Source of the DNA: an uncultured Clostridia bacterium
GTDB lineage: Bacteria > Bacillota > Clostridia > Lachnospirales > Lachnospiraceae
Assembly (NCBI GenBank): GCA_946624325.1
Contig: CAMOSC010000006.1
Coordinates: 1-36,890 of the forward strand
DNA length: 36,890 nucleotides
Direction: 5' to 3'
The notes under the pieces are model-generated. The model saw nothing but the letters and a program-made list of their open reading frames with translations, made no database searches and was not told the origin of the DNA. The position numbers were made by a program, and so were the translations under genes. Shown here piece after piece: positions 1 to 36,890 of this stretch (its first letter is position 1; each line of letters opens with the position of its first letter).

Positions 1-297
1 CGCCAGCTCTGCGGCCTTTTTGTATTCCCCGTCAAGCATTTTCCTGCGGATCAGCTCCAGATGATCCGCCATCAGGGGTGCCTTCGGAGGCTTTTTCCAT
101 TGAGGTGCCTGCAGCTCTTCGTGATCCAGCTCAATAAGCTCTGACTCCGGGGAACCGGTCATGCGCAGCAGCAGGGTTCCGTTCCCGGTGATGAAGCGGT
201 TTACCGCCTCCGCGGCGGGCAGGGACTGGGTGATGATATGTCTTCCGGAAAAACCGCGGCGCTTTTCCTTCGGCATCGTCCTTACGGGTATTGACAT
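1..297 (-). CDS. N-terminal part of a GH95-like glycoside hydrolase (cut by window edge)
   Basis: The ORF track omits this gene because it runs off the left edge. Reading the minus strand from ATG at 297 gives 99 uninterrupted codons, preceded by AAGGAG at a good distance. The start reads MSIPVRTMPKEK. GNGTLLLRM near residue 38 and the helix LIRRKMLDGEYKKAAELA at the cut resemble the start of GH95 alpha-L-fucosidase or galactosidase-type enzymes, where GNGRLG is followed by an EIRRLLxEGKYxEA segment. The downstream gene at 3939-6521 has the same order of motifs. The match is short and the canonical EDTLWSG motif is not present in this part, so the enzyme may be a divergent relative. No signal peptide is visible, suggesting a cytoplasmic enzyme. 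It diverges from the YesM/YesN pair, which may control it. The gene is supported by frame and RBS; the family is inferred. Confidence 0.6.
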   Translation of the reverse strand, partial: MSIPVRTMPKEKRRGFSGRHIITQSLPAAEAVNRFITGNGTLLLRMTGSPESELIELDHEELQAPQWKKPPKAPLMADHLELIRRKMLDGEYKKAAELA

Positions 298-314
298 AAT
301 AACTCCTTTCCGTA

Positions 315-343
315 TTGTCCTTTGCGGGTGAATTGGGTATAAT
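315..343 (+). promoter_or_regulatory. Probable sigma-A promoter of the yesMN-type pair
   Basis: TTGTCC (315-320) and TATAAT (338-343) are separated by 17 bases. Transcription would start near 350 and leave a leader of about 255 bases before the kinase ATG at 607. The structured repeat at 410-563 lies inside that leader. Confidence 0.6.
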
Positions 344-409
344 AAAGCACAGGTGGTGCAGGATGTTTGTCCGGGTGCAGCAATCAGACAAGCAATATGT
401 ACTGGTTAT

Positions 410-563
410 GTTACTGTTCGGAGGCCAGACTCCGGAAACGGCAAAAAACGCCATTTCCGGAGTTGCGGCGTGCTCGCCGGATGCAAATCCATGAGAAACC
501 AAGGATTTGGGCCGGCTGAATCCATGGCATCTCATGGATTTGCACCTGGCTCTGAACAGTAAC
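410..563. repeat. Structured dispersed repeat, copy 1 (MITE-like)
   Basis: The element is 154 bp. Its inverted ends are GTTACTGTTCGGAG on the left and CTCTGAACAGTAAC on the right. Inside are two hairpins. The first pairs ACTCCGGAAACGGC (429-442) with GCCATTTCCGGAGT (450-463), with one mismatch. The second pairs GCAAATCCATGAGA (483-496) perfectly with TCTCATGGATTTGC (530-543) and holds a smaller imperfect stem. A second copy at 6618-6770 keeps the same fold. There is no transposase ORF. It sits in the leader of the kinase gene. Confidence 0.85.
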
Positions 564-606
564 CGGGTTATCTGCATACAGGTCCTTAACCGGGAGGGAA
601 CAGACC

Positions 607-2409
607 ATGGACAGGAAAGCGGTACGGGAACCGTCTATAACCGGGATTGCAAGGCGGCTGATCCGCAATCTTTTTATCCCGATCATTTCCCTGATCATTC
701 TTTATCTGGATGTATCCTATCTCTATTTTATGAATGATGCCCTGTCCTCGCAGCAGGCAAGGTTTGAGGCGGCCGCTCAGGCATCGGAGCAGATCCGGGA
801 TAATGCGGAGCAGTTTTTTTACTCGGTAGAGAGCATTCCGGAACTGACCTATATTCTGGATACCTATTCCGAGAAAAAGGACGTACTCTATGCGCTGTTA
901 AAGACCCTGCGCCCCCAACTGGAAAATATGGTACTGAATAATCCGGCCATTTCAGACGTCAGAATCTACAGCATCCGTCCGCTGCTGCTTCGGGCGGAGC
1001 CGCTGCATTCCCCGGAGGAGCTTGAGCTGTCCGCGGCAGAGGCGGCGCGCCTTTCCTCCCGGTACGGAAACCGCCTTGCCTGGCGCTGCACGGCCTCGGG
1101 GGATCCGGGCGTTCTGCCGAAGATCTCCGCCATTTACCGCCAGAACGGGTACAATTATGTAAAGCCCATCGGATATATTGAGGCCGGGATTTCCGATGAA
1201 GCATTGGCTGCCTTCTGCAGGCAGTTTACGCATTCGGAAAGCTATCACGGCGGAGCCTTTTCCGTCTATCAGGATGATACGCTGATCTATACGGACGGTC
1301 TTTTGGATGCCCCCCTGACGGGGCGGGAGCTTGAGCGGGCAGCCGAAAAGGGAAGCCTGTTCCTGTTTCGCTCTCTGCGGTATGTAAACTGCGTGAGCTT
1401 TCCGGAGCTTTCCCTGCGTATCACGATCACGGGCTCCGTTTCCAGCCTTTCCGGCGGCATACCGTTGGTTCTCCTGGCTTTCCAGACCGTAATCCTGTTT
1501 ATTGTCGCAGCGCTGCTGATCCGGTATTACAGGAACATGAAGAGCCTTGCCCTGCGGATTTCCGAATTTTCCGGCTTCATGGAGACAGCCAGCCCTGAAA
1601 TGCTGACCGAATACCGTCCGGATGCCGCCGATGGGACAGGCTATATTGAACTGACCAAGCTGGTAGAGGCCTATAACCGGCTGATCTTAAACAACCGGGA
1701 GCTCCAGAGGAGGCTTCGGGAAATGGAGCATCTGACGGAGGAATCCAGATATCAGGCTCTGCAGGCACAGATTCATCCGCATTTCATTTACGGCACTCTG
1801 GAGAACATCCGGATGCTCGCGCTCCAGAACCATGACCGGGATGCAGCCACCATGATTTACGCGCTCTCAAACCTGATCCGCCGGACCATCTCCATCTCCT
1901 CGGATGCGGTGAGCCTGCGGGAGGAGCTGGATGCCGCTCACGATTACCTGAAAATCCAGCAGATCCGTTTTGGAGGGCGATTTACCTATGCAGAGAATGT
2001 TTCCGTTGACCCGGACGAGGTTTTCCTGCCCTCCTTTACCCTTCAGCCGCTGTTGGAAAACGCCATCATTCACGGCGTCTCAAAGACCGATGAGGACTGT
2101 CTTCTGACCCTGACCATAGCCCGGACGGAAACCCGGGTGAAGATCGTGGTTCATAATACCGGTCCTGCCGCCTCGGAGGACCGGCTCAACAGGGTAAACC
2201 TTCTGCTCGCGGGAGGACTGGCCCCCGAAGATTTTGAAAAGGACGGGCATGGCAGGGCGCTTTACAATATACGCGAGCGCCTGCGTATTGTGTCTGAGGG
2301 AGAAGCCTCGATCCGTCTGGACAGAGATTTCTCCGGAACAGCCGTGCTGATTTCGCTTCCGGCTGACCGGTTCACGTCAAAGGAGGAAGGTTCATGTTTC
2401 ATATCCTGA
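607..2409 (+). CDS. YesM-type membrane sensor histidine kinase
   Basis: This 600-residue protein has the layout of the YesM family: a helix at about 20-42, an extracytoplasmic sensor region to about 280, a second helix at about 283-306, a HAMP-like linker, then a His_kinase domain and an HATPase domain. The phospho-acceptor is probably His392 in QIHPHFIYG. The N box is LQPLLENAIIHG (479-490), and the glycine-rich nucleotide site includes GHGRALYNIRERL. Most relatives have Asn where this protein has Gly after PHFIY, a change worth noting. The start ATG at 607 follows GGGAGGG. The gene overlaps the response regulator by 16 bases, so the two are translationally coupled. YesM/YesN pairs usually sense an extracellular sugar and control nearby sugar ABC transporters and glycosidases. 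The flanking GH95 genes and ABC cluster fit that role, although the signal itself cannot be read from sequence. Confidence 0.92.
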   Translation: MDRKAVREPSITGIARRLIRNLFIPIISLIILYLDVSYLYFMNDALSSQQARFEAAAQASEQIRDNAEQFFYSVESIPELTYILDTYSEKKDVLYALLKTLRPQLENMVLNNPAISDVRIYSIRPLLLRAEPLHSPEELELSAAEAARLSSRYGNRLAWRCTASGDPGVLPKISAIYRQNGYNYVKPIGYIEAGISDEALAAFCRQFTHSESYHGGAFSVYQDDTLIYTDGLLDAPLTGRELERAAEKGSLFLFRSLRYVNCVSFPELSLRITITGSVSSLSGGIPLVLLAFQTVILFIVAALLIRYYRNMKSLALRISEFSGFMETASPEMLTEYRPDAADGTGYIELTKLVEAYNRLILNNRELQRRLREMEHLTEESRYQALQAQIHPHFIYGTLENIRMLALQNHDRDAATMIYALSNLIRRTISISSDAVSLREELDAAHDYLKIQQIRFGGRFTYAENVSVDPDEVFLPSFTLQPLLENAIIHGVSKTDEDCLLTLTIARTETRVKIVVHNTGPAASEDRLNRVNLLLAGGLAPEDFEKDGHGRALYNIRERLRIVSEGEASIRLDRDFSGTAVLISLPADRFTSKEEGSCFIS

Positions 2410-3854
2410 TTGTGGATGACGAGCCCATTATCCTGAACGGATGCAGGATGATGATCACCGAACTGCTGGAGCTGGATTTTCAGGTCAGTGTTTCTACTGC
2501 ACAGAGCGTTTCGGCAGCCGAAAAGATCCTGCTGGAGCAGCCGGTTGACCTGGTCCTGGCGGATATCCGCATGCCTGTCCGTGACGGCTTTGACCTGATC
2601 CGTTTTGCGGGAGAGAATGCCCTCACGCCTGATTTCGTGATCCTCACGAGCCATGCGAGCTTTGACTACGCGCAGAAAGGAATCCGCCTCGGCGTCCGGG
2701 ATTTTATTCTGAAGCCCATAAACGAAGAGCAGCTGAGGGCGGTCATAACAGCCTCCCGTGCCAGGAAGGAGCAGCGGGAGCAGGCGCTTTTAAAAAGCCG
2801 CTACCATGATATCCTGACCATGCTCCGCTATGACATCACCCCCGGTGAGCTGATGCTGGAAAGCAAAACGGTCGCGGCGCTTTTCCCGCTGCCCTGGTTT
2901 CAGGTGATTGCCGTTCAGTTTGCCGCGGAAATGCCGCAGGAGAAGGATTACCCGGGCATCCTGGACAATTACTGTCCGGTTTCGCATGCTTTTGTCCTGC
3001 GGGACGTACAGCAGTTTATCTGGATCTGCAACTTTAACAGCCCGGCGGAGCTGAGCGTAAAGGCTGAGCCGCTGCTGCGCGATGCTTTCCATGCCCCCTT
3101 CCTGTTTGCGTCGAGCATGTATACCGACCTTTTCGACAACCTGCACAGCCTTTATGTCAACGTACAGCAGAAGCTTTTTTACAGCAGGGTTTTCGGGGAA
3201 AATGCCAGCGCGGTTTCGGCTTCCCTGTTTTCCTACCAGGACTGTCTGGCCGTATTGTTTTCCGAACGGGAGGAGACGGAGCGTGCCGTTTCGACACTGC
3301 TCAGGCGCCTTTCCGTCCGCAGGGACGATACCCCGCAGGCGTTTTCCATGATTCTGGAAAGCTTCCGTCAGAATCTGGTGCTGTATTATACGAATTCACA
3401 GCTGACGGTTCCGGAGAAGCTGCAGGAAACGCTGCCGGTGCCGGCATCCTATGCGGAACTGAAGCAGGCTGTCATCCGCCTGACGGATACCGTGCGTGAA
3501 CAGACCCGGGACAACCGGAAGGAGGATGGCGACAGGCAGGTTATTTCCCATCTGCTGAAGTATATACGCACGCATTACAGGGAAGACCTCTCCCTGGACG
3601 ATCTGGCGAAGGCGGTCGGCCTGCAGCCCGGCTATATCTGCACGCTGTTCCGCAGCCAGACCGGGAACTCCTTTCTCACCTTCCTCCATCAGGAGCGGAT
3701 CCGTGAGGCAAAGCAGCTGCTGGAGAGCACGGATGACACGATGGAAGTGATTGCCGGGAAGGTGGGTTATAACAGTACGACACAGTTCAACCGGGTCTTC
3801 CGCAAATATACTCAGATGACGCCTGCGGAATACCGGAAAAGCCATAGCGGGTAA
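2394..3854 (+). CDS. YesN-type response regulator with AraC DNA-binding domain
   Basis: The protein has 486 residues. The N-terminal receiver domain begins HILIVDDEP, and the phospho-acceptor is Asp57 in LADIRMP. The conserved Thr/Ser and Lys are in ILTSHASFD and FILKPI. A middle region of about 240 residues has no motif I recognise, as is common in YesN proteins. The C-terminal hundred residues are a double helix-turn-helix of the AraC family (LSLDDLAKAVGLQPGY, then VGYNSTTQFNRVFRKY and TPAEYR). The gene starts inside the kinase gene. It probably activates the sugar ABC transporter and GH95 gene on the opposite strand. Its last codons and stop lie in the first unit of a three-copy tandem repeat (3821-3942), so its 3' end has been duplicated. 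Confidence 0.93.
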   Translation: MFHILIVDDEPIILNGCRMMITELLELDFQVSVSTAQSVSAAEKILLEQPVDLVLADIRMPVRDGFDLIRFAGENALTPDFVILTSHASFDYAQKGIRLGVRDFILKPINEEQLRAVITASRARKEQREQALLKSRYHDILTMLRYDITPGELMLESKTVAALFPLPWFQVIAVQFAAEMPQEKDYPGILDNYCPVSHAFVLRDVQQFIWICNFNSPAELSVKAEPLLRDAFHAPFLFASSMYTDLFDNLHSLYVNVQQKLFYSRVFGENASAVSASLFSYQDCLAVLFSEREETERAVSTLLRRLSVRRDDTPQAFSMILESFRQNLVLYYTNSQLTVPEKLQETLPVPASYAELKQAVIRLTDTVREQTRDNRKEDGDRQVISHLLKYIRTHYREDLSLDDLAKAVGLQPGYICTLFRSQTGNSFLTFLHQERIREAKQLLESTDDTMEVIAGKVGYNSTTQFNRVFRKYTQMTPAEYRKSHSG

Positions 3855-3942
3855 GCCTCAGGCCTGCGGAATACCGGAAAACCATACCGGGTAAGCTTTA
3901 GGCCTGCGGAATACCGGATTAGTCATACCGGGTAAGCCTCAG
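3821..3942. repeat. Three tandem copies of a 40-41 bp unit derived from the regulator's 3' end
   Basis: The units are 3821-3861, 3862-3901 and 3902-3942. Each begins GCCTGCGGAATACCGGA and ends GGGTAAGC plus TTAG or CTCAG. The first unit encodes the AEYRK...stop end of the regulator; the others are non-coding duplicates. The last one reaches the stop codon of the convergent GH95 gene. No clear rho-independent terminator is seen between these convergent genes. Confidence 0.85.
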
Positions 3943-6521
3943 ACTTCCTCGGCGGACAGTCCCATGGGGAAGATGCGCTGCCGGCTTTCCGGGGCCCGGA
4001 ATACCAGGCGGTAGCGCTTTCCGGCTTCGGCAGGGAAGGTTACGATGGACCGACCGCCCTCTGCCGCTGCGAGTCCCCTGCCGTTCGCCGCATCCGACAC
4101 CGCAGGCAGTCCGTCCGCCGCATCGGTCACCGCAAGCAGTCCGTCTGCCTGCAGCCTGCACGGCCCGCTCTGAGAGGCGGTGATAAAGCCCTCCGTAAGA
4201 TGGCTTTCCTTCCAGGCCAGGTCCACGGTGTATCCGCCGCGGGCCTTCATGCCCTTCAGGCAGCCCTCCTGCCAGTCCGCGGGAATGGCGGGCAGCAGAC
4301 GGATCACACCGTTCTGGCTCTGCAGAAGCATTTCGGCGATTCCGGCTCCCAGGCCGAAGATGGCGTCGATCTGCTGCGTGTTCTTTGTCAGCATGCCGCA
4401 GCCGAAGCCCTTGCCCATGCTCTTGATCAGATGGCCGCATTCCAGTGCGTTTCCGAAGCGTGCCTCCAGGCAGATGCGCCAGGCGGCCGGCCAGCCGCCG
4501 GATTCCGCGGCATGAAGCTGCCTGCGCTCAAGGCTTCTTCGGGCTGCCTCAAAGAGTCCGGGCGTCTTTTCGGAAATCAGGCTTCCGGGATAGACCGGGT
4601 ACATATGGGAGATATGGACCATGCCCGGCGAGCACTCCTCATAATCCTCCTGCCATTCCAGCAGCTGACCGTACTTCCCGGTTTTGTAGGGCGGGAAACG
4701 CCGGCCGGCTTCCTTCAGCTTTTCCGTAAAGTCTTTATCCCCCATGTTCAGGAGTTCATCGGCCCTGCAGACGTTTGCAAACAGCTCGCGCAGAATGCTC
4801 ATATCCATGGTGCAGGCGGTGGTCACCGCGCTGATGGAGGGGTGGTTTGGCGAGCAGCGGCTGCCGGAAGCGATTTCCTCCGCCAGTGAAGCGGTTTCCT
4901 CCGCGCTGCCGGTGAGGAAGCGGTTTTCCGGGGATATGGACGGCGCCGTGACAAGAAAACCCTCCGCGTTTTCCGTCAGGAAGCCGAGCATAAATTCCGC
5001 CTGCTCCCGCAGAACGGGATACATTTCCCGCAGAAAATCCAGATCGCCCGTGTACTCGTAATGGGTCCAGATATGCTGGCACATCCAGGCGCCGCCGAAG
5101 GGCCACCAGGACCAGGCGGCATCCTCGCAGGCAGGCTCGCTGCCCCGCCAGAGATCCACGTTGTGGTGGGCGGTCCAGCCGCCCAGATGATAGTAATGCT
5201 CCGCGGTTTTCCTGCCTGCTATGCGCAGTTCCTTCAGCATTTCCATGAGGGGCAGGTGACATTCCGGCAGGGCCAGCGGCTCCGCGGGCCAGTAATTCAT
5301 CTCCACGTTGATGTTGGTGGTATAATTGCTGCACCAGGGCGGGGCGGGCTGATCGTTCCAGATACCCTGCAGGTTGGCGGGCTGTGAACCCGGCCTGGAG
5401 CCGGCAATGGTGAGATAGCGGGAGTACTGCAGATACAGCGCGTAGAGCGCCGGATCGTCGCAGCCGCGGGCGCAGCACTCCATCCGCTTTGAGGTGGGAA
5501 GGCTGCCTGTGAGGGCTTTGCCCAGATCGATTTCCACCCGGCCGTAGAGGGAGCGGTAATCCTCGATATGCTCGGAGAGGAGCGCTTCAAAGTCTTCCCG
5601 CACCATCCTGTCCTTCATGCGCGCCAGGTCCCCCAGGACCGAGCGGGCGAGGCTTTCCGTGCGGTTATCCCGGGGTATCCCGAAGCCCGCATAATTGGTT
5701 TTTGCCTGCAGGGCGATGCAGGCATGGCTCGCGTGATTCACATAAATGCGCTGGCCGTCGGTCAGTACGGTTCCGTCCGTAGACAGAATGGATGCGGCCG
5801 CGGCAAAGCGCAGGGCCTTCGACGCCTCTTCGGGTCCGTAAAAGGCGGCGGGCGTCACCGGCGTATAGCCGGGCTCGCAGTGGTCCGGTGCAATACCGGT
5901 CAGAAGGAATGCGTTTTCGGTTACCCGGCTTTCGCTCTTTAATACGGATTCGAGGTCCAGGGCAAAACACAGGGGCTTCGGATCATTGTCGGAGGATGCA
6001 AAAAAACGGATCAGTGCGCAGTCCGCCGGATGGCTGACAAAACAGCTGCGTGTATAGCGGATTCCGTTCGCATCCCAGCTGACGGTTTCCACGGCTGTTT
6101 CAAGGTCCAGTATCCTGCTGTAATCCGCATCGGCAGCGGGCTTTTGCTCTATGATATTTTTCAGAGCCATGTTCCGGGTGTTATCCGGCATGCCCGTCAT
6201 AATGTGGAGGCTGGCCATGGGCAGATAGGTCTCCTGCCACCTGCCGGCCATCTCGTCGTTGATGATGTTGTTGGCCTCCTTGACCTGTCCGGAGAGGGAG
6301 AGGCGTCTGACCTCCATCAGCTTCTCATAAAAATCCGGCCTTTCGGCAAAGGATTCGCTGCCGGACCAGAGGGTATCCTCGTTGATGAATATTTCCTCCC
6401 GCGGTATCCGGCCCATGACGGAAAGGCCAAGCCTCCCGTTGCCGAGATAGTGGGCATCCCAGAAAGCCTCCGCCGGTTTCTGCTCATAAAGGTAATAGGA
6501 TGTGTGCCTGTCTGTATGCAT
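3939..6521 (-). CDS. GH95 family glycoside hydrolase (alpha-L-fucosidase/galactosidase type)
   Basis: The protein has 860 residues, a typical length for GH95. Family motifs in order are LGNGRLG, NEDTLWSGS, a VRRLSLSGQVKEA helix, LQGIWND, TTNINVEMNYWPAEP, SISPENRF and QQIDAIFGLGAGIAEMLLQ. By comparison with the characterised Bifidobacterium enzyme AfcA, Asn403 and Asn405 would be the catalytic asparagines, Glu532 the general acid and Asp719 the aspartate that helps activate water. No signal peptide is visible, so it should act on imported oligosaccharides in the cytoplasm. The start follows AGGGG. It is the last gene of the minus-strand permease and binding-protein cluster, separated from the binding protein by a structured repeat. 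Near the C-terminus is a short tandem duplication (TDAADGLPAVSDAANG). Fucose versus galactose preference cannot be decided from sequence. Confidence 0.93.
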   Translation of the reverse strand: MHTDRHTSYYLYEQKPAEAFWDAHYLGNGRLGLSVMGRIPREEIFINEDTLWSGSESFAERPDFYEKLMEVRRLSLSGQVKEANNIINDEMAGRWQETYLPMASLHIMTGMPDNTRNMALKNIIEQKPAADADYSRILDLETAVETVSWDANGIRYTRSCFVSHPADCALIRFFASSDNDPKPLCFALDLESVLKSESRVTENAFLLTGIAPDHCEPGYTPVTPAAFYGPEEASKALRFAAAASILSTDGTVLTDGQRIYVNHASHACIALQAKTNYAGFGIPRDNRTESLARSVLGDLARMKDRMVREDFEALLSEHIEDYRSLYGRVEIDLGKALTGSLPTSKRMECCARGCDDPALYALYLQYSRYLTIAGSRPGSQPANLQGIWNDQPAPPWCSNYTTNINVEMNYWPAEPLALPECHLPLMEMLKELRIAGRKTAEHYYHLGGWTAHHNVDLWRGSEPACEDAAWSWWPFGGAWMCQHIWTHYEYTGDLDFLREMYPVLREQAEFMLGFLTENAEGFLVTAPSISPENRFLTGSAEETASLAEEIASGSRCSPNHPSISAVTTACTMDMSILRELFANVCRADELLNMGDKDFTEKLKEAGRRFPPYKTGKYGQLLEWQEDYEECSPGMVHISHMYPVYPGSLISEKTPGLFEAARRSLERRQLHAAESGGWPAAWRICLEARFGNALECGHLIKSMGKGFGCGMLTKNTQQIDAIFGLGAGIAEMLLQSQNGVIRLLPAIPADWQEGCLKGMKARGGYTVDLAWKESHLTEGFITASQSGPCRLQADGLLAVTDAADGLPAVSDAANGRGLAAAEGGRSIVTFPAEAGKRYRLVFRAPESRQRIFPMGLSAEEV

Positions 6522-6617
6522 AGCTTTTTCCCCTGTTTCTGACCAGTAACTTATACTGTGAAAAATCCGGACTTTTTATTTATGGTGCTGCCCCGCCGGG
6601 TGGGGCATGAAGGTTTT

Positions 6618-6770
6618 GTTACTGTTCAGAGCCAGACTCCGGAAATGGCGAAGAGCAGCCATTTCCGGAGCTGCGGCGTGTCTGCCGGATGCAAATCCGT
6701 GAGAAACCCTGGATTTCAGCCAGCTGAATCCATGGTTTTTACGGATTTGCGCATAGCTCTGAACAGTTAC
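6618..6770. repeat. Structured dispersed repeat, copy 2 (MITE-like)
   Basis: The element is 153 bp with ends GTTACTGTTCAGAG and CTCTGAACAGTTAC. Hairpin 1 pairs ACTCCGGAAATGGC (6636-6649) with GCCATTTCCGGAGC (6658-6671). Hairpin 2 pairs GCAAATCCGT (6691-6700) perfectly with ACGGATTTGC (6741-6750). Relative to copy 1, an A-T pair in hairpin 2 has become G-C on both arms, so pairing is kept despite sequence change. It lies between the binding-protein gene and the GH95 gene, in the direction of transcription. Confidence 0.85.
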
Positions 6771-6855
6771 CATAGTTTTAAAAAGAGGGGAACGGTTTCC
6801 CGTTCCCCCAGTGCTCAAAAGTGTCGGAATGGTGCCGGCTGACGGTTTCCCCGCA

Positions 6856-8394
6856 TCAGAAGCCAAACTGCTCCTTCAGCTGCGCGGCCCTTTCGGTCAT
6901 GTAGGCGTCAAGCTTTTCCACGCCGATCTGCTTGATGATGCTCATCCAGTTCTCGTAGGCAGCCTCAAACTCCTCATCGCTTTCTGCGGTGTAGATCTTT
7001 ACAAGCTCGGCGTTTCTCGCGTCGTTGATCTTGCTGCGGATAACCGCCTCATCGGATCCGCTTGCGGGCAGGGCTACGGCCAGCTCCGGATAGGAGACAA
7101 TCTTATCCAGGTTCTTGGTGAAGTCGGCAAGGTTCTCTTCGTCCAGACCGGAATAGTAGGTGTATGCCTCATCCAGCTCGGTGGTGCACATATACCAGTC
7201 GTTCGCGTAGTCCGTGGTGAAGGTGTCGCCCGCGCGGGCTGTCAGATATTCCTCGGTAAACTGCGGGGCGCCGTTTTCGTCGGCAACCCAGTCGATGCCC
7301 TCTCTGCCCCACAGTGCCAGATGACGGCCTTCCTCGCTGTTCATGTAGGCAACCATCTTGATGGCGGCTTCCGGATCCTTGCAGTTTTTGGAGATAAAGA
7401 GTCCCGCCCAGCCGGAGTTGGCGCGCTGCTGTTCAACGGCATCATCCGGAATCGGAACCAGGGCGATCTGACCGTCCGGGAATTCCTTCTTCAGGTCGCG
7501 GTTGAGGTTCTCCATCTGGGGCGTGGGCCTTGCGTTCCACTCATACATGAAGGTCAGTCCGGAGATTTCCTGCTGTCTTGCGTCGTCTTCCACGGTGAGG
7601 GCAAGGTTCTCTACAGAGAAGTATCCGGCCTTGTACATCCTGTTGACAAACTTCAGGTAGTTGTAGAAGCCTTCGGTCTCGTCGCGGAGCTGTACGGTGC
7701 CTGCGTCATCGGTATAGAGGAATTCGTTGCTGCTGGCGAGCCAGTCGCAGAAGCAGGAGAGCCTCCAGACATTGTTTCCGGCGTTCAGCGGCATCATATC
7801 CGGATAGGCTTCCTTGACCATGCCCATAACATTGAAGATATCCTCCAGGGTATCCATGGACGGGGAGCCGAGGGCCTCCCAGATATCCTTCCTGTAGTAC
7901 AGGCCGGAAACGCCGGGGGCTACACCCTTTGCGTTTGCCCATTCCTCCTGGGTATTGTAGTTCTGGACGATGGTATAATAGTGCTCATCCTCGGGATCGA
8001 TATTGTGGGTCTTGGCGATGCCGATGCGCTCGGAATCCGGCTCCCAGTCAATACCGTACTCGGCGATCAGCTCGTCGTAGGAGTACACCAGCTCCGGATC
8101 GCAGAGCTTGGAAACATCATCGGTCCAGACGAGGTCCGGAAGCTCGCCGGATGCGATCATCAGGCCGAGCTGGCCGTCGTCCGCGGCGCGGGTCACTTCG
8201 AAATTAACGCCGCCGTTTTTGGTCAGCTCCTGCGGGATAATGCCCTGCCAGGAATCCTGCGGGAACCAGGTGAAGTCCACAAACAGATCCAGGGTAACCG
8301 GCTCGGCCTCCGCTTCCTCAGCGAATACGGCCATGGGGGCGAGAGTCATGCACATAGAGCCTGCAAGGACAAGTGACAACAGCTGCTTTTTCAT
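6856..8394 (-). CDS. Secreted solute-binding protein of a sugar ABC transporter (family 1, LipO/YtcQ-like)
   Basis: This 512-residue protein starts with a clear signal peptide (MKKQLLSLVLAGS...MAVFA, cut near residue 25 before EEAEAEP). I see no proper lipobox before a cysteine, so it is probably not a lipoprotein, unlike many relatives. The body has features of large family 1 extracellular binding proteins: a glycine/proline-rich start (VDFTWFPQDSW), GELPDLVWTDDV, and a late MNSEEGRHLALWGREGIDW segment, a common signature of the YtcQ/LipO group. The RBS is AGGAGG. It follows the two permease genes and precedes the GH95 gene. The partners suggest an oligosaccharide ligand, and the usual missing ATPase would be a shared MsmX-type protein encoded elsewhere. 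Confidence 0.93.
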   Translation of the reverse strand: MKKQLLSLVLAGSMCMTLAPMAVFAEEAEAEPVTLDLFVDFTWFPQDSWQGIIPQELTKNGGVNFEVTRAADDGQLGLMIASGELPDLVWTDDVSKLCDPELVYSYDELIAEYGIDWEPDSERIGIAKTHNIDPEDEHYYTIVQNYNTQEEWANAKGVAPGVSGLYYRKDIWEALGSPSMDTLEDIFNVMGMVKEAYPDMMPLNAGNNVWRLSCFCDWLASSNEFLYTDDAGTVQLRDETEGFYNYLKFVNRMYKAGYFSVENLALTVEDDARQQEISGLTFMYEWNARPTPQMENLNRDLKKEFPDGQIALVPIPDDAVEQQRANSGWAGLFISKNCKDPEAAIKMVAYMNSEEGRHLALWGREGIDWVADENGAPQFTEEYLTARAGDTFTTDYANDWYMCTTELDEAYTYYSGLDEENLADFTKNLDKIVSYPELAVALPASGSDEAVIRSKINDARNAELVKIYTAESDEEFEAAYENWMSIIKQIGVEKLDAYMTERAAQLKEQFGF

Positions 8395-8430
8395 GGTTTT
8401 TACCTCCTGTATGGATAGTATTTGAGTTAC

Positions 8431-8451
8431 TGTTCAGGAACATATTGAACA
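8431..8451. promoter_or_regulatory. Inverted hexamers upstream of the binding-protein gene
   Basis: TGTTCA (8431-8436) and TGAACA (8446-8451) form an inverted pair 9 bases apart. The first hexamer is part of GTTACTGTTCAGG, which matches the end of the dispersed repeat, so this may be a repeat remnant rather than an operator. No strong promoter is visible in the gap. Confidence 0.3.
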
Positions 8452-8541
8452 CAGCTTGTCCGGGAGACGGATAAGTCTCTCCGGAAACGCTTAAATCAGC
8501 GCTTCCCTGATGGACGGGGCATTTATGACGCCCCGGTTTTC

Positions 8542-8555
8542 CGTAAACGGTTTCA
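8542..8555. promoter_or_regulatory. cre-like operator (candidate CcpA or LacI-type site)
   Basis: CGTAAACGGTTTCA matches 13 of 14 positions of the catabolite-responsive consensus TGWNANCGNTNWCA. It lies in the 204-base gap between the second permease gene and the binding-protein gene of a sugar transporter, a sensible place for carbon catabolite control. Chance matches to this loose consensus are common. Confidence 0.4.
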
Positions 8556-8598
8556 CAGGGAACGCGTTCCGGTGCCGCGGCGGGAAGAAGCCCCGGCA

Positions 8599-9501
8599 TT
8601 ATTCCTTCACGGCTCCGACCATCATGCCCGTCACAAAGTACTTCTGCAGGAAGGGATAGATCATGATAATCGGGACAACCGTAATGACCATGGCAGAGGT
8701 CTGGACAGACAGGCTGGTGGTATTGCCGGACTGGTGCAGGGATGCGTTGACATTCTGCGACGCCGTGGTATTGTTCTGGTTGATGATCTCCATCATCAGA
8801 TAGGGGAGCGTGCGCAGCGTCTTGGTTTTCACAAAGAAGGTGCTGTCATACCAGTTGTTCCAGTGGCCGACGCCCACAAACAGCGCCAGGGTGGCCATGA
8901 AGGGTTTGGAAATCGGCATGATGATCCTGGTAAAGACCTTCAGCTCGGAGGCGCCGTCCAGCTTGGCGGACTCGCGCAGGGAATCCGGAATGTCCTCAAA
9001 GAAAGCCCGTCCGATTGTTATATAGAAGAGGTTGAGCGCTCCGGGAACCACATAGACCCAGAAGGTATCAACCAGCTTCAGCGTCCTGAGCACCATGTAG
9101 TACGGGATGATGCCGCCGGAAAAGTACATGCAGATGATGATGAAGATCATATAGTACTTTTTCCCGATCAGTCCCTTAAAGGACATGGCGTAGGATACCA
9201 GGGTGGTGAAGAGAACCGTAATAACGGTTCCGACGATTGTACGCGCAACGGAGAGGCCCAGCGCCCGCACCCATTTGATATCCGTAAAGAACGAGGAATA
9301 GTTGCTCAGCGTAAATGCCCTGGGAACCCAGTAGATCCCGCCCTTGCTGGCATCCACGCCCTCATTGAAGGAGATGATCAGCACATAATAGAACGGATAA
9401 ACCGTGGCAAACAGGATCAGGATGCAGAAAACCATGATGACGGTATCCATGATCCAGTCTTCCCTGCTGCGTTTTCTTTTTCTTCTGATGCGTTCCGCCA
9501 T
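8599..9501 (-). CDS. Sugar ABC transporter permease, LplC/YtcP-like
   Basis: The protein has 300 residues and about six hydrophobic helices, normal for this family. The EAA loop, which docks the ATPase, is ESAKLDGASELKVFTRIIMPISKP. The N-terminus is basic (RRKRKRSRED) and precedes the first helix. The start ATG at 9501 follows GAGGTG. It lies 70 bases downstream of the LplB-type permease gene, and together they form the membrane channel for the binding protein encoded next. No ATPase gene is present in the cluster, which is usual for the LplBC/YtcQ group. Confidence 0.94.
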   Translation of the reverse strand: MAERIRRKRKRSREDWIMDTVIMVFCILILFATVYPFYYVLIISFNEGVDASKGGIYWVPRAFTLSNYSSFFTDIKWVRALGLSVARTIVGTVITVLFTTLVSYAMSFKGLIGKKYYMIFIIICMYFSGGIIPYYMVLRTLKLVDTFWVYVVPGALNLFYITIGRAFFEDIPDSLRESAKLDGASELKVFTRIIMPISKPFMATLALFVGVGHWNNWYDSTFFVKTKTLRTLPYLMMEIINQNNTTASQNVNASLHQSGNTTSLSVQTSAMVITVVPIIMIYPFLQKYFVTGMMVGAVKE

Positions 9502-9571
9502 ATACTCACCTCATTGATAATCCGCTGCCTTTTCGGCGCTGTCCGTTTCATGCCGCACTTTCCGAAGAACC

Positions 9572-10513
9572 TTAGAACAGGCCGGAGCCCGCCAGCTTCT
9601 TGGACGTGAAATTGCTGGCAAAAATCAGCAGCAGTGAAATAATGGACTGCACCAGGCCTACGGCGGTGGCGTAGGAGTAGCGCCCTTCCTGGAGACCGAC
9701 CCTGAAGACATAAGCCTGTATGATTTCGGAGGTATCCGCGTTGACGCTGTTGCCGAGCAGATACGACTGTTCGAAATTGGAACCGGACAGACCGCCGCCG
9801 AGCAGGTTTCCGATGGTCATAATCAGGACGATCACGATGGTGGTCTTGATGTTGGGCATGGTGATATAGCGGATCCGCTGCATTCTGGAAGCGCCGTCGA
9901 TCTGCGCCGCCTCGTAAAGCTCCTGGCTGATACCGACAATGGAGGCCAGGAAAATGATGGTCCACCAGCCCATCTCTTTCCAGATATCCAGCCCTACGGC
10001 CAGTCCCCAGAACAGCTTCGGGTCGGTCAGGAAATTGATCGGAGCCGAAATCAGGTGCAGGGAGGAGAGCAGGGTGTTGATGATTCCGTTTTTGGACAGG
10101 AACTGGAAGGATATTCCGGAGATAATGATCCAGGATATAAAGTGCGGCAGATAGCTTGCCGTCTGAAGGACCTTCTTGAAGCGGAGGTTGCGCAGCTCAT
10201 TGACCATCAGGGCGAAGAGGATTGGCATGGGGAAGGTGAAAATCAGCTTCAGCACGCTGAGCGCTATGGTATTGCGGACCAGTCTGTCGAATTTGTAGTC
10301 GTTGACAAACTCCATGAAGTATTTGAATCCCACCCATTTGCTGGTGAACATTCCGCTGATGCCGGTGCTGATGCGGTAATCCTTAAAGCCGATGATCAGG
10401 CCGAACATGGGAATGACATTGAAAATCACCAGGTAAAGAATACCCGCCCATACAAAAGCCTGTATGGCCGACTGCTTTTTGAACCTTTTCCAGAAGCTCT
10501 TTTTTTCGGTCAT
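9572..10513 (-). CDS. Sugar ABC transporter permease, LplB/YtcO-like
   Basis: The ORF track opens at 10564, but the best start is the ATG at 10513 (MTEKKSFWKRF), nine bases after AGGAAGG, giving 313 residues. The protein has six predicted helices, starting with the LVIFNVIPMFGLIIGFKDY segment typical of LplB. The ATPase-docking EAA loop is EAAQIDGASRMQRIRYITMP. It is the first gene of the minus-strand cluster of permease, permease, binding protein and GH95. The C-terminal LAGSGLF is common in the family. Confidence 0.94.
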   Translation of the reverse strand: MTEKKSFWKRFKKQSAIQAFVWAGILYLVIFNVIPMFGLIIGFKDYRISTGISGMFTSKWVGFKYFMEFVNDYKFDRLVRNTIALSVLKLIFTFPMPILFALMVNELRNLRFKKVLQTASYLPHFISWIIISGISFQFLSKNGIINTLLSSLHLISAPINFLTDPKLFWGLAVGLDIWKEMGWWTIIFLASIVGISQELYEAAQIDGASRMQRIRYITMPNIKTTIVIVLIMTIGNLLGGGLSGSNFEQSYLLGNSVNADTSEIIQAYVFRVGLQEGRYSYATAVGLVQSIISLLLIFASNFTSKKLAGSGLF

Positions 10514-10659
10514 AAGCATCTTCCTTCCTGCCCGATAGGATCTTTTCGCACAACCCCTTCCCATCGGCTGTTTATGCCGGGGCGGGACGTAAAGCCGTTC
10601 CTCTGCCGGCAGACCGGGCTGCCGGTGGTCCGGACCTTCGGTCCTGTGTTTATATGACC

Positions 10660-10688
10660 ATCATAGGGCATCCGCGAAAACATTTAAA
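10660..10688 (-). promoter_or_regulatory. Possible promoter of the sugar ABC/GH95 cluster
   Basis: On the minus strand TTTAAA (10688-10683) and TATGAT (10665-10660) are 17 bases apart. The -10 matches 5 of 6 and the -35 matches 4 of 6, a weak -35 that would suit an activator such as the YesN-type regulator. The leader would be about 140 bases. Confidence 0.42.
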
Positions 10689-10739
10689 GATACAATTTTT
10701 CGGGGACAGCACAAAAATTCTGTAATCGGGAATGCGTAT

Positions 10740-10756
10740 GGTTACTATTCAGAACC
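10740..10756. repeat. Possible end fragment of the dispersed repeat
   Basis: GGTTACTATTCAGAACC resembles the left end of the repeat (GTTACTGTTCAGAGCC) with two changes. I see no matching right end or hairpins, so it could be a remnant. Confidence 0.35.
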
Positions 10757-10894
10757 GGGCGCCAATCGCGGAAAGAATGCGGACTCCGCCGGCGGAAATC
10801 TATGTGCGGCAGGCATGTCGTATGGCCGGGAGAAGAGAGAATATTTAAAATGCATAACATTTGACAGGATAAACTTCCATCTTGCCTGAAACTG

Positions 10895-10903
10895 TGCTAC
10901 AAT
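10895..10903 (+). promoter_or_regulatory. Extended -10 promoter element
   Basis: TGCTACAAT is an extended -10 element about 95 bases before the secreted-protein gene at 10997. The hexamer 17 bases upstream (TTCCAT) is a poor -35, which an extended -10 can tolerate. Confidence 0.5.
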
Positions 10904-10996
10904 GAGACCATACAAGGTGCGGCTGCGGGCAGCGGCCGCCGCCATCCGCAGGGGAAATTGTTCAGAGCCCGTATAACCGGGAGAAAGGAAGGTTTT

Positions 10997-12259
10997 ATGA
11001 GAAGGAAAGTATTGCCCGCCGTCCTGACATTTGCGTTGACTGCCCTCATGCCCTGGAGCGCATCGGCGGGGGCCGTCGGCGCAGCCGTAGAGGCTGAAAC
11101 CGAAACGTCCGGGGAAGCAAGCCTTGAGGATATTGAAGTGGGCGAGGCCGTCATCGTCGGCGGCGTCAGCACGGGAGAGGATATTCTGGGAATTCTTCCC
11201 CCGGTGGAGGAGGAAGAAGAGGAGGAAGGGTATGTCATTGCGCTGGATGACCTGAACATTTCCATCCGGCTTAAGGATTTTGTATCCGTCAGACAGGATG
11301 AGGACGGTTTCGTGTATATCCACACCCTCAGGGACGGATCCATCCCCTATGTGATTGTCGGCAGTTATGATATTCCCTATGAGAAAGTGGCGGATGCCTT
11401 TACGAACCTGATGTCGGATACCTATGAGGATCTCGATGTGGATGCCCTGATCGAGGGAATCGAGATCGGGGATCTGGAGTTCACCAAGGTGATCTACCAG
11501 TATACCATCAGCGGATATGACGCGGTTGACACCCGGCTTTTCTGCGATTACAGGGGAACCTCCTATATGTTCGGCATGAAGGAGGTTGAGGATCTGGATT
11601 TCACGGTGGGAGAGGATTATCTGAAAGCCGTGGCGGGGAGCATTGAGCAGCTTGCCGGCGGCTTTGGGGATTATGAATACCATGTGGATGCGGACCATGA
11701 CAGCCTGCTGTTTGAGGACCTGGACCAGGGCGGTGTCGGCGGCGGAGGCAAGGATATCATCCTGAGGCCTGAGGAGTCCACGGAATCGGGTGAGGATGCG
11801 GGAAAAACCTTCAATGAGGAGGATGCCCCGTACGAAGGCATCTGGATTCCCTTTGAGGACGGCTTTATGCTTTATCTGCCGACGGACTGGAACTGGCTGG
11901 AGCTGACGCAGGAGCAGCAGCAGAGCGGCGTGCTGGTCGCGGCCGGCGATGCCTCGGTGGGCGAACCGATGCCCTTTATCAACGTCGCGGCAGCCTATGA
12001 AGAGTCTGTCAGCTCCATGGAAGAACTGGCCGAAATCATTGAGGCGGGCGGATATACCGTGGAGGAAATCGGCATGGTCAACGACCTGGAATGCCTGGTA
12101 TACCATGACCCGACAGGCGTGGTCCGCGGCGAGATGTTCATGTACCCGCTGGATGAGGAGAGCGGATACTTCTTCGCCCTGGTGGCCAACAACTACGACC
12201 GGGATGAGGAGACCTTTGATTCGATCCTTCTGTCCCTCTCCAGGTATGAGGAAGAATAA
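10997..12259 (+). CDS. Secreted acidic protein of unknown function with two similar domains
   Basis: The track begins at 10958, but the ATG at 10997 follows AGGAAGG and opens a signal peptide (MRRKVLPAVLTFALTALMPWSASA), giving 420 residues. After an acidic linker with a run of glutamates come two regions of roughly 150 residues. Each looks like beta strands, then a helix, then strands ending in a helix with SIEQL or ILLSLSR. I infer two PsbP/DcrB-like domains in tandem; this needs structure prediction. No catalytic motif is seen. It is transcribed alone, with its own promoter, and ends before a terminator belonging to the convergent gene. I do not recognise the family. Confidence 0.85.
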   Translation: MRRKVLPAVLTFALTALMPWSASAGAVGAAVEAETETSGEASLEDIEVGEAVIVGGVSTGEDILGILPPVEEEEEEEGYVIALDDLNISIRLKDFVSVRQDEDGFVYIHTLRDGSIPYVIVGSYDIPYEKVADAFTNLMSDTYEDLDVDALIEGIEIGDLEFTKVIYQYTISGYDAVDTRLFCDYRGTSYMFGMKEVEDLDFTVGEDYLKAVAGSIEQLAGGFGDYEYHVDADHDSLLFEDLDQGGVGGGGKDIILRPEESTESGEDAGKTFNEEDAPYEGIWIPFEDGFMLYLPTDWNWLELTQEQQQSGVLVAAGDASVGEPMPFINVAAAYEESVSSMEELAEIIEAGGYTVEEIGMVNDLECLVYHDPTGVVRGEMFMYPLDEESGYFFALVANNYDRDEETFDSILLSLSRYEEE

Positions 12260-12372
12260 AAGCGATGAAGCGGTTCTGAAACAGCCCGCCCCGGCATGGT
12301 TCGGGAACGGCCGGAATCATGGGGAAAGCCGGAATAAAATACCCCGTTATATCGCGTAATGTCCCGTAAAAA

Positions 12373-12405
12373 ACGGCTTCACGGAGGAACTGTCCGTGAA
12401 GCCGT
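12373..12405 (-). terminator. Rho-independent terminator of the cation transporter gene
   Basis: ACGGCTTCACGGA (12373-12385) pairs perfectly with TCCGTGAAGCCGT (12393-12405) around a 7-base loop. On the minus strand the stem runs into TTTTTT, directly after the transporter stop codon. The plus side lacks a good T run, although the hairpin may also slow transcription from the secreted-protein gene. Confidence 0.85.
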
Positions 12406-12408
12406 ATT

Positions 12409-13575
12409 CTATTCGCTGAAATTGTAATCGGCATCCCAGAAAGCCTGAGCGGTGAGCCCGGGATGCAGGGCCTCTACTTCCGAGGTGATTTCTCTGCACA
12501 GGCCCTCCGGGTCCGTGGTATCGAAATCCACTATGACGTCAAACTGGATGACATTGTTTTTCAGATAAAAGCCGTGAACCTGAAGGACGTGCTCATGCTT
12601 CATGGCGATATCCGTGATCTCCTTCCTGAGTTCCCCGGCGAATGCATTCTGGCTGTTCTTGGAGTAAATGCCGATGGCCGAGAGCAGCACATGGTGATCC
12701 TGATAGACCTTTACGCTGATCCGGCGGATCAGGTCGCTGATCTCATAAGCCGGCATCGTGTCAATGACTTCAACGTGCAGGGAACCGGTGATGCGGTTGG
12801 GACCGTAATCGTGCAGCATCATATCATAGACGCCGTACACCTCGGGAAAGGACTCTACCGTCCTGCGGACTGCGCGGACGATGTCCGGACTGACCCGCTG
12901 GCCGAGGATTTCCGAGATGGTGCTGTACTCCATTTCCACACCGGTTTTGATGATAAGAACGGAGATCAGGGCGCCAAGCCATGCCTCCAGCGCAAGACCC
13001 GAGGATAGGAAAATCACGGCGGCCGTAAAGGTGGAGGCCGAGATCAGGGCGTCCATGAGGGCGTCCTTTCCGGAATTGATGAGGGTTTCGGAGTTGACCT
13101 GCTTTCCCGTGGCGGTGACATGTCTGCCCAGCACGATCTTCACCAGGATGCAGACAGCCACAATGACCAGTGAAAGAACGGAGTACTCCGGGACCTCCGG
13201 CCAGAGGATTTTGCGGATGGATTCGATCAGCGAGGAAATTCCGGCCGAAAAGATCAGGGCCCCTAACAGCATGGCGCTTAGATATTCCATACGTCCGTGG
13301 CCGTAGGGGTGCTTTTTGTCCGGCTTTTTTGCGGCCAGCAGGGTTCCGATAATGGTAATCAGGGAGGAGCCCGCATCCGTGAGGTTGTTGACGGCATCCA
13401 GCGTGATGGCGATGGAGCGGGTGGCGAGTCCCGTGAAGGCTTTGATCAGGGCGAGCAGGGTATTGGCCAGAATCCCCGTAATGCCGGTGCGGACGATCAC
13501 GAGGTTTCTGTCCGCCTGCGGGTCAGACGGTGATGTCGGAAGAATCCTGGAGATGAACTGTACAATCTTATTCAT
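12409..13575 (-). CDS. Cation diffusion facilitator (probably Mn-type) with an added C-terminal domain
   Basis: The track starts at 13668, but its first 31 codons lie in the dispersed repeat. ATG at 13575 follows AGGA and gives 388 residues. The membrane domain has the CDF signature DAVNNLTDAGSS in helix 2, the loop HPYGHGRMEYLSA, and SGKDALMDALIS in helix 5. The transport site would be Asn63, Asp67, Asp171 and Asp175. Zinc transporters usually have His in place of the Asn and one Asp; the N-D-D-D set is reported for Mn exporters such as MntE, so Mn2+ is my inference. After the usual dimerisation domain (FPEVYGVYDMMLHDYG) there is a second alpha/beta domain (HVLQVHGFYLKNN...). The small upstream gene carries this same second domain. 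Both are probably co-transcribed. Confidence 0.93.
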   Translation of the reverse strand: MNKIVQFISRILPTSPSDPQADRNLVIVRTGITGILANTLLALIKAFTGLATRSIAITLDAVNNLTDAGSSLITIIGTLLAAKKPDKKHPYGHGRMEYLSAMLLGALIFSAGISSLIESIRKILWPEVPEYSVLSLVIVAVCILVKIVLGRHVTATGKQVNSETLINSGKDALMDALISASTFTAAVIFLSSGLALEAWLGALISVLIIKTGVEMEYSTISEILGQRVSPDIVRAVRRTVESFPEVYGVYDMMLHDYGPNRITGSLHVEVIDTMPAYEISDLIRRISVKVYQDHHVLLSAIGIYSKNSQNAFAGELRKEITDIAMKHEHVLQVHGFYLKNNVIQFDVIVDFDTTDPEGLCREITSEVEALHPGLTAQAFWDADYNFSE

Positions 13576-13595
13576 AGCTGTATATCCTGAAGTAT

Positions 13596-13744
13596 GTTGA
13601 CTGTTCAGAGCGAGTAGGTCATTCAAAAATAACTGCACCGAATGCCCGCTTGTTTTTCCGAACAGCACAGGTCAAAAATCCTCGGCGATGCCTGCATCGC
13701 CTGTGTTTTGTGCCATTTCCGGAGTCTGGCTCTGAACAGGAAAC
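13596..13744. repeat. Structured dispersed repeat, variant copy 3
   Basis: The ends are GTTGACTGTTCAGAGC (plus) and GCTCTGAACAGGAAAC. Read on the minus strand, the first part CTGTTCAGAGCCAGACTCCGGAAATGGC is identical to copy 2. The inside then differs and contains its own hairpin (GGCGATG/CATCGCC) within CACAGG/CCTGTG arms. It lies between the small CDF-like gene and the transporter gene in the direction of transcription. Confidence 0.7.
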
Positions 13745-13820
13745 CATAAAAAACCAGCAGGCCAAATCCGAGAGGAAAAATGTCGTGCCCGGCCCGGACC
13801 GCTTCGGGCGGAAGGCTTTG

Positions 13821-14183
13821 TCAGTCCGAAATATCGGTATCCAGTACAATCCGGAAGCTGTAATCAGGGTATGCCTCCTGAACTTTCTGCAGGATGCTGC
13901 GATAGACACTGTTCCTGTCCTTTACATCAAAACCGATGATTACGTCAAACTGTGCGCGTTTTGCGGCTTCATCCAGATAAAAACCGTGTACCTGCAGGAC
14001 TCCGGGGAAGCTGCCCGCAATTTTGCGGACAGCCTTTTCCATGGAGGCTGCCGCATCATTTTTGCTGTTGACGGCGTAGACGGAAATACCGGTCATGATG
14101 ACGGCGTGGACGGACAGGAAAACATTGGCGATAATCCCGATCACGCTGGTTCTGATAATTACATGATTCCGGTCTGTATCCAT
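13821..14183 (-). CDS. Miniature CDF-related protein: one membrane helix plus the extra C-terminal domain
   Basis: The protein has 120 residues from ATG at 14183 (a TTG two codons upstream is closer to AGGAGG and is also possible). Residues 1-35 (DRNHVIIRTSVIGIIANVFLS) match the first helix region of the neighbouring transporter (DRNLVIVRTGITGILANTLLA). The remainder (VLQVHGFYLDE..., QFDVIIGFDVKDR) matches the transporter's last 90 residues. The other membrane helices, the metal site and the first cytoplasmic domain are absent. The reading frame is intact, has its own RBS and is first after a consensus promoter, so I do not treat it as a pseudogene. A regulatory partner of the full transporter is a reasonable inference. 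Confidence 0.85.
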   Translation of the reverse strand: MDTDRNHVIIRTSVIGIIANVFLSVHAVIMTGISVYAVNSKNDAAASMEKAVRKIAGSFPGVLQVHGFYLDEAAKRAQFDVIIGFDVKDRNSVYRSILQKVQEAYPDYSFRIVLDTDISD

Positions 14184-14231
14184 ATTCAAGGTGCCTCCTC
14201 TGCGGGCAAGCTGCCCGAAATATTTCCCCTA

Positions 14232-14260
14232 ATTATAAGCCTCCGCCGGCTGCTTGTCAA
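14232..14260 (-). promoter_or_regulatory. Consensus sigma-A promoter of the mini-CDF/CDF unit
   Basis: On the minus strand TTGACA (14260-14255) and TATAAT (14237-14232) are separated by 17 bases, a perfect match at both boxes. A small hairpin CGGGCA/TGCCCG (14203-14217) lies in the leader just before the AGGAGG of the mini-CDF gene and could affect its translation. Confidence 0.85.
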
Positions 14261-14299
14261 TGCGCGGGGGAGGAGCTGCCTGAAACGGGAGAAACAGGC

Positions 14300-14328
14300 T
14301 TTACACGGCGCCTGATTTGGGGCATAAT
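14300..14328 (+). promoter_or_regulatory. Probable promoter of the coiled-coil hypothetical gene
   Basis: TTTACA (14300-14305) and CATAAT (14323-14328) are 17 bases apart, each matching 5 of 6 consensus positions. It is divergent from the CDF promoter about 40 bases away. Confidence 0.65.
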
Positions 14329-14367
14329 ATAGATAAGGAAATCGAGAGAAGACAGAGGAGGTTTATG

Positions 14368-14883
14368 ATGGGACAGAAAATGACATCAGCGTATGCCAGC
14401 AAACTGATCAGGAAGCTGAATGAAGATAAAGAGTACTGGCTGGAACTGGAAAGAACCGGTCATCTCTATACGGCGGCCGTAGGCGAGACACCGGTGATTC
14501 CGGATTATGATTACGGCAAAGTGGCATCGCGAATTGAGGAGATAGACAATCAGATCTGCGTCCTGAAGCATGCCATCAACAAGGCCAATGTGGAAAGCGA
14601 AATTGATGTGGAGGGAAAAATCCTCAGCGCCGATCGGATTCTCGTGCGCATGGCACAGCTCAATGGCCGTAAACTGATTCTGGATAATATGCGCAAGCAG
14701 CAGCCTCAGAAGAGGCTTCCGAGCGGTTATGGGGCCAGAACCACTGTGGCGGAATATCAGTATATCAACTATGACCTGGAACTGATCCGCAATGAGTATG
14801 ACCGCATTGACCGGGAAATATCCGCCATGCAGCTGGCGCTCGATCATTACAACCAGACAGAGGAATTTGAAGTGGAACTCTGA
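14368..14883 (+). CDS. Conserved-looking coiled-coil protein, function unknown
   Basis: The track begins at 14317, but the ATG at 14368 lies six bases after AGGAGG, giving 171 residues (MGQKMTSAYASKLIRKLN); the ATG just before it is also possible. The protein is charged and mostly helical, with two long segments likely to form coiled coils separated by RLPSGYGARTTVAEYQYINYD. It ends DHYNQTEEFEVEL. The ending and overall pattern recall DIP1984-type proteins, a family without a settled function; this is a weak recognition. No signal peptide or membrane helix is seen, so it is probably cytoplasmic. It is a single-gene unit with its own promoter. Confidence 0.82.
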   Translation: MGQKMTSAYASKLIRKLNEDKEYWLELERTGHLYTAAVGETPVIPDYDYGKVASRIEEIDNQICVLKHAINKANVESEIDVEGKILSADRILVRMAQLNGRKLILDNMRKQQPQKRLPSGYGARTTVAEYQYINYDLELIRNEYDRIDREISAMQLALDHYNQTEEFEVEL

Positions 14884-15197
14884 GAAACCCACTGTCCTGC
14901 CGCCCGGTACAATGCCGGAGGCAGCCTTTGGGAGCGGCTTTCAGAGTCGGTATTTTCCGGTGCAGACCTTCCGCGCTTTGCGCAGCCTTTTGGATTCCGG
15001 TGACAGATAGCGTGAAATGTTAGGGTTATTGATTATCTGTTATTCTTTTATTGGATCAGGGTTTAATGTTCGGAGGCATCTTGAGGAGGTATCTCTTCTA
15101 CACCGGTCTGCACGAAAACCGGTCCTTCGGGACAAGGGGCATGGGGGTTCGGTTTCCCATGCCCCGTTCCTTGTCGCGGCATTCGCCGTATGCAGAA
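14884..15197. other. Intergenic stretch with a strong hairpin and no gene
   Basis: This gap holds no convincing ORF. Its main feature is a stem at 15131-15175: GGGGCATGGG (15136-15145) pairs with CCCATGCCCC (15156-15165), extended outward by GACAA/TTGTC with a bulge. It lacks a T run on the plus strand. ACCGGT occurs twice just upstream. It may terminate or protect the upstream transcript, but this is not clear. Confidence 0.5.
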
Positions 15198-15260
15198 AAA
15201 CTGCCAGACTGTCCCGCGTGAACCTGAAAAAACGGTTCCCCCGTGCCTGTCTGGCAGTTT
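15198..15260 (-). terminator. Long terminator hairpin of the 148-residue unknown gene
   Basis: AAACTGCCAGAC (15198-15209) pairs perfectly with GTCTGGCAGTTT (15249-15260). An inner stem begins GAACC/GGTTC. Reading on the minus strand the stem ends in a run of T, directly after the gene at 15331-15777. The outer stem is unusually far from the loop for a simple terminator. Confidence 0.7.
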
Positions 15261-15330
15261 ATCTGCGCATAAATCGGGTGATCTCCCGTCAGATTACCGA
15301 TGTGAAACGGCAAATTGCTCAGAACATCCC

Positions 15331-15777
15331 TCAGAACGCTGCCGAAATGATTTTCTGCAGGGAGAAGCCCAGGAGGTTCAGAATTTTCTGATAGAGAACA
15401 GGATCGTCGTAAACCAGGATATAGTCATGAGGCACAAGGGTTTCCTCGGACAGCCTGTTCCTGAGCATGTCTGCGAAGGTTCTCTTGTCCGCATAGCTAG
15501 TGGTGACGGCTACAGGCTCGGAAGTGCCGTTTAAGTTCAGGGCAATATCCACCTCGTCAAAGCCGATGTGCCAGCGTTCCGCCTCCCGGCCCACAAAGAC
15601 AAACTCCCGGCAGCCGGCGAGAAAGAGCTGCCGCGCCTGGCTCCGGATATACTCTTCATTAATAATATGATCCACCAGAAAACAGCAGGTAAAGCGGTGC
15701 GCAGGCTTCAGCTCAATCTGTCCGTAGACCAGCGGGGTACTGGATAAGTTATATGATAAATGTTGATTATATCTCAA
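15331..15777 (-). CDS. Small cytoplasmic protein of unknown function
   Basis: The protein has 148 residues and starts with TTG at 15777, six bases after AAGGAG; no better ATG is available. It appears globular, with an early segment FTCCFLVDHIINEEYIRSQARQLFLAGCREFVFVG and a central RWHIGFDEVDIALNLN. The FxFVGxxAExWHxGFDEVD pattern faintly recalls small DUF families annotated only by sequence, but I cannot name the family with confidence. There is no signal peptide or membrane helix. It is flanked by its own promoter and terminator and is probably monocistronic. Confidence 0.75.
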   Translation of the reverse strand: MRYNQHLSYNLSSTPLVYGQIELKPAHRFTCCFLVDHIINEEYIRSQARQLFLAGCREFVFVGREAERWHIGFDEVDIALNLNGTSEPVAVTTSYADKRTFADMLRNRLSEETLVPHDYILVYDDPVLYQKILNLLGFSLQKIISAAF

Positions 15778-15816
15778 ATGATACTCCTTTTGAATGATTT
15801 CCTTCGGGTTTCCCCT

Positions 15817-15845
15817 ACTTTACGCTTTTTGAATCCATTTGTCAA
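15817..15845 (-). promoter_or_regulatory. Promoter of the 148-residue unknown gene
   Basis: On the minus strand TTGACA (15845-15840) and TAAAGT (15822-15817) are 17 bases apart. The TTG start at 15777 lies about 35 bases downstream of the expected transcription start. Confidence 0.7.
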
Positions 15846-15900
15846 GCCTTTCACAAAATGTTAACAGAAACGAAAGTTTCCTTTCGCGGCGGGAAGGGCC

Positions 15901-16042
15901 GAAATTATGATGCACCAATCCGGCCGCAGATACCGTAAGCGCGGCGGAAGGAAAATGTCTGAAGGCGACTTCCCCGGAGCCTGAAGACATTTCTCCTGAA
16001 GCCACGCGAAGGGTTGAAATCATGATGCAGCAATCCTGCCGC
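15901..16042. repeat. Pair of 27-bp direct repeats flanking a hairpin upstream of the LysR gene
   Basis: GAAATTATGATGCACCAATC... (15901-15927) recurs at 16016-16042 as GAAATCATGATGCAGCAATC..., 24 of 27 bases identical, 115 bases apart. Between them AAATGTCT (15953-15960) pairs with AGACATTT (15985-15992), followed inward by AGGC/GCCT with symmetrical GA internal loops. It could be regulatory or a remnant of a duplicated element. Confidence 0.7.
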
Positions 16043-16075
16043 CGCTGCGCAATACAGCAGGCACAATGAAAGGGA

Positions 16076-16104
16076 TTGCATAAATCATATAAAAAAAGTA
16101 TAAT
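16076..16104 (+). promoter_or_regulatory. Promoter of the LysR-led operon
   Basis: TTGCAT (16076-16081) and TATAAT (16099-16104) are 17 bases apart. Transcription would begin near 16111, leaving a leader of about 95 bases before the LysR ATG. No other strong promoter is seen before 26 kb on this strand. Confidence 0.75.
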
Positions 16105-16204
16105 GGAAGCAGTAAAGTCCGCCATAGAGTTTTATGCTCTGCAGACAGCATTCTTCCGCCGGGAAGAAAGCGCCTGCAGATTTCCGCGCGATCGGAGGTA
16201 AGCC

Positions 16205-17158
16205 ATGGATTTTCGGTCGATCCGTTACTTTGTTGTGGTAGCCCAGGAACTGAATTTTACCCGGGCAGCGGAGAAGCTGCATATGAGCCAGCCTCCGCTG
16301 AGCAACCAGATCCGTGATATGGAGCTGGATCTCGGTGTGCAGCTGTTTGTGAGAGGCAAGCGCCATCTGACCCTGACGGAGGCGGGCTGGGTTCTGTACC
16401 GCCGTGCACAGCAGATGCTGGAGCTGGCCGATAAAACCCGCGAAGAGGTAGGCGCGCTGGAGAAGGAGCTTTCCGGAAAAGTCTGCATAGGGCTGGTGGA
16501 AGGAAGGGCCCCGTTTCTGGCAGCCAGATGGGTGGCGGGCTTCCATGAGGAGTTTCCGCTGGTCCGCTATGCCATGTGGAACGGCAGCAGCGACGATGTA
16601 CTGGACCGTCTTGAGCAGGGCCTCGTGGATCTTGCGGTCATTGCGGCGCCCTTTGACAGGGAGCATCTGGACGGCTTTACGGTCGGCTCGGAGCCCTGGG
16701 TGGCTATTATACCGGGGAACCACAGGCTGGCGGAGAAACCCGGTGAGCCTCTGGCGCTGCGGGAACTGGTCGGGGAGCCCCTGATTGTGCCGCAGCGCAA
16801 ATCCCGCATTGAGGCGATTGAGCGCTGGTTTTCCGGAATCGGGGCCGGCGTGGACATCCTCTGCACCCTGTCCAATTATCTGGATGCGGTGGCTCTGGTG
16901 GAACAGAATGCGGGGATCGCGATCTTTCCGCAGACCACCTATACGCCGAACCGGCATGTGGTCTCCCGCGTGATCGTGGAGCCTGCGAAGATGGCGGAAT
17001 ATGTGCTGGTGTGGAACCGCGGGCAGCAGCCGACGGGCGTTGCCGGGGAATTCATCCAGTATGTCCAGGATTTCCTGGAGGAGGACCGGATTCATCAGGA
17101 GCGGTTCCGCGTGAAGGAGCAGGAATTTGTTATTCCGGAAGGCGCGCAGTTGTTATAA
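16205..17158 (+). CDS. LysR-family transcriptional regulator
   Basis: The protein has 317 residues. Residues 1-60 form the winged helix-turn-helix (MDFRSIRYFVVVAQELNFTR, EKLHMSQPPLSNQIRDME). A linker helix follows, then a substrate-binding domain from about 90 to 295 (GKVCIGLVEGRAPFLAARW, VDLAVIAAP, NAGIAIFPQTT). The start follows GGAGG. LysR genes are usually divergent from their target, but here the next two genes follow in the same direction with gaps of 11 and 17 bases, so it probably heads their operon and may control itself. The direct repeats upstream at 15901-16042 are candidate binding sites. The effector cannot be predicted. Confidence 0.95.
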   Translation: MDFRSIRYFVVVAQELNFTRAAEKLHMSQPPLSNQIRDMELDLGVQLFVRGKRHLTLTEAGWVLYRRAQQMLELADKTREEVGALEKELSGKVCIGLVEGRAPFLAARWVAGFHEEFPLVRYAMWNGSSDDVLDRLEQGLVDLAVIAAPFDREHLDGFTVGSEPWVAIIPGNHRLAEKPGEPLALRELVGEPLIVPQRKSRIEAIERWFSGIGAGVDILCTLSNYLDAVALVEQNAGIAIFPQTTYTPNRHVVSRVIVEPAKMAEYVLVWNRGQQPTGVAGEFIQYVQDFLEEDRIHQERFRVKEQEFVIPEGAQLL

Positions 17159-17169
17159 GGAGCAGTGTT

Positions 17170-18105
17170 ATGACATTTCAGGAATATCTGGAAGAGGACA
17201 GGGAACGGTTTACCCAGGCGTTGATCAAGGCGGAATCCCCGGAGCGGGCCGTGGCGGTGGTAGAGGCGGAATATGACCGCCTGCTGCTCCGGTATAACGA
17301 CGGCTGCGGCGACAGCGGACTGCGGGAACAGGCCGCCATGATGATTCAGGCCGCCAGAGCCGGAGCGATAGTGGACTGTGTCGGGGAAATCCGGGTCTGG
17401 GAGCGAAGCGCACAGACCGCGGAAGCGGAACAGAAGCGCAGGCGGAGCTTTGGCGCGGCGGGACTTGGGTGCATCGCGGTGTCCGTGATCGGAAGCATTC
17501 TGCTGCATCCGCTCGGGGTGGGCATCAGTGCCGTCATTCCCGGAGTGTTTTGCGCGGCTTCCGGTGTCCTGTTGTATCTGGCGGGCCGGAGCGCGGGACA
17601 GGGAGGCGGAACAAACCGCATTCTGCGTCTCCTGCGCCTTCCCGGGAGCAAAAATCCTGCGCTTCCCGCTCCCGGGGCCGGTGAGGAGGTCCTGCCGGAC
17701 GGGTCTGTCCGGCGGCTGGAAAAGCTGGTGGATCCTGCAAGGATTTACCGCTCGGTCCATACTGCCCTTCTGATTGTGGACCGGAATCTGGAGGAGGCAG
17801 CCTCGAGGGCCCGGTGGACCGAGTCCGGAAGCGGCGACTTTGCGCAGGATACCGACGAGCAGGAGCTTACGGTTTTTGCGGATCTGCTGGAAGCGGTCTA
17901 CAGCGGCGACGGACAGTTTGCCCTGGACAGGCTGAAATCCCTGAAATATTACCTGCACAGAAGGGGAATTGAGACGGCGGATTACCGCGAAGAGACCAGG
18001 GAGTATTTTGACAGGATGCCGTCCGCGGACGGTCAGGCCCTGACGATCCGCCCGGCCCTCCTGAAGGATGGGAAGCTGTTGAAAAAAGGTCTGGCGGCAG
18101 GCTGA
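17170..18105 (+). CDS. Two-helix membrane protein paired with the Hsp70-like gene, unknown function
   Basis: The track opens at 17011 inside the LysR gene. The real start is ATG at 17170, seven bases after AAGGAG, giving 311 residues. Residues 1-95 are helical and charged, ending in RSAQTAEAEQKRRRSF. Two hydrophobic helices follow at about 98-140 (GCIAVSVIGSILLHPLG, then VFCAASGVLLYLAG). The C-terminal half is again helical and soluble, including RIYRSVHTALLIVDRNLEE and LEAVYSGDGQFALDRLKSLKYYL. I do not recognise the family. The stop is 17 bases before the Hsp70-like gene, so the two are coupled. A scaffold or adaptor for the neighbouring ATPase at the membrane is my inference. Confidence 0.85.
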   Translation: MTFQEYLEEDRERFTQALIKAESPERAVAVVEAEYDRLLLRYNDGCGDSGLREQAAMMIQAARAGAIVDCVGEIRVWERSAQTAEAEQKRRRSFGAAGLGCIAVSVIGSILLHPLGVGISAVIPGVFCAASGVLLYLAGRSAGQGGGTNRILRLLRLPGSKNPALPAPGAGEEVLPDGSVRRLEKLVDPARIYRSVHTALLIVDRNLEEAASRARWTESGSGDFAQDTDEQELTVFADLLEAVYSGDGQFALDRLKSLKYYLHRRGIETADYREETREYFDRMPSADGQALTIRPALLKDGKLLKKGLAAG

Positions 18106-18122
18106 GGAATACGGAGGAAAGT

Positions 18123-20033
18123 ATGGATCGTTTTTTCGGATTTGACCTGGGCGATGCGGAAAGCGCGGTTGCCCGGCTGGAGAAGGGAGACCAGGCCGCG
18201 CCGGAGCTGATTGCCGTCCAGGGGGAGAAAAGCTTTGTTACGGCGTATGCCCTGCTGCCGGAGGGCGGCTTTGCCCTGGGTGAGAAAGCCTGCTACAGTG
18301 CGGACGCGCTCCGGCGGAAGATCCGCTTTAAGAGCCGTTTCCTTAAGGATCCGGGGAGCCGCGCGGATGTGAAGAGCTTTGCCGCCGGGGTGCTGGGCGA
18401 GCTGTACGGGAGCGGGGATCTGGTCAAAAATGAAGACTGCTGTTTTTACGTCGGTTGCCCCGCCGGCTGGAATAAAAACACCCGGGAGGAGTACCGTGAG
18501 CTGTTTGAGCGGGCAGGTTACCCGCCCGTAAGGATTGTGTCGGAATCCAGGGCCGCCATGGTGAGCGCCTGCCAGTCCAAGCACCTGCAGGTGGGCTATG
18601 ATATCCTTTCCAGACCGGTGCTGGTGGTGGATATCGGGTCGTCCACAACGGATTTTGCCTATATCATGGGCGGACATGAGGTGGAAATGCAGACCGCCGG
18701 CGAGGTGGTGCTGGGCGGCGGCGTCATGGATGAAATTCTTCTGGAGGAGGCGGTGAACGCCTCGGAGAATGCCGAAGCCATCCGGAAGATTTTTGCGGAG
18801 AGCGAGCCCTGGAAAAACTTCTGCGAGTTTGCCATGCGGCGCCTGAAGGAAAAGTATTATGCGGACGAGGAGTACTGGCAGGAGCATGAGTGCGCGGAAA
18901 CCTTAATGATCTACTACCGGGGACGGGAGCGGCTGAAGCTGTTCATGAACCGGGAAATGGCGGACAAGGCGGAGCGCCGCGGGAGCGGGACGCTGTCCGG
19001 AAAATCTTTCTATGAGGTATTCTCCGAGAGCCTGCTGGCAGTGAAGGAACATATCCAGGGCCGGGATCCGGAGCTGATTTTTCTGACGGGCGGTGTATCG
19101 AAGCTTCCCGCGGTTCGCGGATGGTGTGCCGAGGCCTTCCCGGATTCCGTGGTAATTGCCGGAATGGAACCGGAATTTGCGGTCGCAAGGGGGCTGGCCT
19201 GGAGCGGAAGGATTGACGAGGAGCTGCGGGAATTCCGGGCGGATCTTGAGCAGCTGAAGCAGTCCAGCTGTGTGGAGGATATCGTGAGCAGCCACATGCC
19301 TCAGCTTTACCGGGATATCGTGGACGTACTGGTGGAACCGCTGCTTTCCAAAGCCGCTGTCCCGGTATTTGAGGGGTGGCGCGACGGCGCGATTGAACGT
19401 CTGAGCGATACGGACGGGCGTCTGCAGGAGGAAATCGGCGCATATCTGCGAACGGAGGAAGCACGGGAACTCCTCGGGAAAACCATCGCGAAGTGGCTTA
19501 AGCCCATTGCCGATGAGCTGGAAGAGCATACGGTTCCGATCTGCGTCCGGCATAATGTCCCATACAGGGCACTGAGCCTCAACAGCTACTTCGCCGCGTC
19601 GGATATTGATATCCATGTAAATGCCCGGGATGTATTTGCCGTGGAGGAGGTGACATTCCTGATTGATTCGATCATCTCCATTTTCGTGGCCCTTCTGTGC
19701 GGCGGCGGGGGAATTGCGCTGATATCCAGCGGGCCCAGCGGCATTGTGGCGGGGGCCATGCTGTCCCTCCTGCTGCTGTTCCTCGGAAAGAAAAAAATGG
19801 AGGATGCGCTGCTGAAGGCAAAGCTTCCGAAGCCCGTGCGTAAACTCGTGCCGAGAAATGCATTCCGTTCCCGCATGGAAAACGTCACCGGCACCGTGAA
19901 GGCCCGTTTTTATGAGAATCTGGAAAAAAACAGGAATGAGGAGATTACCGCACGGCTTGTGGATGAAATCTCGGCCCAGATTGAAAACTGCCTGACCCGG
20001 ATGGCCGAGGTCGTTGAAATCCCGCTGGGATAG
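18123..20033 (+). CDS. Hsp70/actin-like ATPase with a C-terminal membrane domain
   Basis: The protein has 636 residues. The N-terminal 360 carry the actin/Hsp70 ATPase motifs: phosphate-1 FGFDLGDAES (5-14), a connecting SRAAMVSA, phosphate-2 VLVVDIGSSTTDFAYI (166-181) and the adenosine motif IFLTGGVSKLP (319-329). The usual Hsp70 peptide-binding domain is absent. Instead there is a helical segment, then two hydrophobic helices at about 513-558 (SIISIFVALLCGGGG and GIVAGAMLSLLLLFLG), then a basic helical tail ending MAEVVEIPLG. Helices flanking a hydrophobic paddle recall dynamin-like proteins, though no GTPase is present. It would sit on the inner face of the membrane and is coupled to the two-helix protein upstream. 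The function is unknown; stress chaperoning, envelope assembly or defence are all open. Confidence 0.88.
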   Translation: MDRFFGFDLGDAESAVARLEKGDQAAPELIAVQGEKSFVTAYALLPEGGFALGEKACYSADALRRKIRFKSRFLKDPGSRADVKSFAAGVLGELYGSGDLVKNEDCCFYVGCPAGWNKNTREEYRELFERAGYPPVRIVSESRAAMVSACQSKHLQVGYDILSRPVLVVDIGSSTTDFAYIMGGHEVEMQTAGEVVLGGGVMDEILLEEAVNASENAEAIRKIFAESEPWKNFCEFAMRRLKEKYYADEEYWQEHECAETLMIYYRGRERLKLFMNREMADKAERRGSGTLSGKSFYEVFSESLLAVKEHIQGRDPELIFLTGGVSKLPAVRGWCAEAFPDSVVIAGMEPEFAVARGLAWSGRIDEELREFRADLEQLKQSSCVEDIVSSHMPQLYRDIVDVLVEPLLSKAAVPVFEGWRDGAIERLSDTDGRLQEEIGAYLRTEEARELLGKTIAKWLKPIADELEEHTVPICVRHNVPYRALSLNSYFAASDIDIHVNARDVFAVEEVTFLIDSIISIFVALLCGGGGIALISSGPSGIVAGAMLSLLLLFLGKKKMEDALLKAKLPKPVRKLVPRNAFRSRMENVTGTVKARFYENLEKNRNEEITARLVDEISAQIENCLTRMAEVVEIPLG

Positions 20034-20051
20034 AGGGAAACCGGTACGGAT

Positions 20052-20080
20052 ACAAAGTACAACTGTGTTTTGTGAGGAGG
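20052..20080 (+). promoter_or_regulatory. Leader motif shared with the GH2 gene (copy 1)
   Basis: ACAAAGTACAACTGTGTTTTGTGAGGAGG lies just before the phosphatase gene and includes its RBS. A close copy precedes the GH2 gene at 22729-22758. Both allow a small AC-AAA/TTTGT-type stem ending at the RBS. The role is unknown. Confidence 0.5.
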
Positions 20081-20088
20081 TTTAAAAG

Positions 20089-21255
20089 ATGCTGAAAAAC
20101 AGACGGATGAAAAAGCTTGCGGGTTGGATGGGAAGCGGTATCCTGGCTTTGAGCATGGCTTTTGGCTGCGCCGCACAGGCTGAAGACGGAACGGATCTGA
20201 CGGTTCAGGGCGATGTGATCGAGGTGGAAAAGTACGGCCATGCCGTTCTGGATATTACGGTGGAGGATTTCCTCGAAGCCGGTTTTGCCCTGGGCGATAT
20301 TGTCACGGTGGAAGCCGGAAGCTACAGCGGCGATATGCCTTTCTTCAACGGCTATTACGTGGACCGCGGGGAATATATGCTGCGTGCCTACCCGGGTTAT
20401 GAGAATATCGCTGTCTGCATCAATTACGGAAACTTTGCCGAGACTGCAGGGATCGGCGAGGGGGATCCGGTGACCGTCACGCTGAAGGAAAAGGCCGGCG
20501 CGCTGGATCTGCAGGAGATCAATAATCTGGAGTATTCCAAGGTCCGCAAGGATTACGACAGCGACGAGATTTTTGCCAATTTCCGTCCGGTTACCGTCGG
20601 CCGAATTGGGGAAGGGAAACTGTACCGCTCCGCTTCGCCCGTGGATGATGCGTTTAACCGGGCGTCATACGCGTATGCGCTGATGGAGCCCCTGGGCGTG
20701 AACGGAATAATGAATCTGGCGGATACGGAGGAGGAACTGACGGAGCGCTTTGAAGCGGAGGATTTCAAATCGGATGCCTATCGTGAGCTCTATGAAGCCG
20801 GGGGCGTTATTGCCCTTGGACTGCCGGCGGATTTTTCCTCGGAAGAGTTTCAGGAGGGGATTGTGAAGGGGCTGACCTTCCTGTCGGAGCTTGATCCCCC
20901 CTATCTGGTACACTGCACCGAGGGGAAGGACCGGGCCGGCTATGCCAGTATGATGCTGGAGGCCCTGCTCGGCGCCGATATCGATGAAATTACCGAAGAT
21001 TACATGCAGAGCTTCGTAAACTACTATAAAGTGGAACCGGACACGCACAAATATGAGCTGATTATTGAGAAAAACCTCATGGAGATGTTAAAGGAAGTGA
21101 CAGGCTCCGACACCCCGGAGGAGGAAGACCTGCAGGAGGCCGCGGAGCAGTACCTGATCGGCTGCGGCATGGAAGAGGAAGCAATTGAGCGTCTGCAGGA
21201 GAAGCTCTCGGGGGAATCCGCGGAGAACGAAGAGGAGAGCGGATCCGCGGCCTGA
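20089..21255 (+). CDS. Secreted PTP-type phosphatase fused to a SAM_HAT_C-like domain
   Basis: The protein has 388 residues from ATG after GAGGAGG. A signal peptide (MKKLAGWMGSGILALSMAFGCAAQA) directs export; FGC is not a strict lipobox. Residues about 45-150 (YGHAVLDITVEDFLEAGFALG, GEYMLRAYPGY, IAVCINYGNFAETAGIGEGD) look like the C-terminal domain of SAM hydroxide adenosyltransferase/chlorinase proteins, here without the catalytic N-domain. The rest is an IphP-like tyrosine or lipid phosphatase with RSASPVDD and the P-loop HCTEGKDRAG: Cys276 nucleophile, Arg282 phosphate-binding. The C-terminus is acidic. It follows the Hsp70-like gene by 55 bases. Substrates could be phosphoproteins, phosphoinositides or other phosphates outside the cell. 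Confidence 0.88.
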   Translation: MLKNRRMKKLAGWMGSGILALSMAFGCAAQAEDGTDLTVQGDVIEVEKYGHAVLDITVEDFLEAGFALGDIVTVEAGSYSGDMPFFNGYYVDRGEYMLRAYPGYENIAVCINYGNFAETAGIGEGDPVTVTLKEKAGALDLQEINNLEYSKVRKDYDSDEIFANFRPVTVGRIGEGKLYRSASPVDDAFNRASYAYALMEPLGVNGIMNLADTEEELTERFEAEDFKSDAYRELYEAGGVIALGLPADFSSEEFQEGIVKGLTFLSELDPPYLVHCTEGKDRAGYASMMLEALLGADIDEITEDYMQSFVNYYKVEPDTHKYELIIEKNLMEMLKEVTGSDTPEEEDLQEAAEQYLIGCGMEEEAIERLQEKLSGESAENEEESGSAA

Positions 21256-21333
21256 TCCGGCGCGAGTTCAAATAACCGTTTTGCCGGAAGCTTTATCCGG
21301 GAGAAGCGGGACAGACTGAAGGAAACCAGAATT

Positions 21334-22710
21334 ATGAAATACGATGTTATTATTATCGGCGCCGGGCCCGGAGGCATCTTCTCGGCCTATGAGCTGATCA
21401 GGCTGAAGCCTGAAACGAGGATTGCAGTATTTGAGAGCGGAAATCCGCTCGAAAAGCGGCGCTGTCCCATAGACGGCGTCAGGGTTAAGAGCTGCATAGG
21501 CTGCAAACCCTGTTCCATTATGAACGGTTTTGGCGGGGCGGGGGCCTATTCGGACGGCAAGTACAATATCACCAATCAGTTTGGCGGAACGCTGTATGCG
21601 TATATCGGGAAGCAGGAAGCCATTGACCTGATGAACTATGTGGACAGCATCAATATGGCCCACGGGGGTGAGGGCACAAAGCTGTACAGCACCGCCGATT
21701 CGCAGATCAAAAAGCTGTGCCTCCAGCATGATCTCCATCTGCTGGACGCCCAGGTGCGGCACCTCGGAACCGATATCAACTATGTGGTGCTGGAGAATCT
21801 CTACCGTGAGCTGAAGGACAAAGTGGACTTTCATTTCCTTTCCACGGCGGAAACGGTTGAGAAGACGGAGGGCGGGTACCGGGTTCTCGTAAACGGACGG
21901 TATTATGAGGCGAAGGACTGCATCATCTCTGCCGGCCGCAGCGGCAGCAAATGGATGGAAAGCGTCTGCCGCAGCCTGAAGATACCGACAAAATCCAACC
22001 GGGTGGACATCGGCGTCCGCGTGGAGCTGCCCGCGGCCGTCTTTTCCCATCTGACGGACCAGCTTTACGAGAGTAAAATCGTATACCGTACCTCCCACTA
22101 CGGAGACCTGGTGCGGACCTTCTGCATGAATCCGAAGGGCGCCGTGGTCAATGAGAACACCAACGGAATCGTCACGGTCAACGGACACAGTTATGAAGAT
22201 CCGGAAAGACAGACGGAGAACACCAATTTTGCCCTGCTGGTTGCCAAACATTTTTCCGAGCCGTTCAAGGACAGCAACGGATACGGAGAGAGCATTGCCC
22301 GTCTTTCCAACATGCTGGGCGGCGGCGTGATTGTACAGCGCTTCGGCGACCTGGTAACCGGACACCGCAGCACGCCCTCGCGGATTGCGGAAAGCTTTGT
22401 GACGCCCACGCTGTCAGCCACGCCGGGAGATCTGAGCCTGGTTATTCCGAAACGCATTCTGGACGGCATCATTGAGATGATTTACAAGCTTGATAAGATC
22501 GCGCCCGGAACCGCCAATGACGATACGCTGCTCTACGGCGTGGAGGTGAAGTTCTATAACATGGAGGTGGAGATCGACAGCCACCTGGAGACCCGGCATA
22601 AGGGCCTGTTTGTGATCGGGGACTGCAGCGGGATTACCCACTCGCTGTCCCATGCTTCCGCCAGCGGCGTACATGTGGCGAGATATCTGGCGGGAACGGC
22701 TGCAGAATAG
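21334..22710 (+). CDS. FAD-dependent dehydrogenase, COG2509 type
   Basis: The protein has 458 residues and begins with a Rossmann fold for FAD (YDVIIIGAGPGGIFSAYEL, GxGxxG at 9-14). A cysteine group follows: Cys44 in RRCPIDG, then Cys54, Cys57 and Cys60 in CIGCKPC, just before SIMNGFGGAGAYSDGK, the family signature. The C-terminal GLFVIGDCSGITHSLSHASASG closes the FAD site. COG2509 proteins are uncharacterised flavoproteins often called FAD-dependent dehydrogenases; the cysteine set could hold a cluster or redox pair. There is no signal peptide, so it is cytoplasmic. The gene is 78 bases after the phosphatase gene and is preceded by AAGGAAA. Its link to the neighbours is only positional. Confidence 0.92.
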   Translation: MKYDVIIIGAGPGGIFSAYELIRLKPETRIAVFESGNPLEKRRCPIDGVRVKSCIGCKPCSIMNGFGGAGAYSDGKYNITNQFGGTLYAYIGKQEAIDLMNYVDSINMAHGGEGTKLYSTADSQIKKLCLQHDLHLLDAQVRHLGTDINYVVLENLYRELKDKVDFHFLSTAETVEKTEGGYRVLVNGRYYEAKDCIISAGRSGSKWMESVCRSLKIPTKSNRVDIGVRVELPAAVFSHLTDQLYESKIVYRTSHYGDLVRTFCMNPKGAVVNENTNGIVTVNGHSYEDPERQTENTNFALLVAKHFSEPFKDSNGYGESIARLSNMLGGGVIVQRFGDLVTGHRSTPSRIAESFVTPTLSATPGDLSLVIPKRILDGIIEMIYKLDKIAPGTANDDTLLYGVEVKFYNMEVEIDSHLETRHKGLFVIGDCSGITHSLSHASASGVHVARYLAGTAAE

Positions 22711-22728
22711 TCATCCATGGTCATCAGG

Positions 22729-22758
22729 ACAAAGTACAAAACTGCGTTTTGGGAGGAG
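22729..22758 (+). promoter_or_regulatory. Leader motif shared with the phosphatase gene (copy 2)
   Basis: ACAAAGTACAAAACTGCGTTTTGGGAGGAG contains CAAAAC/GTTTTG, a six-pair hairpin ending just before the GGAGGAG of the GH2 gene. It differs from the copy at 20052-20080 by a two-base insertion and two substitutions. Confidence 0.5.
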
Positions 22759-22764
22759 CAGGAT

Positions 22765-25700
22765 ATGAGACAGGGAGAAACAGAACTTACGGACCTTTCC
22801 GGACGCTGGCATGTAAGGCTGGCGGATGGTTCGGAATACGAGGCCGTACTTCCCGGCACGCTGGATCAGAACCGGATCGGGTATCCGGACCGGATGGATC
22901 ACCCCATCCATCCCGATGAGGATTCGGGGATGAATGTCCGCGACGAGGAAAATGCGGACACCATCGCCACGCGCTTCACCCGGAAATATACATATGAGGG
23001 AGCGGCGGTTTTTTCAAGGACGGTTGCGTACCGGGAGAAGTCGGGAAGGCGGCTTTTTCTGGAGGCGGAGCGCGCCAGGTGCCTGCGCCTGTATGCGGAC
23101 GGTACGGAAATTCCGCATTTTATTCCGGGAACGCTTTCCACGCCGCATGTTTTTGAACTGACCGGGAAGCTTAACGGGGAGCACAGGCTGGAAATTGTTT
23201 CCGACAACAGTTATCCGGGCCTGCCCCATGACAATATTGTCTATTCTTCCACGGCGACGGATGAAACCCAGACCAACTGGAACGGCATTACCGGGTATTT
23301 CCGCCTCCGGGAGGAGTCGGAGATTTTTCTTTCCGCCCTGAGGGTTTATCCGCTTGAAGAGAGCACAATGCTCCGCGTTGAAGCGGAGGTGAGCGCACCC
23401 TGCCCCTGGACCGGAACGCTTGCGTGCGAGAGTACGGCCATTGCGGGCCGGAGGGTTTCGCGGCCCGTCCGGGGACGGGCAGGAACGGTTTGCCTGGTTT
23501 TTGAGCGGATTCCTGTCGAACAGGGCGCTGATCTCTGGGATGAAGACGGCGTCATGCAGGAGCTCTGTGCCAGACTGGACTTTGAAACGGAATCCGGAGA
23601 AAGCGGGCAGCCGGCCGGAGATATGTGCGGTAGCGGCATTGCCTGTGCCGCAGCTGGATATGAAGGTCTGCCGGATCAAACGGAAGCGGAACCCGGCAGC
23701 GGGAACTGCCATACCGGAGCGGGAACCAGTGAAAGGGCGGTTTCCTTTGGTCTGAGAACCTTCGGAGACAACGGAACGGGAAGGCTTGCATTAAACGGCC
23801 GGACGATATTTCTGCGCAGCGAAGCAAACTGCGCGGAGTTCCCGGAGACCGGCTGTCCGCCCACGGATAGCGCTTCCTGGGAAGAAATCCTTAGGCGCTA
23901 CCGGGCTTACGGCATCAACTGCATGCGGTTTCACTCCCACTGTCCGCCGGAAGCGGCCTTTGAGGCGGCGGACCGCCTGGGGATGCTCATGCAGCCGGAG
24001 CTCTCCCACTGGAACCCGAAAAATGCCTTTGAGACGGATGAAAGCTTCGTCTATTACCGCACGGAGATGCGGGAAATCCTGCGGACGCTGGCAAATCATC
24101 CTTCTTTCGTCATGCTGACCTGGGGAAACGAGCTTGCCTGCGGGGAGACCGGGCATGAGCGCATGCGTGAATTGCTTCGGGAGGCAAAGGAGACGGACCC
24201 GACCCGGCTGTACGCCGAGGGCTCCAACGCGCATTACGGCATGGCCGGGGCGGAGAAGGATGCGGATTTCTATGCCAGTCAGAACTGGTACAGTATGCCG
24301 CTTCGCGGGACCGCGGCCGGCGGCAGGGACGGAAGCGGTCTGAAGGGGTATATCAACAATGCGTATCCCGGCAGCCGCACGGATTATTCCGATACCATGA
24401 AAGCGCTCAGGGAAACCTTCAAAAAGCCTGTTTTCAGCTTTGAGGTGGGACAGTTTGAGGTCCTTCCCGATTTCGGTGAGCTGGCGGATTTCCACGGCAT
24501 CTCGGATCCGGCAAATTACCGGCTGATTCAGAGGAAGGCAGAGCGGCTCGGATTGATGGATGTATGGCCGGAGTATGTGCAGGCTACGGGAGAGCTCTCC
24601 CGGCTTGCCTACCGGGAGGAGATTGAGGCTGCCATGCGGACGGAAGCGCTTTCCGGCATCTCGCTCCTGGGCCTGCAGGATTTCCCGGGCCAGGGCACAG
24701 CCCTGGTCGGCATGATGAATGCCCATCTGGATCCGAAGCCCTGGCCTTTTGCCAGGCCCGAAGCCTTCGCCCGGTTTTTCAGGGACTGTCAGGTGCTGAT
24801 CGGCCTTTCCGGATATACCTGGGAGAATACGGAGACGCTGTCGGCCGTGCTGACGGTGGCAAATTACGGGAAAGAAAGGCTGGAGGGGGAGGTTGAGGCG
24901 TGGCTTCTGGCGGAGGAAGGCGATGATCTGAAAGGGCTTCCCGAAAGTCTTAAGGAGGAGGCTTTCCTGCGATTCGCCGGGCTTGAAGGAAATCCGCAGG
25001 AGGATGTCGGAATCCGCTGTGTATGGAAGTACCGGTCGCAAAACCGTATCGTCTGTGAGGCGGGAAAGCACACGAAAGCGGGAGTGCTTTCGGCGGAGCT
25101 TTCCGGTATCCGCCGGGCATCCCGCATGGAGCTTGTGGTGCGCATCGGGGAGGTCATGAACGGCTGTCCGCTTTGGGTGTATCCGGCCGAAAACCCCCAA
25201 AAGCCCGACTGTGTCTTTGAGACGGAGTCGATGGATGAGGCGGCAGGGCGCGTACTTGAGGAGGGCGGGATTGTCTACCTTTCTCCGAAAGCTTCCGCCG
25301 CTGCCATGCCGCGCTCCGTCAAAACGCAGTTTACCACGGATTTCTGGTCTGTGGGCACCTTCCCGGGACAGCCGGGCGGCATGGGCCAGCTGATTGATGT
25401 GTCTCACCCGCTGTTTAAGGACTTCCCGACGGAGTTCCATACCAACTGGCAGTGGTGGCCGATGGCAGGCTCAAGAGCTGTTATCCTGCCGGATTCCGTC
25501 ATCTGCGGGAGAAATGACCGGGCGGCTGCGGACAGCCCGGGACGCGGGAAGGAAGTGCCCGAAGGAAAGCCGGAAAAACCGGGAAAGCCTTTCAAAGCCA
25601 TTATTACAGAAATGGACAGTTATGCGTATATGCGTCCCATGGCGCAGCTTTTTGAGTGCCGCTGCGGAAAGGGCCGCGTACTGTTTTCCTCCATGGGTCT

Positions 25701-25842
25701 CCAGGATCTCAGACAGTATCCGGAGGCCAGGGCCCTGCTTGGAAGCATATACCGTTATCTCGCTTCCGACGCTTTTGCCCCGGAAGCGGAGCTTACTCCG
25801 GAGGAACTGGAAAGCCTGGCTCCCTGCCGGCAGGAAGTATAA
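22765..25842 (+). CDS. GH2-family glycoside hydrolase
   Basis: The track starts at 22717, but ATG at 22765 follows AGGAG and gives 1025 residues. Residues 1-170 form the sugar-binding jelly-roll domain (LSGRWHVRLADG, LPGTLDQNRIG, THW-like TQTNWNGITGYF). A beta-sandwich follows, broken by a low-complexity linker at about 270-325. The TIM barrel begins LALNGRTIFLRSE. Glu456 in TWGNELAC is the likely acid/base and Glu560 in FSFEVGQFE the likely nucleophile. The last 300 residues include a GRVLFSSMGLQDLRQYP region resembling glutamine-amidotransferase-like domains of some beta-galactosidases. No signal peptide is present, so it is cytoplasmic. Galactosidase, glucuronidase or rhamnosidase-like activity cannot be separated here. 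It is the last gene before the bidirectional terminator. Confidence 0.9.
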   Translation: MRQGETELTDLSGRWHVRLADGSEYEAVLPGTLDQNRIGYPDRMDHPIHPDEDSGMNVRDEENADTIATRFTRKYTYEGAAVFSRTVAYREKSGRRLFLEAERARCLRLYADGTEIPHFIPGTLSTPHVFELTGKLNGEHRLEIVSDNSYPGLPHDNIVYSSTATDETQTNWNGITGYFRLREESEIFLSALRVYPLEESTMLRVEAEVSAPCPWTGTLACESTAIAGRRVSRPVRGRAGTVCLVFERIPVEQGADLWDEDGVMQELCARLDFETESGESGQPAGDMCGSGIACAAAGYEGLPDQTEAEPGSGNCHTGAGTSERAVSFGLRTFGDNGTGRLALNGRTIFLRSEANCAEFPETGCPPTDSASWEEILRRYRAYGINCMRFHSHCPPEAAFEAADRLGMLMQPELSHWNPKNAFETDESFVYYRTEMREILRTLANHPSFVMLTWGNELACGETGHERMRELLREAKETDPTRLYAEGSNAHYGMAGAEKDADFYASQNWYSMPLRGTAAGGRDGSGLKGYINNAYPGSRTDYSDTMKALRETFKKPVFSFEVGQFEVLPDFGELADFHGISDPANYRLIQRKAERLGLMDVWPEYVQATGELSRLAYREEIEAAMRTEALSGISLLGLQDFPGQGTALVGMMNAHLDPKPWPFARPEAFARFFRDCQVLIGLSGYTWENTETLSAVLTVANYGKERLEGEVEAWLLAEEGDDLKGLPESLKEEAFLRFAGLEGNPQEDVGIRCVWKYRSQNRIVCEAGKHTKAGVLSAELSGIRRASRMELVVRIGEVMNGCPLWVYPAENPQKPDCVFETESMDEAAGRVLEEGGIVYLSPKASAAAMPRSVKTQFTTDFWSVGTFPGQPGGMGQLIDVSHPLFKDFPTEFHTNWQWWPMAGSRAVILPDSVICGRNDRAAADSPGRGKEVPEGKPEKPGKPFKAIITEMDSYAYMRPMAQLFECRCGKGRVLFSSMGLQDLRQYPEARALLGSIYRYLASDAFAPEAELTPEELESLAPCRQEV

Positions 25843-25865
25843 AACAGAAAACGTATAAAAAGAGC

Positions 25866-26070
25866 CATGTTGACAGGCTCACGGCATAAAGCGGCCGTTC
25901 GCTGGCACGGCTCTGCCATATGGCAGAAAATAGCTTATTGCTTCGATCGGATGGGCGGAAAAACCATCCGCCCACCCGATTCCGCAGGCGGACATGCTCA
26001 GCCTCCGGCTGCTCATGTTCAACACCCGGCAGATGTGGAAGCTCGCGAGCGGCTTCCACGCCTGCCGGGT
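25866..26070. other. Array of four strong hairpins after the GH2 gene
   Basis: In order: CTGCCATATGGCAG (25913-25926); TGGGCGGA/TCCGCCCA (25952-25959/25967-25974) with outer ATCGG/CCGAT; ACATG/CATGT and AGCC/GGCT (25992-26018); and ACCCGGCAG-GTGGAAGC paired with GCTTCCAC-CTGCCGGGT (26024-26070). The short ORFs over this stretch are not credible genes. The array is immediately followed by a terminator and may be a repeat element or a structured 3' end. Confidence 0.75.
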
Positions 26071-26084
26071 TCCTGCACAAAGAA

Positions 26085-26119
26085 AAAAAGCTTTCAGGCG
26101 TCTTGCCTGAAAGCTTTTT
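26085..26119. terminator. Bidirectional rho-independent terminator
   Basis: AAAAAGCTTTCAGGC (26085-26099) pairs perfectly with GCCTGAAAGCTTTTT (26105-26119) around GTCTT. The stem has A-tracts on one side and T-tracts on the other, so it can stop both the plus operon ending with GH2 and the minus AraC gene. Confidence 0.95.
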
Positions 26120-26128
26120 GCATGTTTG

Positions 26129-26980
26129 TTATTTTCCTTCCAGAGTCCTGTATTCCAGAGGCGTGAGGCCGACATGCTTTTTGAAGGAGCTGCAGAAAAC
26201 GCTCTCGCCGGAAAAACCGGTGGCAGAACAGATTTCACGGATGGAGAGCCGTGAGTTCTTCAGCAGATATTTTGCGGTATTGATGCGGACATGGATGATA
26301 TACTCATGCGGCGTGAAGCCTGTATCCCGTTTGAAGGCGCGGATGAAGTGGAACTTGCTTAAACCGGCCAGCTGAGCGAGCTGCTCCACCGGGACATCCT
26401 CCGCAAAATGCTCCCCGATATAGGAGATCACCACGTCGCTTGTCTGAAGCATCTGGGAACGGCTGCTCTGGCCGGGAACATAGAGGCACAGCTCCGTGAG
26501 GATATCGGTGATGTGTTTTGAAAACAGCGCCTCATGAATGACTTCGCCGTTGTGGAAGGTATCGTAGATGGCCGTCAGGGCTTTTACGGCGTTGGCCGGT
26601 TCGCGAAGAACCACGGAGTTTCCGCCGATGCGCTGGACGATCATCTCGTAATAGGCCCTGGCACTCGGGCCGTCAAAATGACACCAGAGCGCTTCGCAGC
26701 CCGTCTCGGTGCGGTAGGAATGCGGCTTGTAGCAGTCGATCAGAACAAAGGAGCCCGCCGTGATGATGTCTGCCTGATCGTCCAGCTCCACGGTCAAACG
26801 GCCGGAACGGATATAGATCAGGAGAAAGCTGTCATAGGAATCCCTCCTGAGGGAATATCCCGGCTCATAGATAAAACGACCGGTATAGAGCGGGTAGAAG
26901 AACATGTCTTTGGCGACACGGCTCGGAACATACACATAATAATCCGATTCGGCAGAGACAAAGGATTCACGGGATTTCAT
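26129..26980 (-). CDS. AraC-family transcriptional regulator
   Basis: The protein has 283 residues. The N-terminal cupin-like domain (SFLLIYIRSGRLTVELDD, GSFVLIDCYKPHSYRT, LWCHFDGPSARAYY) is the sugar or effector sensor found in many AraC regulators of carbohydrate genes. The C-terminal hundred residues hold two helix-turn-helix motifs (VEQLAQLAGLSKFHFIRAFK and IREICSATGFSGESVFCSSFK, then LTPLEYR). The start follows GAGGTG. It is convergent with the GH2 gene and shares its terminator, so the glycosidase may be a target, but a divergent target is not present. A palindrome TGAATATATTCA (27009-27020) in its leader could be an autoregulatory site. Confidence 0.95.
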   Translation of the reverse strand: MKSRESFVSAESDYYVYVPSRVAKDMFFYPLYTGRFIYEPGYSLRRDSYDSFLLIYIRSGRLTVELDDQADIITAGSFVLIDCYKPHSYRTETGCEALWCHFDGPSARAYYEMIVQRIGGNSVVLREPANAVKALTAIYDTFHNGEVIHEALFSKHITDILTELCLYVPGQSSRSQMLQTSDVVISYIGEHFAEDVPVEQLAQLAGLSKFHFIRAFKRDTGFTPHEYIIHVRINTAKYLLKNSRLSIREICSATGFSGESVFCSSFKKHVGLTPLEYRTLEGK

Positions 26981-27008
26981 AGATCACACCTCGCTAAACA
27001 TCCAAAAT

Positions 27009-27020
27009 TGAATATATTCA
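27009..27020. promoter_or_regulatory. 12-bp palindrome in the AraC gene leader
   Basis: TGAATATATTCA is a perfect palindrome between the promoter and start codon of the AraC gene. It is a candidate operator, but AT-rich palindromes arise easily in this A/T-rich gap. Confidence 0.3.
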
Positions 27021-27068
27021 CTGAAAGGGAAATGCATATCGGGATATTCATATAACATATATAGACAT

Positions 27069-27097
27069 ATTTTAAAAGAAAAAAATGAAAAATGCAA
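27069..27097 (-). promoter_or_regulatory. Promoter of the AraC gene
   Basis: On the minus strand TTGCAT (27097-27092) and TAAAAT (27074-27069) are 17 bases apart, flanked by A/T tracts that can act as UP elements. It would give a leader of about 80 bases. Confidence 0.65.
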
Positions 27098-27263
27098 TAA
27101 AAAAATGAAAAAAATATGGGTACTTTTCGGGGACGGAGCCCTGAAATGACAGAAAACAGCTGCCGTCCCACAGCGGAATGCATGATATATGCCCGAAAAA
27201 AGAAAGCCTGAATACCCCGCGGGCCGCGGCACGGGGCAGCGTACAGATGTTCAAATCGTTGCA

Positions 27264-27788
27264 TTAAACGTCCGGGAGAAGAATATTCGGATTTCTGTGA
27301 TCTCCCTCCGTAGCGTATGTCAGAAGCTGCGTCCAGATATTCCCGCCGCGGATATGCATGACATAGCGGTATCCTTCCGTCTCGAAAGAAACGACGGCGC
27401 CATCCACACTGCCCCGGTCGGGGCGGATGCGCAGCAGCGTATCGGAACAGATGCTGATGGTGAGAGGGGCGTCGGCAAAGGATCCAGGGAATAAGGGGCT
27501 GGCGCAGTCCTTGCGCAGCAGCATATTCAAGGCCTTGTAGTTTTCGGGAAGAACCACATAACGGCTTCCGTTGTACTCCGTGATGACCGCTTTTTCCGGT
27601 TCGGTAAAGGTTTCTGCCCCGTTTACGAGACTTGCGGCATTGAAGGAAGCCCCGAGCCGGAGAATATAATTATTGGAAGCATATTTTGCACGGATGATGT
27701 AGACCAGGAAAAATATACCGAAGGCCAGCAGGAGAAGGGAGGCTGTGATGAGAATCCTGCCGCCCCATCTGCGTAAAAATGATTTCAT
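27264..27788 (-). CDS. Small membrane-anchored protein, function unknown
   Basis: The track opens at 27986, but ATG at 27788 follows AAAGGAG at eight bases and gives 174 residues. Residues 1-35 hold a basic start and one membrane helix (ILITASLLLLAFGIFFLVYII). The rest should be outside the cell and contains mostly beta-type sequence (YVVLPENYKALNMLLRK, PLTISICSDTLLRI, GYRYVMHIRGGNIW). No known motif is seen. It lies 109 bases downstream of the four-helix protein gene on the same strand, and the pair probably form one unit. The family is not recognised. Confidence 0.78.
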   Translation of the reverse strand: MKSFLRRWGGRILITASLLLLAFGIFFLVYIIRAKYASNNYILRLGASFNAASLVNGAETFTEPEKAVITEYNGSRYVVLPENYKALNMLLRKDCASPLFPGSFADAPLTISICSDTLLRIRPDRGSVDGAVVSFETEGYRYVMHIRGGNIWTQLLTYATEGDHRNPNILLPDV

Positions 27789-27897
27789 GACTGAGGCTCC
27801 TTTCCGGTACCGCAAACGGGTCAAAGTGATCATACTGCCGTATGCGGAAATGGTATCTGCTGCGACGGGGAAACGGTACGGCGGGAAACGGAAGGAA

Positions 27898-28476
27898 TCA
27901 GGGCTTTTCCGCATCTGCGGGCACGACGGGCCGGTCTTCTTTACGGACAGGCTCAATTCCGTGCCAGATTTTCCGCGAGCGGACAAAGACCATCAGAATG
28001 CCCGCAAATGAGAGAAGAAACAGGCATGCGCAGGCCCACTCGCCGTTCCGTGCATCGCTGTTTAGCAGCAGGAAAATCAGATCCCCCGCCAGGGCCGCAC
28101 CGGTTAAGAGCATGCAGCCAAAGCTGCTCCTTAAAACGCGGCCGATGCCGGTTTCTTTCCGGAGCTTTGTCATGGGTGACGGCGCACCGTACATCCTGAA
28201 AAGCCCGCCGGCCAGATATACCGCGGGAAGAAGGGCGGCTATGGCGGGAATAAGCACATACAGGCAATAGGTGGAGGGGGATGCTCCGAAGAGGTAGATG
28301 ATGAGCGGGATCAGGAACAGAAGACTGCCCGGGATAAGGGAATACAGCGCACTCTTTGACGATTTTTCCTTCAGGATGAACCACTCGCCCCGGTATACGG
28401 GAACCTGTTTCTCGCGGCCTTTTTCGTCAATCTGTGTCTGCAGACCGTAGTCTTCCTTCAGTTTTCGCTCTTTCAT
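27898..28476 (-). CDS. Four-helix membrane protein, function unknown
   Basis: The protein has 192 residues. A charged cytoplasmic start (MKERKLKEDYGLQTQIDEKG) is followed by four likely helices: LIPGSLLFLIPLIIYLFG, LIPAIAALLPAVYLAGGLF, CMLLTGAALAGDLIFLLL and ACLFLLSFAGILMVFV. A short basic tail ends the protein. The start ATG at 28476 follows AGGGGGA. No transport or enzyme motif is visible. It is followed by the single-helix protein gene. Its promoter is not clear; the upstream gap is filled by tandem repeats. The family is not recognised. Confidence 0.8.
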   Translation of the reverse strand: MKERKLKEDYGLQTQIDEKGREKQVPVYRGEWFILKEKSSKSALYSLIPGSLLFLIPLIIYLFGASPSTYCLYVLIPAIAALLPAVYLAGGLFRMYGAPSPMTKLRKETGIGRVLRSSFGCMLLTGAALAGDLIFLLLNSDARNGEWACACLFLLSFAGILMVFVRSRKIWHGIEPVRKEDRPVVPADAEKP

Positions 28477-28507
28477 CGGTGAATATCCCCCTGATTTTCA
28501 GCCATAT

Positions 28508-28663
28508 CCGGACTCCGGCTCCAAACATCCTGCAAGTATGTCTCTGCTCCGGAAACGGCGTGACTTGCGGGCGCCGGACTCCGGCTCCGGACATCCGGCA
28601 GGTACGCTTCTGCTCCGGAAACGGCGTGACTTGCGGGCACCGGACTCCGGCCATGAACAGTTC
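28508..28663. repeat. Two tandem 66-bp repeats plus a third partial unit, ending in a dispersed-repeat-like terminus
   Basis: Units 28508-28573 and 28574-28639 both begin CCGGACTCCGGCTCC and end CTCCGGAAACGGCGTGACTTGCGGGC. A third start (CCGGACTCCGGCC) at 28640 runs into ATGAACAGTTCAGTTAT. The CTCCGGAAACGGC core and the GAACAGT end resemble the dispersed repeat of this window, so this may be an expanded relative. Confidence 0.75.
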
Positions 28664-28934
28664 AGTTATCGCGATATATGAAAAATGATTCCGCAGGGCG
28701 TGCGCACACACCGGTACAGGTGCGGGAGCATGCGGGAAAAGCTTCGCGGAAATTTCCCGGACCAAGCGGAACCGTACCGGGTTTCTATTGGAAAAGTGTA
28801 CCAGAAAAGCAATTCCATGGCAAGTGTAAACCTATGAATTTGCACACCGTTCCGATGGCACGCGCTTTGCATGCGGACACGCCTCAGGGTGCGGAAACCC
28901 TGTAATGATGGAACACAGTATTGTGGTAAAGTGC

Positions 28935-28963
28935 TTGACACACTTGTATACTTACGGTATAAT
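28935..28963 (+). promoter_or_regulatory. Perfect sigma-A promoter of the opp operon
   Basis: TTGACA (28935-28940), 17 bases, TATAAT (28958-28963). It fits strong expression of the peptide-binding protein gene, which begins about 90 bases after the expected transcription start. Confidence 0.9.
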
Positions 28964-28985
28964 TGAACACAACTGGTGTTTTTTT

Positions 28986-29026
28986 GTAACGATTCAAAAC
29001 TGTTTTTTGAATGGTTACGCTTTTTT
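28986..29026 (+). terminator. Possible attenuator hairpin in the opp leader
   Basis: GTAAC-G-ATTCAAAA (28986-28999) pairs with TTTTGAAT-G-GTTAC (29005-29018), a 13-pair stem with one G/G mismatch and a CTGTT loop, followed by GCTTTTTT. It lies between the promoter and the RBS and looks like a weak intrinsic terminator. Partial read-through could be regulated. Confidence 0.5.
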
Positions 29027-29056
29027 CCAGACATATCTACAGGAGGAGAATGGCAA

Positions 29057-31465
29057 ATGAAGAAACAGCTTGCTTTGCTCATGGCTGCATCCATGGTACT
29101 CGGTACCGCTGCAGTCGCCTACGCCGAAGAAGCGGCAGACACGCCGCTGGTTGTTGCGACCAACACGCTTTCCCAGAAGTTCAGCCCGTTCTTTGCGGAT
29201 ACCGCGTATGATCAGGACGTGGTAGCGCGCACCCAGATGAGCATGATGACCACCGACCGTGTGGGCGGCATCATCTACAACGGCATTGAGGGCGAAACCG
29301 TCAACTACAACGGCACCGACTACACCTACTATGGTACCGGCGACCTGTCCGTTGAGTACGACGAAGCTACCGACATCACCACCTACGGCTACAAGATGCG
29401 TGAGGACCTGGTTTTCTCCGACGGCGTACCGGCAACCATCGATGATGTCATTTTCAACTACTATGTATTCCTGGACCCCGCTTACAACGGCTCCACCACT
29501 CTTTCCAGCTACGACATCGTAGGTCTTCAGGCTTACAGAACCCAGATTCCGGAAGCAAACCTGGAAGAGACCCAGGCCGCTGCCGATGCCATTATGGCTG
29601 CTTACACCGCAAACGGCCCCGAGTATACCGTGGCTGAGAGCGACGGCTTTACGCAGGAGCAGTATGACAGCTATGCACAGGCTGCCACCGCTCTGTGGAA
29701 GGAAGACGTTCAGGGCATCGTGGATTATGTCTACGCGAACTATGCTGCGGACTACGCTGAGGATATGCTCGGCAAAACCGCCGAGGAAGTCGGTGAGGAT
29801 GAGGGCCTGAAGGTTGCTCTGGGCATGGCTTTATGGGGCTTTGCAAGCATTGAAGACGGTGTGCTCACCACCAGCGACGGCAAGGAATTCAAGCTCGATG
29901 AGGCTGCGCCGACCGTTGATGATTATTATGAGGCTACCTATGCGGCTTACGGCGGCGATATCGACGCTTACCTCGGCACCGAGTCTGCCACAGGCGCTAC
30001 CTCCGATGCCATCAAGAGCGAACTCCTTCAGAAGATCGCAGAGGACGCCGGCGTAGATATGGAAGCAGGCGTTCCGAACATCTCCGGTATCACCCGTGTG
30101 GATGATTACACCCTCGAGGTGAAGGTGAACGGCTTCTCCGCTCCCGCGGTTTACTCCATTCTCGGCTTAAGCATCGCTCCGATGCACTACTATGGCGACG
30201 AGGCTCAGTACGACTATGAGAACAACCAGTTCGGTCACCCCTTCGGCGACCTGAGCACTGTTCAGGCAAAGATCGACGCTCCCATGGGCGGCGGCCCCTA
30301 CAAGTTTGTGAAGTATGAGAACCGTGTGGTTTACTACGAGGCAAACGAGAACTACTACCTTGGCGCACCGGAAATCAAGAGCTTCCAGTATAAGGAGACC
30401 AACGCCTCCGAAGTTGCAAGCGCGGTTCAGACCGGAGCTGCAGACGGCGGCGAGATGACCGGAAACAAGGCAAACTTTGAGATGCTCCGCGGCTTCAACG
30501 ACAACGGTGAGGTTACCGGAAATGTCGTTACCACCTACAGCGTCGCAAACCTCGGCTACGGCTACATCGGCATGAACGCCGATACCATGAACGTTGCCGG
30601 AGAGCCCGGAAGCGAGGCCTCCAAGAACCTTCGTAAGGCATTCGCAACCGTTCTGGCCGTATACCGTGATACCGCGTATGACAGCTACTACGGCGACGCC
30701 GCAGCTGTTATCAACTATCCGATTTCCTCCACCTCCTGGGCAGCTCCGCAGCCGTCCGACGAAGGCTACCGCGTAGCGTACTCCGTTGATGTGGACGGAA
30801 ACCCGATCTATACCGCAGACATGAGCACCGAGGACAAGTATGCCGCCGCCCTTGAGGCAGCAAAGGGCTTCCTGATTGCGGCAGGCTATACCTACGACGA
30901 GGCATCCGGCACCTTCACCGAGGCTCCGGAAGGCGCTTCCCTGTCCTATGAGGCCATCATCCCCGGCGACGGCACCGGCGACCATCCGAGCTTCGCAATC
31001 CTGACCGACGCCCGCAATGCCCTTGCCACCATCGGCATCGAACTCAAGATCAACGACCCGGCAGACTCCAACGTTCTTTGGGATGCGCTTGACGCAGGTA
31101 CCCAGAATATGTGGTGCGCGGCATGGGGCTCCACCATTGACCCGGATATGTATCAGGTATATCATTCCTCCAATATCGTAGGTCTCGGCGGCTCCGATTC
31201 CAACCACTATCACATTCAGTCTCCGGAGCTTGACGCCATGATCCTTGACGCCAGAAAGTCCGCTGATCAGTCCTATCGTAAGGAAGTTTACAAGGCTGCC
31301 CTCGAGGAGATCATGGACTGGGCCGTAGAGATTCCGGCTTATCAGAGACAGAACATTGTCATCGCTTCCACTGAGCGCGTTGATATCGACACCGTGACTC
31401 CGGATGTTACCACCTATTGGGGATGGCTGTCCGAGGTTCAGACCATGAAGATGCGCGAGCAGTAA
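29057..31465 (+). CDS. oppA: Peptide ABC transporter binding protein (SBP family 5) with extra insertion
   Basis: The track opens at 28976; ATG at 29057 follows AGGAGGA and opens a signal peptide (MKKQLALLMAASMVLGTAAVAYA). No lipobox is seen. The mature protein has the OppA/DppA pattern: TNTLSQKFSPFFADTAYDQDV, MREDLVFSDGVPATIDDVIFNY, RKAFATVLAVYRDTAYDS, AWGSTIDPDMYQVYHSSN. Most family members are 540-600 residues; this one is 802. The extra length is mainly a helical, acidic stretch at about 170-340. It also contains a duplicated-looking Ala/Tyr-rich composition. Codon choice is strongly biased (ACC, AAC, TAC, GCT/GCC), as expected for abundant expression. It leads the opp operon and should deliver peptides to the permease with an equally unusual insertion. 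Confidence 0.93.
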   Translation: MKKQLALLMAASMVLGTAAVAYAEEAADTPLVVATNTLSQKFSPFFADTAYDQDVVARTQMSMMTTDRVGGIIYNGIEGETVNYNGTDYTYYGTGDLSVEYDEATDITTYGYKMREDLVFSDGVPATIDDVIFNYYVFLDPAYNGSTTLSSYDIVGLQAYRTQIPEANLEETQAAADAIMAAYTANGPEYTVAESDGFTQEQYDSYAQAATALWKEDVQGIVDYVYANYAADYAEDMLGKTAEEVGEDEGLKVALGMALWGFASIEDGVLTTSDGKEFKLDEAAPTVDDYYEATYAAYGGDIDAYLGTESATGATSDAIKSELLQKIAEDAGVDMEAGVPNISGITRVDDYTLEVKVNGFSAPAVYSILGLSIAPMHYYGDEAQYDYENNQFGHPFGDLSTVQAKIDAPMGGGPYKFVKYENRVVYYEANENYYLGAPEIKSFQYKETNASEVASAVQTGAADGGEMTGNKANFEMLRGFNDNGEVTGNVVTTYSVANLGYGYIGMNADTMNVAGEPGSEASKNLRKAFATVLAVYRDTAYDSYYGDAAAVINYPISSTSWAAPQPSDEGYRVAYSVDVDGNPIYTADMSTEDKYAAALEAAKGFLIAAGYTYDEASGTFTEAPEGASLSYEAIIPGDGTGDHPSFAILTDARNALATIGIELKINDPADSNVLWDALDAGTQNMWCAAWGSTIDPDMYQVYHSSNIVGLGGSDSNHYHIQSPELDAMILDARKSADQSYRKEVYKAALEEIMDWAVEIPAYQRQNIVIASTERVDIDTVTPDVTTYWGWLSEVQTMKMREQ

Positions 31466-31521
31466 TCCGTATTCCTGCGGATCTGCCGGTTTTACCGCGC
31501 ATATCATACAGCTTTTCATTC

Positions 31522-31554
31522 AGCCGCCCTTTCCGGGGAACGGAAAGGGCGGCT
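31522..31554 (+). terminator. Hairpin between the binding-protein gene and the permease genes
   Basis: AGCCGCCCTTTCCG (31522-31535) pairs perfectly with CGGAAAGGGCGGCT (31541-31554) around GGGAA. Only a short TTGTT follows, so it is probably a partial terminator or a 3' mRNA stabiliser that raises binding-protein levels over the permeases. Confidence 0.75.
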
Positions 31555-31609
31555 TGTTCCTATCAGTGCAGGCGTCCCGGATTACAGGCCGGGGCATACT
31601 TCCTCTGAT

Positions 31610-31664
31610 CAGCCGGAACTCCGGAAACCGTGTTTCCCAGTGTCTCCGAAGCCCGGCTGAACAG
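31610..31664. repeat. Possible degenerate relative of the dispersed repeat
   Basis: CTCCGGAAACCGTGTTTCC contains GGAAAC/GTTTCC, flanked by AGCCGG and CCGGCTGAACAG. The core and the GAACAG end resemble the dispersed repeat, but it is much shorter and may be coincidence. Confidence 0.35.
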
Positions 31665-31703
31665 AGGAAATCTGCGTACATCAGAACGGAAGGAAATAAA
31701 CCC

Positions 31704-32699
31704 ATGTGGAAATTTATCGTCAGACGTGTGGCGCTGGCAGCCGTCATCGTTTTTCTTGGGTCCTTTATTATCTACGGCGTCATGCGTGCCATGCCCACGA
31801 GCTTTGTGGAGGCTATGGCAAGGCAGCGCGCCGCTGCCTCTGCCACTACGGGCGGTCCTACCTACAAGGAATGGCTGGATCAGCTCAATGCCGCCTATCA
31901 TCTGGATCAGGGCGTATTCCTGGGCTTTATCAGCTGGTTCGGCAGCGTCATCACAGGGGATTTCGGGGACAGCTGGAAATATGGCGTACCCGTTATCCAG
32001 AAATTCAGCGAAGTCATCTGGTACTCCGTCGTTCTCAATATCATTTCGCTGGTGCTTGAAGTGGTCATCTGCATCCCGCTCGGCATCCAGGCGGCGCGCC
32101 GCCAGTACAGCGGCTTCGACTACGGTATCATGGTTTTCGCCATGCTCTGCATTTCCCTGCCGACCTTCTTCCTGGCGACGGTGCTGAAGTATATCTTTGC
32201 CGTTCACCTTGGATGGTTTGACCTCTACGGCATTGTAGGCCGTTATCATGAGCAGCTCAGCAGCACGGGCAAGATGCTGGATATGGTGAACCACATGTTC
32301 CTTCCGGTGCTGACCCTGGCCATGCTGCACATCGGAGGCCTGACCAGGTATACCAGAACCAATATGCTGGAGGTGCTCAACGCGGATTATATCCGTACCG
32401 CAAGGGCGAAAGGCCTTTCGGAGCGCGTGGTCATCAACCGTCACGCATTCCGGAACACCCTGATTCCGCTTGTCAGCTACATGAGCTATCTGATCCCGAG
32501 CCTCTTCTCCGGATCGATGATCACGGAAACCCTGTACCAGATTCCCGGTATCGGCTATATCTCCTATGATGCCATGGTGGCGGGAGATCTCCCCTTTACC
32601 ATGTTCTATTCGGTCTTCCTGCTGATCCTCACCCAGATCAGCCTGATGGTGGCCGATATCATGTATGCCGTGGTAGACCCGCGGGTACGCATCAACTAA
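31704..32699 (+). CDS. oppB: Peptide ABC transporter permease, OppB type
   Basis: The track opens at 31554; ATG at 31704 follows AAGGAAA and gives 331 residues of normal family length. The first helix is AAVIVFLGSFIIYGVMRAMP, and five more follow after a periplasm-side loop. The docking loop contains YIRTARAKGLSERVVINRHAFRN, matching the EAA motif of OppB/DppB. The C-terminus (MYAVVDPRVRIN) is the family's standard ending. It forms the channel together with OppC, whose gene begins 21 bases later. Opp, Dpp and App types cannot be separated here. Confidence 0.95.
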   Translation: MWKFIVRRVALAAVIVFLGSFIIYGVMRAMPTSFVEAMARQRAAASATTGGPTYKEWLDQLNAAYHLDQGVFLGFISWFGSVITGDFGDSWKYGVPVIQKFSEVIWYSVVLNIISLVLEVVICIPLGIQAARRQYSGFDYGIMVFAMLCISLPTFFLATVLKYIFAVHLGWFDLYGIVGRYHEQLSSTGKMLDMVNHMFLPVLTLAMLHIGGLTRYTRTNMLEVLNADYIRTARAKGLSERVVINRHAFRNTLIPLVSYMSYLIPSLFSGSMITETLYQIPGIGYISYDAMVAGDLPFTMFYSVFLLILTQISLMVADIMYAVVDPRVRIN

Positions 32700-32720
32700 G
32701 CGCGGAAGGAGGAAAGAGAA

Positions 32721-34481
32721 ATGAGCGAGGAAAAGAACAAGAACACTTCAAATGAACAACAGCTCTCTCTGGACGACGGCCGCCGCGTAAAGGTGCTCTC
32801 GCCGGGCATGATGGTTTTCAAGCGCTTTATCCGCAACAAGCTGGCCATTGTGGGCATCTGCGTGCTGATCTTCATGTTTGTCTTTTCGTTTGTGGGCGGA
32901 ATAGTTTCACCCTACAGACAGGACCAGGTTTTCTACAAGAACGATTTCGCCAACAAGGAATACGCCAGTGCCGTCATCAACAACGAGTACCGTTTCACGT
33001 CGGCGACCGGCACGCCCCTCTCCACGATGGTGCGCGCCACCTTTAACAGCAAGGTGAAAAACGCATCTGAGGAAAGCGTCAGCTTCACGGCGGACGGAAA
33101 CACCTATATCGCGACAAAGCTGGATGATGATTTTTACACCATCTCCTCCGGACAGGATCTGGCGACCATCGCACTGCTGGGCAAGATGACGGATATCAAA
33201 CCCATCGGCGATGCGGAGATCGGAAAGGATCTGAAGGACGCCGCCACAGAGGCCATCAGGGAGAATGCCGCATCCTTTGAGCTGGACGGCGTGGAGTACA
33301 GCATCACCAAGGGAGCCGCCAAGAGCTACACGCTCGGCGCGCTGGCTGAAACGGGCCTCGCCAGCAAGCTTTCCTTTGACGCCCACGACAATGCCTACAC
33401 GAAGCTCATCGCGGACTACGAATTCCGCAAGGAAGCGGAGACTGCCATGCACGCGGAAGCGGATTCCTTTACGGCCGGCGGGGTGGAGTATATCCTGGAC
33501 ACCGACGGAGAGAACAGCGCGGTGATCTATGAAAAGGGCAGGGACGAGGCAATCGCCAGCGTGAGCAACGTGATTGTCAGCCCGGTCAATTCCGACGTAT
33601 TCCTTCCGATCGAGTATAAGGACGCGGCTGCGGAGGCCATTGCGAACCGTGAGACCTCCTTCACCTATGTCAATGCGGACGGCGAGGAGGAAACCCACAC
33701 CATCACCATGCGCGGCAACAACTACATCATCAGTACCATGCAGAAGACCCTGCTGATCGATATGTACGCCTATCCCAGCTTCGCGCATCCCCTGGGCACC
33801 GACGACCACGGCATGGACGTGCTCACACGCCTCATGTACGGCGGCCGCATCTCCCTGATGGTGGGCTTTGTGGTTATGATTCTGGAAAACATCATTGGTA
33901 TCATCATCGGCGGTATCTCGGGATATTTCGGCGGCTGGACCGATACGCTGCTCATGCGTTTCGTGGATCTCTTCAACTCCATCCCCTACTACCCGATGAT
34001 GATCATCGCCGGCGCCATCATGGATTCCCTGGAGGTGGATCCCTACAAGCGCATATTCCTGCTGATGGCCATCATGGGCATCATGGGCTGGACCGGCGTG
34101 GCCAGGGTGGTCCGTGGCCAGATCCTCTCCCTCAGGGAACAGGATTTCATGGTCGCAACCGAGGCAACCGGCATCCGCGTATCCAGACGTATCTTCATCC
34201 ATCTGGTGCCGAATGTCATGCCGCTTCTGATCGTGCAGGCCACCATGGGTCTGGGCGGCATTATCCTGACAGAGGCGACCTTAAGCTTCCTGGGACTCGG
34301 AATCAAGTATCCGCTGGCTTCCTGGGGTTCCATTATCAATGCCGCCAGCCAGATCTATGTCATGACGAATTTCTGGTTTATCTGGATACCGGCGGGACTC
34401 TTAATCGTTCTGACGGTGCTCGGCTTCAATTTCGTGGGCGACGGTCTGCGCGACGCGTTTGACCCGAAGATGAAGCGGTAA
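32721..34481 (+). CDS. oppC: Peptide ABC transporter permease, OppC type, with a large extracytoplasmic repeat domain
   Basis: The protein has 586 residues, against about 300 for most OppC proteins. Helix 1 (LAIVGICVLIFMFVFSFVGG) ends near residue 60. The normal OppC core resumes at HPLGTDDHGMDVLTRLMYG (about 355), with the docking loop ATEATGIRVSRRIFIHLVPN and the usual ending GDGLRDAFDPKMKR. Between them lie about 290 extra residues expected outside the membrane. They include three full repeats and a fourth start, each beginning SF, at residues 121, 185, 249 and 313, a constant 64-residue period. Each unit has SFxxxGxxY strands and ends in a helix such as KDAATEAIRENAA. The ATG at 32721 follows AAGGAGG. 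The insertion may bind the enlarged binding protein. Confidence 0.95.
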   Translation: MSEEKNKNTSNEQQLSLDDGRRVKVLSPGMMVFKRFIRNKLAIVGICVLIFMFVFSFVGGIVSPYRQDQVFYKNDFANKEYASAVINNEYRFTSATGTPLSTMVRATFNSKVKNASEESVSFTADGNTYIATKLDDDFYTISSGQDLATIALLGKMTDIKPIGDAEIGKDLKDAATEAIRENAASFELDGVEYSITKGAAKSYTLGALAETGLASKLSFDAHDNAYTKLIADYEFRKEAETAMHAEADSFTAGGVEYILDTDGENSAVIYEKGRDEAIASVSNVIVSPVNSDVFLPIEYKDAAAEAIANRETSFTYVNADGEEETHTITMRGNNYIISTMQKTLLIDMYAYPSFAHPLGTDDHGMDVLTRLMYGGRISLMVGFVVMILENIIGIIIGGISGYFGGWTDTLLMRFVDLFNSIPYYPMMIIAGAIMDSLEVDPYKRIFLLMAIMGIMGWTGVARVVRGQILSLREQDFMVATEATGIRVSRRIFIHLVPNVMPLLIVQATMGLGGIILTEATLSFLGLGIKYPLASWGSIINAASQIYVMTNFWFIWIPAGLLIVLTVLGFNFVGDGLRDAFDPKMKR

Positions 34482-34500
34482 GGGAGGGGAGGAGAAGCTT

Positions 34501-35664
34501 ATGTTTAAGAAGAAAAAGACAGATGCCAATTTTATCTCAGCCCGCGAGTCCAGGAAGATCAGCAAGGCAAACCAGAAAATCACAAGGGAGCTGGATAAGA
34601 GGCTTTCCAGAAAGCACGTTCCGGAGAGCGAATACCTGACGTCCATGAAGGATCCCGGAAACGTAGTGGAATTTGACGACCTCCACACGTATTTCTTCAC
34701 AGATGTCGGCACCGTGCATGCGGTTGACGGCGTGAGCTTCAATGTGCCGGTCGGAAAAACCGTGGGTATCGTGGGTGAGTCGGGCTGCGGCAAGAGCGTT
34801 ACCAGCCTGTCGTTAATGCAGCTGGTTCAGCGCCCCACGGGACAGATCGTCAGCGGTGCCATCCGTCTGAATCTTGGCGACAAGGCCTATGACGTGGCGA
34901 AGATGCCCATCGAAGCCATGCAGAAAATCCGCGGAAACGTGGTCTCCATGATCTTCCAGGAGCCCATGACAAGCTTAAATCCGGTGTTCCGCATCGGATT
35001 CCAGCTGGACGAGGTCATCTCCCTGCACAATACGGGCATGGATAAAGAGGCGGTGAAGAACCGCAGCATCGAGGCCCTGAAGATGGTGGGAATTCCGGAT
35101 CCGGAAAGGGTTTATTCCCGGTATCCGCATGAGCTCTCCGGCGGCATGCGCCAGCGCGTGGTCATTGCCATGGCGCTCGTGTGCAACCCGAGGCTGATCA
35201 TTGCCGATGAGCCGACAACAGCTCTGGACGTGACCATCCAGGCACAGATCCTGGAGCTTCTTCGCAACTTAAAGAGTGAGATCAACGCCTCCATCATGCT
35301 GATTACCCACGACCTGGGCGTGATCGCCGAGATGGCGGACTATGTGGTGGTTATGTATGCCGGACGCGTGGTGGAAAAAGGACTGGCCCACGAGGTCTTC
35401 CTGGATCCGCGCCACCCCTATACCATCGGCCTGATGGAGTCCAAGCCCGTCATCAACAAGACTGTCGACAGGCTGTATTCCATACCCGGTTCCGTGCCGA
35501 ACCCCGTCAATATGCCGGATTACTGCTATTTCCGTGACCGCTGTGAGCGCTGTGTGGAACGCTGCTCGGGCAAGTACCCGCCGGAGATCCATGTGAGCGA
35601 TACCCATATCGTCAGCTGCTGGCGGTATTTTGACGATCAGAAGCGAGGTGGAAGAGATGAGTAA
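34501..35664 (+). CDS. oppD: Peptide ABC transporter ATPase, OppD type
   Basis: The protein has 387 residues. A basic, lysine-rich extension of about 55 residues (MFKKKKTDANFISARES) precedes the ABC domain and is not typical of OppD. The domain holds Walker A GESGCGKS, Q-loop FQEPMTSLNPV, signature LSGGMRQR, Walker B LIIADEPTTALD and the H-loop THDLGV. The C-terminal oligopeptide domain has the cysteines of CYFRDRCERCVERC, which bind an iron-sulfur cluster in some characterised homologues. Translation starts after GGGAGG. It pairs with OppF to drive import. Confidence 0.96.
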   Translation: MFKKKKTDANFISARESRKISKANQKITRELDKRLSRKHVPESEYLTSMKDPGNVVEFDDLHTYFFTDVGTVHAVDGVSFNVPVGKTVGIVGESGCGKSVTSLSLMQLVQRPTGQIVSGAIRLNLGDKAYDVAKMPIEAMQKIRGNVVSMIFQEPMTSLNPVFRIGFQLDEVISLHNTGMDKEAVKNRSIEALKMVGIPDPERVYSRYPHELSGGMRQRVVIAMALVCNPRLIIADEPTTALDVTIQAQILELLRNLKSEINASIMLITHDLGVIAEMADYVVVMYAGRVVEKGLAHEVFLDPRHPYTIGLMESKPVINKTVDRLYSIPGSVPNPVNMPDYCYFRDRCERCVERCSGKYPPEIHVSDTHIVSCWRYFDDQKRGGRDE

Positions 35665-36664
35665 CCAGTCTGAAAATGTTGTGGAGGTTAAGCATCTCTG
35701 CAAATATTTCCCCATCAAGGCGGGACTGTTCAACCGTGTGGTGGGGCAGGTGCATGCCGTGGAGGATGTCAGCTTTACCATTAAGCGCGGCACGACCATG
35801 GGTCTGGTGGGCGAATCCGGCTGCGGAAAGACCACCATCGGAAAGACCCTGCTGAACCTGACGCCCAAGACCTCCGGAGAGGTGATTTTCAACGGCAGCC
35901 AGCGGATTGACGCCATGTCTCATAACGAGCTTCGCGCTTTCCGCCCGAAAATCCAGATCATATTCCAGGATCCGTACTCCAGTCTTTCTCCCAGGCTTCC
36001 CGTGGGTGAGATTATCGGGGAGGCTGTGCGCGAGCACAAAATCGTTCCGGATGCGGAGTTTGATGCCTATATCTCCCGTATTATGAAGAGCTGCGGCCTG
36101 TTTGACTATCAGAAGGACCGCTATCCGCATGAGTTTTCCGGCGGTCAGCGCCAGCGTATCTGCATAGCCCGCGCCATAGCCCTGAATCCGGACTTTATTG
36201 TCTGCGATGAGCCGGTTTCCGCGCTGGATGTTTCCATTCAGGCGCAGATCATCAATCTCCTGGAGGATCTCCAGAAGGAGTTTAACCTGACCTATCTGTT
36301 TATCAGCCATGACCTGTCGGTGGTGCAGCATATTTCGGATACGGTTGGCGTTATGTATCTGGGCAATATGGTGGAGTTTGCCTCCAAGGAGGAGATTTTT
36401 GCGAATCCCCTGCATCCGTATACGCAGGCGCTCTTTTCGGCTATCCCGGTGCCGGATCCCACGGTGAAGATGAACCGCATTATCCTGGAGGGAAGTCTTC
36501 CGTCGCCGGCGAATCCGCCGGAGGGCTGCAAGTTCCATACGCGCTGCCGCAACTGTAAGGGCGTGTGTAAGCGCGTGGCGCCGAAGACGCTGGATATGGG
36601 CAACGGACATACGGTTGCGTGCCATATCTATGACCCGGAGAGCGGGTATGCAAACGAGCAGTGA
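35657..36664 (+). CDS. oppF: Peptide ABC transporter ATPase, OppF type
   Basis: The track opens at 35630, but ATG at 35657 follows GAGGTGG and gives 335 residues, overlapping oppD by eight bases. The protein has Walker A GESGCGKTTIG, Q-loop FQDPYSSLSPR, signature FSGGQRQR, Walker B FIVCDEPVSALD and SHDLSVV. The C-terminal part has EGCKFHTRCRNCKGVC, the cysteine-rich end typical of OppF/DppF. The insertion LFNRVVGQVHAVEDVSF before Walker A is standard for OppF. It is the last gene in the window and probably of the operon. Confidence 0.96.
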   Translation: MSNQSENVVEVKHLCKYFPIKAGLFNRVVGQVHAVEDVSFTIKRGTTMGLVGESGCGKTTIGKTLLNLTPKTSGEVIFNGSQRIDAMSHNELRAFRPKIQIIFQDPYSSLSPRLPVGEIIGEAVREHKIVPDAEFDAYISRIMKSCGLFDYQKDRYPHEFSGGQRQRICIARAIALNPDFIVCDEPVSALDVSIQAQIINLLEDLQKEFNLTYLFISHDLSVVQHISDTVGVMYLGNMVEFASKEEIFANPLHPYTQALFSAIPVPDPTVKMNRIILEGSLPSPANPPEGCKFHTRCRNCKGVCKRVAPKTLDMGNGHTVACHIYDPESGYANEQ

Positions 36665-36750
36665 GGCCTGATGCCGCGGTGGGTTGGCAGGCCGGGGAGG
36701 GCTCGCTGCCTGCGGCAGCATCGCTTGGGCGGCCCGGACGTCGGGCGGCA

Positions 36751-36890
36751 AACCCTGTTTTCGGTTCCTTCGCTCGCAGGGTCTTTCTAATGGCGGCGCC
36801 AGGTTTACAAATGGCTGTCCCGGAGGGGAAGCGCGGCTGGCACCCCCATAAGAAAGACCGGCTGCTCGTTCAGAGGCCCGTCAAACAGGG
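36751..36890. repeat. Long imperfect inverted repeat after oppF
   Basis: The left arm CCCTGTTTTCGG... GGTCTTTCTAATGGCGGCGCCAG (about 36752-36802) is matched on the opposite strand by CCCTGTTTGACGG... GGTCTTTCTTATGGGGGTGCCAG (36890 back to about 36838). The arms are about 50 bp with several mismatches and small indels, and the centre is about 35 bases. A GCTGCC/GGCAGC hairpin lies just before (near 36705-36720). No gene is present in 36665-36890. It may be a repeat element or a terminator structure, and it touches the window edge. Confidence 0.65.

Follow-up and report, generated by a model that had tools for sequence, protein, structure and literature searches.

The window, a stretch of 36,890 nucleotides from an uncultured Clostridia bacterium of the Lachnospiraceae, carries an operon for a peptide ABC importer in which the gene of the binding protein is followed by those of OppB, OppC, OppD and OppF. 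A GGAGGAG ribosome-binding site lies upstream of the binding-protein start at 29057. The features of this operon are the following:

29057..31465, + strand: peptide-binding protein of family 5 (SBP_bac_5), 802 aa; its signal peptide lacks a lipobox (open reading frame, Pfam, AlphaFold2, Foldseek)
29543..30079, + strand: insert of the binding protein, residues 163-341, an acidic subdomain made up mostly of helices, flanked by the DDVIF helix and the ITRVDDYTLEVKV strand (anchored alignment, AlphaFold2)
31704..32699, + strand: OppB-type permease of normal length, 331 aa
32721..34481, + strand: OppC-type permease, 586 aa, OppC_N plus BPD_transp_1 (Pfam, structure model)
32919..33770, + strand: extracellular domain (ECD) of OppC, residues 67-350, between TM1 and TM2
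33003..33206, + strand: ECD repeat 1 (alpha-beta3) (model, profile comparison)
33207..33386, + strand: ECD repeat 2 (model, profile comparison)
33387..33596, + strand: ECD repeat 3 (model, profile comparison)
33597..33770, + strand: ECD repeat 4 (model, profile comparison)
34501..35664, + strand: OppD-type ATPase (Pfam)
35657..36664, + strand: OppF-type ATPase (Pfam)

The binding protein was assigned to family 5 by its match to SBP_bac_5 (PF00496; E = 2.7e-34, 119.3 bits against a cut-off of 32.4), which was split in two stretches separated by a gap at the site of the insert. Foldseek confirmed a cluster C fold for the AlphaFold2 model (mean pLDDT 90.5), with matches to 1xoc, 4oet and 3drf at E below 1e-18. 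The whole fold is shared with AppA of B. subtilis (1xoc; E = 8e-25, TM normalised by target 0.72), and it is also like that of two further family 5 (cluster C) proteins, NikZ of C. jejuni (4oet) and the lactococcal OppA (3drf). However, the structures of these three proteins lack the ~170 residues of lobe I that distinguish the window protein, which, unlike this comparison set, also has no lipobox.

According to the anchored alignment, the insert comprises 179 residues of lobe I and adds about 170-175 residues relative to the short relatives; the distance between the anchors at residues 130 and 345 is 215 residues in the window protein versus 41-48 in the latter. The initial annotation had proposed an extra stretch of about 170 residues at 29560-30090, close to the coordinates measured here, and its description of this stretch as acidic and helical agrees with a composition of 38 acidic and 7 basic residues and with the AlphaFold2 model, in which helices occupy residues 166-186, 200-238, 242-247, 249-259, 287-297, 302-309 and 317-330, and short strands at 263-279 form a small beta hairpin. 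Averages of 10-residue pLDDT blocks over the insert ranged from 77 to 97. The DDYTLEVKV segment, before which the insertion had been placed, indeed lies C-terminal to it, starting at residue 349. No Pfam family attained its cut-off on the insert. Since an insert is found at the same site in all 51 related transporters that have an ECD, it does not represent an assembly error.

The second enlarged component, an expanded OppC encoded in the same operon, is equally real. At 586 aa, it contains OppC_N (PF12911, residues 27-75) and BPD_transp_1 (PF00528, residues 393-586) in this order and above their cut-offs, and its position after OppB and before OppD and OppF is that expected of an OppC-type permease. 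In the structure model, the ECD consists of four repeats, each formed by one helix and three strands. The repeats proved to be mutually homologous by profile comparison (88-97% probability, with 0.3-1.2% for reversed controls). Across relatives, the stretch that precedes the HxLGTD motif of OppC ranges from 271 to 534 residues, which fits about 3 to 6 repeats. No Pfam family attained its cut-off on the ECD, and all PDB hits of the OppC model that reached an E-value below 0.001 were membrane-domain relatives; the best of these were DppC and OppC chains, aligned over the membrane part only.

The gene layout of the operon is similar to that of DppABCDF and OppBCDF of E. coli and OppABCD of M. tuberculosis, and the membrane part of the window OppC is 34-39% identical to DppC/OppC chains; however, the OppC and DppC chains of the E. 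coli and M. tuberculosis systems have 287-302 aa and no ECD. In the maltose transporter of E. coli, a large permease loop, the P2 loop of MalF, contacts the binding protein. The likeness to the ECD is one of principle only, since the subunit family and the position of the loop differ, and the Foldseek alignments of the OppC model to MalF chain F, with an rmsd above 20 Angstrom, showed no fold relation. The pneumococcal AmiC is an Opp-type permease that also has a large inserted extracellular domain; its ECD1 and ECD2 are predicted to hold the binding protein (PMC11192437). The ECD of AmiC starts at residue 31, so that, judging from topology and gene order, AmiC appears to be of the OppB type, whereas the enlargement in the window is in OppC. 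In DppABCDF of E. coli, it is a scoop motif of the OppB-type subunit that fills the cleft of the binding protein (PMC12136057). In the literature on large extracellular additions to Opp-type importers, AmiC was the only case found; among the Clostridia surveyed here, such additions are recurrent.

The initial annotation took the presence of both insertions in one operon as a sign of their co-evolution. To evaluate their joint occurrence, 150 pairs of OppC and binding protein were measured in order-level genomes and GTDB contigs. In the clade of the window, every OppC that bears an ECD and has a complete binding protein (51/51) is accompanied by an insert of similar size, with an anchor-to-anchor distance of 161-232 residues compared with 41-48 where the insert is absent; two more ECD systems (L203 and L217) have incomplete binding-protein frames and were excluded from the 51. 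The closest operon among the named genomes belongs to an uncultured Clostridiales bacterium (L180). The association is one-way, however. Relatives without the ECD carry an insert, homologous at least in part, at the same site in 23 of 41 cases and lack it in the other 18, and the class-level survey yielded 6 further same-contig pairs in which an OppC of 354-376 aa accompanies a binding protein of 825-848 aa; these six were judged by frame length only, and some may duplicate organisms of named loci. Hence, of the proposed co-evolution, the part that stands is that the ECD was never seen without the insert within the clade, but many genomes have the insert alone, an outcome that the initial annotation had itself listed as refuting its proposal. 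Outside the clade, ECD-bearing OppCs are found paired with binding proteins lacking an insert at this site (e.g., L094-L101, L104 and L105), and two distant systems (L107 and L111) have both parts. One of these insert-less cases, L104 (G000:C74), is from the window's own genome, where a second, distant ECD-bearing OppC of 588 aa is paired with a binding protein of 609 aa. Two relatives depart from the pattern of the clade: an uncultured Acholeplasmatales bacterium (L222) carries the insert but not the ECD, and L102 has neither.

The order in which the two parts appeared was examined on trees, all of them obtained from quick searches without a mixture model. On the tree of OppB plus the membrane domain of OppC, the distribution of the ECD needs two changes and that of the insert five. 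Both this tree and the combined tree resolve the two ECD changes as one gain and a loss in L102, and support for the 52-row clade that holds the ECD is full. An 11-row sister clade, which has the insert and no ECD, joins the ECD clade on the binding-protein tree with starred support. Its insert is homologous to that of the window (hhalign, 99% probability, E = 6e-19, short flanks included); that of L084 resembles it by eye, while those of L063 and several other members of a third group are not clearly homologous to it. As the sister of the ECD clade carries only the insert, this part most likely predates the ECD. With the insert preceding a single gain of the ECD, the 51 pairs amount to about one independent event. 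The placement of the exceptions depends on the tree: the combined tree nests L102 within the ECD clade (98* support), but the OppB plus OppC tree alone did not reject a position outside the ECD systems (p-AU 0.30); L222 falls inside the clade on the binding-protein tree and just outside on the combined one; and holding all 51 ECD rows apart from L102 and L222 was rejected on the binding-protein tree, though only at p-AU 0.03.

Co-evolution could also be reflected in length. Before phylogenetic correction, ECD length and insert size show a rank correlation of 0.67, a value that is largely due to shared ancestry. Independent contrasts reduced it to r = 0.27, both with 92 systems (p = 0.01) and with 142 (p = 0.001), and this weak association fell to r = 0.10 (p = 0.35) and r = 0.15 (p = 0.09), respectively, when L102 was left out, which indicates that the corrected association is carried mainly by this one genome. 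Inside the ECD clade, the lengths do not track each other (r = 0.11, p = 0.42).

From these results, we consider it probable that the insert is an older accessory subdomain of lobe I and that a transporter already equipped with it gained the ECD in a single event. The binding protein would have possessed the subdomain before OppC acquired the ECD at the root of a single clade of transporters; the number of ECD repeats would later have varied from about 3 to 6 without a matching change in the insert. Its location in lobe I and its presence in systems without the ECD make a self-sufficient accessory subdomain the best reading of the insert; it may widen the outer rim of this lobe and could shape the presentation of the binding protein or of its ligand independently of the ECD. 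The latter, in turn, might offer an additional surface to hold the docked binding protein, as the P2 loop of MalF does or as is predicted for the ECDs of AmiC. Contact between ECD and insert is possible in the members of the clade that have both, although the insert could not require it. Three observations do not sit easily with an older, independent insert: L102, nested in the ECD clade, lacks both parts, as functional coupling would give; the weak association of sizes persists after phylogenetic correction in the 142 systems; and part of the third group (e.g., L063) has an insert with no clear homology to that of the window.

The first of these observations would be expected if the insert and the ECD were an obligate, co-evolved docking pair in which the ECD recognises the insert. 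The 51 complete ECD systems of the clade, each with its insert, are consistent with such a pair, and a clamp on the binding protein has been predicted for the ECDs of AmiC (PMC11192437). We nevertheless regard an obligate pair as unlikely, given that the insert is common without the ECD, L222 keeps it without the ECD, the lengths show no tracking within the clade, and the binding protein of the distant ECD-bearing system L104 has no insert; a strict pairing of the two insertions is ruled out by the survey and the trees. Similarly doubtful is a more elaborate version, in which a tower of variable alpha-beta3 repeats on OppC would clamp the binding protein through the lobe-I insert and both would be lost together when the clamp is abandoned, which would amount to a new importer architecture. 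An insert that came first, together with a repeat tower that changes length independently, removes a tempting, mostly wrong story of paired evolution and shows which part can be studied alone.

It is somewhat less plausible still that the insert has no specific role and simply occupies a surface loop that, in family 5 binding proteins, tolerates changes in length. Among relatives, this site does hold anything between no extra residues and about 260 of them, and part of the third group has an insert with no detectable homology to that of the window. On the other hand, the anchor-to-anchor distance is kept at 161-232 residues in the clade despite large divergence, homology with the insert of the sister clade is detectable, and the insert is predicted to be a folded subdomain, all of which speaks against a loop of this kind.

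The absence of a lipobox in the window binding protein raised a further alternative. This protein has an AYA|EE type signal peptide and no Cys before residue 687, the only one in its sequence; consequently, it does not have the lipobox that characterizes the lipoprotein binding proteins of monoderm Firmicutes. The same was true of all the family 5 and family 1 binding proteins sampled with readable N-termini in the genus of the window (G000, G001 and G002), which carry signal-peptidase-I-like sites (window 29057-29130 and 6856-8394; L150-L179 and L292-L317); among the sampled family 1 reads, L317 and L311 do not have clean N-termini. Two automatic lipobox calls were dismissed upon inspection, since the Cys falls within the hydrophobic core, ahead of an AxA site. 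In two other genera of the family, a lipobox was present in 10 of 10 family 1 proteins sampled. Loss of the lipoprotein pathway was rejected as the cause, since Lgt and LspA were found in both of the more complete genus mates (G001 and G002); they were not found in the window's own genome, an 85% complete draft. At the level of titles and abstracts, the literature showed nothing evident on lipobox-less binding proteins in Lachnospiraceae. The possibility that the enlarged parts tether an unanchored binding protein to the permease in place of a lipid anchor is suggested by this one feature, but it is highly improbable, because the binding proteins of nearly all other ECD-bearing systems are lipoproteins and the other unanchored ones of the genus are mostly paired with OppCs of normal size. 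As the insert and the ECD are also seen elsewhere with lipoprotein binding proteins, the missing lipobox explains neither of them.

Some additional observations were made in the course of the survey. Close relatives of the ECD-bearing OppC (L182, L184, L185, L189 and L240) were present in drafts titled Chloroflexota, Cloacimonetes, Anaerolineaceae and Coriobacteriaceae, which suggests either horizontal transfer or binning errors. Long frames of 729-853 aa, which scored with ATPase-contaminated profiles, adjoin the expanded OppCs of L107 (G001) and L106 (G000). Finally, the window binding protein has two smaller insertions, at 29273-29356 and 30764-30832 (about residues 73-100 and 570-592), which correspond to an IEGE hairpin and a DVDGNPIY segment; both are common to the ECD clade and L102 and are absent from the short relatives.
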